Below the pieces are notes generated by a model, which ran no database searches, was not told the DNA's origin, and saw only the letters and a program-made list of their open reading frames with translations. From Terriglobia bacterium (GTDB lineage: Bacteria > Acidobacteriota > Terriglobia > Bryobacterales > Bryobacteraceae), in contig JAJPJN010000070.1 in NCBI GenBank assembly GCA_021324185.1, positions 1 through 64,000 on the forward strand: a stretch of 64,000 nucleotides of DNA, in the 5' to 3' direction. Both the position numbers and the translations under genes were made by a program. Positions 1-64,000 of this stretch are shown here, piece by piece (position 1 is the first letter of the stretch; the number at the start of each line of letters is the position of its first letter).

Positions 1-518
1 AAGCACGACGTGCTGGATATGTTGCCGCGTGGAGCAGGGATTTCCGGTGAAAGTTATTGAAAGCGCGTGGGAAATGCGAAAAGAGAGGTTTTTTGCGAGA
101 TTTGTGATCGCCCCACGGCGGGAGCGCATGCTGGCTGAGACGGCGCCGCCACAGAGAAAGGCGCGCTAACGGTACGTTATCGAATTCGAAAAGCCAAGCC
201 GGATTTTCGTTCGGCCGCCTTCTCTGCGGCGGTGGCGTTGTGTGCGGATGTCCCTTCGCGAAGGACCGCCAGCCGGGAGAGATGACCGCATGCAGAAACG
301 CGCCGTACTCTGCCGTAAGGATCACGCGCATGTGGCTCTGGTTTTGTCCCGAGGCGCAACCAGTAAGTAGCAGAAATCACTCCGCATCGTCGTGGAGCGG
401 CACGATCGAACTGGGCTTAACGCGCGCCGTCATTCCATAGCCCGACGCCAGAAACGTTTGCATCGTACAAGCGTCCTCATTGCGTTACGCCTGAAAGAAC
501 CGCCATGGTGCACGTCTG
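1..518. other. Upstream region without a confident gene
   Basis: I cannot assign a gene here with confidence. A plus-strand frame is open from base 2 to a TAA at 167-169 (55 codons) and could be the C-terminal tail of a gene starting outside the window. A second frame is open from base 1 to a TGA at 58-60. Neither tail is recognisable. Bases 170-518 hold only short overlapping frames without family resemblance. The promoter and leader of the respiratory operon should lie here, but no clear -35/-10 pair or strong ribosome binding site is visible before the ATG at 519. Confidence 0.4.
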
Positions 519-1174
519 ATGCCCCAGTACTTCTCCCGAGGCGCGAACTCGATTGCTCGTCTCAGCATTCTCGCCGTTGTTAGTGCAATCTGTGTTATCG
601 CGTGGTTGGGATATCTGATCGTGCGTTCACCGTACGAGATGATGCAGAACGTTCCGCGTGAACAGCCCGTGCCGTTCAGCCATGAGCATCACGTCGGCGG
701 GCTCGGAATAGATTGTCGCTATTGTCACACCACAGTGGAAAATTCTTCGTTCGCCAACATCCCGGCGACGAAAATTTGCATGAATTGTCACTCGCAGATG
801 TGGGCTACGAGTCCAATGCTCGAACCGGTGCGCGAAAGTTATCGAACGGGCCGCTCCATCGAATGGACGCGCGTCAACGATCTTCCCGATTTTGTCTACT
901 TTAATCACAGCATCCACATTCACAAAGGAATCGGTTGTGAGACTTGTCACGGCCGCGTCGACAAGATGCCGCTGACGTGGCAAGCGCAGCCGCTCACCAT
1001 GGAGTGGTGTCTCAACTGTCACCGCCATCCGGAACGCTATGTCCGCCCGCGCGAGTATGTTTTCGCTATGGGTTACCGCTACCCTCCCGATCAAATTGCC
1101 GTGGGTAAGCGGCTCATCCAGGAATACAAAATTCAAAGCGTCAAGACGATTACCAGTTGTTCTACTTGCCACCG

Positions 1175-1178
<4 letters not shown>
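519..1178 (+). CDS. actA: ActA, pentaheme c-type cytochrome subunit of alternative complex III
   Basis: Membrane-anchored multiheme cytochrome c of quinol:cytochrome c oxidoreductase (alternative complex III), which moves electrons from quinol towards the terminal oxidase on the periplasmic side. The 219-residue protein has an uncleaved-looking N-terminal hydrophobic helix (about residues 15-35), then five CXXCH heme-binding motifs at about residues 66, 87, 140, 164 and 214. The last motif sits at the very C-terminus (CSTCHR). Several extra His residues between motifs could be axial ligands. It is the first gene of the operon and its stop overlaps the actB start by 4 nt (ATGA). Five hemes agree with the pentaheme ActA of characterised complexes. 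The start ATG at 519 lacks a strong ribosome binding site. Confidence 0.93.
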
Positions 1179-4119
<2,941 letters not shown>

Positions 4120-4123
<4 letters not shown>

Positions 4124-5541
4124 CGGTCGAAGAACGCGCGCCCATAGAAGAACGCCAGCGCCATGCAGATCGCGGGCTCGACCCCAATAACCCGCTTCGC
4201 GTTGTCGCGCCCAGCACAACGTTTGAAACTGTCAGCGAGCAGATCAGCTCCATCGTGCTCACGCGCAAAGTGCCGCTGTTCTGGTGGTGTGCGTTTGGCT
4301 TTGGCGTCTTTCTGTTGATCTGGTTCATCATTGCTATCACCTGGCTGCTCGCCAAGGGCGTGGGCATCTGGGGCATCGAGATCCCGAACGCCTGGGGATT
4401 CGCAATTACAAACTTCGTCTGGTGGATCGGAATCGGTCATGCCGGAACGCTGATCTCCGCCTTTCTGCTCCTGCTGCGTCAGACGTGGCGCAATTCCATC
4501 AACCGCTTTGCCGAAGCGATGACTATCTTCGCGGTCATGTGCGCCGGCATGTTTCCGCTATTCCACCTTGGCCGCGCCTGGATCTTCTACTGGATACTGC
4601 CTTATCCGAACACCATGACCGCGCAGCCGAACTTCCGCAGCCCGCTGGTCTGGGACGTCTTCGCCGTCTCCACATACTTCACCATCTCGCTGCTGTTCTG
4701 GTATCTCGGCATGGTTCCGGATCTGGCCACGCTGCGCGATCGCGCCACCTCGCGCTTCAAGAAAGGCGTCTATGGAATCATGTCCTTCGGATGGCGCGGC
4801 GCTTCGCATCATTGGAAATATCATCAGAGCGCCTGCCTGTTACTCGCGGGCCTGGCCACGCCGCTGGTGCTTTCCGTGCACACGGTGGTCAGCTTCGATT
4901 TCACTATCGCCATCCTGCCCGGCTGGCACTCGACAATCTTCCCGCCATACTTCGTCGCCGGAGCAATCTATTCGGGGTTTGCCATGGTGCTCGCGCTGTG
5001 CATTCCCATTCGCGCCGTCTATGGCCTGCACAATCTCATCACCGTTCGCCATCTGAACAACTGCGCCAAGCTGATGCTGGCAACCGGTTTGGTGCTGGCC
5101 TATACCTACGCCATTGAACCGTTCACGTCCTGGTATGGCGGCAGCGAGTTCGAACTGGCTTTAGTGCACAACCGCGCGGTGGGACCGCAAGCCTGGGCCT
5201 ACTGGCTGGTCATCCTGTTGAACGTGGTCATTCCACAAGCACTCTGGTTTTACAAAGTCAGGACACGTCCCGTGCCGCTGTTCCTGGTGAGCTGCGTCGT
5301 GCTGGTGGGCATGTGGGTGGAGCGCTACATGATTATCGTCGTCAGCCTCGGGCGCGATTTTCTTCCTTCTTCCTGGGCGAACTTCGTTGCGACGTTTTGG
5401 GATAACGCGACGCTCTACGGCTCAGTCGGCTTGTTCATTACTTTGTTCATGCTCTTCGTGCGCTACCTGCCGATGATCTCCATGGCCGAAGTGCGCGAAC
5501 TGCTGCCCTTCTCGAGACCCGGTGGAGGCACCGAAAAATGA
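4120..5541 (+). CDS. actC: ActC, NrfD-like quinol-oxidising membrane subunit of alternative complex III
   Basis: Polytopic inner-membrane protein of 473 residues with about ten hydrophobic helices, of the NrfD/PsrC type. In ACIII, ActC provides the quinol site next to the iron-sulfur subunit ActB and may take part in proton translocation. Visible features include the alternating hydrophobic segments from about residue 50 and conserved-looking polar loops such as FHLGRAW, where a quinol or proton pathway would be expected. The start is GTG at 4120, overlapping the actB stop as GTGA, so the two are probably translationally coupled. The length and position directly after actB match characterised act operons. 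Confidence 0.94.
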
Positions 5542-6074
5542 CGGACGCGTCGACTTACGGCATGGTGGCCGAATTCGACGATCCCACCGCGCTCGTCGAA
5601 GCCGCCAGAAGGATCAAGCAGGAAGGCTATCGCCACCTCGAAGCTTATACGCCGTATCCGATCGAAGATCTGCACGAGATTATTCACGTCAACAACCGCG
5701 TCCCGTTGATCTGCCTCATTGGCGGCCTGCTCGGCGCCGCAACCGCCTGGAGCATGGAGTACTACATCGCAGCGATCGATTATCCGATCAATGTCGGCGG
5801 CCGGCCGCTCTATAGCTGGCCCGCCTTCATTCCCATCCTGTTCGAGTTGACGGTGTTATTTGCAGGCTGCTTCTGCTTTTTCGGAACGCTCGCGCTTTGC
5901 GGTTTCCCGCGCCCGCATTTCCCGCTATTCAGTCTGCCGCAATTTGCGGAAGCCACCAGCAGCCGCATGTTCCTTTGCATCGATAAGGCCGATCCGATTT
6001 ACGATTCCGAACTCACCGCGAAATTCCTGAACGAACTCGGGCCCATAGGAGTGTGGGAGGTCCATGATGAATAG
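5538..6074 (+). CDS. actD: ActD, DUF3341 membrane subunit of alternative complex III
   Basis: Small membrane subunit of ACIII (178 residues). The N-terminal half is a soluble alpha/beta domain that begins like other DUF3341 proteins (YGMVAEFDDPTALVEAARR). Two hydrophobic helices follow at about residues 55-80 and 93-120, and there is a short C-terminal soluble tail. In known complexes ActD packs against ActC and ActF. The ATG at 5538 overlaps the actC stop as ATGA. The end overlaps actE by 11 nt. Confidence 0.92.
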   Translation: MTDASTYGMVAEFDDPTALVEAARRIKQEGYRHLEAYTPYPIEDLHEIIHVNNRVPLICLIGGLLGAATAWSMEYYIAAIDYPINVGGRPLYSWPAFIPILFELTVLFAGCFCFFGTLALCGFPRPHFPLFSLPQFAEATSSRMFLCIDKADPIYDSELTAKFLNELGPIGVWEVHDE

Positions 6075-6639
6075 AGCCTGCATTCTTGCTGTGGCCGCTG
6101 CGCTCCTGGTTTCGACTGCCTGCCGCCAGGATATGCAGGATCAGCCCAAATACAAACCGCTCGGCCAGAATACGTTTTATCCCGATGGCCGCAATTCACG
6201 CCCTGTTCCGGCGAACACCATTGCAATCGACGAACTGAACGATACCGATCCCTATCACACCGGCATGTCGAACGGAGCATTTCTCGAGACCATCCCGGCC
6301 GCAGTGGACCTGAAGCTGCTGAATCGCGGCCGTGATCGCTACGACATTTACTGCAGCCCGTGCCATGGCCGCCTGGGTGATGGCAACGGCATGGTCGCGC
6401 AGCGCGGCCTTCGCGCTCCGGCGGATTTTCATACCGATCGTCTTCGTTCGGTCCCGCCCGGCTATCTCTTTCAGGTCATCAGCAACGGCTACGGCGCCAT
6501 GGGCGATTACGGAGATCAGGTGCCGGTTGACGATCGTTGGGCCATCGTGGCTTATATTCGCGCCTTGCAACTCAGCCGCAATGCGTCGTTAAATGACGTT
6601 CCGGCTGACGGGCGCGCTCAATTAGGAGTACAGCCGTGA
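6064..6639 (+). CDS. actE: ActE, monoheme cytochrome c lipoprotein of alternative complex III
   Basis: Periplasmic monoheme cytochrome c subunit of ACIII (191 residues). The N-terminus is a lipoprotein signal peptide ending at a lipobox-like VSTAC, so the protein is probably lipid-anchored. A single CSPCH heme motif lies near residue 97, and candidate axial methionines lie downstream (GYGAMGDYG). It probably hands electrons from the complex to the oxidase. The start uses one of two consecutive ATG codons at 6064 and 6067, 11 nt inside actD. A GTGA overlap links it to actF. Confidence 0.92.
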   Translation: MMNRACILAVAAALLVSTACRQDMQDQPKYKPLGQNTFYPDGRNSRPVPANTIAIDELNDTDPYHTGMSNGAFLETIPAAVDLKLLNRGRDRYDIYCSPCHGRLGDGNGMVAQRGLRAPADFHTDRLRSVPPGYLFQVISNGYGAMGDYGDQVPVDDRWAIVAYIRALQLSRNASLNDVPADGRAQLGVQP

Positions 6640-7844
6640 CCTCGACTGTCAACCCGGCGCGGTTCGCACCCTCGCCGGAACTGCGCGAAGACTTGCGCCG
6701 CATCTTCGGTCCGGCGCTTGGGATCGGCGTGATTCTCTCGGGCGCCTGCATCATCGGCGGCTTCATCAGCCCGGGTGATTTCTTCTACTCCTACCTGATG
6801 AGCTTTCTCTTCTGGTTCGGCATCACTCTCGGATCCATGGCCATTGTGATGCTCCAGTACCTTACCTCGGGCGCCTGGGGAATTATGGTGCGGCGTCCTC
6901 TTGAATCCGCCAGCCGCACCTTGTGGCTCTGCGCTCTGTTGTTTATTCCCATTGCGGCGGGGGCGCCCAAAATCTACGACTGGGCCCATCCCGATCTTGT
7001 TCGCAACGAATACGCGCTCGCGCATCGCCAGCCCTACATGAGCCTGAGCTGGTTCGTCCTCCGGGCGATTGCGTATTTCATCATCTGGGGTCTGCTCGCT
7101 TATTTCCTAAACCGCTGGTCGCGAGAGCAGGACCTGCAGCCCGGACTCGAAAACGTCATCGAAACACGTTTGGCCCGGTTGAGCGCGCCCGGGCTCATCC
7201 TGTACGTTTTTACGCTCACGTTTGCGGCAGTGGATTGGGCCGCATCACTCGAAACCGATTGGTCGTCTACCATCTGGGGTTTTATCTTCGTTGCCCAGCA
7301 GGTGCTTTCCGTTTTTGCTTTCGCCATCCTTGTGCTGGTTCTGCTCTCGCGGCGGCGGCCCATGGCGGGCGCTTTCAAAACGCAGCACATGCATGATCTG
7401 GGCAATCTCATGTTCACGTGCCTGATGCTTTGGGCCTACTTCGAGTTTTCGCAGCTTGTGATCGTCTGGGCCGGCAATCTCACCGACGAAATTCCCTGGT
7501 ACATGCGCCGGCTCGCCACCAGTTGGGGATGGCTGGGGGTCGCTCTCATCGTGCTGCAATTTATCATTCCGTTTCTGGCACTGCTTTCGCGCCCACTCAA
7601 ACGCAGTATCCCGGCGCTTTGTACCGTGGTGGGGCTCATCATCGTGATGCGCTGGGTCGATCTTGCCTGGGTCGTTCTGCCCAGCTACTACCACAAAGGC
7701 CTGCGCGTCACGTGGCTGATGATCTGCGTCCCGTTGGCGATGGGCTGCCTCTGGGTCGCGGCCTTTGTGTGGCATTTGAAAAACCGGCCTTTGCTGCCGG
7801 TAAATGCGCCCAATCTGGAAAGGGCTTTGCATCATGGCGAATGA
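6636..7844 (+). CDS. actF: ActF, second NrfD-like membrane subunit of alternative complex III
   Basis: Polytopic membrane protein of 402 residues with about ten hydrophobic segments, related in fold to ActC. In known ACIII structures ActF completes the membrane arm and is thought not to bind quinol itself. The start is GTG at 6636, overlapping the actE stop as GTGA. The final codons overlap the next gene by 11 nt. The order actABCDEF is complete, so the locus should encode a full ACIII. Confidence 0.92.
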   Translation: MTSTVNPARFAPSPELREDLRRIFGPALGIGVILSGACIIGGFISPGDFFYSYLMSFLFWFGITLGSMAIVMLQYLTSGAWGIMVRRPLESASRTLWLCALLFIPIAAGAPKIYDWAHPDLVRNEYALAHRQPYMSLSWFVLRAIAYFIIWGLLAYFLNRWSREQDLQPGLENVIETRLARLSAPGLILYVFTLTFAAVDWAASLETDWSSTIWGFIFVAQQVLSVFAFAILVLVLLSRRRPMAGAFKTQHMHDLGNLMFTCLMLWAYFEFSQLVIVWAGNLTDEIPWYMRRLATSWGWLGVALIVLQFIIPFLALLSRPLKRSIPALCTVVGLIIVMRWVDLAWVVLPSYYHKGLRVTWLMICVPLAMGCLWVAAFVWHLKNRPLLPVNAPNLERALHHGE

Positions 7845-8316
7845 AGTGACTGCGCCTGCAGAACCGCGCAATCAGGACGTGCATTTTGAACGTACGGACT
7901 GGAATCTGCGCGCGCCCACCGGGATTATCGCCGGCACCCTGGTCGCGGTCTGGATTCTCTCCGCGCTTGTGTATCTTTATTTCATTTATCTGATGCACAA
8001 TCGCGCCGCCAGCAGCCCGCGGCCGCTGCCTATAGAGGTCCACGGCAACCCGCTGCCGCCGGAACCGCGCCTGCAGGCATCGCCGCGTGAAGACCTCAAA
8101 GCCATGCGCACGCGCGAAGACTGGACGTTGACTCACTACACGTGGGTTGACAAGCAGAAAGGCGTCGTCGGCATTCCCATCGATCGTGCGATCCAGATCA
8201 TTGCCCAGCGCGGTATCCCGCCGCAGAAAGCGCCGGCCGACCTTCATCTCTCTACACCGCAGGCGGGCACGCGCCTGACCGGTTTCGAAGGCAAAGTGGA
8301 GCCTGAACCAAGATGA
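7834..8316 (+). CDS. ACIII/oxidase-associated single-pass membrane protein of unknown function
   Basis: 160-residue protein with no family that I can name. Residues 1-25 are hydrophilic, one transmembrane helix covers about residues 30-55 (IIAGTLVAVWILSALVYLYF), and the rest is a periplasmic-looking tail. The tail is rich in proline and contains the segment TLTHYTWVDKQKGVVGIPID followed by RAIQIIAQRG, which reads like a conserved module rather than a random tail. It lies between actF and the SCO gene and overlaps both (11 and 4 nt), so it is surely co-translated with the respiratory genes. An assembly factor or small accessory subunit of the ACIII-oxidase supercomplex is possible, but that is inference. 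The ATG at 7834 was chosen because an upstream in-frame ATG would lie deep inside actF. Confidence 0.85.
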   Translation: MANEVTAPAEPRNQDVHFERTDWNLRAPTGIIAGTLVAVWILSALVYLYFIYLMHNRAASSPRPLPIEVHGNPLPPEPRLQASPREDLKAMRTREDWTLTHYTWVDKQKGVVGIPIDRAIQIIAQRGIPPQKAPADLHLSTPQAGTRLTGFEGKVEPEPR

Positions 8317-9104
8317 TACGGCTGCGCTATTTCGCTGTCCTGGGCTTTTTTTGGGGCGTTATCCAGGCCCAGACTTTGCCTTCCCGCTTCAGCGGCATCG
8401 GGATTGAGCAGAAGCTTAACGACGCCATCCCGCTTGATCTTGTCTTCCATGATGAAAGCGGCGCTGCTGTCCCGCTACGCGCGTACTTCCGTGACAAGCC
8501 CGTCCTGCTGGTGCCTTTCTATTTCCGCTGTCCCATGCTCTGCAGCCAGGTCTTAAGCGGAGTGGTGGCCGGGCTGCGGCCGCTATCGATCAAGCCAGGG
8601 CGTGATTTTGAAATCGTCGCGGTTAGCTTTGATCCGGCCGATACTCCTGCCGATGCCGCCCGCAAGCGCGCTCAATACTCACACAGCTATTCGAGCAAAG
8701 CCGGAATCGCAGGCTGGCACTTTCTTACCGGCGCTCAGAATTCGATTCAGCCGCTGATGCAGTCGATTGGATTTCATTACCGCTACGATGCCGCGCATCA
8801 GATGTTTATCCACGCGAGCGGCGTTATGGTGCTCACGCCCGATGGCCATCTCGCGCGCTACCTGTACGGCGTCGACTATGAGCCCAAAGATCTGAAGCTT
8901 TCGCTGATCGAGGCTTCGCACAACCGCATCGGCTCGCCGGTCGATCAGATTCTCCTGCTCTGCTATCACTACGATCCGAAGACCGGTAAGTACGGAGCGC
9001 TGGTTATGAATCTGCTGCGCGGCGGAGCTATCTTCATCCTTTTGGTTCTTGCGTTCGGCGGCTGGCTTCTTTTCCGGCGGGATCTCCGGGAGCATCACGC
9101 ATGA
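8313..9104 (+). CDS. SCO1/SenC/PrrC family copper chaperone
   Basis: Membrane-tethered thioredoxin-fold protein (263 residues) expected to deliver copper to the CuA centre of the oxidase subunit II encoded next. There is an N-terminal signal segment. The CXXXC copper-binding motif is seen as FRCPMLCSQ near residue 73, and the conserved partner histidine lies near residue 167 (IHASGVMVLTPDG). Unlike many SCO proteins it also has a C-terminal transmembrane helix (about residues 230-252). The ATG overlaps the preceding stop as ATGA, and the gene overlaps the subunit II gene by 4 nt. The location immediately upstream of coxB supports the role. Confidence 0.92.
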   Translation: MIRLRYFAVLGFFWGVIQAQTLPSRFSGIGIEQKLNDAIPLDLVFHDESGAAVPLRAYFRDKPVLLVPFYFRCPMLCSQVLSGVVAGLRPLSIKPGRDFEIVAVSFDPADTPADAARKRAQYSHSYSSKAGIAGWHFLTGAQNSIQPLMQSIGFHYRYDAAHQMFIHASGVMVLTPDGHLARYLYGVDYEPKDLKLSLIEASHNRIGSPVDQILLLCYHYDPKTGKYGALVMNLLRGGAIFILLVLAFGGWLLFRRDLREHHA

Positions 9105-10150
9105 GTACGTCGCTCCAGTTCTGGCCTGACTCGGCCTCGAGCGTTGCCGGTGAGATCAACCTGTTTTACATCACGATGATCGTGCTGTGCGCCACGATAG
9201 CGATCGGGATCGCCATCTTCCTTATCTATTGCGCCATTCGCTATCACCGCAAGCGCGAAAACGAAATGGGTGATCAGACGCGCAATTACATTCCCGCCGA
9301 AGTCACATGGATTGTGACGCCGTTTCTGCTCTTTATGGGCATGTTTATGTGGGGCGCCAAGATGTACATGGATATCGAACGGCCGCCCGACGATGCCATC
9401 CCGATGTACGCCATCGGCAAGCAGTGGATGTGGAAAATCCAGCACCCCGAAGGGCAGCGGGAAATCAATGAGCTGCACATCCCTGTGGGACGGCCCATCA
9501 AGATTACGCTCACCTCAGAAGATGTGATCCATAGCTTCTTCGTCCCGGCATTTCGCACCAAGCAGGACGTCCTTCCCGGCCGCTACACCATGATCTGGTT
9601 CGAAGCGACGAAACCGGGCAAGTATCATCTCTTCTGCTCGCAATATTGCGGCAACAAGCATTCCGGCATGATCGGTTACGTTTACGCGATGCAGCCCGCA
9701 GATTATCAGGCCTGGCTGACGCAAGGCGCTCCCGAAGGCTCGCTTTCTTCGCAAGGCGAAAAATACTTCCATCAATACGGCTGCGCCAACTGCCATCACT
9801 TCGATAATCAGGGGCGCTGCCCCGATCTGCGCAACCTTTATATGCGCCCGGTGCAGATCTCAACCGGCGATTACGTTACGGCGGACGACTCCTACATTCG
9901 CGAGTCGATTCTCGACCCGAACGCCAAAATCGTCTATGGCTTTCAACCGAATATCATGCCCAACTTCTCCGGCCTGATTCCGGAAGATCAGGTTGTCGCG
10001 CTTATTTCCTATATCAAGGCCCTTGGCCCTGCGCCGGGCAACCAGATGCCTTCGAGCAACGGCGCCGTACCAAAATCTTTCGGCACGCAGCCGGGCATCG
10101 CCGGGCCAAATGCAACTTCAGGATCAGGTTCACATCGGGGGCAGCGCTGA
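9101..10150 (+). CDS. coxB: Cytochrome c oxidase subunit II with fused cytochrome c domain (caa3 type)
   Basis: 349-residue subunit II. Two N-terminal transmembrane helices (about residues 18-45 and 65-87) precede a cupredoxin domain carrying the CuA ligands: a His in DVIHSFFVP, then the [12 protein letters not shown] group. After residue about 215 there is a fused cytochrome c domain with one CANCH motif and a likely axial Met in IMPNFSG. This makes it a caa3-type subunit that accepts electrons directly from ACIII or a soluble cytochrome c. The ATG overlaps the SCO stop (ATGA). The stop is separated by one base from the subunit I start. Confidence 0.95.
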
Positions 10151-10151
10151 T

Positions 10152-11801
10152 ATGACAATCGAAACCATCGCCGAGCCGGTCAGGAAAAATTATCTCAACG
10201 ACAAACAGGGCATCCTGTCATGGCTGCTCACCACCGATCACAAACGCATCGGCCTGCTCTACACCTTCTCGATTACGGTCCTGTTCTTCATCGGCGGATT
10301 CTTCGCGCTGATGATGCGCCTGGAACTGCTCTCGCCGCGCAACTGGCTGGTCAGCACCGAAACGTACAACAAGCTGTTCACGATGCACGGCATCATCATG
10401 GTCTGGTTTTTCCTGATTCCGTCGATTCCCAACACGATCGGAAATTTCGTCATTCCGTTGATGATCGGCGCTAAAGACCTTGCCTTCCCGAAGCTGAATC
10501 TGGCGAGCTGGTACGTCTTCATGCTGGGCGCAGGCGTTACGATTTACGCTCTGTTCCGCGGCGGCGTGGATACCGGTTGGACCTTTTATACACCGTTCAG
10601 CACCGGTTACTCGACAACCTATGTGATTGCGGCGGCGATGGGAATTTTCATTTCCGGCTTCTCCACCATCATGACCAGCGTGAACTTCATCGCCACTATT
10701 CATCGCATGCGCGCGCCCGGCCTGACCTGGTTCCGGCTGCCGATCTTCATCTGGTCCATGTATGCCAATAGCGTTGTCCTGGTGCTCAACACGCCGGTGC
10801 TGGCCATCACGTTGGTGATGGTGGCGGTGGAACGCGTCTTCCAGGTCGGCATCTTCGATCCCGCGCTGGGCGGTGACCCCGTTTTGTTCCAGCACATGTT
10901 CTGGTTCTACTCGCATCCGGCGGTGTACACCATGGTTCTGCCCGGCATGGCCGTGATCAGCGAGATCGTTCCGGTGTTCTCGCGCAAGCCTATATTCGGC
11001 TACACAGCGGTGGCATTTTCAAGCGTCGGCATTGCGGTCATCGGATTTCTGGTCTGGGGTCATCACATGTTTGTGGCGGGCGAATCCGTATACTCCGCGA
11101 TGGCTTTCTCGCTGCTTAGCTATTTCGTTGCCGTTCCATCCGCTATCAAAGTGTTCAACTGGACCGCAACCATGTACAAAGGTTCCGTCTCGTGGGACAC
11201 GCCGATGCTGTACGCCATCGGCTTCATCGGCCTGTTCACGATTGGCGGCATGACCGGCCTGTTCCTCGCCGCGCTCGGACTTGACGTGCACGTGCACGAT
11301 ACCTACTTCGTTATCGCTCACTTCCACTACATTATGGTCGGCGGGACGGTGATGGCATTTCTCGGCGCGTTTCACTACTGGTGGCCGAAGATCAGCGGCA
11401 AACTCTATCCCGAGGGCTTGGGCAAACTGGGCGCGATGATTGTGTTTCTCGGGTTCAACCTGACGTTTTTCCCGCAGTTTGTTTTGGGCTACTTAGGCAT
11501 GCCGCGCCGCTACGCCGCTTATCCGGAAGAGTTTCAGATGCTCCACATCATCTCTACAGCCGGAGCGACGATCCTCGGTGTCGGCTACATTCTGCCGCTC
11601 TGCTATCTGATCTGGTCCTGGAAATACGGCAAGCCGGCCGGTCCGAATCCGTGGCGCGCCACCGGGCTCGAGTGGCAAACGAGCTCGCCGCCGCCCACGC
11701 ATAACTTCAAAAAAACTCCGGTTGTTAATGTCCGCGCCTATGACTACGAAGCGATGAAGGAGCAGCTTGGTTTGCGCGAACGGGAGTTCGAAAATGTCTG
11801 A
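10152..11801 (+). CDS. coxA: Cytochrome c oxidase subunit I (heme-copper oxidase, A2 type)
   Basis: Catalytic, proton-pumping subunit (549 residues, about 12 transmembrane helices) that reduces oxygen at a heme/CuB centre. Helix VI contains YSHPAVY, giving the CuB histidine and the cross-linked tyrosine. The proton-channel glutamate of A1 oxidases (HPEVY) is Ala here, with the preceding Tyr-Ser pair that defines the A2 subfamily. Further ligands are seen in GHHMF and in [12 protein letters not shown]. The ATG at 10152 is used because it follows the coxB stop by one base; upstream in-frame starts lie inside coxB. The gene overlaps coxC by 8 nt. Confidence 0.96.
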
Positions 11802-12462
11802 ACCGGTGCTGGTTGGGAATCAGCTTCTCGAGCTGCGCGAGCAATTCGAGAATCCCGAACAACAGCGTGAAACCGCGAGCATCGGGATGTGGGTGTTTCT
11901 CATCACCGAAGTCATGATGTTCGGTGGCCTGTTCACCGCCTTTACGGTTTACCGGCTCAGCAATCCCGCTGCGTTTAACGAAGGCAGCAAGGAAATGACC
12001 ATCGTGCTGGGCGCCATCAACACCGCGCTGTTGATACTCAGCAGCTTCACCATGGCGCTGGCGGTCTATAGCAGCTCAATAGGCAAAACGAAACTGCTGG
12101 CGATTTTTCTGATCATCACGATGATCATTGGCCTCTGCTTTTTGGGCATCAAGTTCACCGAGTATTATCTGCACTATCAGGACCACAAAGTGCCCGGATT
12201 CTGGTTTGAATACCACGGGCCGAGCGCGCGCCAGGTGCAGATGTTCTTCGTTTTTTACTTCATCCTTACCGGTTTGCACGTGATTCACATGACCATCGGC
12301 ATCGGCATTCTGCTGGTGATGCTGTATCGGACGCTGCTCGGGAGTTTTTCGGCGACCTATCACACCGCGGTTGATCTGGCCGGTATCTATTGGTCGTTCG
12401 TCGACATCATTTGGATATTTCTCTACGCCATCTTTTACATTCCGGGGTTGCATCTCAAATGA
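11794..12462 (+). CDS. coxC: Cytochrome c oxidase subunit III
   Basis: Membrane subunit III of the heme-copper oxidase (222 residues, about five transmembrane helices, the short bacterial form lacking the first two helices of the seven-helix type). Typical features include the segments [13 protein letters not shown] and [19 protein letters not shown], and [16 protein letters not shown] near the C-terminus. Subunit III stabilises the catalytic core and its proton uptake. The ATG at 11794 overlaps the coxA stop by 8 nt. The stop overlaps the next start as ATGA. Confidence 0.94.
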
Positions 12463-12758
12463 CACCGCCGCCACTCACTCGGAAAACGCTGGCGCTGGTA
12501 TTTCTTGCGCTCTGGGCATTGGTGCTTGGGACCACGCTGATCGGCTTCATCGATCTCGGGCAATACAACATCGTCGTGTCGGTAGCGTTTGCCGCCATCC
12601 AAGCCTTGCTGATCGCCTTGTTCTTCATGCAAGCGCTGTATGAAGGCAGGATTATACGGATCATCATTACGGGCGGAATCGTTTGGTTTCTCATCATGGA
12701 GACACTGACGCTGGGCGATTACATGACGCGCGGGTGGCTGCCGTTTCCGGGTAAGTAA
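12459..12758 (+). CDS. coxD: Cytochrome c oxidase subunit IV, prokaryotic type
   Basis: Small hydrophobic protein (99 residues, three transmembrane helices at about residues 11-31, 37-58 and 65-85) of the bacterial subunit IV family, found at the end of caa3 oxidase operons. It probably supports assembly or stability of the oxidase. The ATG at 12459 overlaps coxC as ATGA; an earlier in-frame start at 12390 would lie inside coxC. This is the last gene of the tightly overlapping respiratory operon. Confidence 0.88.
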   Translation: MTPPPLTRKTLALVFLALWALVLGTTLIGFIDLGQYNIVVSVAFAAIQALLIALFFMQALYEGRIIRIIITGGIVWFLIMETLTLGDYMTRGWLPFPGK

Positions 12759-12781
12759 GGAACACAAAGCCGAGTGTAAGG

Positions 12782-12824
12782 GCGGGGATGCTGCCGATAA
12801 GGCATCTAAAGGACATCTCCCCGC
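12782..12824 (+). promoter_or_regulatory. Inverted repeat before the GTG of the next gene
   Basis: Bases 12782-12790 (GCGGGGATG) can pair with 12814-12824 (CATCTCCCCGC): seven perfect outer pairs, then a two-base bulge. The loop holds the likely ribosome binding site (AAAGGA at 12808-12813) of the GTG at 12825. An inner alternative pairing of GATGC with GCATC is also possible. There is no U-tract, so a simple intrinsic terminator is unlikely. It may limit translation of the following gene or end the oxidase transcript in another way. Confidence 0.35.
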
Positions 12825-13598
12825 GTGCCCGAGTACCAGTACCCGTTGGATTCCGCTCCGGAGTGCCCCGCCGGACCGGGCGCTTATGGCCCTGCTCCGC
12901 CGCTGGATGCAGGCCGAAGTCTCGAGTTTGCTAAACCACTGGCTCGAGCGCTGAACGTCGCCTCAATTGTCATTGGCGTCTGGGGCACGATTTATCCCCG
13001 GCCGTATGCTTTGGTCATTACGCTTCTGGCCCTTCTGCCGTGGATGGCAATGGCGTTGGGATTGGGATTTCCGTCTCTCTTGAGATTGGCCGGCAATAAA
13101 AGCGAGCGCACTCCTAACGTTGCCTTGAGCCTGGTGTTTCCTGCTCTTATATTGGCAGTGCGCGGAGCCGATCACCAACTGTTGTCTTTTGCGCAGGGCG
13201 CCTGGCTTGCGCTGCCGGGCGCGATTGCGTTCTGCCTGCCGGCGATTCTGATTGACGCATCGGCTCGCCGGAAAGGGCTCGCTGTCGTGCTGATTCTGTT
13301 CGCCGCCGCCGGATACGGCTACGGGAGCGGCACGCATGCAAATGCGCTGATGGACCGCTCGCCTGCGCGCCAGTACTTCGTTCGAGTGACCGAGAAGCAC
13401 GTCTTCTATGGCAGGAGGCATCGCTCCTACAGATTCTGGCTGGAACCCTGGGGACCTCAGCAAACGCCCAGCCTGGTCAACGTTTCATACAGCCTCTATC
13501 ATCAAACCGCCGTTGGCGACAACGTATGCGTCACGCTGCGGAGCGGCGCGTTTAATGTCCCCTGGTATTTCGTTCGCGGCTGCAACTCGCCGCGCTAA
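12825..13598 (+). CDS. Membrane protein of unknown function
   Basis: 257-residue protein with a Pro/Gly-rich hydrophilic N-terminus, about four transmembrane helices between residues 40 and 175 (SIVIGVWGTIYP, ALVITLLALLPWMAMALG, LSLVFPALILAV, GLAVVLILFAAAGYGYG) and a C-terminal soluble domain of about 80 residues. No family was recognised. The start is GTG at 12825, preceded by AAAGGA eleven bases upstream. It follows the oxidase operon by 66 bp, but its function need not be respiratory. Confidence 0.7.
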   Translation: MPEYQYPLDSAPECPAGPGAYGPAPPLDAGRSLEFAKPLARALNVASIVIGVWGTIYPRPYALVITLLALLPWMAMALGLGFPSLLRLAGNKSERTPNVALSLVFPALILAVRGADHQLLSFAQGAWLALPGAIAFCLPAILIDASARRKGLAVVLILFAAAGYGYGSGTHANALMDRSPARQYFVRVTEKHVFYGRRHRSYRFWLEPWGPQQTPSLVNVSYSLYHQTAVGDNVCVTLRSGAFNVPWYFVRGCNSPR

Positions 13599-13637
13599 TG
13601 GCCGTGTTTTAATCGTACAGAGCTGAGGAGGCTACTC

Positions 13638-14006
13638 ATGGCCAAGATAACCGGTTTCGGCGGTGCGTTTATCCGCGCTAATAATCCGAAGGCGCTGTAC
13701 GACTGGTATGAGCAGCATCTTGGAATCGCGGCGCCGTACGGTAGTTTCGCGTTCCCCAAAGAAGAACAGCGGGGCCACATTGCAGTTGCATTCTTCGCGC
13801 GATCTTCTGATTATTTTCCGCCCTCACAGCCGGCCATGCTCAATTTTCAGGTGGATGATCTCGATGCGCTGCTGGATCGACTTGTGTCCGCCGGCGTCGC
13901 CGTCGATCCAAAGCGGGAAACGTATGACTACGGCCGCTTCGGCTGGTTCACCGATCCTGAGGGGAATCGAGTGGAGTTGTGGCAACCGTCAGGGGCAAAT
14001 ACATAA
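13638..14006 (+). CDS. VOC superfamily (glyoxalase/bleomycin-resistance fold) protein
   Basis: 122-residue protein of the vicinal oxygen chelate fold. The start matches the family pattern (fold strand GFGGAFIRANNPKALYDWYEQ), and the end carries the metal-ligand segment FTDPEGNRVELWQP. The middle has LNFQVDDLDALLDRLVSAG, typical of the second beta-alpha module. The substrate cannot be deduced. A good ribosome binding site (GAGGAGG) lies upstream of the ATG. The next gene starts immediately after the stop. Confidence 0.88.
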   Translation: MAKITGFGGAFIRANNPKALYDWYEQHLGIAAPYGSFAFPKEEQRGHIAVAFFARSSDYFPPSQPAMLNFQVDDLDALLDRLVSAGVAVDPKRETYDYGRFGWFTDPEGNRVELWQPSGANT

Positions 14007-14357
14007 TTGCCCTTGCTTGCGAGTTGTGTGCTCGCCGTTCATCTCTTCTGGATTTTGTGGGTCATCTTCGGCGCCTTCTGGACGCGCGGCCGGCCATTTC
14101 TCACGGCAGTTCACATTCTTTCGCTGGTATGGGGAATTATTGTGGAACTCTCACCGCTGCCGTGCCCGCTGACTCTGGCGGAGCAGTTTTTTGAGCAGCA
14201 GGCGGGTGCAGCACCATATCGCGGCGCATTTCTTATGCATCTGCTCGATCGGGTTGTTTATCCTGATTTGCCGGAATCTGCGCTTGTCGTTGCAGGCGTG
14301 GCAGTGTGCGCGCTGAATCTGGCCGTGTACGCGTGGCGTTACCGCTTCGCCAAATAG
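14007..14357 (+). CDS. DUF2784 family membrane protein
   Basis: 116-residue hydrophobic protein with three to four transmembrane helices. The pattern HLFWILWVIFGAFW, then VHILSLVWGIIVELSPLPCPLT, then RVVYPDLPE is characteristic of DUF2784, whose function is unknown. It starts with TTG at 14007 directly after the TAA of the VOC gene, so it is probably translated by coupling. It ends four bases before the convergent hexosaminidase gene. Confidence 0.82.
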   Translation: MPLLASCVLAVHLFWILWVIFGAFWTRGRPFLTAVHILSLVWGIIVELSPLPCPLTLAEQFFEQQAGAAPYRGAFLMHLLDRVVYPDLPESALVVAGVAVCALNLAVYAWRYRFAK

Positions 14358-14361
14358 CGGA

Positions 14362-16569
14362 TTACTGAGCCGGCGTAACCGCGTCGACCAGTTTGGCGAT
14401 GCCCGGCGCGATCTGAATCAGTAAGTCGCCCTTGCGGGTGCTCGCATCTTGTACGGCTGCCGTGCTGCGTTGTTTCCAGGCGGAATCCCGCGGGTTCGCT
14501 CCGGCCGTGGCCGCATCGAGCGATAGCAAAGCTTCTGTCCCGGTCTGGCATAGGATCGCCACTGCATCGGCCGCCGGAAGATTTTCGGTCAGCAGCGAAT
14601 TGGTCTGAAGAATGGGGCGAACTTCGCGCGCGTCTTCCGCCCAGCGCGTCAGGTGCTCGCGCAACTGGTCGCTGTTACGCTGCGCAGCAGGCTGCGCCAG
14701 ATACGCTTCCACTGCATCGCGAAATTGGCGCGCGGCGTTGCTCTCGGGCGGGATAGAATCGACCAGCCGATTCAGCGGTGTATTGGTCTGATATCGTCCG
14801 GCCCCGCGCGAATAACCTTTTACCGGTTCGAGAATCGAAGCAAAGCGGTCCAGAACAGCGTAGTCCATGCTTCCTGCCAGGCGCTGGCGCATCAACTCGA
14901 GATTCGATCGTTGCGTGAGCCCTAGCCATTCGAGCCAGCGGTTAACCGGCGCCAGCCGTGCGTACATCGAATTCAGATCCGTAACCGATTGCGGCGACCA
15001 GAAGCGCTCTGCAATAGCTGCCAGCCGCGGCCACAACTTGGCGTCCAGATTTTCCGCATCCGCCAGTTCTTCCCACATGGCCGCCTCGCCGCCCAAAATA
15101 TTTTTCTGTTCTTCGGGCGTGAGCGGCGCGGGTATGGGCTTATTCTGCCGTTCAAGCAGCGCTTTCCGTTCTGGAGGCAGCACCAGCGGATCGATCTCGT
15201 AGTGATAGGAAGCCGGCCGCATCAGGTCGAGATAATAACCTGCTGAAAGAATTCCCTTGTAGCCCTCGCGAGCGGCTTGCCAGAGCGATTCCTGCCCGCG
15301 CCAGGATTGAATGATCACTGATTTCGGCAGATCGGGCTGCAACACCTCATCCCAACCTTCCATGCGCTTGCCGTGCTTTTCGACGATTTTGAGCAGCCGC
15401 TGATTGAAGTAGACCTGCAGCGCCTTGGCATCTGTAATGTGATGCTTCTTCATGAAGGCTTGGATACGCGGATTCTCGTTCCACTGCCTGGGAGCTACTT
15501 CATCGCCGCCGATATGAAAGTATTCATCGGGAAACAGCTTGGCCATTTCGCCAACGAAGTTGTTCAGAAAGCGATAGGTCGATTCTTTGGCCGGGTCCAT
15601 CAGGTCCGAGAGAATGCCGAACCCGGGAGCGATTTGAAACGAGCCGGTACGCGCGGCCAGCATCGGGTAGGCGGGCATCCAGCTTGTGGCGTGGCCGGGC
15701 ATGTCAAATTCGGGCACGATGCGCACGCCGTGATCACGCGCGTAGGCGATCACGTCGCGGATCTCCGCTTGCGTGTAGTACTGGCCGTTTGAGCCGTACT
15801 GCTGCAGGCGCGGATAGCGCTTGCTCTCGACGCGAAAACCCTGATCGTCGGACAGATGCCAGTGCAGAACATTCAGCTTGACGGCAGCCAGCCCATCGAT
15901 GGTGCGCTTCACCTCTTCTGCGGGAATGAAGTGCCGCGAAACATCCAGCGATAACCCGCGCCACGAAAAGCGGGGCTCATCATGGATCTGCAGATTGCTG
16001 ATAGCGAAGCCGGGGCTGGCAGCATTGGTCGAGCCGGTAGCATTTGTGTTCTGCTGCACGGCTTGCAGGAAAGTTTCAATGCCGCGCAGCGCGCCTAACG
16101 GGTAATCGGCTGCGATTCGGACGCGTCCATCGGCAGCTTCAAGTGAATAACGCTCGTCATCGCCGAGCCGTTGTGGCGGCTTGTGATCGCGCTGTTCAAC
16201 GACGATTGTCAGCGTGGCGCCTTCGCTGGTAGGGAGCAGATGCGGGCGAATGAATTGCCCGGTTTGCCGCGCCAATCGCGGCCAGATCTGATCGACCGCG
16301 AAGGTCACGCGCGGGTCCTTGGCGCCCGCGCCGCTAACGGAGATTGCAAAATCCGCCGTGATCGGGATGGAGCCCGGCTGAACCGATATGTTCGCGGGCC
16401 ATGGCATCAGCGGCGGTAGCGCACTTGCGCCCCACGCGCTGGCGGTCGCGAACGTTAGAACTATGAATAAGAATGAAAAAGGATGACGGCTTAGAATGGG
16501 CTCTTTCCCTGTGCGGCAGCGATTGAACCCACTACGATAGCACCCACGGCACAAATTCCGGCGGCCCAC
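14362..16569 (-). CDS. Beta-N-acetylhexosaminidase, glycoside hydrolase family 20
   Basis: Exported hexosaminidase that removes terminal GlcNAc/GalNAc from glycans such as chitin oligomers, peptidoglycan fragments or glycoconjugates. An N-terminal hydrophobic signal segment (FSFLFIVLTFATASAWG) is followed by a small GH20b-like domain. The catalytic barrel contains the acid pair in FHIGGDEVAPRQW, plus the family pieces WRGLSLDVSRHF and LHWHLSDDQGFR. The start is uncertain: a GTG at 16569 and a TTG at 16554 put about 25-30 residues before the signal segment and overlap the upstream gene, while the position right at the upstream gene's stop offers only ATT. The C-terminal 120 residues are an extra helical region. 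Confidence 0.9.
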   Translation of the reverse strand: MGRRNLCRGCYRSGFNRCRTGKEPILSRHPFSFLFIVLTFATASAWGASALPPLMPWPANISVQPGSIPITADFAISVSGAGAKDPRVTFAVDQIWPRLARQTGQFIRPHLLPTSEGATLTIVVEQRDHKPPQRLGDDERYSLEAADGRVRIAADYPLGALRGIETFLQAVQQNTNATGSTNAASPGFAISNLQIHDEPRFSWRGLSLDVSRHFIPAEEVKRTIDGLAAVKLNVLHWHLSDDQGFRVESKRYPRLQQYGSNGQYYTQAEIRDVIAYARDHGVRIVPEFDMPGHATSWMPAYPMLAARTGSFQIAPGFGILSDLMDPAKESTYRFLNNFVGEMAKLFPDEYFHIGGDEVAPRQWNENPRIQAFMKKHHITDAKALQVYFNQRLLKIVEKHGKRMEGWDEVLQPDLPKSVIIQSWRGQESLWQAAREGYKGILSAGYYLDLMRPASYHYEIDPLVLPPERKALLERQNKPIPAPLTPEEQKNILGGEAAMWEELADAENLDAKLWPRLAAIAERFWSPQSVTDLNSMYARLAPVNRWLEWLGLTQRSNLELMRQRLAGSMDYAVLDRFASILEPVKGYSRGAGRYQTNTPLNRLVDSIPPESNAARQFRDAVEAYLAQPAAQRNSDQLREHLTRWAEDAREVRPILQTNSLLTENLPAADAVAILCQTGTEALLSLDAATAGANPRDSAWKQRSTAAVQDASTRKGDLLIQIAPGIAKLVDAVTPAQ

Positions 16570-17159
16570 AGAATTGCCTTTTTATCCGAGAGCGGCCCTT
16601 TTTCCGCCGGAGCTGCGCCTGTCTGCGCGGGCTGGGCGGTCTGGCCCGAATTTGCGCCTGAGTTCTGAAACGTCATTTTGGTTCCGGCAAAAACGCGCGT
16701 CATCAGGGCGCCGGCATCGCTCACGCGCACCGTTCCGCCGATAGAGGCGATCTCGATCGATTTCGGCGTTGCCCGGATGATCGCTTCCGTTCCGGAAGTA
16801 TCGGCCTGAACCGTTAGCCCGCCAACCTGCACCGGATAGTTGTCGAAATGATTCAGGCGCACAGCTCCTTCTCTTAAGATCACGCGATCTTCATACAGCG
16901 CGGCTGCCGAGCGCGTTGCGAGCCTCACGTCTACGCCATTTTCGAGATGGACATCGCTGGGAGCAACGGTCGTATGAAGCTCCGCTCCATCGGCTACATC
17001 GATAGGCCCCACAACGGAGGCGCCATCTATGGTGAAGGCGCCGGTACTCAGCGCGATTCCGACGGGCGCGCCGGCTGCCGGTCCGTTGCGGGGACCAGCG
17101 AAACCGTAAACAACGAAAATTGCTGAAAAACTGAGTGAAATTATCAATTTTCGTATCAT
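16491..17159 (-). CDS. Exported FecR-like beta-rich protein with C-terminal membrane helix
   Basis: 222-residue protein with an N-terminal signal peptide (KLIISLSFSAIFVVYGFAG), a beta-rich middle and a C-terminal hydrophobic helix (AILWAAGICAVGAIVVGSIAA) after a Pro/Gln/Ala-rich linker. Segments such as NGVDVRLATRSAAALYEDRVILREGAVRL and the following repeated strands resemble FecR-type domains, which sense or display envelope signals in other systems, but the match is weak. It sits upstream of and overlaps the start region of the GH20 gene, so the two are probably co-expressed. The function is not established. Confidence 0.7.
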   Translation of the reverse strand: MIRKLIISLSFSAIFVVYGFAGPRNGPAAGAPVGIALSTGAFTIDGASVVGPIDVADGAELHTTVAPSDVHLENGVDVRLATRSAAALYEDRVILREGAVRLNHFDNYPVQVGGLTVQADTSGTEAIIRATPKSIEIASIGGTVRVSDAGALMTRVFAGTKMTFQNSGANSGQTAQPAQTGAAPAEKGPLSDKKAILWAAGICAVGAIVVGSIAAAQGKSPF

Positions 17160-17237
17160 GCGAGGCTCAGAAACAGTAAATCACAGAAAGGCTAGAGTGT
17201 CACGAAGTTTGCACGCCTTTTGGTGAAAAACCGCGCG

Positions 17238-19070
17238 CTAGCGGTACCCGGCGGCCTGCATTTCAAAGAGCTCAGCGTATTTGCCGCCGAGCTGAACCAG
17301 AGAATAGTGGGACCCTTGCTCGACGATATGGCCGTTTTCGAGTACCAGGATGCGGTCGGCCATGCGGACGGTCGAAAAGCGGTGCGAAATAAGAACCGCC
17401 ATTTTCCCGGCGGTGAGATCGACAAACCGCTGGTAGACGTCGAATTCGGCTCGGGCATCCAGGCTGGCGGTGGGCTCATCGAGAATCAGAATCTGCGCAT
17501 CGCGCATATAGGCTCGGGCCAGCGCGATCTTTTGCCATTGTCCAGTGGACAGATCCACGCCTCCCTCAGAGCGTCTGCCGAGCATCTGCCGGTACTCTTT
17601 GGGCAGTTTCGCCACAACGCCCGCGGCCAGGCTCTTTTCAGCCGAACGGGCAACGCGCTCCTGGTTTTGAAGGTCGTCGATTCGCCCAAACCCGATGTTT
17701 TCGGCGGCCAGCATGTCATAGCGCATGTAGTCCTGGAAGATGACCCCAATCTCATGGCGAAGATCGTCGACATCATAGTCGCGCAAGTCGACGCCGTCGA
17801 GCAGGATGGACCCTTCCGACGGGTCGTAGAGCCGCGCCAGTAGTTTTACCAGAGTGGTTTTCCCGGCACCGTTTTCGCCAACCAATGCGATGCGCTCCTG
17901 GGGATAAAAGCGAAAGCTGATGTTGCTTAAAACCCGTTGGTCCGACCCCGGATAGGCAAACGAGACATTGCGGAATTCGAAACCGGAGCGGATGGGCCGC
18001 GGGGCGGGCAAGGCGCCCGGCTTTGAAACAATGGTCGGGTTGGTCTGGAAGAAATCGAACAGGTCTTTGATGAACAGCGCCTGTTCGGAGACACCGGCCA
18101 GGCCGGAAACCAGATTTTCCATAATGCTTCGGGCGCGCGAGAACGCTCCCGCCATCAAAGTAAGGTCGCCTACAGTGAGTGCGCCGGCTAAGGCCTTGAC
18201 CAGGATGAACGCGTAGGCGACATAATACGCGCTGGTTGGAATCAGGTTGAGAAAGGCGCCATGGACGGCGCGATGGATTGCCAAATGCTTGTTTTCGGCA
18301 TAGAAACGCTCGAATAGGCCGCGCGAACGCTCTGCCAGATACCGCCCCAGGCCGAAGATTTTCACCTCTTTGGCGCTCTCATTACTGGCGCCCAGCCAGC
18401 GCAGATAATCAAGCTCCCGGCGTTCCGGCGTGTAGCGGTAGAGCATGGAATAGTTCAACATGGCAAAGCGCGTCTCGCCGAAAAACACCGGCAGGGTAGC
18501 GGCAGCGAGCAGAAGCAGCAACCAGGGCGAAAAGAAGACAACCGCCGAAATGAGCGATAACAGGGTAATAAATTGTTGGGCCATTCCGGCGAGGCTTCCC
18601 AGCATGCCGAGCCGGGCGGTGGTCTGGCGCCGCGCCCGTTCCATCTTGTCGTAAAAAACCGGATCTTCGAATGAGACCAGGTCGAGCGAGTTGGCGTGCT
18701 CCATGAGCCGGATGCTGACGTGATTGGTGAAGCGGTCCCCGAGGAGGCTATCGACCAGGGATATGAAGCGCCCGACGGTATCGGAGGCGATGGCGAGTAA
18801 AAGCTCCAGAATCAGAAACTTCCATATGAGGGAGCGGTCCACCGCCTGGTGCCGTATGGCGCGCACGACCAGGTCAATGATGAGTTTCGAGACCCAGAGG
18901 GTAGCCAGTGGAAAAAGGGCGGCAATCAGGCGAAGCAGGAGCGTGACTATGCTCAATCCAGGGCTGGTGCGCCAGACCATTCCGAGCAATGGCGGCACAT
19001 TCCGGAGCGCCTTCAGACGCTCGCGCCAGCTCTGCGGGACTTCGGTTTCGCGCGGAGGTCTCGGTTTCAT
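17238..19070 (-). CDS. ABC exporter, fused permease and ATPase
   Basis: 610-residue half-transporter of the exporter type: an N-terminal transmembrane domain of about six helices (residues 30-330) joined to a nucleotide-binding domain. The NBD shows the Walker A GENGAGKTTLVK, a signature LSTGQWQKIALARA (LSTGQ instead of LSGGQ), the Walker B ILILDEPTASLDA and a switch histidine in LISHRFSTV. It should work as a homodimer exporting a lipid, drug or peptide; the substrate is unknown. The ATG at 19070 is preferred to the TTG just before it. A cluster of hairpins lies 35-100 bases upstream, which may affect expression. Confidence 0.93.
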   Translation of the reverse strand: MKPRPPRETEVPQSWRERLKALRNVPPLLGMVWRTSPGLSIVTLLLRLIAALFPLATLWVSKLIIDLVVRAIRHQAVDRSLIWKFLILELLLAIASDTVGRFISLVDSLLGDRFTNHVSIRLMEHANSLDLVSFEDPVFYDKMERARRQTTARLGMLGSLAGMAQQFITLLSLISAVVFFSPWLLLLLAAATLPVFFGETRFAMLNYSMLYRYTPERRELDYLRWLGASNESAKEVKIFGLGRYLAERSRGLFERFYAENKHLAIHRAVHGAFLNLIPTSAYYVAYAFILVKALAGALTVGDLTLMAGAFSRARSIMENLVSGLAGVSEQALFIKDLFDFFQTNPTIVSKPGALPAPRPIRSGFEFRNVSFAYPGSDQRVLSNISFRFYPQERIALVGENGAGKTTLVKLLARLYDPSEGSILLDGVDLRDYDVDDLRHEIGVIFQDYMRYDMLAAENIGFGRIDDLQNQERVARSAEKSLAAGVVAKLPKEYRQMLGRRSEGGVDLSTGQWQKIALARAYMRDAQILILDEPTASLDARAEFDVYQRFVDLTAGKMAVLISHRFSTVRMADRILVLENGHIVEQGSHYSLVQLGGKYAELFEMQAAGYR

Positions 19071-19424
19071 CAACGGGATGGGAGGAGCGGGATGCGTATG
19101 AAAAGAAAATGCTCATTCGTGAGAATGAGCATTTTTCTTCCTGTTACCAGGCCCTTGGCACACCAAGGGTTACGTTTGATGGGAGAATCAGATTCGACGG
19201 TTTCGCAACCGCCAAAACCTGTTTGTGATTGGAGTTTAGGGCCACCGGGGGGTGAAGTCAAGGGCATTTTTCCCCGCTTTGCAATTACGCTGTAAGTGAT
19301 ACGCTTCAAACCATTTACACGCAAAGATGTTTCTCTGAGGCACCTGGCGGCAGGCGCAAAACTCTGTGGAAAAGCTGTTGGTTTCGTGAGCTAAATCCTC
19401 TGGCTTGTTGAGCTTACGAGCTTC
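19071..19424. other. Intergenic region with hairpins
   Basis: This 354-bp stretch between the DUF6599-like gene and the ABC exporter holds no convincing gene; short frames overlap on both strands without family resemblance. It contains the three adjacent hairpins described separately at 19106-19169. The remaining bases 19170-19424 show no repeat, tRNA or promoter that I can recognise. Confidence 0.6.
19106..19169 (-). promoter_or_regulatory. Three adjacent hairpins, each with a 4-nt loop
   Basis: Three perfect inverted repeats lie almost back to back: a 13-bp stem (19106-19118 with 19123-19135, loop GTGA), a 4-bp stem (19140-19143 with 19148-19151, loop TTAC) and a 7-bp stem (19152-19158 with 19163-19169, loop CACA). 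The 13-bp stem is flanked by A/T tracts on both sides and could be an intrinsic terminator in either direction. On the minus strand it would end the secA-side transcript, about 290 bases after the last stop, or form a structured leader of the ABC exporter whose ATG is 36 bases further on. Confidence 0.6.
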
Positions 19425-20345
19425 CTACGGCTGATCGCCGCTGAGATGCAAAGTTGTCATCGCTTCGTCGGCTTCTAAAGTGCCGTAGTGGCGGCGGTAG
19501 ATGCGCATGCCCGCATACATCAATCCCGCCAAAAGGCAGATGGCTGATAGTAAGATGCTCAGGTAAATGATATTCATTAGAAGCTGGAAGAGGGGCTTGA
19601 TGGGGCTGGGTGGCGGTGTTTCGTTCCAGGTGATTTTCGCTTCATACTCCACGCGGCTCAGCAGCGTGTCGGCCTGGGCGGCGGTTGCGCCTCCATAAAC
19701 AATCGCAACGAGTACGCCTGAACGCTTGACGTACGCATCAGGCATCAGCTTGAAATTTGCTGAGTGCAGGCGGGCCATCTCCGGAGTCGGGTAGTAGAAG
19801 AGAGCCAAACGAACGGGCGTAGCGGATTTCCCAACGCGGTACTGCGCCAGTTGTGCTTCCGCGCCCTGATCGAGACCAGGTTGATTCGATTCGAACTCGG
19901 GTGCGAAGGCCTTTAGCGATGCCGGACCCAGGATGTAGCGCGCCGAATCCGGCACGAGGCCCTGATGCGGTAAGAAGGTGAGAATGGCGGGCAGGGAAGT
20001 ATCTTTTTTGTTGGGCAGCGCATTCAACACCTGATCGACTTGCGCCTGCGTGGGACGGCCGTTGAAGGTGACGACATAGTTATCGTGCGAGATGATTGTT
20101 TGTTTTGGTTCAGAGGTACAGAATTCCGCGAGCTCGCAGGTGCGGCCTTCAGGCGAGCGAAGCCATTCCCAGGCTGCCAGCGCGCCCGTCAGATCCTTCA
20201 TCTGATACGTGGTGACGGATAGCCGGCCGGCTTTGCCCGTTCCGGTGTGGACCAAGCCGTATTCGCGCCAGAGCGCCGCGTCACCGGCAGCGAGTAAGCT
20301 GCCAGAAAATAAAAGCGCAAGGGCTAGGCATTTAGTCCGTGACAT
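19425..20345 (-). CDS. Exported membrane-anchored protein, DUF6599-like
   Basis: 306-residue protein with a signal peptide ([18 protein letters not shown]), a long extracytoplasmic region and a C-terminal transmembrane helix (about residues 250-280, [21 protein letters not shown]). The opening [16 protein letters not shown] and the following alpha/beta pattern resemble acidobacterial proteins grouped as DUF6599; I am not certain of the assignment. The ATG at 20345 lies 22 nt inside the end of secA, so the gene is likely translated from the secA transcript. The function is unknown; the location could hint at envelope traffic. Confidence 0.75.
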
Positions 20346-23179
20346 TTTTTGTACTTCTTTCCACTGCCGCAAGGGCAAGGATCGTTGCGTCCCACTCGTG
20401 CGGATTTCGTAACGGTTTTCGGCTGGCTGGCGGCTTCGCCTCCGGAAAACTGCAGCTCGGTGAGTTCACGATCCTTTTTGCGTTGGATATTGCGCGTGAG
20501 ATCGGCTACCGATTGCGCCGCTTGAACGTTAGCGGCAACCAATGCCGGCTCTTCCTCTTCCTGCTCGTCTTCCTCTTCCGCATCAGGACCGAGTTCCGGA
20601 TACGGCAGCGGCGGCATGCGGCCTGGGCCGGAGCCGTCCGGACCTCTGCCACTGCCCGGCTCGCCGGTTTCGATGCGCATAAAGTACAGGAACTTGATGG
20701 TCTCGTCTTCGATGCGGTCCATCATGTCCTGAAATAGAGTGAACGACTCTTTCTTGTACTCGATGAGCGGGTCCTTCTGGCCGTAGCCGCGAAGGCCGAT
20801 GCCTTCCTTCAGGTGGTCCATCGAGAGCAGGTGATCTTTCCACTGGCTATCGACCACGTTGAGCATGATGATCTGTTCGGCCTGCCGCATATTTTCGGGC
20901 CCGATCATCTTCTCTTTTTCGTCGTAGCGCTCGAGCAGGAGATCGTTCACTTTGTTTTCAATCTCGGTACGGCTGAGATTCGTGAGTTCATCCAGTTCCA
21001 GCTTGGCGCCGAACTGATTCAGAACAGCGGTTTGCAGGCCATTCAGATCGTAGAGATCGTAGCGGTTGCCTTCGGGGCAAAATGTGTCGATGAAAGAACC
21101 GACAATGCCGCGCACGATGTCCTGGATGCGTTCTTTCTGGTTCTTGCCCTCGAGCAACTGGCGTCGCATGGAGTAGACGGCCTGCCGCTGCTTGTTCATG
21201 ACGTCGTCATATTCGAGGACGTGTTTGCGCGAGGCAAAGTGCTGCGCTTCTACCGCCTTCTGGGCCGCTGCGATGCGGCGTGTGATCAGCTTTGATTCGA
21301 TCGGCACGTCTTCTTCCATGCCGAGGCGCAGCATGAGATTTTGCATGCGCTCGCCGCCGAAGATGCGCAGCAGATCGTCCTGCAGCGACAGATAGAAACG
21401 TGAACTGCCCGGATCGCCCTGGCGTCCGGCGCGCCCGCGCAACTGATTGTCGATGCGGCGGGATTCGTGGCGTTCCGTGCCTAAAATGTGCAGACCGCCA
21501 AGCGCGACCACCTCATCGTGTTCCGCCTGAATTTCGCGCTTGATCTGCGCTTTCATCTCCTCGAGCTCTTCGGGAGGCATCAGAGCCGGATCTTTGCCGT
21601 ATTTCTTCAGGCGCTCTTCCAGCAGAAAATCCGGATTGCCGCCGAGCAAAATGTCCGTGCCGCGGCCCGCCATGTTAGTGGAAACGGTGACGGCGCCTTT
21701 GCGCCCGGCTTGCGCCACAATATGCGCTTCACGCTCGTGATTCTTCGCGTTCAGGACTTCATGCCGGATGCCCATCTTGCGAAGAACGTTGGAAAGCCGC
21801 TCGGATTTTTCAACCGAGATCGTGCCTACCAGCACCGGCTGGCCTTTTTCGTGCAGCGCCTTAATTTCTTTCCCGGCGTTCCGGAACTTTTCCTCTTCGG
21901 TGCGGTAGACGGTGTCCGGGTATTCGATCCGGATCATCGGCTTGTTGGTGGGAATAACCGTGACTTCCAGGTTGTAGATCTTGCTGAACTCGGCTGCTTC
22001 GGTATCGGCAGTACCGGTCATGCCCGCCAGCTTCTTATACATGCGGAAGTAGTTCTGGAAGGTGATGCTGGCAAGGGTCTGGGTTTCGCGCTCGATCTTG
22101 ACGCCTTCCTTGGCTTCGACAGCCTGGTGGAGCCCGTCGCTCCAGCGCCGGCCGGGCATCAAGCGGCCGGTGAACTCGTCGACAATAATCACCTGGCCGT
22201 CCTGAACCACGTAGTCGCGATCGCGCTGGTAGAGCACGTGCGCGCGCAGCGCCTGTTGCACGTGATGATTCAGCTCGATATTGGCGGGATCGTATAAATT
22301 CCCGGTGTGCAGCAGGCTTTCCACTTTGAGAACGCCTTGTTCGGTGAGCGCGGCTGTGCGGTGTTTTTCATCGACGGTAAAATCGCCCGTCGTGTAGGAT
22401 TGCCCCGGTTCTTTGCCTTCGATCACCTCGCCGCGTTCGAGGTAAGGAATGATGGCATTGACGCGCTTATATTTGTCGGTGGATTCTTCGCTGGGGCCGG
22501 CAATAATGAGCGGCGTACGCGCTTCGTCGATGAGGATGGAATCGACTTCATCGACGATGGCAAAATTGAATTCCCGCTGGACATAATCCTGCAGCCGGAA
22601 TTTCATGTTGTCGCGCAGATAATCAAACCCGAACTCGTTGTTGGTGCCGTAGGTGATATCGCAGTTATATGCTTCCCGGCGCTCCTGATCGTCCAGATCG
22701 TGAACGATGGTGCCGACGGTGAGGCCAAGCGCGCGATGAATGCGGCCCATCCACTCCGAGTCGCGCTTTGCGAGGTAATCGTTCACCGTGACGATGTGGA
22801 CGCCCTTGCCTTCGAGCGCGTTCAAATAGCTGGGCAGCGTGGCAACCAGCGTTTTGCCTTCGCCGGTTTTCATTTCGGCGATGCGGCCACGGTGAAGAAC
22901 GATGCCGCCGATGAGCTGCACATCGAAATGCCGCATATTCAGAATGCGGCGGCCTGCTTCGCGGCAAACGGCGAAGGCCCGGATCAGAATGTCATCCAGC
23001 GAGGCGCCCTGTGCGATCTGTTCCTTGAATTTGACCGTTTCCGCCGCCAGTTCGGCGTCGGAGAGCTGCTGCATTTCGGGCTCGAGGTCATTGATCGCCG
23101 CCACCATTGGCCGCATCCGCTTAATTTCGCGGTCGTGTTTTGTGCCAAAGATCTTGGCGAGGGCGGTTTCGACAATCAT
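20324..23179 (-). CDS. secA: SecA, preprotein translocase ATPase
   Basis: 951-residue motor of the general secretion pathway, which pushes unfolded preproteins through SecYEG using ATP. The DEAD-motor motifs are visible: Walker [11 protein letters not shown] near residue 104, Walker B region [18 protein letters not shown], and the second helicase domain with [10 protein letters not shown] and [10 protein letters not shown]. The preprotein-binding, scaffold and wing regions fill the middle. The C-terminus ends with the zinc-binding SEC-C tail ([13 protein letters not shown]) that contacts SecB or ribosomes. A Pro/Gly and acidic-rich linker precedes the tail. The start is ATG 23179, 56 bp after the Kdo hydroxylase gene. 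Confidence 0.98.
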
Positions 23180-23235
23180 TCTAGCTTTGCTTCCAGTTTA
23201 GCTGGAGAAAGAGGGTTCGTAGTAATTGGATGCCG

Positions 23236-24174
23236 CTATGCCGCCGGATGACGCGACGGTTTGGGCGTGCTCGCCGGGATTAGAGGCTTGCCGCAGATCC
23301 GTTCCAGAATCGCAACCGGGGCATTGGCCGGATCTGCCATGGACTGGCGCGCGATGATAAACGTCTGCTCGAGCGCGTGCTGGCCGGAATGGACCGAATG
23401 CGGAACCAGATCCGTGAAGGCGAGCCAGGTCGACCCCGGAGGGAAGTTGAAGCGGTACTTGGGGCAGTTCTGCTGAAAGCCGGCATTGCGTTTCAGGTAC
23501 TCGTGGAAGTGCAGCATGAAGCGGTCATAGGGGGAGCGCGGGACCACGGGTAGCCCGAGACCGTGCAGCACCCGCGCGGATTGCCGGCGCATCCAGCCGG
23601 ATACTGAATCGGATGAGGCTGCGATCTCGCGCAGGCCGGCGCCGGTGGCGTACTGGCCCGCAATGAGGCGAAATGGATCGGTTGTAATCCAGTTGCGCGT
23701 TTTCACCGGATGAATGTTGGTGAAGACGCGTAAGATAAGGTCGCCATTTGTCGGGCGCGAGGGGAATGCGTCGGTATGGATCAGATCATTGCGCTTGTTG
23801 ACGGGCAAGTTGCGATTTTCTTCTTCGACCGGGCGAAAGCTCGCATAATCGAGTTTCCAGGCTGCCGCGTATTGCGGAAATAATTCCGCCATGAATTGCA
23901 CGACGGCTTGCGAATATTCGCGCATGATGTAGCGGAGCCGGTCCATTTTGCCGGAATCGGCCGGGAAGCCGGTTACTTTGTCCTGCGCCGGGCGATAGGC
24001 AATGTTCTTATGAATCGCTCCGCCTGCGAAATTAAGCTGGCGCAAAAACTGCTGCGATTCCTCGGGAAACGGAAACGGCGTTTTGGGAAAGAAGAGCACA
24101 TTGCCGGCTTCGAGCTGCGGCCGGTAATCAACCGGCTCAGGCGGCGGCCAGGCGTCGATGCGGATGAATTCCAT
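23236..24174 (-). CDS. kdoO: Kdo 3-hydroxylase-like Fe(II)/2-oxoglutarate-dependent oxygenase
   Basis: 312-residue protein resembling KdoO, which hydroxylates 3-deoxy-D-manno-oct-2-ulosonic acid in the inner core of Kdo2-lipid A to yield Ko and strengthens the outer membrane. An HxD iron-binding pair is visible in NDLIHTDAFPSRPTNGD near residue 133, and a likely distal His in LVPHSVHSGQHALEQTF. The N-terminal part (VLFFPKTPFPFP, QLNFAGGAIHKNIAYRP) matches the family opening. The start ATG is four bases after the M61 peptidase stop, suggesting co-transcription. Assignment is from remembered family pattern; a related dioxygenase substrate cannot be excluded. Confidence 0.8.
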   Translation of the reverse strand: MEFIRIDAWPPPEPVDYRPQLEAGNVLFFPKTPFPFPEESQQFLRQLNFAGGAIHKNIAYRPAQDKVTGFPADSGKMDRLRYIMREYSQAVVQFMAELFPQYAAAWKLDYASFRPVEEENRNLPVNKRNDLIHTDAFPSRPTNGDLILRVFTNIHPVKTRNWITTDPFRLIAGQYATGAGLREIAASSDSVSGWMRRQSARVLHGLGLPVVPRSPYDRFMLHFHEYLKRNAGFQQNCPKYRFNFPPGSTWLAFTDLVPHSVHSGQHALEQTFIIARQSMADPANAPVAILERICGKPLIPASTPKPSRHPAA

Positions 24175-24178
24175 GCTC

Positions 24179-26071
24179 CTACTCCGCCGATTTTGTTTCC
24201 GAATGGTTCGTCATCGGTTTCAAAATGTCGTCCAGGCGAGCGGGTGTGCGCTCTTCACGGACCAGGTGCGGGTATAACTCGCCGCCGTGATAATCGATCT
24301 TCACCACTTTGAAGAATCCGGTATTTGAGACGATTAGCTCGAGCGGCGCCGAGCTGGTCTTGGACTCGCGAATGGCGGCATGAAGCAGATCGTCACTCGC
24401 CTGACGCCCGTTTACCGCAACAATCTTCATGCCAGGACCAAGCCCGGCCTGATAGGCGGGCGAGCCGATCAACACATCGTCAATTGTGTTGTCGGTTGTC
24501 TTGAGCCCGATGGAATACCAGGCATCTACACCCCGATCGTGATTTTCGTGAGCCCGGATGAACTCATTCGGTTCACTTGTGTATTCGACGCGGTAGCCGC
24601 CGTTTGTAATACCGCCGAGCGGCGCGTGCGGAGATTTCGTCGTCAGCCGTTCTTTCAGAAATGCGGCCCAGTCGTTCGGCTGAATTGCATTCAGATTATC
24701 GACGACGTCTTCAAATGTATAAGGAACAACTTCGGGAGGGGTATTGCCGCCGAGGCCCAAAAACCGTGCGCAGAAATCGTTCAAAGACTTCTTGCCCTTG
24801 GAGAGTTTGCGAATCGTCGTATCGACATCCAACCAGATCAACTCGCCTTCGGGGTAGTAATCGACGTTGCGGCGCCAGTTGTCCCACTGCTCGCTGGCTG
24901 AATAAAGAATTTGCGCGGATATGGCTGTGTCCTGCAGATCGCGCCAGGTGCGGCCCGGCCGATGATCCAATGCAGCGGCTGAGGCAGCCAAAAAGGAACG
25001 GTACTGATCTGCCGTCCAGATGCCGCTGCGGGCGGCCAGCACGTCACCCAGATACTCGGTGAGTCCTTCATAGACCCAAAGCAGATCGCCTTTCATCGGC
25101 TGCTGATAATTCTGCGTGGCGAGCCCTGCCGGCCGCCGGTATTTGCCGTTCCAGGAATGAGTAAATTCGTGCGGCAGAAGCGAGCCGTCGAGAAGGCGGG
25201 CATCTTCATCGAGGAAGTTGCGGGCCTCCACGCGATCGTCACTCGATTGATGGTGCTCCAGGCCGAAATGAGCCACGCTATCACTCAGAGTGAGCAGGAA
25301 ATGATAGCTGTTGTAGTGACGCGAGCGATAGAGCACGCCCGTCTCCCTGACCAGATTGCTGAATGCATCCAGCTCTTCTTTGGGGACGTTCAAGTCTTCA
25401 GGACCATCCGCCGCCATGTCCAGGTAGTGCCTGGGCGTGATTTCGGGCGCCAGCGGAATTTCGCGGAAGTAGCGCCCGGCGAGCACTGGAGAATCGACAA
25501 GCATGTTCAGCGGCACGGGATCGAAGTGCGTGACGTTGCCTTCGCTCGACGCGCGCGTGAGAGCCGTGCCGAATTGCCAGCCCTCGGGAACACGGATAGA
25601 CGGCTCAAACATCACCTGCGCGGCGGGAGTGTTTGCCGGATAAAGCAGCAGCTCATTCCAACTCACCACGCATAGATTGGCGCTGGTGGAGGCGCCGGAA
25701 GAAAAGCCCGTTGCCGCGGCTGTCGCAAGGAAATCGGTTTTGGCGGCGAGCATATCTACGCCCGGTGGAATGGTGAGATGAAACGCGTACATATTGACGT
25801 CATCGCGCCGCCATGGAATGTTTTGCCCGTTCGCGGTAAAGGTGAGTCCCGCGAAATTATCAATCGGTCCGGTGGGCCCGTGTTCGCCGGGTATCCATTC
25901 AGGAAAAACGAGAGTGAGCGAGCCCGGCTGCACCGGAATACTCATTTCGGCGTGCAGCATTTTGCGCGGGGCATCGGTAATATCGAGCGCGATCCGTATG
26001 GGCCGGCTGGTTTGAGCCAGAGCGGAGGCAGTGCACAACAGGGCTATAGAGCCAAGTTTTTTCAGTTGCAA
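24179..26071 (-). CDS. M61 family metallopeptidase with C-terminal PDZ domain
   Basis: Exported zinc aminopeptidase of the glycyl-aminopeptidase family (630 residues). A signal peptide (MQLKKLGSIALLCTASALAQ) precedes an N-terminal beta domain. The gluzincin catalytic domain has HEFTHSWNGK (zinc-binding HExxH-type) near residue 300 and the second zinc ligand in VYEGLTEYLGD. A PDZ domain near residues 500-590 includes IGSPAYQAGLGPGMKIVAVN. Expected substrates are periplasmic peptides. It is 21 bp downstream of the S9 peptidase, a likely co-transcribed peptide-degrading pair. Confidence 0.93.
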   Translation of the reverse strand: MQLKKLGSIALLCTASALAQTSRPIRIALDITDAPRKMLHAEMSIPVQPGSLTLVFPEWIPGEHGPTGPIDNFAGLTFTANGQNIPWRRDDVNMYAFHLTIPPGVDMLAAKTDFLATAAATGFSSGASTSANLCVVSWNELLLYPANTPAAQVMFEPSIRVPEGWQFGTALTRASSEGNVTHFDPVPLNMLVDSPVLAGRYFREIPLAPEITPRHYLDMAADGPEDLNVPKEELDAFSNLVRETGVLYRSRHYNSYHFLLTLSDSVAHFGLEHHQSSDDRVEARNFLDEDARLLDGSLLPHEFTHSWNGKYRRPAGLATQNYQQPMKGDLLWVYEGLTEYLGDVLAARSGIWTADQYRSFLAASAAALDHRPGRTWRDLQDTAISAQILYSASEQWDNWRRNVDYYPEGELIWLDVDTTIRKLSKGKKSLNDFCARFLGLGGNTPPEVVPYTFEDVVDNLNAIQPNDWAAFLKERLTTKSPHAPLGGITNGGYRVEYTSEPNEFIRAHENHDRGVDAWYSIGLKTTDNTIDDVLIGSPAYQAGLGPGMKIVAVNGRQASDDLLHAAIRESKTSSAPLELIVSNTGFFKVVKIDYHGGELYPHLVREERTPARLDDILKPMTNHSETKSAE

Positions 26072-26092
26072 GTTCTATTCTAGTTGCAACTT

Positions 26093-28309
26093 CTATTCTG
26101 ACGGCGCGGACACAATGCCGCCGCGTCCACGCGTATTCGCAGGCGGGTGCATCTCATACTCGTGCGGCGGTTCGGCGCCGAGCAGATAGCGCACAAAATA
26201 ATCCCAGCGGCGGCGAGTCATGTAATTCGATTCATCGCCATAGCCGTGGTGCTGGTTAGGCAGCAGTAACAGATCGAAATCCTTGTTCGCCTTGATCAGC
26301 GCATCGACCACGAGCAACGTATTATATGGCGGCACGTTATCGTCCATGGTGCCGTGCGCCAGCAGCAGATGCCCTTTCAGATTCTTTGCGAAGTTCTGAT
26401 TGGCCTGGCTGTCATAGTTACTCTTGCCGTTCTTCGATTCAAGCAAGCCCTGCCATTTCTCGCCCCAATCGTCTTCATATTCGCGGTTGTCGTGATTGCC
26501 TGATTCGGAGATGCCGACTTTAAAGAAATCCGGGTAGCGGAACATAGCGTCGGCGGTTGCGTAGCCGCCGCCGGAATGGCCGTAAATACCGGCGCGATTA
26601 ATATCAATCCACGGATAGCGCTGCGCGAGTTGTTTCATGCCGGTGACTTGATCGGGTAAGGTGTTATCGCCCATGTCGCCGTAATACGCCTCATGGAATT
26701 TCTTCGAACGCCAGGGCGTGCCCATGCCGTCGATCTCGACCACGATGAAACCCAGGTCCGCCAGCGCTTGCGTGTCGCTGCGGCTTGCCGACCAGCTACG
26801 GCTGCCGACACTGCCGGTTTGCGGGCCCGGATAGATGTGGTTGATGATTGGGTACTTCCTGGCGGGATCAAGATTCGTGGGCTTGAACATAAGCCCATAC
26901 AGATCGGTGACGCCATCGCGAGCTTTCACGGTGAACGGAACCGGCGGCTTCCATCCCGCCGCGACAAGCTTTGAGATATCTGCTTTTTCGAAGGTAGTAA
27001 TCAATTTGCCGTCGGAATCGCGAAGTACAGAAACCGGCGGAACTTCGGGCGTGGAGTAATTGTCGACGAAGTAACGGCCGGAGGGCGAAAGGCTTACTTC
27101 ATGATTCGCATTTTCAGGTGTGAGTAACTTCAGGCCCTGGCCATCGAAGCCGATTTTGTAGAAGTGAATGAAATACGGATCGCGGCCTTTTTCGCGCCCC
27201 ACGCCCAGGAAATACAACTCGCGCTTCGGCTCATCGACGCGAAGTAGCTGGGTTACGTTCCAGTCACCTTTGGTGATCTGATTTTTGGGTTTTCCGGTGG
27301 TGGCGTCATAGAGATAAAGATGGCCCCAGTTATCGCGCTCCGAAAACCAGATGACCTCTTTGGAAGAAGCCAGGTAGCGCCAGTTGACTGCACCATTACC
27401 GGATTCATAAAACGTCGGAACGGATTCTTCCAGCACATCGCGCACGGCGCCCGTATTCGCATCGGCAATTCGTAACTGTTCGTGCTTGTGCTCGCGGGAA
27501 GTGGATACAAAGGCAAGCTGGCTGGAATCCGGGCTCCACTCTACATCGGCCCATTCGCCGCCGCGGCAGGCGACGTTATCGCATAGACTCGAGCGGTGCT
27601 GATCGGGCGGCAATTGCAAACGAATGACGCGAGGATTGTCGACATCGATAATGACGCGCTGGATGGTGGTGACCACCTTGTCGCCGGGCAACGGATACTT
27701 CCACGCTTCCAGGTGAGGATGTCCCACCTGCGTGCTGACCAGGTACATGTCGCCTGCGCCGCGCTGATCCTGCTGATAAGTCGCAATTTTCTTTGAATCG
27801 GGTGACCAGATAAGGATAGGCCGGTCGCTATGCGCCCAGCCGGCATTGTCGGTAGCGTAGCCGAAGTCTTTCACGCCATCGGTGGTGAGCTGTGTTTCTT
27901 TTTTGGTGGCTATGTCGCGAACCCACAGATTGTAATCGCGCAGGAAAGCCTCTTTCTTTTTGTCGGGCGAAGGCACTTCGTTACGGCCTGCGAAACCGCC
28001 GCGACCGCCGTTGCCGCTCTCTCTTTCGCGGCTCTTGGTGGTTTGACGATTGCCGGTGGCTGCATCTACGGTCACCGATTCAGTGCCTTCCGGTGTCGCT
28101 ACGCGATAAGTGAAATGATCGTCCGTAGTCCATTGCGGCCGCACCGAAGCCCGGAACACTAGCGGCGTAGTGTTGTAGGGCATGAATTTTTCGGCATGCG
28201 CATAATCCTCCGCGGTGACTTGCTTTTGCGCCAGGCAGGGGAGCGCAAGGACGGGCAAACAGAATAGACACACTACCGGCAAACGGGACATACGGTTCGG
28301 TTGAAACAT
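26093..28309 (-). CDS. Prolyl oligopeptidase family S9 (DPP IV-like) peptidase
   Basis: Exported serine peptidase of about 738 residues. A signal peptide (VVCLFCLPVLALPCLAQ) is followed by an N-terminal beta-propeller domain of the DPP IV type and a C-terminal alpha/beta-hydrolase domain. The catalytic triad is visible as Ser in YGHSGGGYAT, Asp in HGTMDDNVPP and His in QHHGYGDE. It should cleave dipeptides or oligopeptides with proline or alanine near the N-terminus. ATG codons at 28309 and 28291 both give a good signal peptide; a TTG further upstream seems less likely. The minus-strand unit S9-M61-kdoO-secA begins here. Confidence 0.94.
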   Translation of the reverse strand: MFQPNRMSRLPVVCLFCLPVLALPCLAQKQVTAEDYAHAEKFMPYNTTPLVFRASVRPQWTTDDHFTYRVATPEGTESVTVDAATGNRQTTKSRERESGNGGRGGFAGRNEVPSPDKKKEAFLRDYNLWVRDIATKKETQLTTDGVKDFGYATDNAGWAHSDRPILIWSPDSKKIATYQQDQRGAGDMYLVSTQVGHPHLEAWKYPLPGDKVVTTIQRVIIDVDNPRVIRLQLPPDQHRSSLCDNVACRGGEWADVEWSPDSSQLAFVSTSREHKHEQLRIADANTGAVRDVLEESVPTFYESGNGAVNWRYLASSKEVIWFSERDNWGHLYLYDATTGKPKNQITKGDWNVTQLLRVDEPKRELYFLGVGREKGRDPYFIHFYKIGFDGQGLKLLTPENANHEVSLSPSGRYFVDNYSTPEVPPVSVLRDSDGKLITTFEKADISKLVAAGWKPPVPFTVKARDGVTDLYGLMFKPTNLDPARKYPIINHIYPGPQTGSVGSRSWSASRSDTQALADLGFIVVEIDGMGTPWRSKKFHEAYYGDMGDNTLPDQVTGMKQLAQRYPWIDINRAGIYGHSGGGYATADAMFRYPDFFKVGISESGNHDNREYEDDWGEKWQGLLESKNGKSNYDSQANQNFAKNLKGHLLLAHGTMDDNVPPYNTLLVVDALIKANKDFDLLLLPNQHHGYGDESNYMTRRRWDYFVRYLLGAEPPHEYEMHPPANTRGRGGIVSAPSE

Positions 28310-28468
28310 CGGATAAAGCTTCACTGTAGCGAATCCCAATCGAGTTCGCTATCATAAGAAAGTTCGGACTGTCACGCGAAGACTGTTCGTGTGCCTGTGC
28401 GACCGGCCAAGGCGCCGCCTGAGGGCTGACCCACAAAGCACTGGCATTTTATTGAGAAAAGGTTTTTT

Positions 28469-28780
28469 ATGTACGCTGTTATTGAAACGGGCGGTAAGCA
28501 GTATCGTGTTTCGCCTGGACAAACAATCGAAGTGGACACGCTAGCGGGCGATGTTGGCTCTGCCGTCGAGTTTAACCGGGTGCTCGCGATTTCGAACGAC
28601 TCGAATGAATTGGTGCTGGGCGACGCGCTGCAAAGCGCCAAAGTGACCGGCAAAATCGCGGCGCACGGACGCGGCGATAAAGTGATCGTGTTCAAGTTCA
28701 AACGCAAGAAGCAGTATAAGCGCACCATCGGACACCGGCAGAATTACACGCGCGTGCAGGTGGAGGAAATACTGGCGTAA
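28469..28780 (+). CDS. rplU: Large ribosomal subunit protein bL21
   Basis: Ribosomal protein of 103 residues that binds 23S rRNA in the large subunit. It starts with the family signature [20 protein letters not shown] and ends with the basic C-terminal segment [18 protein letters not shown]. The ATG at 28469 is preceded by AAAGG. It is followed 21 bp later by rpmA and then obgE, the usual conserved order. Confidence 0.98.
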
Positions 28781-28801
28781 GCGCCGGTCTGAGGTTTTGG
28801 C

Positions 28802-29062
28802 ATGGCACATAAAAAAGGCTTAGGCAGCTCGAAGAATGGCCGCGATTCCAACTCGCAGCGGCTCGGCGTGAAAGTGTTCTCGGGCGAATTTGTGACGGGC
28901 GGCTCCATCATTGTCCGGCAGCGGGGAACGCGGTACAAACCGGGCAAGAACGTGGGCATCGGAAAGGACGACACGTTGTTTGCCACCGTTCCGGGCACGG
29001 TTGAATTCCGCGACCGCGGCCGCATGGGCAAATTCATTAACGTAATCGCAAGCGAAGCGTAG
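28802..29062 (+). CDS. rpmA: Large ribosomal subunit protein bL27
   Basis: 86-residue ribosomal protein that reaches the peptidyl-transferase centre with its N-terminus. The sequence [25 protein letters not shown] and the later [19 protein letters not shown] are typical. No extra leader peptide of the Firmicutes kind is present. It lies between rplU and obgE. Confidence 0.98.
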
Positions 29063-29110
29063 ACCTTGCTTTATTTGGAGCGGTGGCCGTGCCGCCGGTG
29101 ATTCCTTTTC

Positions 29111-30136
29111 GTGTTCATTGATGAAGTAATTATCGCGGTGAAAGCCGGTGACGGCGGCAATGGCTGCCTGGCTTTCCGGCGTGAAAAGTTTGTTCCGCGC
29201 GGCGGCCCGAGCGGGGGAGATGGCGGCCAGGGCGGCGACGTCATCCTCGAAGCGAGCCAACACTACAACACACTGCTGCATTTCCGCTTCAATCCCGAGT
29301 ACACGGCGGAGCGCGGGCGCCATGGTGAAGGCAGCAAACGTACCGGCCGCGACGGTGAGAGCACTATCGTGCCGGTTCCAGTGGGGACCATTGTCTATAA
29401 CGCCGATACAGGCGAGCAGCTTTTCGACTTCACAGAGCCGGGCCAGCAGTTCACGGTGGCGCGCGGAGGCCGCGGCGGCCGGGGGAATGCGCGCTTTGCA
29501 ACCTCAACCCATCAAGCACCCAGCGAGCACGAAGAAGGCAAGCCCGGCGAGCTTTTCCGCTTACGGCTGGAATTGAAGCTGCTGGCCGATGTGGCTTTAA
29601 TTGGATTTCCGAACGCCGGCAAATCGACTTTGATCTCGCGCTTATCGGCAGCCCGCCCCAAGATTGCCGATTATCCTTTTACAACGCTCGAGCCGAATCT
29701 CGGTGTTGTCGAAGCGGGCGACCGCACCTTCGTGATGGCAGACGTTCCGGGCCTCATTGAAGGCGCGCACGAAGGGCATGGTCTCGGCATGCAGTTTTTG
29801 CGTCATATTGAACGTACGCGGCTGCTGGTGCACCTGGTAGACGTTTCTGATTTCAGCGGCAGAGATCCTGCCGCGGATTTCGACGTGATTCTCGACGAGC
29901 TGAAGCGGTTCAGCGAGGATGTGGCTGCCAAGCCGATGATTGTGGTGGCTTCGAAGATCGACGCCTGCCAGGACCCGGCTCGTATCGAAGCCGTGCGCGA
30001 GAAAGCCGCGCAGCATGATCTTCGCTTTTACGCGATTTCCAGTGCGACGGGGCAGGGCATTGAGGAGCTGCGCTTTGCAATTGCCGATCGTCTGCCGGCT
30101 CCAGTTCCGCCAGTTACACTGTCGATCGGAAGTTGA
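29111..30136 (+). CDS. obgE: Obg family GTPase ObgE/CgtA
   Basis: Essential ribosome-associated GTPase of 341 residues that acts in large-subunit maturation and stress control. The glycine-rich Obg fold covers about residues 1-155 ([30 protein letters not shown]). The G domain follows, with G1 [11 protein letters not shown]3 [12 protein letters not shown] and the ASKID G4 motif. No OCT C-terminal extension is present. The start is GTG at 29111. The stop is TGA at 30134-30136, and the same frame continues open into the next gene. Confidence 0.97.
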
Positions 30137-30139
30137 ACT

Positions 30140-31723
30140 CTGCCTGGCGCCGAAATCCCCTCTGCTAGCTCCGGTAAGGCGGCGAGCGAGGATCGTTTTC
30201 CCGACTGGCGAGCGCACGTCTTCGTCTTTTTCGTCGCGGCCGTATTAGTGGTTTCACGCCGCCCGGACGCGATCTTCCATCCCCAGTTTTTCGCCGATGA
30301 CGGCAGCCTTTGGTATCCGCAAGCGTACATGCTGGGCTGGTTCAGGGCTCTGTTCCACCCACAAACCGGCTATTTTCAAACCCTGCCGCGCTTGACTGCC
30401 GCACTCGCCTTGCTTGTGCCGCTTCGATATGCTCCGCTTCTTGAAAACGTAATCGCCATCGGGCTGCAGGTACTGCCGGTGAACATTCTTCTCTCCGAGC
30501 GATGCCGTGGCTACGGATCGCTTGAATTGCGCGCGGTATTGGCTGCGATCTATATCGCCCTGCCCAACAGCTACGAAGTGGATGCGTCGATGGTGAACGC
30601 GCAATGGCATGTTGCGCTGATTGCGTGTCTCATCCTGTTCGGTACGAAGCCGCGCACTTTAGCCTGGCGGATTTTCGACTTCAGCCTCGCTCTCGTATTC
30701 GGATTAACCGGACCGTTCGTGATTCTGCTTCTGCCGCTGGGGCTGATTTTTTGGTACGTGCGGCGCGAGAGGTGGACGCTTGTTCTCAGTACGGTACTGG
30801 CCGTCTGCGCGGTCGTGCAGGCCGGCGCCATCTGGATGACTTCATCGTCGGCGCGGCCGCAGATGCACCTGGCCCCGAGCGCGAGTTTGTTTTTGCAGAT
30901 TCTTGCGGGGCACGTTTATTTGGGCGCGCTGCTCGGGATGCACGGCTTCGAGGGGCAGCGCCTGATTGTTCTGATTACTGTGGCGATTTCCGCCACCGCG
31001 CTCATCATCTATTGTTTGTGGAAAGCTCCGCTTGAATGGAAATTGCTGGTCGTATTTTGTTTCCTGACGCTGGCGGCGGCTTTAAAGAACCCGACTGTAG
31101 CGCCCCCGCAGTGGCCGAATCTCGCGAAGTCGCCCGGCATTCGCTATTGGTTTCTGCCGACGCTCGCCTTTGCCTGGGTCCTGGTTTGGGGGGCGGTGGG
31201 AACGCGGCAGAGATTCGTTCGGGCGGTTTCAGCTCTGGGCCTGATCACGATGTGCTACGGGATCGTACAGGACTGGCGGTATCCGGCATTTCCTAATTTC
31301 GGTTTTCGGAATTACGCCCGCAGGTTTGCCGCCGCGCCTGCGGGAGCGATGTTCAGCATTCCGGTTCCGCCTGGCGGGGATTGGATGATGCGGATTACCA
31401 AACATGCGCCGCATTGCAAAACATTGCCGCAGGGGGGAATCGAGCAGCCGCCGCCCGATTACGCGGTCGCGAAATCAGTGTGGGTGACCGGATGGGTGTT
31501 TCAGGACCAGCAGCTAAGAGAGCTTACGATTTACATCGATCGCGGGCACCCTCAGCCAATCCCGATAGCGGCGCACGCCGCAGTGGCCCACATTCAGAAA
31601 TGGACCGTGATGGTTGATCTGTCCGGCCAGTCGCCGGGACGGCATGAAATCGAGGTGCGCGCGAGTTGCGCGAACGGCTGCGCCGCGGACATCGGCACGC
31701 AGGTGGTGAATGTGGTGCGATGA
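30140..31723 (+). CDS. Polytopic membrane protein, glycosyltransferase-like, with C-terminal beta domain
   Basis: Large inner-membrane protein with about ten transmembrane segments. The early motif HPQFFADDGSLWYPQAY, with acidic residues in the first periplasmic loop, and GYFQTLPRL recall membrane proteins of the lipid-linked glycosyltransferase type, but I cannot name a family. The last 80-90 residues form a soluble domain. The first helix (VFVFFVAAVLVVSRRP) begins upstream of the only conventional start, a GTG at 30248 that would cut it off. The frame is open back to the obgE TGA, where CTG at 30140 or ATC at 30155 are the only possible starts. Confidence 0.7.
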   Translation: MPGAEIPSASSGKAASEDRFPDWRAHVFVFFVAAVLVVSRRPDAIFHPQFFADDGSLWYPQAYMLGWFRALFHPQTGYFQTLPRLTAALALLVPLRYAPLLENVIAIGLQVLPVNILLSERCRGYGSLELRAVLAAIYIALPNSYEVDASMVNAQWHVALIACLILFGTKPRTLAWRIFDFSLALVFGLTGPFVILLLPLGLIFWYVRRERWTLVLSTVLAVCAVVQAGAIWMTSSSARPQMHLAPSASLFLQILAGHVYLGALLGMHGFEGQRLIVLITVAISATALIIYCLWKAPLEWKLLVVFCFLTLAAALKNPTVAPPQWPNLAKSPGIRYWFLPTLAFAWVLVWGAVGTRQRFVRAVSALGLITMCYGIVQDWRYPAFPNFGFRNYARRFAAAPAGAMFSIPVPPGGDWMMRITKHAPHCKTLPQGGIEQPPPDYAVAKSVWVTGWVFQDQQLRELTIYIDRGHPQPIPIAAHAAVAHIQKWTVMVDLSGQSPGRHEIEVRASCANGCAADIGTQVVNVVR

Positions 31724-31762
31724 GCGACTCAATCGGCGTTGCGGGAGGTTACACTGGCAATC

Positions 31763-31859
31763 GGAAGCTAGACTCTGCCGGTGCAGGGCCCGGTCTTCAA
31801 AACCGGAGTGCGGCACTTATGTTGTCACGGGTGGGTTCGACTCCCATTAGCTTCCGCCA
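31763..31859 (+). tRNA. selC: Selenocysteine tRNA, anticodon TCA
   Basis: The sequence folds as bacterial tRNA-Sec. It has a perfect 8-bp acceptor stem (31763-31770 with 31848-31855), discriminator G and encoded CCA (31857-31859). The D-stem is 6 bp (CTCTGC with GCAGGG) with a 4-nt loop. The anticodon arm is CCGGT-CTTCAAA-ACCGG, giving anticodon UCA. A long variable arm and a 5-bp T stem with loop TTCGACT complete it. The 8+5 acceptor/T geometry and extended D-stem set it apart from ordinary tRNAs. It lies 39 nt after the preceding gene, possibly on the same transcript. It implies SelA, SelB and SelD elsewhere in the genome. Confidence 0.97.
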
Positions 31860-32094
31860 GGTGTCATGTTGGGCTCTACGCACTTAACGTTGAGAACACA
31901 TTACCCTAACGCGCAAACTATGCTTCGGCGCCGCCACGTGTAAAAGCGACTACCGCGACGCCCACGATTCGCTAATTTCCGGCGGACACGGGCGCGTGGT
32001 GGATCGTTCGACACAGCTACGGCTAGGCGTTTTACGGCAAGGTGACGAGCTGGTAAGTCTAAGAATGGCAGAGTGCGATACAAAGTAAGCAGAT

Positions 32095-32607
32095 ATGACC
32101 GCCCAAGAGGCCCGCACGCATATTCGATATTCCGGATGGGCTTCGCGTAAGGTGCTGGAAGCTGCGCTCGCACTCTCGCCCGAGGATCGCGCCAAGCCGA
32201 TGAACGTCTCCCATGAGAGCATCGCGAAAACGCTGGCTCACATCTATTTCGGCGACGCCATCTGGTATTCGCGCATCGCCGACCCCAGCTATCCAGTGCC
32301 GCCCCATGATGCGCTTCCTTCCCTCGATTTCGTGGTTGAAGAATGGCCTCGACTGCAGGCCAAGTGGGAAGCTTGGGCCGATGCAGCCACCGACGCTGAG
32401 ATCGCCCGACAGGTGCCCTTCAAATCACGGTTTGTTGGTGACGCCGGCCTTCCGGCCTGGCAGATCGTGATGCACGTGGTGAATCACGGCACGCTGCACC
32501 GCGGCCAAATCGTCAGCATGCTCCGCCAGCTCGGCGTCAAGCCGCCCGCGACCGATATCGTGTTCTACTACTATGAACAGGCCGCGGCTGCCGCGAGCTT
32601 GCGCTGA
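32095..32607 (+). CDS. DinB family protein
   Basis: 170-residue four-helix-bundle protein of the DinB/YfiT-like superfamily. The three expected metal-binding histidines can be picked out in KTLAHIYFGD, and in HVVNHGTLHRGQ near residue 130. Such proteins include thiol-dependent transferases, but no substrate can be inferred. The ATG at 32095 is the likely start. Bases 31860-32094 upstream, after the tRNA, hold no recognisable gene. Confidence 0.9.
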   Translation: MTAQEARTHIRYSGWASRKVLEAALALSPEDRAKPMNVSHESIAKTLAHIYFGDAIWYSRIADPSYPVPPHDALPSLDFVVEEWPRLQAKWEAWADAATDAEIARQVPFKSRFVGDAGLPAWQIVMHVVNHGTLHRGQIVSMLRQLGVKPPATDIVFYYYEQAAAAASLR

Positions 32608-32754
32608 CGCCTCGACATTCCTCGTCCCGGAAGAGCGAACACCTTCCGAAGAATTTCGGCGCGAGTGCCGGAACGGAACACCGCCTGCGCCATTTGTCAG
32701 CGGTTTAGCGCGGGATGCCAATGTGCCGTGACTGCCAGCAGACAGAGTGCCGGT

Positions 32755-34182
32755 CTACTTTCCTTCCATCACCACAATCTGCCCCCCGCCGGAGCGGATG
32801 CGCTTTACCTCGCGGTAATTTAGCCCGTGAAAATAACTTTCGGCGTCATCCTGTTGATCGGGCCGTACACCGGGATGGCTGGCCAGCACGATGCGGTGAT
32901 GGAAAAATTCGTGGCATTCGCGGGCATCTAATTCGGGGCGGAACACAAGAAACATCGGCTTCGAATAGTTTTCCGACACGAACACTACGCAGGAGTCGCC
33001 GGTCAGCTCAGGCGCCACGTATCTCGATTCCAAAGCCAGGTCCTGCTTAGGCGCGAGCACAAAGTGCACGTCCGCCAGCGCGCAGACTACGATTAGCGCC
33101 CACGCCAGGATTGTTGCCGCAAGGCTGGCTATGCGGCTCCGCGATAACCAGTCTAATGCCGCAATGAACAGAATGACAGCGGCGGGAACCGCATAGAGCA
33201 GATCGCGGTTCGAAATCGGCGAGTTTGTATACAAGCTGATGGCCAGAAGAAACGCCAGCGTGAGCACGACTGAGCCGAACAGGCAGAAAAGCATCAAGGG
33301 GCGCGTGATCTGTTCAGGTGAAATACGGAACGAGACGATCGCTCCCGCGATAATGCCGGCGATGATCAACACAACAGCCGCTGCCAGCAGCGCATCGAGG
33401 CCCGTCAATTTCGTAAGCGCTGTCACTGAAATGCCCGATTCGACCGGCCAGAAGGGACTCGTCTGGCCATGAACCCAGACGTAATATGGCGCGTAGCAGC
33501 CTGCCGCCGCCGCGCAGGCGCCCAGCGCGAACCAGAGCGCTTTCCTTTCGCTTCGCCCCGCTGAAAAGCGCAGCAGAAACGCCATTACGCCGCACACCGG
33601 CAGGAACGCATGATGATCCGTAAACAGACAGGCAGCGGTGGCCAAGGTGAACAGACCGGCGGTCTTGTATCCCGGCCGAGCTGCCAGGTTGAAGAATGCG
33701 ATAGTCGCAAGAATGACAAAAAACGTTGCAGCCGCATTCTGTGTGGTGGCTGTTGCGGTCAGCAGTTGAAGCGGGAAAAGCATGAAGAGAACTAAGGCGG
33801 CGTAGCGCCGCGCCGGCAGCGCACGTGCCGCCAATTTCAGAAAAAGAACGCACGAGGCAGCCGCGAAAAGGATCGCAGGTATGCGCGGCCCAAGGCGCGA
33901 GGCGCCGAACAGCAGCACAAACGGAAGCTGAACGAAGTAGCCGACCGGCGAGGGATCAAGCGCCCTCGAGGTCCAGGTCCAAAACCAATCCCAGGTATAC
34001 TCGCGCAGCCACGCGATGGCCACAATTTCCGGCACTCGCAACGGTGTCGAAAGAGCAATCGCAACCAGCACCAACGCATAGGCCGCGATCAGGATCCAAT
34101 CTGTGGAACTGATACGCGCTTTGGCCGGTAGCTGCACCGGCCGGCCACGGGCCACAGCGGGCCGCACATTTCGTGTCAGCAT
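32755..34182 (-). CDS. Membrane glycosyltransferase-like protein (GT39/ArnT fold)
   Basis: 475-residue inner-membrane protein with about ten transmembrane helices and a periplasmic C-terminal domain of about 100 residues. The arrangement and motifs such as LFTDHHAFLPVCGVMAFLL suggest a member of the polyprenol-phosphate-dependent glycosyltransferase superfamily. The substrate is unknown. Its ATG at 34182 is directly adjacent to the stop of the upstream aminotransferase gene, so the two are probably co-translated. Confidence 0.7.
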   Translation of the reverse strand: MLTRNVRPAVARGRPVQLPAKARISSTDWILIAAYALVLVAIALSTPLRVPEIVAIAWLREYTWDWFWTWTSRALDPSPVGYFVQLPFVLLFGASRLGPRIPAILFAAASCVLFLKLAARALPARRYAALVLFMLFPLQLLTATATTQNAAATFFVILATIAFFNLAARPGYKTAGLFTLATAACLFTDHHAFLPVCGVMAFLLRFSAGRSERKALWFALGACAAAAGCYAPYYVWVHGQTSPFWPVESGISVTALTKLTGLDALLAAAVVLIIAGIIAGAIVSFRISPEQITRPLMLFCLFGSVVLTLAFLLAISLYTNSPISNRDLLYAVPAAVILFIAALDWLSRSRIASLAATILAWALIVVCALADVHFVLAPKQDLALESRYVAPELTGDSCVVFVSENYSKPMFLVFRPELDARECHEFFHHRIVLASHPGVRPDQQDDAESYFHGLNYREVKRIRSGGGQIVVMEGK

Positions 34183-35358
34183 CTATCGCGCGAGCACGGC
34201 TTCGTGAATTCTTAGAATCGCCTGTTCAAACTCATCCGGCGGAGTAATCAGGCTCACAACAATGTAAGGCTCGGACGTCATATCAAAAAAATAGCCGGGC
34301 TGTACCAGGATTCCGCATTGCTCGAGCAAGTGCAAGGTCCAGGACTCCTCCGGCTGAGTTGCCGGCAGGCGGATAATTGCCGACCAGCCGCCCTCACAGC
34401 GCAGGGCGTGAGCGGGGCTGTCATGCAGAATTTCATGCAGCCGTTGCAGATTTCGCTTCGTGCGCTCATGGATCTCACGCCCTATTTCGGCCCCGATTGT
34501 GAACAGCCGGGGCAGCGCCCGTTGAACCGGGGCGCCAACGGAAAGATACGTGTCTGCTATCAGCTCGAGGCGCTCGCGCGCGCCGGTTTGCCCGGCGGGC
34601 GACCCGTTTATGGCGATCCAGCCCAGCTTCATCTGCGGCATGCCGGCGGCCTTCGACAGGCCGTTCAGCGAAAAACTGAGAATCTCGTCTTGGCGGATGA
34701 GTGTAGGCACACGGCCGGCTTGCGAATCGAATGCGTAGTCGAAAAACACTTCATCTGAGATCAAAGGAATGCTTCGCTCCTGCGCAATCCGGGAGAGCGT
34801 TTGGAATTCCCGGTGCTTTAGAAACGAGCCGGTCGGGTTGTTGGGATTTACCAGGACAATGGCGCGCGTGCCGGATGTGATTTGGCGCTGGAGGAAATCG
34901 AAATCGATATACCATTCGCCATCGAATTCGAGCCGGTAGTTCTTCACGCGCACGGATTCCAAACGCGCCAGAAAATCGAAAAGTGGATAGGATGGCGCAG
35001 GCACGAGGATTTCATCGCCAGCGTCACAGAGCAGTTTAAAAAGAAGTGCATAGGCCTCGCTGGTGCTCGCAGTGAGAAGAAGCCGGCCGGGGGAAACTGT
35101 GATGCCGCGCGGTTCATAATACTGCGCAACGGCGATACGCGCGGATTCCATACCCAGCGGGTCGGGCTCATAATGGAAGTTTTTGATAGAAGCAAAGGCG
35201 TCCGCGATCTGCTGGTGGGGGTAGTTGGAAAGAACGCTGGTGGGATTCGAGCGCGTAAGGTCGATGATTGCCTGGCCCCGGCTGCGCCGCTCGCTCGCCC
35301 GCCGGCTCAAAAGATTGGAAGAAAAATTCCAGGGCAACCGTTGAGAGTAGTGGTACAA
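34183..35358 (-). CDS. Pyridoxal-phosphate-dependent aminotransferase, class I/II
   Basis: 391-residue fold-type I aminotransferase. Visible family features are the substrate-site segment LVNPNNPTGSF near residue 170, the PLP-binding acidic residue in LISDEVFFDYAF and the Schiff-base lysine in SLNGLSKAAGMPQMKLGW near residue 237. The N-terminal ASERRSRGQAIIDLTRSNPT resembles aspartate/alanine-type enzymes. The amino-acid substrate is unclear. It precedes the membrane glycosyltransferase gene with no spacing, so a joint role in making a modified sugar or lipid is possible. Confidence 0.9.
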   Translation of the reverse strand: MYHYSQRLPWNFSSNLLSRRASERRSRGQAIIDLTRSNPTSVLSNYPHQQIADAFASIKNFHYEPDPLGMESARIAVAQYYEPRGITVSPGRLLLTASTSEAYALLFKLLCDAGDEILVPAPSYPLFDFLARLESVRVKNYRLEFDGEWYIDFDFLQRQITSGTRAIVLVNPNNPTGSFLKHREFQTLSRIAQERSIPLISDEVFFDYAFDSQAGRVPTLIRQDEILSFSLNGLSKAAGMPQMKLGWIAINGSPAGQTGARERLELIADTYLSVGAPVQRALPRLFTIGAEIGREIHERTKRNLQRLHEILHDSPAHALRCEGGWSAIIRLPATQPEESWTLHLLEQCGILVQPGYFFDMTSEPYIVVSLITPPDEFEQAILRIHEAVLAR

Positions 35359-35434
35359 CCCGTTACTCTGTCACGGCTGCCCTGGCCCACGCAAGCAAAC
35401 AAATCTTTCAGGCAACAAATCTTGCGTGAGGTAT

Positions 35435-35487
35435 AAAAAACCGAAGTTTTCTGTGGGGCGTGCTGCCGCCCAAGCAGTACGCCCCAC
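35435..35487 (-). terminator. Probable intrinsic terminator and strong hairpin
   Basis: On the minus strand a 14-bp stem with one G-T pair (35474-35487 with 35453-35466, loop of 7 nt) is followed at once by a smaller hairpin, AAAAC-TTCG-GTTTT, and two more T residues (35450-35435). The UUCG tetraloop with an adjoining U-tract is a typical intrinsic terminator shape. It would end transcription of the exported-protein gene at 35626-36228, about 140 bases after its stop, before the aminotransferase gene. Confidence 0.6.
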
Positions 35488-35625
35488 TGAGTGCAAGCCG
35501 GTTCCCTCCGGCATGCGCCACGTTCGTAGGAGTTGAAAGGAGAAAAAACTCACCACCCAGACAAGACAACCAGGCGCCGCCCCGGATGTCTCTACGCGCA
35601 TGACCAACGCGCTGGGCAGTTTGGG

Positions 35626-36228
35626 CTAACGAACGCGGAAATTCAATCCTTGTGGTTTCATTTTTGTGTTGGGAGCGGCGACTGTAAAGACCGTCCGTTC
35701 CACGCACGAGCCGCTGTCAAGCACCAAGGCCGGCTCAAGTACCTGATTTTCAAACTTCTCCAGTTGATCTGCCGATAAGACCGGCTTTAGCGTATTCAAA
35801 ACCTGCTGTCCCGAGAACGCGCCCAGCGCAGCTGCCGTATTCCAATTCGCAGGCAATTTGAAGCTCGACGAGCCTAAGAACGAAAGAGCGCTTGTCGCCG
35901 ACGACATCGCCAGGTTCAGAATGTTCGCCAGGCTGTGATTCTGATTGCGCAGAATCGAGGCGAGCATAATCTGCCGCCCGACGGGCTGCAGCGTCGCATC
36001 CGCTTTCATCAAAGCCTGATAAATCTTGCTGCTGGTCAGCGCTTGTCTGCTATCGCTGATGTTGCATACGTTCAGATCGTAGGCGCTGACGCCCTTCAGG
36101 ATGCTGCCGTAATTCTGGCTCAGTAACTGTGCCGGTATCGGGGTACCGGTTATTTCGAATGTGTCTTGTGCATGGGCAGCAACCGCCGTAGCTGCGATCG
36201 CAATTCCCAGAGTCAGGCAAAATTTCAT
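35626..36228 (-). CDS. Exported protein of unknown function
   Basis: 200-residue protein with a clear signal peptide (MKFCLTLGIAIAATAVAAHA-QD) and a mostly helical mature part without recognisable family. Two Cys residues in the mature region (LNVCNIS and SGSCVER) could form a disulfide. The ATG at 36228 has the ribosome binding site GGAG eight bases upstream; a GTG at 36303 would put 25 hydrophilic residues before the signal peptide and is rejected. The gene is isolated and ends before a strong hairpin. Confidence 0.8.
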   Translation of the reverse strand: MKFCLTLGIAIAATAVAAHAQDTFEITGTPIPAQLLSQNYGSILKGVSAYDLNVCNISDSRQALTSSKIYQALMKADATLQPVGRQIMLASILRNQNHSLANILNLAMSSATSALSFLGSSSFKLPANWNTAAALGAFSGQQVLNTLKPVLSADQLEKFENQVLEPALVLDSGSCVERTVFTVAAPNTKMKPQGLNFRVR

Positions 36229-36376
36229 CGGATCTCCTCGCGCCGTACGCGATTTCTGATTCAGATGTACCGCGCCGCAGTGCGCCCCGCCGCAAGAAAA
36301 CACGTCTAAGCCGCTGATGGGTTTGGAGAAACTTTTTTTTCTACTTTTGAACTACTCAGGAAAAACGCTCAAAAGA

Positions 36377-37882
36377 TCAGGTGTGTACGGCCGGACTTTC
36401 GGCAGGCGCCCGTACCGCGCCGGTAGGCAGGACCACTTCAAAGCGCGAGCCCCGGCCGACCTCGCTGTCCACGTGAATCTCGCCTCCATGCGCGCGCACA
36501 ATCGCTGCCACAAAGCTCAATCCCAAGCCAAGCCCCTTCTCGGGGTTCGGATCGGGCACACGGTAGAAGCGGTCAAAAATGTGCGGCAAGTGGCTGGTCG
36601 GGATGCCGACACCGGAATCCTCCACAATCAGCCGCACGTTTGGCCCCGCCGCCTCGGCACGCGCCCGTATCCAGCCGCCGGCGGGCGTGTACTTGATGGC
36701 ATTCGAGAGCAGATTCGTAATCACGCGTTCGAGTTGTGTCCGGTCGGCCTCGCACAAAACGGGCTCCGTATGACCGGCGCTTAATTGCACGTTGTGTGCT
36801 TCGGCTGGAATCTGAAATTGGTCTACGATTTCCTCAATCAGCTCAGCGGCGTCCAGCACGGTTTTGTTCATCGGGATCTGACCGGATTCCGATTGCGACA
36901 GCAGCAGAAGCGCTCTGACCAGATTAGACAGCCGCTCCACATCCTGCAGGGCGTTTTCGATTGCTTCCTGAAGCTGTTCTTTGCGGGTTGCGGTGAAAAG
37001 CGCAACTTCCAATTGGCCCTGGATGGCGGTTAACGGCGTGCGAAGCTCATGCGAAACATCCGTCGAAAACTGCCGCATCTGTTCGAACGAAGCCTTCAGG
37101 CGGCCGCTCATCTCATTGAACGAATCGATCAGGCGATCCAATTCGTCATCGGCGCCGCGTTTACGAATCTGCATGCCGAGGTTCGATCCGGTGATCTCCT
37201 GAGCGGCTTTTTCAACCGATTGCAGAGAGCTAAGCGCGCCGCCCGCCGAATACCACACCACCACTGCGCAGATAAAAAGCGCAACGGGAAAGAACAGCAG
37301 AAACTTGCGCTGGAAGCCACGCACAAGGCTCTGGTCGCCCGCCAGGCTGCGGCCTTCGGCGATGTACCACTTCACATCGCGTTTTGTATCCGTGATGGTA
37401 CTGCTGAGTAATTCGAAGGTCGTGCCGTCGGTGCCTTTGATTCTCTGGAGGTACGGTTCATTGGTCTTCTGCAGAATGGCAACGTCAGACCGGATTCGGG
37501 CGCTGTTGCAAAGAGGTTTTTGACCAGGCTCGTTGCAGGAGCCGTTTTCTACGTGCCCCTGCAAATCAGCGATCACATAGACGGCCTGCAGCCGCGCGGC
37601 CTCGGCACGCTCTTCCGGATCCGTTACGTCAATGAACCAGATTGGTCTCCCCGAATCCGGATCGAACTGAATGGGGCCCTGCGTATTGAGCTTCAGGGTG
37701 CCCAATTGTTCCTTTAAGTCATCCAGTCCTTTGTCTTCAAGAATCCCCCGCAGCGTCGCGGTGCCGAATATCCCCACCACGAGTAGTACGGCCGTGAGGA
37801 CGCATAGAAATGTCGCTGCCAGCCGAAAACGCAGGGTTCGGAAGAGCTTCAGATCAATCAGCTTCTTCCAGATCTTGAACAT
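36377..37882 (-). CDS. Membrane sensor histidine kinase with HAMP domain
   Basis: 501-residue kinase. There are two transmembrane helices (about residues 19-40 and 190-212) around a periplasmic sensor domain of about 150 residues that includes two Cys (GSCNEPGQKPLCNS). A HAMP linker follows. The HisKA domain has the H-box FSTDVSHELRTPLTAIQG. The ATPase domain shows NLLSNAIKYTP, EDSGVGIP and GLGLGLSFV. It is 7 bp downstream of the OmpR-type regulator gene and surely pairs with it. The stimulus is unknown. Confidence 0.95.
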   Translation of the reverse strand: MFKIWKKLIDLKLFRTLRFRLAATFLCVLTAVLLVVGIFGTATLRGILEDKGLDDLKEQLGTLKLNTQGPIQFDPDSGRPIWFIDVTDPEERAEAARLQAVYVIADLQGHVENGSCNEPGQKPLCNSARIRSDVAILQKTNEPYLQRIKGTDGTTFELLSSTITDTKRDVKWYIAEGRSLAGDQSLVRGFQRKFLLFFPVALFICAVVVWYSAGGALSSLQSVEKAAQEITGSNLGMQIRKRGADDELDRLIDSFNEMSGRLKASFEQMRQFSTDVSHELRTPLTAIQGQLEVALFTATRKEQLQEAIENALQDVERLSNLVRALLLLSQSESGQIPMNKTVLDAAELIEEIVDQFQIPAEAHNVQLSAGHTEPVLCEADRTQLERVITNLLSNAIKYTPAGGWIRARAEAAGPNVRLIVEDSGVGIPTSHLPHIFDRFYRVPDPNPEKGLGLGLSFVAAIVRAHGGEIHVDSEVGRGSRFEVVLPTGAVRAPAESPAVHT

Positions 37883-37889
37883 GGCTTTA

Positions 37890-38597
37890 CTACGCGCTGA
37901 CAGGCTCGGTGGACGCCGGTTGCGCCGCTTCCGGCGCGTCCAGCATATAGCCGATTCCGCGCACTGTATGAATCATTTTTGTTGGGAACTTGTCGTCGAT
38001 TTTGCTGCGCAGGTGACGGATGTAGACATCGACGATGTTCGTCAGGCCATCGTAATCCATATCCCATACGTGCTCCACGATCATGGTGCGGCTGAGCGGG
38101 CGCCCGCGATTACGCATCATATATTCGAGGATGCTGAACTCCTTCGGGGCGAGCTCGATATTTTCGTTGTTGCGCGTCACCTTGCGGCGAATGCAATCGA
38201 GCGTCAGATCGCCAACCTGCAGCTTTTCGGGCGTGGGCTGGCCGCGGCGCAGCAGCACCCGCGCACGCGCCAGCAGTTCCACAAACGCAAACGGCTTCAC
38301 CAGGTAGTCGTCCGCGCCCTGTTCCAGTCCTTTGACGCGGTCATCCACTGAATCGCGCGCGCTCAGAATCAGAACCGGCGGAATCGTCTTGCGGTTCTTG
38401 ATTTTTTGCAGCACCTGCAGGCCGTCGATATCGGGCAGGCCGAGATCCAGGACCACCAGATCGTATTCGGTCGAATGAACGCGTTCAATCGCATCCGCGC
38501 CGGTATGTACCATGTCTACGGCATAGCCCGCGCTCTGGAGGCCGCGCGAGAGGAAATCGGCAATTCGCTTTTCGTCTTCGACAACGAGTACACGCAT
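37890..38597 (-). CDS. OmpR/PhoB-family response regulator
   Basis: 235-residue regulator. The receiver domain begins MRVLVVEDEKRIADFL, with the phosphoacceptor Asp in DLVVLDLGLPDIDG near residue 51 and the Lys of the switch in YLVKPFAF. A winged-helix DNA-binding domain follows (LAPKEFSILEYMMRNRG and VDVYIRHLRSKID). The C-terminus carries a short Ala/Pro tail. It is the first gene of the two-component operon with the kinase at 36377-37882. Confidence 0.96.
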   Translation of the reverse strand: MRVLVVEDEKRIADFLSRGLQSAGYAVDMVHTGADAIERVHSTEYDLVVLDLGLPDIDGLQVLQKIKNRKTIPPVLILSARDSVDDRVKGLEQGADDYLVKPFAFVELLARARVLLRRGQPTPEKLQVGDLTLDCIRRKVTRNNENIELAPKEFSILEYMMRNRGRPLSRTMIVEHVWDMDYDGLTNIVDVYIRHLRSKIDDKFPTKMIHTVRGIGYMLDAPEAAQPASTEPVSA

Positions 38598-38659
38598 GGG
38601 AAAAAGAGGCCCTGCTGACTAAAGTCTAACCAAGTCGCTGCGCGGAACCCAAGGCGCAA

Positions 38660-39748
38660 TCAATCGCCCGAGGCCCGCCTTGGCTCGGGAACCGCCCCCG
38701 ATTTGAGCATCGTCCACAGGCCCTTTATCTTTGTCTGGCCGATCGATACGGCGACCATCAACGCCAGTAACAGCGCCGTAAAAATAAGCACCTCGCGCAC
38801 CGAGAGCGCCTCTTTCCAAATGCCGAACCAGCGGCCGTAGACCAGCTCGATGTGAACCCAGTAGACGATCAGCGACGTCGTGCCGAGCTGCCGGAACAAG
38901 CTCCAGCGCTGCGGTGCGGCAAGATTGACCCATAACCACGCGGCGGCCAGCATCGCCAGCACCACGCCCAGCTTGATCAGAATCAGCGCCGGGCTGTTCA
39001 ACCAGAATTCGCTTTTCTGATAGATCGAATATGGCATCTCTCCCATTTGGTGTGCCACCACGGCCAGCCCGATTCCTATTGAGAGGAACCACAACATGGC
39101 GCGTCCCAGATCTTCGTGCTTCACTACCCGGATGATGCTGCCCCCTGCCATGCCGAAGGCCAGAAAAGATGCCCACGGGAAAAAACCGAAATAGTTATAG
39201 CTGGGGAAAAAGTATGAACGAATCAACCACGGCACGGAATTCGCATCGATCATGCTGACGACGGGCGCCAGTCCCGCCACCACCAGCCCCAGCACCGTAC
39301 ACAGGCGAATACGCTCCCGGGTGGTGAAAACAGCCATCGGCGCGAACAACAGCATCGCCATTCCCATGCAATTCAGAATGTCGACTCTCAGGAGTTCACT
39401 TGCGGGACTTGTGGGATAACCGAACACATAGAGCTGAATCCGGAACAGAAATGCAATCAGAAACAGATAACGGGAGCGCTTCAGCGCAGCCACCACTCGC
39501 GGCCATGCTGGAGCGCCTTTGCGTTCCTGGCTGTCCATCAGAAACGCAAACGTGATGCCGGTTAGAAAAAGAAAAATAGCCGGCGGCATGCCGCCCAGAA
39601 ATTGGGACAGCATGAAGGCGCTTTTCGGCCGCAGATCCGTGCGTGTGAACGAATCGAACGTGTGGCCCTGGATCATAATGACCGCAGCCAGGCCGCGCGT
39701 CCAATCGATGAACGCCAGACGTCCGGTATTCGTACTCTGAGCAGCCAT
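38660..39748 (-). CDS. Membrane acyltransferase-like protein (DUF1624/HGSNAT-like)
   Basis: 362-residue protein with about ten transmembrane helices. The N-terminal signature RLAFIDWTRGLAAVIMIQGH and the following GGMPPAIFLFLTGITFAF match the DUF1624/heparan-alpha-glucosaminide N-acetyltransferase-like family. These proteins may move acetyl groups across the membrane onto sugars. No acceptor can be inferred. It is 28 bp after the LolA-like gene on the same strand. Confidence 0.85.
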   Translation of the reverse strand: MAAQSTNTGRLAFIDWTRGLAAVIMIQGHTFDSFTRTDLRPKSAFMLSQFLGGMPPAIFLFLTGITFAFLMDSQERKGAPAWPRVVAALKRSRYLFLIAFLFRIQLYVFGYPTSPASELLRVDILNCMGMAMLLFAPMAVFTTRERIRLCTVLGLVVAGLAPVVSMIDANSVPWLIRSYFFPSYNYFGFFPWASFLAFGMAGGSIIRVVKHEDLGRAMLWFLSIGIGLAVVAHQMGEMPYSIYQKSEFWLNSPALILIKLGVVLAMLAAAWLWVNLAAPQRWSLFRQLGTTSLIVYWVHIELVYGRWFGIWKEALSVREVLIFTALLLALMVAVSIGQTKIKGLWTMLKSGAVPEPRRASGD

Positions 39749-39776
39749 ATTTTGCGTCCGGACTAAGCAAGGTAGA

Positions 39777-40433
39777 CTACCCCTGCTTCTTAGCTCCAGG
39801 AGGCAACTTCATTTCCAAAGTTCCGGAGATGGGCGGATTTAGCTTCATATCGGTATATGTCACTCTGCGCCAGTTGCCGGAAGGCTCGTAGAACTGCTGC
39901 TGTACGGGGTTTGCGCCATCATTCGGAATCCACACTTCAATCCTGGTGAGGTGCTCTTTGACCTTCGAGTCTTTGGGAATAAGTAGCAGTTTCGACGTAT
40001 CCTGCCCGGCAACTTTTTCAGTGCCCTCAAGTTGGATGTCATAACTCTCTGCTAATTCCTTGCCGGAGGAGCCGAACCCCAGCAAAAGAAACTGGTTCAG
40101 CACATTTGTGTTCTTGCCGATGTCGTAATCCTGATAGGTGTTCAGATTCGGGTAATAAATGCGAACAGTTTTTCCCAGAAACCCGATCACGCGGTCCGGA
40201 AAACTCAGAACAGCGCGAACGGTTTTGCCGGTGCGCTGCATCTCGAGCGTACCCTTATCGGTTGTCTTATCGTCGAGAATTTTCTGATACTCCACCATAT
40301 CCACGTTCGCGGACATGGCGTGAAAATTCGGCGCTGCTTTATCCATTCTCGCCAGAATAGCGTCGAGCGCCGCATCGGCGGCATGCAGTTGAGGTATAAG
40401 GAAGGCGAGGTACAGCGCAAGAATCGTTTTCAT
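39777..40433 (-). CDS. LolA-like outer-membrane lipoprotein-sorting protein
   Basis: 218-residue exported protein with a signal peptide (ILALYLAFLIPQLHA). The mature part has the alternating beta pattern of the LolA/LolB fold: KGTLEMQRTGKTVRAVLSFP, VRIYYPNLNTYQDYDIG and the C-terminal PPISGTLEMKLPPG. Family members carry lipoproteins or other lipids across the periplasm. Many Acidobacteria encode several such paralogues, so this need not be the canonical LolA. It follows the small membrane protein gene by 24 bp. Confidence 0.85.
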   Translation of the reverse strand: MKTILALYLAFLIPQLHAADAALDAILARMDKAAPNFHAMSANVDMVEYQKILDDKTTDKGTLEMQRTGKTVRAVLSFPDRVIGFLGKTVRIYYPNLNTYQDYDIGKNTNVLNQFLLLGFGSSGKELAESYDIQLEGTEKVAGQDTSKLLLIPKDSKVKEHLTRIEVWIPNDGANPVQQQFYEPSGNWRRVTYTDMKLNPPISGTLEMKLPPGAKKQG

Positions 40434-40457
40434 CTTCTGATTTTCATGACGCGCCCT

Positions 40458-40832
40458 CTAGGGCGCCGTATACGCGATGAAGCCTTTTATCTCCTGCTCC
40501 GCCTCGTCGCGAATGGGCTCGACGCGAACCACGTGCCACGATTTGCCTGTCCGCTGGCGAATCAGGGCCTCGGCGCGGCTGGGCCGCTGGTTTTCAGGCA
40601 CCGTCTCCAGAAGATCTGTGGCAATAAATACCCGGTTGGAGCCATGCAGCGACGACATCAGGACTACACTCGAAGGCTTCGGCTGGTCATGAAACCACTC
40701 CCGCGGCGTCGCAAAGATAAAGATCAAAATCAGGCCGACGACTACGTCGTACTGCCACGATGCCCGGGGAAAATCCCAGAACACCAGCCGTTGGCCCAGA
40801 CTTCGCTCGGGGTGGGCATCAACTTGGGCCAC
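40458..40832 (-). CDS. Small membrane protein of unknown function
   Basis: 124-residue protein with one transmembrane helix near residues 28-45 (YDVVVGLILIFIFATP) and a soluble C-terminal part ending in a beta-like TGKSWHVVRVEPIRD segment. I recognise no family. It lies 31 bp after lexA and 24 bp before the LolA-like gene on the same strand, so it may belong to the lexA transcript, but no SOS role is implied by the sequence. Confidence 0.65.
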   Translation of the reverse strand: MAQVDAHPERSLGQRLVFWDFPRASWQYDVVVGLILIFIFATPREWFHDQPKPSSVVLMSSLHGSNRVFIATDLLETVPENQRPSRAEALIRQRTGKSWHVVRVEPIRDEAEQEIKGFIAYTAP

Positions 40833-40863
40833 AACCGGATTTTAACATCCGATTCATCCCGCC

Positions 40864-41490
40864 CTAATATTTCCGCATGATCGCGAGCACTTTGCCCTGC
40901 AGCTGCAGCGCACTCGCGTCCACCACAATCGGGCGCATGTTTGAGTTGGCGGGCTGCAAGCGGACGCGACCGTCCGGCTCGGCAAAATAGCGCTTCAGGG
41001 TGGCTTCTGTCCCGTCCACCAGCGCCACCACGATATCGCCATTTTTTATGTCGCTGGTTTGTTCCACCAGCACGAAGTCGCCGTTGCAAATGTGATCTTC
41101 GATCATGGAATCACCCCGGACTTCGAGCGCGAAAACGTTGGGAGCACCGGCGAAATCAGAAAAATGCAGGGTTTCCGGATTCGCGATCGCTTCCACCGGC
41201 GTACCTGCTGCAATGCGGCCCAGCAGCGGGACCGAAGGCGCCGCCGCCTGCCCATGGCGCGCCCGTTCTTCGGCGAAATAGCGTTCCCCGATTTCTAAAG
41301 ACCGGCTGTGGTTATAACTCCGGCGCAGATACTGTTTGGCTTCGAGCGCCTGCACATGCTTGTGAACCGTCGCGAGCGACGCCAACCCCAACCCGGCTGC
41401 CAGTTCTTCATAGCTGGGGCTGTATCCGTTCTCCTCAATGAACTTCGCCAGAAAGTCCATTACTTCTTTTTGTCGGCGCGTGAGTGCCAA
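40864..41490 (-). CDS. lexA: LexA, SOS-response repressor and self-cleaving protease
   Basis: 208-residue repressor. The N-terminal winged helix starts LALTRRQKEVMDFLAKFIEE and contains GLGLASLATVHKHVQALE. The cleavage site Ala-Gly is in LLGRIAAGTPVEA, the catalytic serine in EVRGDSMIED and the catalytic lysine in GTEATLKRYF. The TTG at 41490 is chosen as start because AGGGAGAT lies seven bases upstream and the protein then begins as in other LexA proteins; an upstream in-frame ATG at 41538 lies at the -35 box. An insertion sequence lies immediately upstream at 41546. Confidence 0.95.
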   Translation of the reverse strand: MALTRRQKEVMDFLAKFIEENGYSPSYEELAAGLGLASLATVHKHVQALEAKQYLRRSYNHSRSLEIGERYFAEERARHGQAAAPSVPLLGRIAAGTPVEAIANPETLHFSDFAGAPNVFALEVRGDSMIEDHICNGDFVLVEQTSDIKNGDIVVALVDGTEATLKRYFAEPDGRVRLQPANSNMRPIVVDASALQLQGKVLAIMRKY

Positions 41491-41509
41491 GGCAGATCTC
41501 CCTAAAGAG

Positions 41510-41538
41510 ATTGTTGGCGAACAAAGGTCGAAAGTCAA
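41510..41538 (-). promoter_or_regulatory. Candidate lexA promoter and operator
   Basis: On the minus strand TTGACT (41538-41533) and AACAAT (41515-41510) are separated by 17 bases, a plausible sigma-70 promoter. A palindrome TTGTT-CGCC-AACAA (41524-41511) covers the end of the spacer and the -10 box, where a LexA autoregulatory site would be expected. The first base of the -35 box is the edge of the IS target duplication (41538-41545), so the insertion stopped just outside the promoter. Confidence 0.45.
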
Positions 41539-41545
41539 TAGCCTT
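41538..41545. repeat. Left target-site duplication of the IS
   Basis: The 8 bases ATAGCCTT directly before the left IS end are repeated exactly at 43575-43582 after the right end. An 8-bp duplication is the known value for the IS1595 family. Confidence 0.92.
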
Positions 41546-41583
41546 GGTAATTATCCCCTCAGCTCACGTAACAGGGGTGATAC
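41546..41583 (+). repeat. Left terminal inverted repeat of the IS
   Basis: The outer 12 bases (GGTAATTATCCC) differ from the right end at one position. A second conserved block, TCACGTA (41564-41570), is shared with the right end. Overall 27 of 38 positions match. Confidence 0.9.
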
Positions 41584-41592
41584 GATGAGCGG

Positions 41593-42348
41593 GTGCCGGG
41601 TGCGAGCCTAATAAATTCCTATCTGAAAACAACTAGGGCGAAAGACCATCTCGAAAGCCTTCGTTTGGAAATCCAAAGCTATCGGGAGGGAAAGCCTTAT
41701 ACCATCTTGGGCGAAGATGATCCGTATGGATCTCGCTACCGCGTCAGCATCCAATTGAGCGAGGTTCCGGCTAAAATACCGCTCATCCTGGGCGATCTGG
41801 CCTATTGTCTGCGATCCGCCTTGGATCAGCTTGTGTTCTCCCTCGCCCAGTTGAACGTTGCTTATCCGGTTCAGACCGAGTTTCCCATTATCGATAGTTG
41901 GAACCACGCAAGCAGAAGGCGCTTCGCCCAACAAACCAAAGACGTTCCCGAACAGGCCCGATCCATCATCCAGTCTCTTCAACCGTACAACGCTCCTGAT
42001 CGTACCGCTATTAGATTGCACATGTTGTGGATATTGGAGAAGCTCTGTGTTATTGACAAGCATCGTCGTATTCCGACGCGCACCGTCGATGTTACCTTTG
42101 AAAACCTGCTTCCCGTTGCGTCCAGAGACTCGGTCACCATCGAACGCCTCGATAATCCCACAGTACTGAGCCTTCCTATTCAGTTCAAGAGTCAGATAAA
42201 ACTCAATCCAAGCCTCTCCCTCAAGGTAGTCTTTGGAGATAGCGTGGAAGGTGTCGCGTGTGGCTTCGAAGTCGTTGAGCACGTCTACCACTTCGTCACT
42301 GACCGCGTAATCCCAAGATTCGCGGGCTTCTTTCAACAGCAGATATGA
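41593..42348 (+). CDS. IS passenger protein of unknown function
   Basis: 251-residue soluble protein beginning with GTG at 41593, ten bases inside the left inverted repeat. No catalytic motif is recognised. The helical segment LGDLAYCLRSALDQLVFSLAQ near residue 75 resembles a widespread family of uncharacterised bacterial proteins that share a pattern of the type GDxxxNLRSALDH. The C-terminal half has beta-like segments. A long frame on the opposite strand (41608-42381) looks like a shadow. As part of a mobile element it might help transposition, modulate the host, or simply be cargo. Confidence 0.7.
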   Translation: MPGASLINSYLKTTRAKDHLESLRLEIQSYREGKPYTILGEDDPYGSRYRVSIQLSEVPAKIPLILGDLAYCLRSALDQLVFSLAQLNVAYPVQTEFPIIDSWNHASRRRFAQQTKDVPEQARSIIQSLQPYNAPDRTAIRLHMLWILEKLCVIDKHRRIPTRTVDVTFENLLPVASRDSVTIERLDNPTVLSLPIQFKSQIKLNPSLSLKVVFGDSVEGVACGFEVVEHVYHFVTDRVIPRFAGFFQQQI

Positions 42349-42482
42349 CGGTTCGTAGCAACTAGGATCGAATCCGAACACTTGCGCCTTTCCGGGAAAC
42401 CTGAGATGATTTCCCTAGGCACAGCTCTACTGTTAAGGCGATTCAGGTGCGGCGCTGCCACGCTGCGGCTGTTGAAGCCCCA

Positions 42483-42623
42483 ATGACAAAAAAAGAAAAT
42501 TCAAAGACCAAGGGCGAGGAAGGTGCGGCAAAGCCATTTACCCGCGAAGATTTTCAAGCCTTACTAAAGCGAGCAGCAGTCACCCCGAAGCCCGCACCGA
42601 AACCTGCTCCAAAATCTGCTTAA
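42483..42623 (+). CDS. Small basic IS-encoded protein, unknown
   Basis: 46-codon frame coding a protein that begins MTKKENSKTKGEEGAAKPFT, continues REDFQALLKRA and ends in a Pro/Lys/Ala repeat (TPKPAPKPAPKSA). The composition, a charged lysine-rich start followed by a short amphipathic helix and a PKPA tail, looks like a real small protein rather than noise. It is convergent with the transposase gene and overlaps its last 44 bases. No ribosome binding site is obvious. Confidence 0.45.
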   Translation: MTKKENSKTKGEEGAAKPFTREDFQALLKRAAVTPKPAPKPAPKSA

Positions 42624-43527
42624 ACATCGGACGTGGAACGTTCCGACGATTGTAGCGGAAAGCGTACTCATCCAAGTATGTCTGCAAATATCTCTGACTA
42701 ACTGCGTGATGCGTACCGCCGATCCCGCGTTTAATTAAACTCCAGAATCCCTCGACACAGTTCGTGTGGACGTTCCCCATCACATACACTTTTGAACTGT
42801 GATGAATCCGGTAATGCTGATAACCAGCATTGCGTGTCGAATCATCGCTGCGTCGCAGTCCTTTGATGCCGTCGTAGCCACGATGCTCGTCAGAATAGAT
42901 TGTGCTCTCAGGCAGAACGTGTTCGCGCACGACGCCGAGAAGAGTAGCGCTACCGACCGTATCAACGGTCTTTGCGACAACTCGGCCCTTGCGCTCAACT
43001 ACGCCAACGATCGGCATCTTCTTTGTATCGCCGCGCAGCGGGCGCCCGCGTTGACCCTTGCGAACGCCGCCGTAGTACGTCTCGTCAATCTCCACCGCTT
43101 CTCCCTCCAGTTGCAGATCCTCAGACATCAACGTGCGAATCTGTTTAAACATGCGCCACGCCGTTTTGTACGTCACGCCAGTTTCGCGCTGGATCTGCTT
43201 TGCGGAGATGCCGCACTTCGTTGAACCCATCTGAAACATGGCATGAAACCAAAGTCTCAGGGGTGTAGATGACTTTTCGAATATTGTCCCGGCAAGCGGT
43301 GAAATCTGAGTACCGCAGTGATCGCAACTATAGACCTTCCGGCCCGCAATTCGGTAATGCTTGCGGTCGACCTTGCATTTCTCGCAGGTCGTGACATGGC
43401 CGGGGAATCGCTGTTCCATGATGGCGTCCAGGCAGGCGTCATCATTCGGGAAATCGCGGTTGAAATCATCAACCGTATACTTTTGTGCTTTGTTTAGAAC
43501 GTTGTTCCTGCCTTGAACGTCGCCCAT
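42580..43527 (-). CDS. IS1595 family transposase (ISXO2-like)
   Basis: Transposase of 315 residues from the ATG at 43527. The N-terminal zinc ribbon has two CxxC pairs (CEKCKVD; CDHCGTQ) and precedes a helix-turn-helix-like segment (SAKQIQRETGVTYKTAWRMF). The DDE-fold ISXO2 domain shows EIDETYYGGV, IYSDEHRGYDGI and the C-terminal NCVEGFWSLIKRGI, in line with the DDN(E)K-type acidic motif of this family. An alternative ATG at 43545 lies inside the right inverted repeat, with AGGAG directly abutting it. No frameshift or stop is seen, so the enzyme is probably active. Confidence 0.93.
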   Translation of the reverse strand: MGDVQGRNNVLNKAQKYTVDDFNRDFPNDDACLDAIMEQRFPGHVTTCEKCKVDRKHYRIAGRKVYSCDHCGTQISPLAGTIFEKSSTPLRLWFHAMFQMGSTKCGISAKQIQRETGVTYKTAWRMFKQIRTLMSEDLQLEGEAVEIDETYYGGVRKGQRGRPLRGDTKKMPIVGVVERKGRVVAKTVDTVGSATLLGVVREHVLPESTIYSDEHRGYDGIKGLRRSDDSTRNAGYQHYRIHHSSKVYVMGNVHTNCVEGFWSLIKRGIGGTHHAVSQRYLQTYLDEYAFRYNRRNVPRPMFKQILEQVSVRASG

Positions 43528-43536
43528 ATCCAGATT

Positions 43537-43574
43537 GTGCCACATCTCCTACGTGACGTCAAGGGATAATTCCC
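43537..43574 (-). repeat. Right terminal inverted repeat of the IS
   Basis: Read inwards on the minus strand it begins GGGAATTATCCC and carries the TCACGTA block found in the left end. It includes the extreme 5-prime region before the transposase start. Confidence 0.9.
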
Positions 43575-43582
43575 ATAGCCTT
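43575..43582. repeat. Right target-site duplication of the IS
   Basis: Exact copy of ATAGCCTT found at 41538-41545. Removing the element and one copy restores a continuous sequence between lexA and the response regulator gene. Confidence 0.92.
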
Positions 43583-43683
43583 TGCTACCTGCCGTTCCCA
43601 AGCGTTCGTGTAATTACGCGCGAGCGTGAAAATCCCGACACATGCTCAGGAAGCTGGCGTCTAGTTTTCAGGTCGCTTCATAA

Positions 43684-44109
43684 ATGGGTCGTGAAGTTCT
43701 ACTCTACGTTGAAGATGAGGATGCTGCGGCCTTTCTGCTTGAAACCGCAATCAAAGAGGCCCAAATCGATCTCGAATTACGGCGCGTATCCGATGGCGAG
43801 CAGGCGCTTGCTTATCTCAACCATTCAGACGGCTACGAAAGGGCCCCTGACCCCAATCTGATTCTGCTGGATCTGAACCTGCCGAAGAAAAACGGTTTCC
43901 AGGTGTTGAAGGAACTGCATCAGGCTGACGGGTTGCGGAACATTCCCGTGATCGTTTTTACTTCTTCAGCCTTGCCACGCGATCGAAAGGATTCAATGGC
44001 GTTAGGCGCGCGTGATTTCATCACCAAACCGCAATCGTTCGATGAGCTTGTGAACGCGCTGCGTTCTGCGTTTAACCGCTACATGGGCCACAGCACGGCC
44101 AGCGCGTGA
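43684..44109 (+). CDS. Single-domain response regulator (CheY/Rcp1-like)
   Basis: 141-residue receiver domain without an output domain. Acidic pocket residues are in LLYVEDEDAAAF, the phosphoacceptor Asp in NLILLDLNLPKKNGF near residue 64, and the conserved Lys in DFITKPQSFDEL. The loop after the phosphorylation site (LNLPKKNGFQVL) is typical of Rcp1-type regulators that partner phytochrome-like or hybrid kinases. No kinase is adjacent. Its upstream region is the 101 bp between the IS target duplication and the ATG. Confidence 0.94.
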   Translation: MGREVLLYVEDEDAAAFLLETAIKEAQIDLELRRVSDGEQALAYLNHSDGYERAPDPNLILLDLNLPKKNGFQVLKELHQADGLRNIPVIVFTSSALPRDRKDSMALGARDFITKPQSFDELVNALRSAFNRYMGHSTASA

Positions 44110-44145
44110 ACGCCGCGGGCTCCCCTATCTAGTTCAAATCCATCT

Positions 44146-44391
44146 CTAATTCAGATCCATGCCGCACATGCCGCCCTGGCACATGCCGGAACCGCACATT
44201 CCGTTCCCACATTCTGAAAGCGATTCCGATCTCGCCGCTGATGCCGAATGCGCGGCGAATCTCGAATACTGCGTCGTCAGGTGGTTCTGCCCGCAGGAAG
44301 GACAGCGAATAGCATTCGCATCTGCGGTCCGGCGTACGAGCTGCTCAAATTTTGTGCCGCAATCGTCACACGAATACTCGAAAATAGGCAT
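44146..44391 (-). CDS. FmdB-family zinc-ribbon protein with Cys/Met-rich tail
   Basis: 81-residue protein that starts with the FmdB/CxxC signature [20 protein letters not shown] and a second CPSCG pair, together a likely zinc ribbon. The last 25 residues contain a repeated Gly-Met-Cys pattern ([19 protein letters not shown]), which could bind soft metals such as copper or more zinc. The gene is convergent with the preceding regulator gene and divergent from the MsrB gene. The function is unknown; it might regulate or protect a metal-dependent step. Confidence 0.85.
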
Positions 44392-44469
44392 ACCTTTAGC
44401 TTACCGGCCCGCGCAGCGGCGGTGCTTTTTCGGACTGTGCGGCGATTCGCGATTCCTTACCATAGAAGT

Positions 44470-45012
44470 ATGCGGCGCAGAGAATTCCTCAGCAATGGCC
44501 TGTTCGCAGGCGGAGCAGCGGTTTTGGCCGCAGTTGCGGCCGGGCGCGCATATGCCAGAAAAGGTTTTGTGAAAATCGTGGAGTTTACGAACGATGGCCA
44601 GCGAAAAGGAGTGATGGAGGTGGAAAAAGTGCAGAAGACCGACGCCGAGTGGAAGAAGCAGCTCTCACCCGAGCAGTACGAAGTGACGCGCCATGGAGGC
44701 ACGGAGCGCGCCTTCACCGGCAAATACTGGAACAATCATGAGCGCGGTATCTACCGCTGCATCTGCTGCGGAAATGCACTTTTCTCTTCCGATACGAAGT
44801 TCGACTCGGGAACAGGCTGGCCTAGCTTTTGGGCGCCGATTGCAAAAGAGAACGTCACCAACCGCATCGATATCTCATTGGGAATGGAGCGTACCGAGGT
44901 CCTTTGTTCGAAATGCGACGCTCACCTCGGGCACGTCTTTGAAGATGGCCCGCCGCCCACCGGGCTGCGCTACTGCATGAATTCCGCCGCGCTCGATTTC
45001 ATCAAGAGTTAA
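44470..45012 (+). CDS. msrB: Peptide-methionine (R)-S-oxide reductase MsrB, probably exported
   Basis: 180-residue enzyme that reduces methionine-R-sulfoxide in proteins. The core shows the zinc-binding CxxC pairs (CICCGNA; CSKCDAH) and [11 protein letters not shown]. The catalytic segment is [13 protein letters not shown], with Cys in place of selenocysteine. The N-terminus ([20 protein letters not shown]) is a twin-arginine-like export signal, so the enzyme probably acts in the periplasm. The ATG at 44470 was chosen since the long upstream frame has no family similarity. The next gene starts 11 bp later. Confidence 0.94.
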
Positions 45013-45023
45013 ATACCGCTATT

Positions 45024-46842
<1,819 letters not shown>

Positions 46843-46992
46843 GCGAAGCAAAGCGCTTCTAACTCAGGAGAAATGACGCAGAGAAAGCATGTCTTCGATT
46901 CTCCTTTTCCGCAGGGTGATGCGCCGCCGCCCATGAATACAGCGGCTGTTTCGACGTTATTCCATAAGATCCGGCGGGACGCCGTTCAGAAC

Positions 46993-47011
46993 TAGCGTTG
47001 AAAAAACGCTA
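46993..47011 (+). promoter_or_regulatory. Palindrome upstream of the vapBC-like pair
   Basis: TAGCGTT (46993-46999) and AACGCTA (47005-47011) form a perfect 7-bp inverted repeat with a 5-nt spacer. It ends 23 bases before the antitoxin ATG at 47035. Toxin-antitoxin complexes of this kind usually repress their own promoter through such repeats, so it is a plausible operator. Confidence 0.5.
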
Positions 47012-47034
47012 CGATCATAAACCAGAGCTGCGCT

Positions 47035-47271
47035 ATGACAGTCACCATCCGGTTATCTGATAAACAGGCCGCCGCCCTCGAAGCGAAAGCCGGCGCAGAA
47101 GGGCTGACAATCGAGCAATGGATTCAGAAACTTGCCGAAACGGTTAGCAAGCCGCAGCGCGAAACACGTACGGGTGCCGACCTCATCGCCGCTCTACAAG
47201 CCTCCCCCTACCGCGATGTTGATATTGAGCCGGAGCGTTACCGCGCTCCTGTGCGCGATGCGTCGCTCTAA
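47035..47271 (+). CDS. VapB-like antitoxin
   Basis: 78-residue protein with a ribbon-helix-helix-like N-terminus (MTVTIRLSDKQAAALEAKA, then EGLTIEQWIQKLAE) and an unstructured C-terminal tail that would bind the toxin. The stop overlaps the toxin start by one base (TAATG). It should neutralise the PIN-domain toxin encoded next and repress the operon. It remains intact although the toxin frame is broken. Confidence 0.82.
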   Translation: MTVTIRLSDKQAAALEAKAGAEGLTIEQWIQKLAETVSKPQRETRTGADLIAALQASPYRDVDIEPERYRAPVRDASL

Positions 47272-47698
47272 TGCCCTGGCTCCTTGACACAAATATTTTG
47301 TCCGAAATCCCCCGCCCGAAGCCCGAGCCGAGGGTTCTGGCCTTCATTGCGGCGCGTGCGCTCCATGAGCTTTATATCAGCGCCGTGACCCTCGCAGAGC
47401 TTCGTTTCGGTATCGAGCGTCTGGATGAGGCGCGCGCCGCGGCGGATTGAGCGACTGGCTTACGCACACTGTACGACCCATGTTCAATCAGGGGGTCTTG
47501 CCGGTAACGGAGGACATCTTATTTCGCTGGCGAGTTTTGATGGAAGGCCGCAAAGGTGGGCATACCTACTTGCAGCCGGATTTACTTATTGCCGCGACCG
47601 CACTTCACCACTGCTTTACAGTTGTTACCCGCGATCGAGACGACTTCGATAAAGCAGGGGTAACCGCCATCAATCCATGGGAAGAGCCGGCCACATAA
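47271..47698 (+). pseudogene. VapC-like PIN-domain toxin, frameshifted
   Basis: PIN-domain ribonuclease in two frames. From ATG 47271 the first frame gives MPWLLDTNILSEIPRPKPEP and later LYISAVTLAELRFGIERLDE, then stops at a TGA (47447-47449 region) after 58 residues. The rest continues in another frame from about 47447: SDWLTHTVRPMF, then QPDLLIAATALHHCFTVVTRD, to 47698. One missing base near 47444-47447 explains the break. All expected acidic residues (D of LLDTN, E of LAELRFG, D of QPDLL, D of TRDRDDF) are present across both parts. It is either an inactivated toxin or a sequencing error. Confidence 0.88.
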
Positions 47699-47909
47699 CA
47701 TCGCCCACCGTCTGCGTTGCCTGAATGTTGGATTCGTACCAGCCCAACATTGTGGAGCCGGTAAGGCGTCGGTGACATCGATGCTGCCGTGAACGGATGC
47801 CTCTGACCAGAACGGCGAGTTTCGGTTTGCTGTTGCTCGTTATCGTGTCAAACGGATGTGAAAGCGGAACTCATTTCATCGTTTTGCAAAATAGAAGGAA
47901 AGGAGAGCC

Positions 47910-48401
47910 GTGGGCGCCTATCTGCAACAGTACGGCACGGAAGAGGAGCGCCGTGGCCGCGTCATCAAATGGATCGTCATCAGTTGCATCGCGGTTGCAA
48001 TTATCGCTTTCGCCGCCTACCTGATCTTCCATAACTACCCGGAAGAGCGGGTGGCCAAGCATTTCCTCGCGGACGTGAATAGCCACAACTATCAGGCTGC
48101 ATACCGCGACTGGGGCTGTACCACCCAGCATCCTTGTCCCAGCTACGATTACTCCCGCTTTCTGCAGGACTGGGGTCCGAACAAGAACATCACCTCGCCC
48201 TGGCGTATTCAGTCCACCGATAGCTGTAAATCATTCTTGACTGTCAATGTGCAGGCGCAAGGTTCCGAACTCCAATCGCTCGCCGTCCAGCGCAGCGATC
48301 ACTCACTCAGCTTTGCTCCGGCGCCCGAATGCCAGGAAAAGCAATGGCGTTGGAAGCAATTCTTCCAGCGGATCTTCGGCGGCGGCAGCTCTTCCTCCTA
48401 G
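47910..48401 (+). CDS. Single-pass membrane protein of unknown function
   Basis: 163-residue protein with a short cytoplasmic N-terminus (MGAYLQQYGTEEERRGRVIK), one transmembrane helix at about residues 21-42 and a periplasmic-looking domain with four Cys (GCTTQHPCPSYD; DSCKSF; PECQEK) that may form disulfides. No family is recognised. The start is GTG at 47910, with AAAGGAGAG just upstream. The gene precedes galU by 42 bp. Confidence 0.75.
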   Translation: MGAYLQQYGTEEERRGRVIKWIVISCIAVAIIAFAAYLIFHNYPEERVAKHFLADVNSHNYQAAYRDWGCTTQHPCPSYDYSRFLQDWGPNKNITSPWRIQSTDSCKSFLTVNVQAQGSELQSLAVQRSDHSLSFAPAPECQEKQWRWKQFFQRIFGGGSSSS

Positions 48402-48443
48402 CGTGCCGGGACTTCTCAGTTCATCTCCTACAATGGCCATTGA

Positions 48444-49328
48444 ATGATTGCACGGGTGCGTAAAGCCGTTTTCCCGGCCGCCGGTTTAGGCACGCGATTT
48501 CTGCCGGCGACGAAGGCACAACCGAAAGAGATGCTGCCTCTGGTAGACAAGCCGCTGATTCAATACGGCGTCGAAGAGGCCATGCACTCCGGCATACAGA
48601 ACATCATCATCGTGACCGGCCGCGGAAAATCTTCCATCGAAGATCACTTTGATGTCAGCTTTGAGCTGGAGCACCTGCTCGAATCCAAAAGCAAAGGCGA
48701 GATGTTGTCGATGGTCCGGAGTATTTCGGACATGATCGACGTCTCTTATGTGCGCCAGAAGGAGGCGCTCGGGCTCGGCCATGCTGTGCTGCGCGCCAAA
48801 GAACTGGTCGGCGCTGAACCGTTTGCTGTCGTGCTCTCAGATGACATCATTGCTTCGGAGGTGCCCTGCATCCGGCAGTTGCTCGATGTCTATGAATATT
48901 ACGGCGCTTCCGTGCTGGCGCTGATGGAAGTGCCGGCAGATCAGATCTCCGCCTACGGCGTGGTCGATGCCGAAATGGTTTCCGATAACGGCCGGGAAAA
49001 CCGCTTATACCGCATACGCAATATGGTCGAAAAACCCAAGGCGGCGGACGCACCTTCAAATCTCGCCATCATTGGCCGCTATATTTTGACGCCCGAAATT
49101 TTTCAGTCCATCGAGTCCATTGAACCCGGCAGCGGCGGCGAGATACAACTCACCGATGCGCTCAAACACATGTTGCGGAATCGTCCCATTTACGGCTTGA
49201 AGTTCGAAGGCAAGCGCTACGACGCCGGCGACAAGCTTGGGTTTCTGAAGGCCACGGTGGAATTCGCGCTCAATCGCCACGATCTCGGCCAGCCGTTCCG
49301 CGAATATCTGAAGACTTTGTGCGTTTAG
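48444..49328 (+). CDS. galU: UTP-glucose-1-phosphate uridylyltransferase GalU
   Basis: 294-residue nucleotidyltransferase making UDP-glucose for LPS, capsule and glycan synthesis. The signature nucleotide-binding loop KAVFPAAGLGTRFLPATKAQ is at the N-terminus, followed by PKEMLPLVDKPLIQYGVEEA and the later VVLSDDII metal-binding pair. The Lys in VEKPKAADAPS is a conserved substrate contact. The stop overlaps the next GTG by 10 nt. Confidence 0.97.
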   Translation: MIARVRKAVFPAAGLGTRFLPATKAQPKEMLPLVDKPLIQYGVEEAMHSGIQNIIIVTGRGKSSIEDHFDVSFELEHLLESKSKGEMLSMVRSISDMIDVSYVRQKEALGLGHAVLRAKELVGAEPFAVVLSDDIIASEVPCIRQLLDVYEYYGASVLALMEVPADQISAYGVVDAEMVSDNGRENRLYRIRNMVEKPKAADAPSNLAIIGRYILTPEIFQSIESIEPGSGGEIQLTDALKHMLRNRPIYGLKFEGKRYDAGDKLGFLKATVEFALNRHDLGQPFREYLKTLCV

Positions 49329-50293
49329 TTCTGCCAGCCGTTCCGGCCTGTGCGTTAGCCGCGGCAGTGTTTCTGTGCAGTGCGCAAACAGCCATACCGC
49401 CCAGCTATGGCCAGCCGGCTACGCCGCGCATCGTGCTCTATGTCCAGTCCGCGTTGCAGCAGGGGGATCTGGCGCAGGCGGCGGCGCTGGTCGGCCAATA
49501 CCGCCGGTTGAACGGCGATACGCCTGAGGCGCTCGAGGCTTTATCGTGGCTCGCGCGCGGCCAGCTCGCTGCCGGACATCTGCAGGAGGCGGAAAACGAA
49601 GCCGCCGAAATTGAGCGCAGTGCAACCGCCGCCTTGGCGACCAGGAGCCTCGATCGCGAACCGCATCTGCCAATTGCGCTCGGCGCGGCGTATGAAGTCG
49701 AAGCCGAAATCCTGAACGCTGAGCACAAAAAATCCGAGGCCGTCCAACTGATCGAAAACCAGATGCACCGCTGGCGCGGTACATCGCTTGTCGTCCGGCT
49801 GCAAAAAGATCTGAATCTCCTTACGCTCGAAGGCAAGCCTATGCCGCCGCTCCGTGAAACGCAATGGATCGGCGCAAAACCCGCGCCTTTGGCCGGATTG
49901 CACGGAAAAGTTTTGCTGCTCTTCTTTTGGGCTCACTGGTGTGCCGACTGCAAAGCGGACGCGCCCATCATCGCGAAACTGGCGCAGGAGTTTGGCTCCA
50001 AGGGCCTGGCCGTCGTCATGCCCACCCGGTTATATGGATACACCGCTGAGGAGGAGCATGCGCCGCCCTCCGTCGAAATGCCTTTCGTTGAAAAAGTTTT
50101 CCTGCACTACTATGCGGCGATTCCAAACTCAGGCGTGCCGCTGGATTCCGGCAATTTCGATCGTTTCGGAGTGAGCACAACTCCCACCATCGTTCTGGTC
50201 GACCGCCATGGCATCGTGCGGCTCTACCATCCCGGCGCAATGGAAGAAAAACCGCTGCGTTCCGCCATTGAGCATCTGCTGATCACGCGATAA
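49319..50293 (+). CDS. Exported thioredoxin-fold protein (TlpA/ResA-like) with helical N-terminal domain
   Basis: 324-residue protein with a signal peptide (PAVPACALAAAVFLCSAQT). A helical TPR-like region covers about residues 40-170 (DLAQAAALVGQYRRL; LQEAENEAAEIERS). The C-terminal thioredoxin domain has the redox pair in FFWAHWCADCKADAP and a cis-Pro segment FGVSTTPTIVLVD. It probably handles disulfide exchange in the periplasm. The start is GTG at 49319, 10 nt inside galU. It is followed 7 bp later by a small exported protein. Confidence 0.9.
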   Translation: MRLVLPAVPACALAAAVFLCSAQTAIPPSYGQPATPRIVLYVQSALQQGDLAQAAALVGQYRRLNGDTPEALEALSWLARGQLAAGHLQEAENEAAEIERSATAALATRSLDREPHLPIALGAAYEVEAEILNAEHKKSEAVQLIENQMHRWRGTSLVVRLQKDLNLLTLEGKPMPPLRETQWIGAKPAPLAGLHGKVLLLFFWAHWCADCKADAPIIAKLAQEFGSKGLAVVMPTRLYGYTAEEEHAPPSVEMPFVEKVFLHYYAAIPNSGVPLDSGNFDRFGVSTTPTIVLVDRHGIVRLYHPGAMEEKPLRSAIEHLLITR

Positions 50294-50300
50294 TGCCAAC

Positions 50301-50714
50301 ATGAAGCTGTTTCCTGTGCTGCCGGCGCTTGCCGTCGCCAGTGGCATCCTGCTGGCGAGCACGCCGCAAACAACCATTACGGTCGAAGTGAAAAATCAGT
50401 TCGATAAACCCGTCGAAAACGCCGCCGTTATTCTCGATTTCCTCGGTTCGCACCAGATAACGAAATTAGGCAAGCGGAAGCCGATTCACTGGGAAGTGCG
50501 CACAAACCTCGAGGGAGTCGCACATTTTCCGCCAGTCCCTCAGGGCACTGTGCAGTTGCAGGTGATCACGAAACAGTATCAGACCTACGGGCAGAAAATC
50601 GACGTCGATACCGAAGAGAAGAAGGTTGAAATCAAGCTCAATCCGCCGCAGAAGCAATACAGCGCGCATCCGCCGCTGAAGCCGCCGGACCAGCATGCTC
50701 CTGACCGGCAATAG
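50301..50714 (+). CDS. Exported protein with carboxypeptidase-regulatory-like (Ig-type) domain
   Basis: 137-residue protein with a signal peptide (LFPVLPALAVASGILLAST) and one beta-sandwich module of the CarboxypepD_reg kind: ITVEVKNQFDKPVENAAVIL, a central stretch and TVQLQVITKQYQTYGQKIDV. The C-terminus is Pro/Lys-rich and disordered. Such modules often act in binding or as linkers. It ends directly at the convergent ridA gene. Confidence 0.78.
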   Translation: MKLFPVLPALAVASGILLASTPQTTITVEVKNQFDKPVENAAVILDFLGSHQITKLGKRKPIHWEVRTNLEGVAHFPPVPQGTVQLQVITKQYQTYGQKIDVDTEEKKVEIKLNPPQKQYSAHPPLKPPDQHAPDRQ

Positions 50715-51104
50715 CTACTGTTTCGAAGAATCAATCGCGATCGCTTCTATCTCCACCTGAACGTCTCGCGGCAGGCGCGCGACTTCCACCGTGGAGCGCG
50801 CCGGCGGGTGGTCGCCGAAATATTTCGCGTATGTCTCGTTCATGCGCGAGAAGTTGTTCATGTCCTTCAGAAACACAGTCGTTTTGACTACGTCTCGAAG
50901 CGTCAGGCCGGCAGATTCCAAAACCGCCTGCAGGTTTTCGATGACGCGCGCGGTCTGCTCTTCGATACCGCCTGTCACAAGCTGCATCGTTTTCGGATCC
51001 AGCGGAATCTGGCCGCTGAGAAAGACAAACCCGTTCTGACGTACCGCGGTTGAATAGGGACCGGCCGCCTTCGGAGCGTTCGGCGAAGTGATGATTTCTT
51101 TCAT
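50715..51104 (-). CDS. ridA: RidA family reactive intermediate deaminase
   Basis: 129-residue protein of the YjgF/RidA family, which hydrolyses reactive enamine/imine intermediates made by PLP enzymes. The family pattern is clear: [30 protein letters not shown] and the C-terminal arginine segment [20 protein letters not shown], with the catalytic-site Arg. The ATG at 51104 overlaps the pyrD stop as ATGA. The neighbouring PLP-dependent decarboxylase upstream in the same direction makes a detoxifying role plausible. Confidence 0.95.
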
Positions 51105-51985
51105 TGCTTTATTATTTTGCACTGCGCCAGTTGCCTGGCCACGAGATATGGAGCGCGTGGGTCGATAAACGTCGCGGTCCCCACCTGGACCGCCTTCGCG
51201 CCTGCCATCAAAAATTCGGCCGCATCTTTGCCCGACGCGATCCCCCCGATCCCGATGACTGGAATGCGCACCGCGGCTGCGGCTTCCTTCACCATGCGAA
51301 GCGCAATCGGTTTGATGGCCGGACCCGAGAGCCCGCCTTGTCCCGCGCCGATGCGCGGCTGCCCCGTTGCTGGATCAAGCGCCAGCGCAACAAAAGTGTT
51401 CACCAGCGACACCGCATCAGCGCCGCTGCTCTCGGCAGTTTGTGCAAACGGCTCAATTCGCGCCACGTTGGGCGATAGCTTAACAACCAGCGGGCGTTTC
51501 GCAACCCGACGCGCCTGCGTCACCACTTCGCCCAGCAGCGAAGGGTCGCTACCAAACAAGATCCCGCTTTTGCGGGTATTGGGGCACGAGACATTCAACT
51601 CATAACCTGCAATGCCTTCGGCGTCCTCGAGCGCGCGCAGCACTTCAACATAATCCTCCACCGAATACCCGAAGACGTTGACGATCACCGGAACCGAATA
51701 GCGGCGCAATTTAGGAAGTTTGTCGAGCAGGAAAGCCGCCACGCCGACGTTTTGCAGGCCGACAGAATTGATCATTCCGGACGGCGTGTGCCAAAGCCGC
51801 GGGGCCGGATTGCCGGGCATCGGCTGGCGCGAAATGCCTTTGGTAATGATGCCGCCCAGTTGATTCAGGTCGACAATGCTGGCGAACTCGATGCCATAGC
51901 CAAACGTGCCGGAAGCGGCTAGAACGGGATTCCGCAGCCGGATCCCGCAGAGCTCAGTTTCAAGCGGAGCCGCGCGAGTCAGCAA
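51101..51985 (-). CDS. pyrD: Dihydroorotate dehydrogenase, class 1B catalytic subunit
   Basis: 294-residue flavoprotein that oxidises dihydroorotate to orotate in pyrimidine synthesis. The N-terminal [13 protein letters not shown], the catalytic Cys in [13 protein letters not shown] and the flavin-phosphate loop [15 protein letters not shown] match class 1B enzymes. These usually partner an iron-sulfur/flavin subunit PyrK that hands electrons to NAD; no pyrK is seen in this window. It overlaps ridA by 4 nt and is 6 bp downstream of the decarboxylase gene. Confidence 0.95.
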
Positions 51986-51991
51986 GCGGTC

Positions 51992-53407
51992 TCAACCCGC
52001 AACCGTCGCCGAAGCCTCGGCTGCAATCAGTTGTTGAGCGGTTTTCCCGATCAACTGCCACACTTCCCGAATGTCGGCTTCATTGGTCTGAAAATTACCG
52101 ATCGCAAAGCGTAGAACGAATCGGCCGTTCAGTACCGTATGCGAAAGGAACGCCTTGCCTGTGCGATTGATCTCTTGAAGCAGCCGTTGATTGAACTCGT
52201 TATCGCTTCGATGGCGGAAACACACCAGTGAAAACGGCACCGGCGCCACCACCTCAAAATCGCTGCTGGCTTCGATCAGCCCTTTCAACAATTGCGCCAG
52301 CCGCAGCGCCTCGCGCAGCATCGTGATAATCCCCTGGCGGCCGTAGTAACGGAACACGTACCACATCTTAAGCGCGCGGAATCGCCTGCCAAGCTGCACG
52401 CCGTAATCCATAAAGTTGACAACGACGTCGTCTTCAGCCGTTTTCAACACCTCTGATCCCAGGCGCGATGCGCGTCGCAGCACATCGGGCAAGCGCGTGT
52501 AGAGAACGCTGCAATCAATGCCGACGTAAAGCCATTTGTGCGGATTCAGAATCAATGAGTGCGCGCGTTGCACTCCATCGAAAATGTGCCGCATCTCCGG
52601 AACAACTGCCGCGGAGCCGCCGTAAGCCGCATCGACATGCAGCCAGACGCCGTACTGCTCGGCAATATCGGCGATCTCTGAAACCGGCTCGATGGCGCTC
52701 GTCGAAGTAGAGCCCACCGAAGCTACGATGCAGCAGGGCCGTTTGCCCGCAGCGAGGTCGCGCTCAATCGCCTCCCTCAAAAGGTCCGGACGCATGCGGA
52801 ACTGATCATCCAAACCGATGCGGCGCACATTCTCCTGGCCGAAACCCAGCGTAATAGCGCTCTTTTCCGCCGCCGAGTGCGTGTGTTCCGATACGTAAAC
52901 AGTCAGATCGCCGCGCATTCCGCGTGTGCGTGCTTCCGGATCGATAAATTCACGCGCTGCTCCGATTGCTTGCATCACCCCAATCGAGGCCGTGTCATAA
53001 ATAATGCCGAAGAAACTTTCATCCAGCCCCAGCCACTGCCGCAGCCATGCAAGCACCACCTGTTCGAGTTCGGTCGCTCCCGGCGAAGACTTCCACAACA
53101 TCGCATTCACGTTGAGCGCAGCACTCAGAAACTCTGCCAGCATCGAAGGCGGCGTGGAAGAAACCGAGAAATACGCCAGAAAGCGCGGATGATTCCAAAG
53201 CGTCAGCGCCGGAAAAATTGTGCTCTGAAAATCGGCAAAGATTTGCTCGATCGGTTCGCCCGTTTCGGGCGCGTTCTCTGGAAGCGCCGCTATCAACTCG
53301 CCGGGCTGCAAAGACGTGGTCACCGGATACTCGCGAACATGCTCCAGATAGCCGGCGATCCAGTCGGCATGCTTATACGCGGCGCTACGAAATTCTTCTA
53401 TCTCCAC
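51992..53407 (-). CDS. PLP-dependent aromatic-L-amino-acid-type decarboxylase
   Basis: 471-residue group II decarboxylase. Family features include the opening HPRFLAYFSVSSTPPSMLAE, the PLP-stacking His in VYVSEHTHSAAEKSAI, the Asp in WLHVDAAYGGSA and the Schiff-base lysine in LILNPHKWLYVGIDCSVLY. The likely reaction is amine formation from an aromatic amino acid such as tyrosine, tryptophan or DOPA. It lies at the end of the efflux gene set but need not be functionally linked. pyrD and ridA follow closely. Confidence 0.93.
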   Translation of the reverse strand: MEIEEFRSAAYKHADWIAGYLEHVREYPVTTSLQPGELIAALPENAPETGEPIEQIFADFQSTIFPALTLWNHPRFLAYFSVSSTPPSMLAEFLSAALNVNAMLWKSSPGATELEQVVLAWLRQWLGLDESFFGIIYDTASIGVMQAIGAAREFIDPEARTRGMRGDLTVYVSEHTHSAAEKSAITLGFGQENVRRIGLDDQFRMRPDLLREAIERDLAAGKRPCCIVASVGSTSTSAIEPVSEIADIAEQYGVWLHVDAAYGGSAAVVPEMRHIFDGVQRAHSLILNPHKWLYVGIDCSVLYTRLPDVLRRASRLGSEVLKTAEDDVVVNFMDYGVQLGRRFRALKMWYVFRYYGRQGIITMLREALRLAQLLKGLIEASSDFEVVAPVPFSLVCFRHRSDNEFNQRLLQEINRTGKAFLSHTVLNGRFVLRFAIGNFQTNEADIREVWQLIGKTAQQLIAAEASATVAG

Positions 53408-53437
53408 AGACGTCTCTGAACCATACTACGGCAGCTT

Positions 53438-55102
53438 TCACCGAACCTGCGGTGTCTCCACTATGATGCCGAAGCCATCGAGCAGGCTCCAGGTAGCGTG
53501 CTGGTAATTGATATAGGCTTCCTGATAGCTGACGTATGCGTTGACCAGGGCATTTTCTGCACTGGTTAGGCGCGTCTGCGCATCCAGCAGCTCGAACGCG
53601 GTGATGCTGCCGAGCTGGTATTTCTGCTGCTCGGCATCGACATTCTGCCGCGCCAGATCGCGCGCCCGGAGCGCGGCTTCAATGGTTGCGTCGGCGAGTT
53701 CAATGGAGTGGGTCGCCTGGCGTACATCCAAAATAATCTGCTCCTTCGTCTGCCGCTGCCGGTAGCGATCGCGCGTGCGATTGACCAGCGCATCGGCAAG
53801 GTTCGCCTTTGCGGTCGGGTTGTGAAAAGGAAAGGTAGCCGTCAGACTGAATCCATAAGTGGGATAGCTGAAATCCAGAACCTGCTGCAGCGTGGTTCCC
53901 AGGCCGGGCGGGACGACAGTGGACGTCACCCCGACTGTGCTGCCACTGGTGAGCTGGTTAAAAGCAGGACCCGATGAGCCGCCTTGCAGCGCCAGGTCCA
54001 ATCGCGGCAGCAGTGCATCGCGGCTGGCGCGCGCGTTCATCTCATCTACGGACACAGCGGCGTCGGCCGCCGTGACTTCCGGCCGCGCTTGCAGCGCCTT
54101 GGCTAACGCCTGCTCGAACGGAAGAATGGTGGAGCGGTCCGGAAGGGCGGAAGGATCATCGTCGAGAATGATTTCTGTTTCACGCAACTGCGGCGTCAGG
54201 TCTGCGCCGATCAGCCGGCGCAATCCGTCCAATAGCACCTTGTACTCATATTGGGCCTGAATCAGATCACGGCCGCGCTCGGCCACCTGTGTCTCCGATT
54301 GAAAAATATCCAGCCGCGACAGCGCGCCCAGATCAAGCGCCAGTTTGTCGTGTTCGTAAGACTGCTTTGCCAGATCTACCGCTTGTTGATAAACGCGAAT
54401 GTTGTCGCGCGCGAGAATCGCCTGCCAGTATTGGACACCGGCCTGCTCTACGGCGGTGGCGATCGATGCCTCGCTCTGTTTCGACGTGATGAGCAGTTCC
54501 GACCGGGCAACGCGCAGAGGATTCAGAGACTGCAGATTCGTCCGGTTCTGCAGCAGCGGCTGCGTCAATTGAAAATTCAGAACGCCGAACAGAGTCGGAT
54601 ACGGATAGCTGTTGCCGGAGCTGCGATATCCGGTGAACGTTGCATCGAAGCGCTCGCCGGTCGGAAGGAGCTGTGTGTAGTTGAGAATGGATGTCTGGCT
54701 GAGGCTGTTAATGGTCTGCGGCAGCGCGATCTGGCCGCCACTCGGCGATCCCGCGATCGAGTAGCTTAACGGTGACACCGAACGCACCGCGTTGAAGCTC
54801 AGGTTCAGGCTCGGATCGAACGGATTTTTCGCGCTTTCGATCTGATCCGCGGCCGTGTAGACTTCAAGGCGCGTAATCTGAACATCGGCAAAATTTTTCA
54901 GCACCAGGCCAAGAAACTCCCGGAGCTGAAGATGCAGCTTGCCATCTACAATTCGCTCCTGCAGGCCCTCTATCTCGCGCTCGGTTACCTCGCTCGCGCC
55001 GAAGCGATTCTTCCAGTACCGTTTAAAAACATCCTGAGCGGGGGAGAGCGCGCCCGCAAGCAGGAAAACAAGGATGCACCACCCAAGGGAGGTCTTATTC
55101 AT
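53438..55102 (-). CDS. TolC-like outer-membrane efflux protein
   Basis: 554-residue exported protein of the outer-membrane factor family. A signal peptide (WCILVFLLAGALSPAQD) is followed by two repeats of the helix-strand-helix TolC pattern, for example EASIATAVEQAGVQYWQAIL and QQKYQLGSITAFELLDAQ. It should form a trimeric tunnel that joins an inner-membrane efflux complex to the outside. The ATG at 55102 follows the permease stop by 5 bp; an earlier in-frame start would lie within the permease gene. A long N-terminal insert (residues 25-85) precedes the first repeat. Confidence 0.92.
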   Translation of the reverse strand: MNKTSLGWCILVFLLAGALSPAQDVFKRYWKNRFGASEVTEREIEGLQERIVDGKLHLQLREFLGLVLKNFADVQITRLEVYTAADQIESAKNPFDPSLNLSFNAVRSVSPLSYSIAGSPSGGQIALPQTINSLSQTSILNYTQLLPTGERFDATFTGYRSSGNSYPYPTLFGVLNFQLTQPLLQNRTNLQSLNPLRVARSELLITSKQSEASIATAVEQAGVQYWQAILARDNIRVYQQAVDLAKQSYEHDKLALDLGALSRLDIFQSETQVAERGRDLIQAQYEYKVLLDGLRRLIGADLTPQLRETEIILDDDPSALPDRSTILPFEQALAKALQARPEVTAADAAVSVDEMNARASRDALLPRLDLALQGGSSGPAFNQLTSGSTVGVTSTVVPPGLGTTLQQVLDFSYPTYGFSLTATFPFHNPTAKANLADALVNRTRDRYRQRQTKEQIILDVRQATHSIELADATIEAALRARDLARQNVDAEQQKYQLGSITAFELLDAQTRLTSAENALVNAYVSYQEAYINYQHATWSLLDGFGIIVETPQVR

Positions 55103-55107
55103 GAGTT

Positions 55108-56364
55108 TTATTCGTAACGAAGAGCTTCGATGGGATCGACCGCCGCTGCTTTCTGTGCGGGGTAGATGCCGAACACCAGTCCCACCGCTACCGACACACC
55201 GAATGCAATCAAAATAGATGCTGATGTAACGATGGTCTTCCAATCGGCGGTTTTGGCGATCAGCCAGGAAAGCAGATAACCGAAGGCGATCCCGGCGATG
55301 CCGCCTCCGATCGAGATCAGCACCGATTCAAGAAGAAACTGGCGCACAATATCGATGCGGCGGGCGCCGGTCGCGCGGCGAATACCGATTTCGCGCGTGC
55401 GCTCCAGCACGGTTGCCAGAACGATGTTCATGATGCCGATCCCGCCCACGAGCAGCGAAATAGCCGCAATCGCCACCATCACGTAAGTAAAAATCGTTTG
55501 CGAACGCTGCTGCTCTGCCAGCAATTCGGCCGGAATCGTAACGGAAAAATCGGGAGTGTTGTGATGGGTCGAATTCAGAATTGCGGTAACGACACGCGCC
55601 GCGCTCGTGCTCTCGGCATTCGCTTTGAGCCGTATATCGACGCCGTCCAATTCATCTTTTAAATATCCACCCACATCGTAAAAACGATATTGAAATGTAG
55701 AGAGCGGGATGTATATGAGGCGGTTCGGGTCGGTCGCCTGTGTGCCGGATCCGGAACTGGTCAGCGCTTTCAACACTCCGATCACGCGTAGCCACGTATC
55801 GTTTACCTTGATGTACTTGCCGGTTGCCGGCGCATAGCCGAATAGCGAGATCTTGGCGGCTTCGCCCAACACGCACACGGCTGCACCGGTGAGCTGGTTA
55901 TTCGCATTGAAGCTCGATCCCTCCGCGAAGCTCCAGTTGTGAATGGCGGCATAAGAAGGTTCCACTCCGTAAAGTTCCGGCATGGCGTCGCTTGGATGCG
56001 GAAATAGCTGCGTGGGATGAAGCGACTTGCGCGGCGAGATGAGCTCAATGGCATTTACATTTGCGCGCAGGATGCGCACGTCTCGCTCCGTCAGGCCGGG
56101 AGAATCGCGCCGCCGCTGCTGCAGTTCCTGATCGCTGCCCGCAGGGTGTGAATCGACCAGCAGGTTGCGCACGCCAAGCTGTTCAATAAAACGCAGCGAT
56201 TCTTCACGCGCGCCGGCGCCAATCGCCAGCATCCCGATCACCGCCCCAACGCCGAAAATGATTCCGAGCGCCGTGAGTACGGTTCGGGTTTTCTGATTCC
56301 AAAGATTCTGAACGGCCAGCGCCACGTCGGAGGCATAGCGCTGCAGCACTTCCGTTCCGCTCAT
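55108..56364 (-). CDS. MacB-like ABC transporter permease (no ATPase domain)
   Basis: 418-residue permease with one N-terminal transmembrane helix (TVLTALGIIFGVGAVIGMLAIG), a large periplasmic domain and three C-terminal FtsX-type helices (IAAISLLVGGIGIMNIVLA; SVLISIGGGIAGIAFGYL). This is the membrane half of MacB-type mechanotransmission transporters. The usual N-terminal ATPase domain is absent, and no separate ATPase is encoded nearby. It overlaps the adaptor gene upstream by 4 nt (ATGA) and precedes the TolC-like gene, so it clearly belongs to this export set. Confidence 0.93.
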   Translation of the reverse strand: MSGTEVLQRYASDVALAVQNLWNQKTRTVLTALGIIFGVGAVIGMLAIGAGAREESLRFIEQLGVRNLLVDSHPAGSDQELQQRRRDSPGLTERDVRILRANVNAIELISPRKSLHPTQLFPHPSDAMPELYGVEPSYAAIHNWSFAEGSSFNANNQLTGAAVCVLGEAAKISLFGYAPATGKYIKVNDTWLRVIGVLKALTSSGSGTQATDPNRLIYIPLSTFQYRFYDVGGYLKDELDGVDIRLKANAESTSAARVVTAILNSTHHNTPDFSVTIPAELLAEQQRSQTIFTYVMVAIAAISLLVGGIGIMNIVLATVLERTREIGIRRATGARRIDIVRQFLLESVLISIGGGIAGIAFGYLLSWLIAKTADWKTIVTSASILIAFGVSVAVGLVFGIYPAQKAAAVDPIEALRYE

Positions 56365-57731
56365 TTAGGAAGAGCTCCCAAGGGCCCTTTCGAGGCAGCG
56401 GGTTTTTTCGGCTGCGCGCTCTCGGTGGGATTCGCCAGCGCGACCTCCTGGCCTTCCTTCAAACCCGTTATCACTACGCGCGTCTCGTTACGCCGGACCA
56501 GAACAACATCTTTTCTGGTAAATGTCCCGCCGGAGCGCACGTAGACGAAATTTTTTCCGTCGCTTTCAAACAACGCCTGTGCCGGCAGCGAAAGCACGTT
56601 GTGCAGCGTGTCGGTCGTGATCTCCAGCTTCGCGCTCATCCCGGGGCGAAGTTCCGCCACGGTGCCGTCCAAAGCCACTTTGCATTCGAAGCGCCGGTTC
56701 CAGGGCGGCCCCGAAGTGCCGCCGATATCTTTCACGTGCCCGTTGAAGACCCGGCCCGGCACGGCAATGGCAGTGATCGTGACTTTATCGCCCACGGCCA
56801 AATGGCCCCGATCCAGCTCGCCGATGTTCGCCCCCGCCTCCCAGTTGCTCAGGTCGGGAATCTCGGCCACCGCCATACCGGGCCGTACTTCGTCGCCGAT
56901 TTGAAAAACCGGAAGCGTCATCCCGATAAAGGCGATGTTCAGGTTCGTATTTTGTCGCAGCGAGACATAGCCGGCGTGCTTTGCGCGCAGCGTCAGCGAC
57001 TGAATATTTTGTTTCGCCGTAAGCGCCTGAGTTTGCGCCTTGCCCTGGCCCGCCTGCTGCATGGCAATACCGGCCTCGTCTGTAGTCTTTCTGTTCGCCA
57101 TGTTCTGCTTCAATTGAGCCAGCCGGTCGCGCGCCACTCGAAGCGCCAGATCGTTCTGTTTGGCGGCAATCGCAGAAAGCAGCGGGTTTTTCCGCACATC
57201 CAGCTCGGCGAGTTTTACATCGGTCTCCGCCTTCAGCAGCGCATAGCGGTCGTCTTCTTCGTCGGCGAGCAGTTGCGCCCTCGCCTGCGCCACGTGCTGT
57301 TCGGCTTCAGCCAGATCCGAATTGGCTTCGCGCAGTGCATACTCCTGGTCGGTGGTATCAAACTGCGCGACAATATCGCCCGGCTTTACTTGTTCGCCGT
57401 TTTGACGCAGGAAGATCAGGTGCAGCGCCGCGCTGCCAATCATCGGAGCGGTGAGCAGTTCGGAGTTGCCGCCGCGAATTGTGCCATTCGCAAACACCGA
57501 TAAGGACAGGTCGCCGCGCAAGACCTTAACCACGGGCACTTCGCCCTTTGATCCGGCTTGCAGTTTGCGATACGCCCGCACGGCATACCAACCGGCTAAA
57601 GCAATGAGGCCGCAAACGGCGGAAACAGCCAGCGACCGGCGAAGCCAGCGCCGTTTACGCGAGCGCCGCGGCTCGGGCGCTCTTTCGGGCTGAGGCGGTG
57701 AAGCAGGCGCAGGTGCAGAGATAACGCTCAC
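56361..57731 (-). CDS. HlyD/MacA-type periplasmic adaptor (third in tandem)
   Basis: 456-residue membrane-fusion protein. An N-terminal transmembrane helix (SLAVSAVCGLIALAGWYAV) follows a Pro/Arg-rich cytoplasmic start. Then come a barrel-sandwich strand, a long coiled-coil hairpin (about residues 130-240) and C-terminal beta-barrel domains with AEIPDLSNWEAGANIGELDR and GMSAKLEITTDTLHNVLSLP. It would link the permease to the TolC-like tunnel. The C-terminal tail is Pro/Ala/Lys-rich. It is co-translated with its neighbours on both sides through 4-nt overlaps. Confidence 0.92.
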   Translation of the reverse strand: MSVISAPAPASPPQPERAPEPRRSRKRRWLRRSLAVSAVCGLIALAGWYAVRAYRKLQAGSKGEVPVVKVLRGDLSLSVFANGTIRGGNSELLTAPMIGSAALHLIFLRQNGEQVKPGDIVAQFDTTDQEYALREANSDLAEAEQHVAQARAQLLADEEDDRYALLKAETDVKLAELDVRKNPLLSAIAAKQNDLALRVARDRLAQLKQNMANRKTTDEAGIAMQQAGQGKAQTQALTAKQNIQSLTLRAKHAGYVSLRQNTNLNIAFIGMTLPVFQIGDEVRPGMAVAEIPDLSNWEAGANIGELDRGHLAVGDKVTITAIAVPGRVFNGHVKDIGGTSGPPWNRRFECKVALDGTVAELRPGMSAKLEITTDTLHNVLSLPAQALFESDGKNFVYVRSGGTFTRKDVVLVRRNETRVVITGLKEGQEVALANPTESAQPKKPAASKGPLGALPK

Positions 57732-58969
57732 TTGGCCTGCTCCACCGGCTGAACCAGTGCGACTACACTTCCCGCCGCAATTCCCAAAACCGCGATCTCA
57801 TCCGGATTGCGCGCTTCAATCTTCACTTCCGCCGGTTCGAAGGCGTGCTCACGCCTCACGTAAACAGCCGGTTTGCCGTGCACCGTAAACAGAGCACGCG
57901 CCGGAATACTGATCGCCCCCGGCAGTTTCTGCTGGACGATATCTGCTCCGGCGTTCATGCCGGGACGCATGCGCGGGTCGATCTTTTTCAGTCCCGCAAA
58001 AGCGCGGAAGGTCCGCACGGGCGGCCATTCTTCGAAACTTGTTTCCGCCAGCAAGGATATGGACACCAGCTTGCCCTCGAGCGTCTGCTCCGGGAAGGCA
58101 TCCACATGCACCAGCACCGGATCGGCAATGGCAATGCGCCCCCGGTCTTCTTCGTCGACTTTGCTTTCCATCTCCAGCGTGGAAAGATCAGGAATTTGCG
58201 CGATAGCCGCGCCCGGATAAGCATGGTCGCCCACCTTATAATTGGTGGCGTTCATCCATCCCTGCGTCGTGTTCGTCAAATAGGTCACGATGCCCGAAAT
58301 CGGCGTCTTCACTTCCATTTGCGCCAGGCGCCGCTGCACCAGCCTCAACTCCGATTGCGCCTGATCGCGAAGACGAGTCTGGGAAGCGATCTTGGCCTCA
58401 TTCGAAGCCCTGTGCAAATCGGCCGTCGCCTGCTGCACTTTTACTTTCTCTTCCGCCATCTGGAAATCGATCTTGCTTTCTTCGCCTTGAATCGCGCTTA
58501 CGATCGCTTGCTTCGACGCCTCCAGCCGCGCCTTTTCCATATCCGCTTTCGCCTTTGCGAGATCGAGGTTATCCTGATCCGCGTCGATTTTTTCCTGCGC
58601 GACCGCCTGCTCGAGTGAAGCCTGCGCCTGCTTCAGCGCCTGCGTTTTCTCCCGCAAATCCTGCTGCAGCTTGCTGCCGTCAAATCGAATCACCACGTCG
58701 CCGGCATTGACTTGTTTGTTCACCGGTGCAAGCCACACGATCTGAAGGTCTGGAACATCCAGAGGCGCGGTCAACTCCACTCGCCGCCTGGCTTCGAGCG
58801 TGCCGCGGCACCGCACAAAGACGAGGAAGTCGCCCTTTTTCGCAGTTGCGGTAGGGACGTTCACATCAGGATGCGAGCGCCAGCCTCGAATCAAGCCAAA
58901 ACTCAAACCGCCCAGGACCACGATTGCGATCCCCAGACGTAGCGCCGCTCTTGTTTTGCCGCGGCTCAC
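57728..58969 (-). CDS. HlyD/MacA-type periplasmic adaptor (second in tandem)
   Basis: 413-residue membrane-fusion protein with an N-terminal transmembrane helix (LRLGIAIVVLGGLSFGLIRGW), a long coiled-coil hairpin of alternating Gln/Lys/Glu-rich heptads (about residues 115-215) and C-terminal barrel domains (AQIPDLSTLEMESKVDEEDR; KLPGAISIPARALF). It resembles the adaptor on either side but is not a near-identical copy. It overlaps both neighbours by 4 nt. It is probably part of a hetero-oligomeric adaptor ring or a set with different partners. Confidence 0.92.
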   Translation of the reverse strand: MSRGKTRAALRLGIAIVVLGGLSFGLIRGWRSHPDVNVPTATAKKGDFLVFVRCRGTLEARRRVELTAPLDVPDLQIVWLAPVNKQVNAGDVVIRFDGSKLQQDLREKTQALKQAQASLEQAVAQEKIDADQDNLDLAKAKADMEKARLEASKQAIVSAIQGEESKIDFQMAEEKVKVQQATADLHRASNEAKIASQTRLRDQAQSELRLVQRRLAQMEVKTPISGIVTYLTNTTQGWMNATNYKVGDHAYPGAAIAQIPDLSTLEMESKVDEEDRGRIAIADPVLVHVDAFPEQTLEGKLVSISLLAETSFEEWPPVRTFRAFAGLKKIDPRMRPGMNAGADIVQQKLPGAISIPARALFTVHGKPAVYVRREHAFEPAEVKIEARNPDEIAVLGIAAGSVVALVQPVEQAK

Positions 58970-59946
58970 CTGTGTTCACTCCCGCGAGCCGCTGGAAGGC
59001 GGATGTCCACTGCGGCGGAAAGATCCGGCAGAAGGTGCGCATCGCTTTCCGTCAGCCGGAAACGCGCTGCGAATGTTTTGATGGGAGTGCCCAAAGCTGC
59101 CGATGCCACGGGACTGGCCGATTCGAACCGCGCGTGAAAGCTCAGCGCCGGAAAGGCGTCCACGTGGACGATGGCGACTGTGCCGGGCGCCAGCGCCGCG
59201 ACATCCGGCTCCTCGATCGACGCATCTACTGCCATTTCGCCGGGATCGAAAAGGCGCAGAATCGGGCTGCCCGGCCAAAGCTGGTCGCCTTCTTCGGCAT
59301 GCCCCATGGAATTATTGCGCCAGACGTTCTGGAGCGCCACTATGCCGTCAAGCGGCGCGCGCAGTTCCAGCTTGGCAATGTTCGATTTCGCGCGATCCAC
59401 CGCTACTTTCTGGCGATCGCGCTGCAGTTCCAGCACTCGGCTTTCGGCCGCCTCCGCCTGCTCGTGGTAGAGCTTCGATTTCATCAGGCTGGCCACGTGC
59501 TCCCGCGCATCCGCCAGCGTAATCTCGTTCTTCTGGCGATCGATATCGCTCAAAATCGGCCCTTTGCGCACCTCGATTTCGGCTTTGGCGAGATCGGCTT
59601 TGGCCTGCTCCAGATCCGCCTCGCGCTTGGCGGCGTTGTTCCGGTGCTCGGCGGCTTTTTGTTCCACCTGATGGCTGAGATCGTCGTATTTTGCGCTCGC
59701 ATCGCGCAAAGCTTGCAGCTCCTTGACCTCGTCAAACTCGGCCAGAAGGTCGCCTTTGCGAACCTTGGTGCCATTCGGCACCAGCTTGGTGAGGGTCAGG
59801 TTGCCGCCTTGGCCTTGAATGAGCGGCACTTGGACGATATACGATTTCACCGGCTGAATGATCCCGGTAACGCGCACAGTCCGGCCGGCATCCGCGGCAA
59901 AGAACAGCGCGCCGCAGCCGAGCAGGCAGAGCAACTGGCGTTTCAC
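58966..59946 (-). CDS. HlyD/MacA-type periplasmic adaptor (first in tandem)
   Basis: 326-residue adaptor and the first gene of the efflux set. With the GTG at 59946, preceded by GGGGGA, it begins with a signal peptide (LLCLLGCGALFFAADAG) instead of a membrane anchor, so it may be released into the periplasm. It has a barrel-sandwich strand, a coiled-coil hairpin (about residues 70-160) and a beta barrel. An alternative GTG/ATG start at 60003 would add 19 hydrophilic residues before the signal. It overlaps the second adaptor gene by 4 nt. Confidence 0.9.
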   Translation of the reverse strand: MKRQLLCLLGCGALFFAADAGRTVRVTGIIQPVKSYIVQVPLIQGQGGNLTLTKLVPNGTKVRKGDLLAEFDEVKELQALRDASAKYDDLSHQVEQKAAEHRNNAAKREADLEQAKADLAKAEIEVRKGPILSDIDRQKNEITLADAREHVASLMKSKLYHEQAEAAESRVLELQRDRQKVAVDRAKSNIAKLELRAPLDGIVALQNVWRNNSMGHAEEGDQLWPGSPILRLFDPGEMAVDASIEEPDVAALAPGTVAIVHVDAFPALSFHARFESASPVASAALGTPIKTFAARFRLTESDAHLLPDLSAAVDIRLPAARGSEHR

Positions 59947-60085
59947 GATTCCCCCGGGTCTAAACAGCACCTTTAGACGGACAACTGGCGCAAAGGTTCC
60001 CAACCATCAGTACGTTTCTCACTAGCTTAGCTTTCAGCCGTCAGCCGTGCCTAACTGTCGCCCGCTGAACGCCGCCTCACATAAC

Positions 60086-60325
60086 ATGGACAGTACGATG
60101 TTCTGGATTCAGGAAGGCGAATCTTCGCGCCGGCTCTACCGCAGCCTCGCCGATGAGCGCGACGACAATCCCGCCGGCGCCATCGAGTTTCAGGACGGCA
60201 TCCAACAGTGGATTGGACTGGATTACACCAAGCCCGACGATTCGAACACCGGATGCGTCGCCTTGGGGCCTTTTCTGACCGAAGAGGAGGCGGAAGATGC
60301 AGTTGAAAAATCGGTCGCTTGCTGA
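60086..60325 (+). CDS. Small acidic protein of unknown function
   Basis: 79-residue acidic protein (MDSTMFWIQEGESSRRLYRS, later WIGLDYTKPDDSNTGCVALG and EEEAEDAVEKS). The composition is protein-like and the pattern GPFLTEEEAEDAVE suggests a small folded domain, but I know no function. The ATG at 60086 or at 60098 could start it. Its last 103 bases overlap the opposite-strand gene 60223-60774, so one of the two might be annotated too long. Confidence 0.55.
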   Translation: MDSTMFWIQEGESSRRLYRSLADERDDNPAGAIEFQDGIQQWIGLDYTKPDDSNTGCVALGPFLTEEEAEDAVEKSVAC

Positions 60326-60774
60326 GTATCGGCAACGGCCGTGCGGCGCGCCGTCTCGATCAGTTCAATCAGCGAGGTCGCCTCACCCAGGCTGCCGGAC
60401 GTGGTTTCGGTGGCCCCGGTATCCAGCCGGAACGTGATGTTCGCGCGGCGGCTGCCGAAATAGATCGCCATCAGAAACGCGCCCAGCAAAGCGCAGGGTA
60501 CAGCCGCGCCGTCACCCTGCTTGGACGCAAAGGCCGCCGCGGCCACAAGGAAGACGCCGGCCGCAATCGCCAGCAATCCGGAGTACGGAGTTTTTACCAC
60601 ATGGATGCCCACTAAACGCGTCAGCGGAATAATAGTGTGTGTTTGCCGCTCCGCGTTGCGAAGAATCAGAAAATGCCGCGTCACCCAGGCCAGCCGGTTA
60701 GGCCGGAGCACCTCCTCGTCGGAGATCGCGGCAGCCACTGTGCCGGTAAGCGTTGGTGAGGCTAAAGCAGACAT
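60223..60774 (-). CDS. Membrane protein of unknown function
   Basis: 183-residue protein from the ATG at 60774. The N-terminal soluble part (RLAWVTRHFLILRNAERQTH) is followed by two transmembrane helices (LLAIAAGVFLVAAAAFA; AVPCALLGAFLMAIYFG) and a beta strand pattern (NITFRLDTGATETTSGSLGE). This layout resembles small bacterial membrane proteins with a PH-like domain, but assignment is weak. The Ser/Ala-rich C-terminal 35 residues lie opposite the gene at 60086-60325 and could be incidental. An in-frame start at 60933 seems too long. Confidence 0.6.
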   Translation of the reverse strand: MSALASPTLTGTVAAAISDEEVLRPNRLAWVTRHFLILRNAERQTHTIIPLTRLVGIHVVKTPYSGLLAIAAGVFLVAAAAFASKQGDGAAVPCALLGAFLMAIYFGSRRANITFRLDTGATETTSGSLGEATSLIELIETARRTAVADTQQATDFSTASSASSSVRKGPKATHPVFESSGLV

Positions 60775-60921
60775 CGTGTTGCTACCCTTGAACGACCATC
60801 TAATGAGACGTTCCCCAGACCTCAGACGATTCACTGGGAACAATCCGTTAACGATAAAAAAGCAGCAATTCGCTTGCCAAAAAGCACACTTGCGAGTTGT
60901 GCTTCCAACGGGCACCGGCTC

Positions 60922-62385
60922 ATGAGCGCGCAACCTCTCCAGCCCTCATCCTTCAGCCGCATCCGCGTCTCGTACGCTGGCCCAAACGGCACGCTGGAGC
61001 GCATTTTCCAGGCGCCTTTCCGAATCGGCCGCGATGCCTCCTGCGAGGTCTCCATACAGAACGGATACGTTAGCCGCATTCACGCCGAAGTTATCTACGA
61101 GAACGGGCAATGGGTCGCGAAAGATTTAAACAGCAGCAACGGCATCTTTGTGAACGGCCAGCGGCTGCAGGTGGTTCCGCTGGGCGCCAAAACAAACCTC
61201 CGCCTCGGCGTGGAGGGACCCGAGATCGCCTTGGCGGTCGAAGTGGTCACCTCTGACGAACAAAAACCGGGCGAGCGCACCATGGTCGCCAACTACATCT
61301 CCCGCTATTTCGACCATCGCGCTCACGCGGGGCCTGTGGGCGAGCACACCATGTTCGTCCGCCGCGCCTTCCAGCAGGTCCAAAAGAAACAGCGGCGCAC
61401 CTTCGGAAAAATCGTCGCTGCGCTGGTGGTTTTACTGGCCGTAGCAGCCGGTTTCGCCATCTACGAACACTTGCAGAATCGCAAGCAGCGCGCCCTTGCC
61501 GAAAATTTGTTCTACTCCATGAAATCGCTCGATGTTGACCTCGCCAACGTCCAACGCCTCGTCCTCGAAAGCCCCAATCCGCAGGGCGCCCAGGAGATCA
61601 GGAAATACCAGAACCGGCGCCGCGCCATGGAGCAGGATTATGACCGCTTTCTCGCCACCTTGCACGTCTACGACCCCAAAATGACGCCGCAACAAAGGCT
61701 AATCCTGCGCGTCGCCCGCATTTTCGGCGAATGCGAGCTGGCCATGCCGCCCGAGTTTGTCACCGAAATCAACAACTACATCAAAAAGTGGCAATCGTCG
61801 GGCCGTCTCGCCGCAGCCATCAAAACCGCCAATGCCAACGGCTATACAAAGGTGATTGCGCAGGATCTGCTCAATCAGGATCTGCCGCCTCAGTTCTTCT
61901 ATCTTGCGCTACAGGAAAGCAACTTCGATCCCTATGTGAGCGGCCCCATGACGCGCAAGGGCATCGCAAAAGGCATGTGGCAGTTCATTCCGGAGACGGC
62001 GCTCAAATACGGCTTGCATCTCGGACCTTTAATCGATCTGCGCCGCCCCGATCCGGGCGATGATCGCCACCATTGGGACAGAGAAACGCGCGCCGCGGCG
62101 GCCTATCTGAAAGACCTGTATAGCAGCGATGCGCAAGCCTCCGGGTTGCTCGTGATGGCTTGTTACAACTGGGGTGAAGATTCAGTGCTGCCGCTGGTCC
62201 GCAGCATGCCGGAAAATCCCCGCGAACGGAATTTTTGGAAGCTGCTGACGAAATACAAAGACAAGGTTCCCCAGGAAACCTACGATTACGTCTTCTATAT
62301 AGCGTCGGCGGCGGTCATCGGCGAAGATCCGCACCTGTTCGGCTTTAATTTCGACAACCCGTTGGCGAATCTTGAAAACCAGTAG
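60922..62385 (+). CDS. FHA domain - transmembrane - lytic transglycosylase fusion
   Basis: 487-residue fusion. Residues about 12-108 are a forkhead-associated phosphothreonine-binding domain with FRIGRDASC, VSRIHAEV and LNSSNGIFVNGQ. A Thr-containing linker (GERTM, EHTM) leads to one transmembrane helix (about 163-182). A helical periplasmic region follows, then an SLT-type lytic transglycosylase domain from about residue 318. The catalytic Glu is in LALQESNFDPYVSG near residue 332, and GIAKGMWQFIPETALKYGL is typical of the family. The cytoplasmic FHA part could sense Ser/Thr-kinase signals and steer cell-wall cutting outside. The ATG at 60922 is preferred over one at 60874. Confidence 0.9.
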   Translation: MSAQPLQPSSFSRIRVSYAGPNGTLERIFQAPFRIGRDASCEVSIQNGYVSRIHAEVIYENGQWVAKDLNSSNGIFVNGQRLQVVPLGAKTNLRLGVEGPEIALAVEVVTSDEQKPGERTMVANYISRYFDHRAHAGPVGEHTMFVRRAFQQVQKKQRRTFGKIVAALVVLLAVAAGFAIYEHLQNRKQRALAENLFYSMKSLDVDLANVQRLVLESPNPQGAQEIRKYQNRRRAMEQDYDRFLATLHVYDPKMTPQQRLILRVARIFGECELAMPPEFVTEINNYIKKWQSSGRLAAAIKTANANGYTKVIAQDLLNQDLPPQFFYLALQESNFDPYVSGPMTRKGIAKGMWQFIPETALKYGLHLGPLIDLRRPDPGDDRHHWDRETRAAAAYLKDLYSSDAQASGLLVMACYNWGEDSVLPLVRSMPENPRERNFWKLLTKYKDKVPQETYDYVFYIASAAVIGEDPHLFGFNFDNPLANLENQ

Positions 62386-62406
62386 GCGCGAGCGCCAACT
62401 TTTGGG

Positions 62407-62446
62407 TTGACATCTTACCCGAGCGGCAGCATACTCAGGTAAGATG
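62407..62446 (+). promoter_or_regulatory. Candidate promoter and operator of the PadR gene
   Basis: TTGACA (62407-62412) and CATACT (62430-62435), 17 bases apart, form a good sigma-70-like promoter. A 9-bp perfect inverted repeat, CATCTTACC (62411-62419) and GGTAAGATG (62438-62446), overlaps the -35 box and ends in the start codon at 62444. PadR proteins bind inverted repeats and often repress themselves, so this is a likely autoregulatory operator. The start of transcription would fall within a few bases of the ATG. Confidence 0.6.
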
Positions 62447-62800
62447 CCTACCCAAGACGAGAACTCCCGCGTAGCGCTGCTGCAGGGAACCTTGGATCTG
62501 CTCATCCTGCGCATTTTGCGCACGGGTCGCCAGCACGGGCAGGGAATTGCGCGCGCGATTCAGGAACAATCGGAAGATCTTCTGCTCGTGGAACACGGCG
62601 CGCTGTATCCGGCGCTGCAACGCCTCGAAGCGAAAGGCTGGATCAGCGCCGAATGGGGCACATCTTCAAACAACCGCAAAGCGCGTTTTTACACGCTAAC
62701 CAGGGAAGGGCGCAAGCAATTGGTTCAGGAGGCTAGCCGCTGGCGAACGCTGGCCCTTGCCATTGCCAGAGTACTCGGGCCGGAGGGCCAGGAGAGTTGA
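62444..62800 (+). CDS. PadR family transcriptional regulator
   Basis: 118-residue winged-helix regulator. The opening LLQGTLDLLILRILRTGRQHG and the wing segment EHGALYPALQRLEAKGWISA are the standard PadR pattern. The C-terminal part (FYTLTREGRKQLVQEASRWR) gives the dimerisation helix. In Acidobacteria such short PadR genes commonly precede ADOP permease genes, as here, with the permease ATG five bases after this stop. It probably controls both genes through the palindrome over its promoter. Confidence 0.95.
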   Translation: MPTQDENSRVALLQGTLDLLILRILRTGRQHGQGIARAIQEQSEDLLLVEHGALYPALQRLEAKGWISAEWGTSSNNRKARFYTLTREGRKQLVQEASRWRTLALAIARVLGPEGQES

Positions 62801-62804
62801 TGCT

Positions 62805-64000
62805 ATGTGGTGGCGGCGCAAACGCTCGTTCAATGATTTTTCTTCGGAGATCCAGGCGCATCTCGAACTCGAAATAGATCGTTTGCGCGGGGAAGGCTTG
62901 AGCGAGCAAGAGGCCCGCCGCCAGGCCCGGAAAGAGTTCGGCAACGTGTTGCGCTCAAAGGAGCGGTTCTATGAATCGCAGCGCGTGGCCTGGGCCGATC
63001 ATTTTCGCAAAGACCTCGTCTATGCCGCCCGCCAGCTTGTAAAAAACAAAACCTTTACTGTTGTGGCGGCGCTGACCTTGGCGCTGGGCATCGGATCAAC
63101 CACTGCCATCTTCAGCCTCGTCCAGGCAACCCTTCTGCGCGCCTTGCCCTATCGTGATGGCGGGCGCCTGGTGAAGATCGAAGATGTGCGCCTGCGCGGC
63201 CGCTCCACCGGAGGATTGGTTAGCGTAGCGCGCTTCTTCGATTTGCAGAGCCGCAGCAAATCATTCGATTCTCTTGCGTTTTTCTACTTCGATCATCCCA
63301 CCATAATCCCGCGCTCATCCCTGCCCGTAGCAGTCGCAGCAGCCGGTGTGAGCCCAAACTTTTTCGAGACACTCGGCCTTCAGCCAATACTCGGGCGCGG
63401 ATTCCTCGCTAGCGATGGTCTCCACAATGCACCCGCCGTGGCCATCATCAGCTATCCGGCCTGGCAACGCCTGTTCGGTGGAAATCGCGATGTTCTGAGC
63501 CAGCAAGTCCCCGTCGACGGGCGCCCCACGAATATCGTCGGCGTGTTGCCGCCCGGCCTGGAATATCCGAGTAAAACCGAGATCTGGATTCCGGCGTTTT
63601 ACGCGCCGGCCGAATGGGCGGCCTACCGCCACGAGGGGACCCGCTTCATCCACGTACTCGGGCGGCTCAAAGCCGGCGCCACACTCGCGTCAGCCGCAGC
63701 GGAAATCAAATCCCTTGGCGAGCGCTTGCGGCGTGAATATCCGAATACGGATGCCAACTGGCAGTTCGGCATCCAGTCCTTTCGCGATTACCTGTACGGC
63801 AACATGAAAGCGCCACTGCTGGTGTTGATGGCTGCCTCCGGCGTTCTGCTGCTGATTGCCTGCATCAACATCGCCAATCTATTGCTTTCCCGTGGTACGG
63901 CGCGAGCTCAGGAAATCGCCGTGCGGCGCGCTTTGGGTGCGTCCCAGTCGCGTATATTGCTCCAGTTCATAACCGAAAATTTGCTTTTAGCGCTACTCGG
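62805..64000 (+). CDS. ADOP-family ABC transporter permease, partial (runs off the window)
   Basis: The first 398 codons of a long permease that continues past the window end. The N-terminus (FSSEIQAHLELEIDRLRGEG, LSEQEARRQARKEFGN) is the PadR-linked domain typical of acidobacterial ADOP permeases. A first transmembrane helix (TFTVVAALTLALGIGSTTAIFS) and a MacB-type periplasmic domain follow, then the first FtsX helices (LLVLMAASGVLLLIACINIAN). A complete ADOP has a second copy of this unit and lacks its own ATPase. The ATG at 62805 lies 5 bp after the padR stop. Confidence 0.92.
   Translation, partial: MWWRRKRSFNDFSSEIQAHLELEIDRLRGEGLSEQEARRQARKEFGNVLRSKERFYESQRVAWADHFRKDLVYAARQLVKNKTFTVVAALTLALGIGSTTAIFSLVQATLLRALPYRDGGRLVKIEDVRLRGRSTGGLVSVARFFDLQSRSKSFDSLAFFYFDHPTIIPRSSLPVAVAAAGVSPNFFETLGLQPILGRGFLASDGLHNAPAVAIISYPAWQRLFGGNRDVLSQQVPVDGRPTNIVGVLPPGLEYPSKTEIWIPAFYAPAEWAAYRHEGTRFIHVLGRLKAGATLASAAAEIKSLGERLRREYPNTDANWQFGIQSFRDYLYGNMKAPLLVLMAASGVLLLIACINIANLLLSRGTARAQEIAVRRALGASQSRILLQFITENLLLALL

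Follow-up and report, generated by a model that had tools for sequence, protein, structure and literature searches.

An IS1595-family transposon upstream of lexA and the probable preference of its clade for sites beside LexA-operator-like repeats

Introduction

How simple DDE insertion sequences choose their targets is poorly understood. In the window analyzed here, a stretch of 64,000 nucleotides from a Terriglobia bacterium (GCA_021324185.1, contig JAJPJN010000070.1, positions 1 to 64,000), an IS1595-type element lies upstream of lexA, which is the master regulator gene of the response to DNA damage. This raises the question of whether the position beside lexA is a coincidence or reflects a preference of the transposon.

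Results

A complete IS1595-family element upstream of lexA

As proposed in the preliminary description, the element is a complete member of the IS1595 family, which is borne out by its ends, its duplication and its domain matches. It spans positions 41546-43574 (2,029 bp), and the other structural claims also held: the 8-bp duplication ATAGCCTT is identical at 8 of 8 positions, the inverted ends match at 27 of 38 positions, and the transposase gene is an open frame with matches to both family domains. The features of the region are the following:

40864-41490, minus strand: lexA, the target-side gene, 208 aa from a TTG start (TIGR00498 lexA, 1.3e-54)
41516-41532, minus strand: LexA-operator-like box TTCGACCTTTGTTCGCC, separated from the left duplication by 5 bp (22.3 bits on the 38-promoter profile)
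41538-41545, no strand: left target duplication ATAGCCTT, an exact match to 43575-43582
41546-41583, plus strand: left terminal inverted repeat, cargo-side end (27/38 against the right end)
41593-42348, plus strand: cargo gene, 251 aa, of an uncharacterized family (LRSALD ... FP ... QPY ... DKHR) with homologues in related elements
42483-42623, plus strand: short frame of 46 aa, conserved among related elements, with the motif FTREDFQALLKRA and a Pro/Lys tail (33 bits on the peptide profile)
42580-43545, minus strand: IS1595-family transposase, 321 aa (domain and NCBIfam matches)
43537-43574, minus strand: right terminal inverted repeat, transposase-side end (27/38 against the left end)
43575-43582, no strand: right target duplication ATAGCCTT, an exact match to 41538-41545
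43684-44109, plus strand: response-regulator gene beyond the element (Response_reg, 1e-21)

The outermost end sequences are GGTAATTATCCC and GGGAATTATCCC, with GG at both ends, and the GGTAATTATCCC-like core of the left end is common to related elements. The transposase matches the full DDE_Tnp_IS1595 profile (PF12762, 1-153 of 153, 4e-36), the N-terminal zinc ribbon Zn_ribbon_IS1595 (PF12760, 6.6e-11) and NCBIfam transpos_IS1595 (NF033547, 6.5e-57). With its DDE domain, zinc ribbon, 8-bp duplication, inverted repeats that start with GG and single transposase gene, which is accompanied by one cargo frame and one small frame, the element has the features of the IS1595 family.

The assembly, which we call a draft because its 4,703,675 bases are distributed over 184 contigs, contains the element once, and the search for further copies in the same genome, as recommended in the preliminary description, yielded none. 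The only other transposase match in this assembly (E <= 0.001) is 38% identical; this IS1595 transposase (L003, G000:C36:189-989) is located close to a contig end. The suggestion that the element may be active is favored by the intact transposase, the two intact ends and the perfect duplication, but there is only a single copy. Its designation as a new IS is in agreement with the single copy in the genome and with the nearest transposases being 65-71% identical among the matches listed, in a comparison made outside ISfinder.

The insertion site lies beside the putative lexA promoter

Judged from the sequence, the direct repeat TTCGACCTTTGTTCGCC and the adjoining TTGACT look like the promoter of lexA. 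The operator-like repeat has the form TTCG-N7-TTCGCC, and the element lies 5 bp upstream of it. The preliminary description mentioned neither this target nor the two passenger frames of the element and their recurrence. This promoter block is conserved in relatives, and the same box is kept in each of 38 lexA promoters of relatives, where the best match always agrees at 7 or more of the 10 fixed positions. From this conservation in lexA promoters, we infer that the box is likely bound by LexA. In 6 of 11 aligned relatives (L006, L008, L010, L011, L013, L014), which lack the element, the lexA promoter region is continuous with the response-regulator gene. This identifies the element as an insert. 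The search for empty sites thus succeeded for the uninterrupted region, but a base-exact site with a single ATAGCCTT was not seen, as the aligned relatives are only about 70% identical.

The strict pattern TTCGNNNTTTNTTCGCC has a single occurrence in the assembly, at lexA, and the looser pattern TTCGN7TTCGCC occurs at background level in this genome (26 versus 31 in the control), so that no wider regulon is demonstrated. A second strong box of the same genome, TTCGCCTTATGTTCGCC (L308, G000:C29:5520-5536, 22.1 bits), lies upstream of an 84-aa frame.

Assembly of a set of related elements

Four transposases (alignment A1) were scanned against genome contigs, by which 256 relatives were counted and 80 were taken. 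At 54 of these 80 loci, two ends were found together with duplications that matched at 7 or more of 8 positions. One of the 54, L132, was later dropped as spurious, and with the addition of the window and L098 the paired set comprised 55 elements. Another 14 of the 80 loci had one clear end (two unpaired ends in L125), and the other 12 were left out, as they either had no end beside the transposase (L151, L167, L170, L181, L190, L195, L197, L201) or an end with 2 mismatches (L188, L189, L193) or, in the case of L160, an end with 1 mismatch. There was no good reason for the exclusion of L160; its flank has no box, and its inclusion would change the main count given below to 14/80. Class and order searches returned mostly duplicates, which were removed, and added 9 usable elements (5 paired, 4 one-ended). 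The order search alone covered 40 regions, 34 of which were duplicates; L295, L299 and L300 had no ends, and the matches in G759, G1023, G801 and G1034 as well as the second match in G941 stayed outside the set.

The final set, which includes L026, thus contains 79 elements, each with one or both ends defined, 60 of them paired, and 140 flanks. For the 19 elements with one end only or with two unpaired ends (L125), the 8 bp beside the end were assumed to be the duplication. IS1595 elements at about 40% identity were outside the target test.

A LexA-operator-like box recurs at a fixed distance from the insertion sites

The flanks were examined with a 17-nt box profile derived from the 38 lexA promoters of relatives, from which the window, L026 and L030 had been excluded. 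At a threshold of at least 12 bits, 14 of the 79 elements had the box at a distance of 5-7 bp from the outer edge of the duplication, always in the same orientation. The 140 flanks of 80 nt contained just 2 further hits at other places. At 8 bits or more, the respective numbers were 16 elements and 3 hits elsewhere. The first 126 flanks (70 elements) had given 13 hits of at least 12 bits, 12 of which were at 5-7 bp and in one common orientation. When the same test was slid over the surrounding DNA, 69 of 432,558 positions (0.016%) scored, and in intergenic-like DNA 9 of 21,346 (0.042%). Without the window, which is the index case, and L026, which had been found via lexA, 12 of 77 elements remain at 12 bits. 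Either end of an element can face the box. No two cases have the same 8 bp next to the ends, and the insertion events therefore look independent.

Simple half-site counts show the same spacing. Among 76 elements with 135 flanks, the outward TTCGC half-site was found 12 times at offset 16, three times at offset 17 and once at offset 18, and the first TTCGC half-site five times at offset 5 and three times at offset 6, with 0-2 occurrences at any of the remaining offsets between 0 and 69. Nine usable loci were added after the pattern had been noticed; 3 of them had TTCGC at offset 16 (L234, L236, L261), and L234 and L261 reach 12 bits. L196 passed the simple TTCGC test, but its match lies in a hairpin and appears to be due to chance. 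L169 has TTCG-N7-TTCG at offset 5 with less than 8 bits and belongs neither to the 14 nor to the 16 elements. None of the 140 flanks contained a LexA box of the types that other bacterial classes use (GAAC-N4-GTTC, GTTC-N7-GTTC, CTGT-N8-ACAG). As the box is missing from 62 of the 79 elements even at the loosest count (17), it is a preference and not a rule.

In principle, an ordinary IS1595 element with near-random targets could have reached the lexA neighborhood by coincidence, as the presence of only one copy and the location of most relatives at other sites might suggest. We nevertheless consider this scarcely credible, because 14 of 79 elements lie at the fixed offset of 5-7 bp compared to an expected 0.016-0.042%, and because lexA adjoins 7 of the 79. 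Moreover, 12 of the 14 box elements were collected by their transposase alone, which refutes near-random targeting unless the set of loci is biased.

Genes and older insertions at the boxes

The elements adjoined by lexA are the window, L026, L124, L126, L162, L164 and L194 (5 of 77 without the window and L026), as determined in the 140 flanks over up to 1.5 kb, with 8 flanks shorter than 400 nt. L194 is a Nitrospinae record, and the other named lexA cases are Acidobacteriota. Going by gene names that come from reading the sequence and not from family searches, the boxes of L173, L125 and L135 adjoin a DUF72-type gene, a threonine-dehydrogenase-like gene and a 206-aa RecA-like frame, respectively. 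Behind the boxes of L169, L175, L234, L236 and L261, no recognizable SOS gene was found. For L128 and L146, the short flanks do not allow the neighboring genes to be judged.

Some loci contain traces of older events. At L164 (4144-4960), the younger element at lexA is directly adjoined by a decayed older IS1595 end (gataattacc) and by a frame that belongs to the same cargo family as that of the window. This appears to represent two successive insertions at one operator, with offsets of 4 and 5. L026, from a congener (G013, same contig as L005), is a decayed IS1595 relative that ends at the same base as the window element but is flanked by a different 8 bp; a second end of it was not found. In L030 (2294-3336; congener, G007), which was not counted, this position at lexA is occupied by an end-like GGCGATTATCC together with a DUF2971 frame. 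Neither a transposase nor a second end was found there, and L030 is possibly a remnant of another IS1595 group.

The common base at which the elements of the congeneric window and L026 end would also be compatible with one old insertion near lexA that was inherited vertically, and so would the similar divergence of the element fragment (68.6% over 220 bases) and the lexA region (70.6% over 625 bases) in the comparison with L005. However, the duplication of the window is still perfect (8/8) although the intergenic DNA can hardly be aligned between the species, the 8 bp differ from case to case, the cases are spread over several clades and two phyla, and both orientations of the element occur. 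Vertical inheritance is thus very unlikely to explain the lexA cases.

Alternatively, insertion could be random, with survival only beside such operators. This has in its favor that the site leaves promoter and operator intact, but many other harmless intergenic sites exist, and we reason that selection cannot easily set a spacing of 5-7 bp on one side of an operator. An explanation by survival alone is therefore improbable.

Transposase clades differ in their recurrent sites

On a transposase tree of 78 rows, 17 of which carried the operator label (L196 included; L026 is absent from the tree), the label was clustered: a quick method gave 12 changes versus 15.7 after shuffling, with 3 of 500 shuffles being as low. 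In the clade of the window (support 90, unstarred), 8 of 12 rows carry the label. A sister clade (9 rows, starred) contains five elements at TGTGACAT-CTRACCTTG-like sites (L131, L136, L145, L158, L159), a dispersed motif present in 38-56 copies per genome. In another clade (4 rows, starred), all four elements (L142, L143, L144, L150) are located at AGTTCAGW|ATAYCA, and three of these four have a terminator-like hairpin on the other side. As the clades favor different recurrent intergenic motifs, the choice of target seems to depend on the clade to which a transposase belongs.

The TGTGACAT-CTRACCTTG-like sites of the first of these clades lie near a TTTTCCACA-like sequence (genomes G143, G834, G763). 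A reading of the TTTTCCACA sites as DnaA boxes was considered and left unproven; the adjoining TGTGACATCTGACCTTG is a dispersed motif with 46, 38 and 56 copies in three genomes at up to 2 mismatches, compared to 2, 0 and 0 for the backward control.

These differences bear on the question of whether the transposase recognizes a DNA feature of lexA promoters, such as the TTGAC -35 box or the TTCGCC repeat, with the LexA protein being uninvolved. The duplication indeed abuts a TTGAC-like -35 box in several cases, and the preference of another clade for a different motif, TGTGACATCTRACCTTG, with 38-56 copies per genome at up to 2 mismatches, points in the same direction. The -35 box alone would be insufficient, as TTGAC is missing beside the operator-like box of L125, L128, L146 and L234 and as promoters are very numerous in any genome. 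Recognition of a DNA feature, in particular of the repeat itself, is a serious candidate, to which we assign nearly an even chance.

A small peptide is conserved in the elements

The small frame of the window is convergent with the transposase gene and overlaps its 3' end by 44 nt. A FTREDFQALLKRA-like peptide followed by a basic Pro/Lys stretch was detected at 12 bits or more in 50 of 60 paired elements, including the 29 elements on which the profile had been trained, whereas none of 12,016 control frames from flanking DNA reached this score. A plain motif search detected it in 30 of 57 elements (one of them, L198, spurious) versus 40 of 10,279 control peptides. The peptide is free-standing in the window, but in L173, L162, L164 and L194 a larger cargo protein carries it at its C-terminus. 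In some elements, its frame ends hundreds of bases away from the transposase gene, and the overlap with this gene therefore does not explain its conservation. Being so widespread, both as a free frame and at the end of cargo proteins, the small peptide is a concrete candidate for a further functional component of the transposon.

Cargo proteins

Passenger genes are known from some groups of the IS1595 family. For the 251-aa cargo protein of the window, no match was found in Pfam, NCBIfam or PADLOC. Of the 60 paired elements, 12 (counting that of the window) contain a homologue, and a search of 297 genomes found homologues in 9 others. Among these 9, only the L022 homologue is demonstrably within an IS1595 element, and L025 has an adjoining end-like sequence. 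A homologue on a Streptomyces plasmid has 31% identity over 59%. Five columns are invariant among 19 sequences of the family. An AF2 model had a mean pLDDT of 82.6, and a fold search with this model against the PDB gave no match at E <= 0.001. An assignment as a HEPN-type RNase, based on R-x4-H after LRSALD, was rejected, since the H is replaced by Q in the window and is not among the five invariant columns, and since no fold was matched significantly. We also dropped an opposite-strand frame of 257 aa, which the longest-frame rule had favored, as the homologues support the 251-aa frame.

A second cargo protein of 338-377 aa is common to sixteen elements, and its copy in L096 (6858-7874) resembles the PADLOC candidate PDC-S45 (4e-16). 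The peptide of the window's small frame recurs as the tail of this L096 copy. From its motifs, we take the 338-377-aa protein to be trypsin-like; Pfam gave no confirmation of this, and no solved structure was matched by sequence.

Discussion

The anatomy of the element, its duplication and the recurrence of its relatives at a fixed distance on one side of the box are direct observations. In agreement with them, a clade of cargo-carrying IS1595 transposons very probably prefers to insert 5-7 bp outside LexA-operator-like repeats, above all those of lexA, and the recurrence beside the same kind of box suggests a transposon that is aiming at lexA-type switches. By analogy to the family, the DDE transposase would act on the GGNAATTATCCC ends and insert with an 8-bp stagger, 5-7 bp outside the upstream half-site of TTCG-N7-TTCGCC direct repeats, with that of lexA as the foremost target. 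The bias would arise at target choice and not by later selection. The insert spares the -35 box, the operator and the gene, which makes the site a safe and conserved harbor.

More tentatively, the transposase, perhaps together with the small peptide, could be a "LexA hunter" that lands on DNA-bound LexA, with sister clades reading other repeated regulatory sites. We see this as possible, if somewhat doubtful. If LexA is the beacon, transposon targeting would be tied to the state of the SOS response. Already a preference for the lexA operator would, if true, link transposition to the DNA-damage response, and clades that each favor a defined intergenic motif would offer a compact, naturally occurring means of inserting DNA at chosen targets. 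The fixed spacing of 5-7 bp makes the targeting idea directly testable. Among the papers listed in searches of the open literature, we found no description of IS1595 elements, or of other insertion sequences or transposons, that target LexA or SOS boxes or lexA promoters or operators, and novelty is claimed within these open-literature searches only, with most subscription journals and ISfinder being beyond their scope.

Among the known transposons with defined landing sites, Tn7 uses attTn7, a harmless and conserved site beside a conserved gene, by means of a dedicated targeting protein. The window element is likewise found at a harmless, conserved site beside a conserved gene; unlike in Tn7, no dedicated targeting protein was identified for it.

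A likeness is also seen with the Tn5053/Tn402 "res site hunters", which, according to the part of PMC7765201 that deals with them, prefer insertion beside a site bound by a protein, in their case resolvase. Both are transposons that prefer a site beside a protein-bound target, although the box is here only predicted to be bound by LexA. As far as the same part of that source extends, Tn5053/Tn402 differ in having TniABQ genes, a 5-bp duplication and a preferred orientation, whereas the window element has only an IS1595 transposase as a recognized transposition gene and duplicates 8 bp, and it and its relatives are found in either orientation beside a LexA-type box.

Within its own family, as characterized in the relevant portion of PMC8101967 by the DDE_Tnp_IS1595 domain, an N-terminal zinc ribbon in all groups but IS1016, an 8-bp duplication and GG-terminal inverted repeats, the window element shares the DDE domain, the zinc ribbon, the duplication and the GG-terminal repeats. 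The preference for LexA-operator-like sites and the conserved convergent small peptide come on top of the family features given in that portion.
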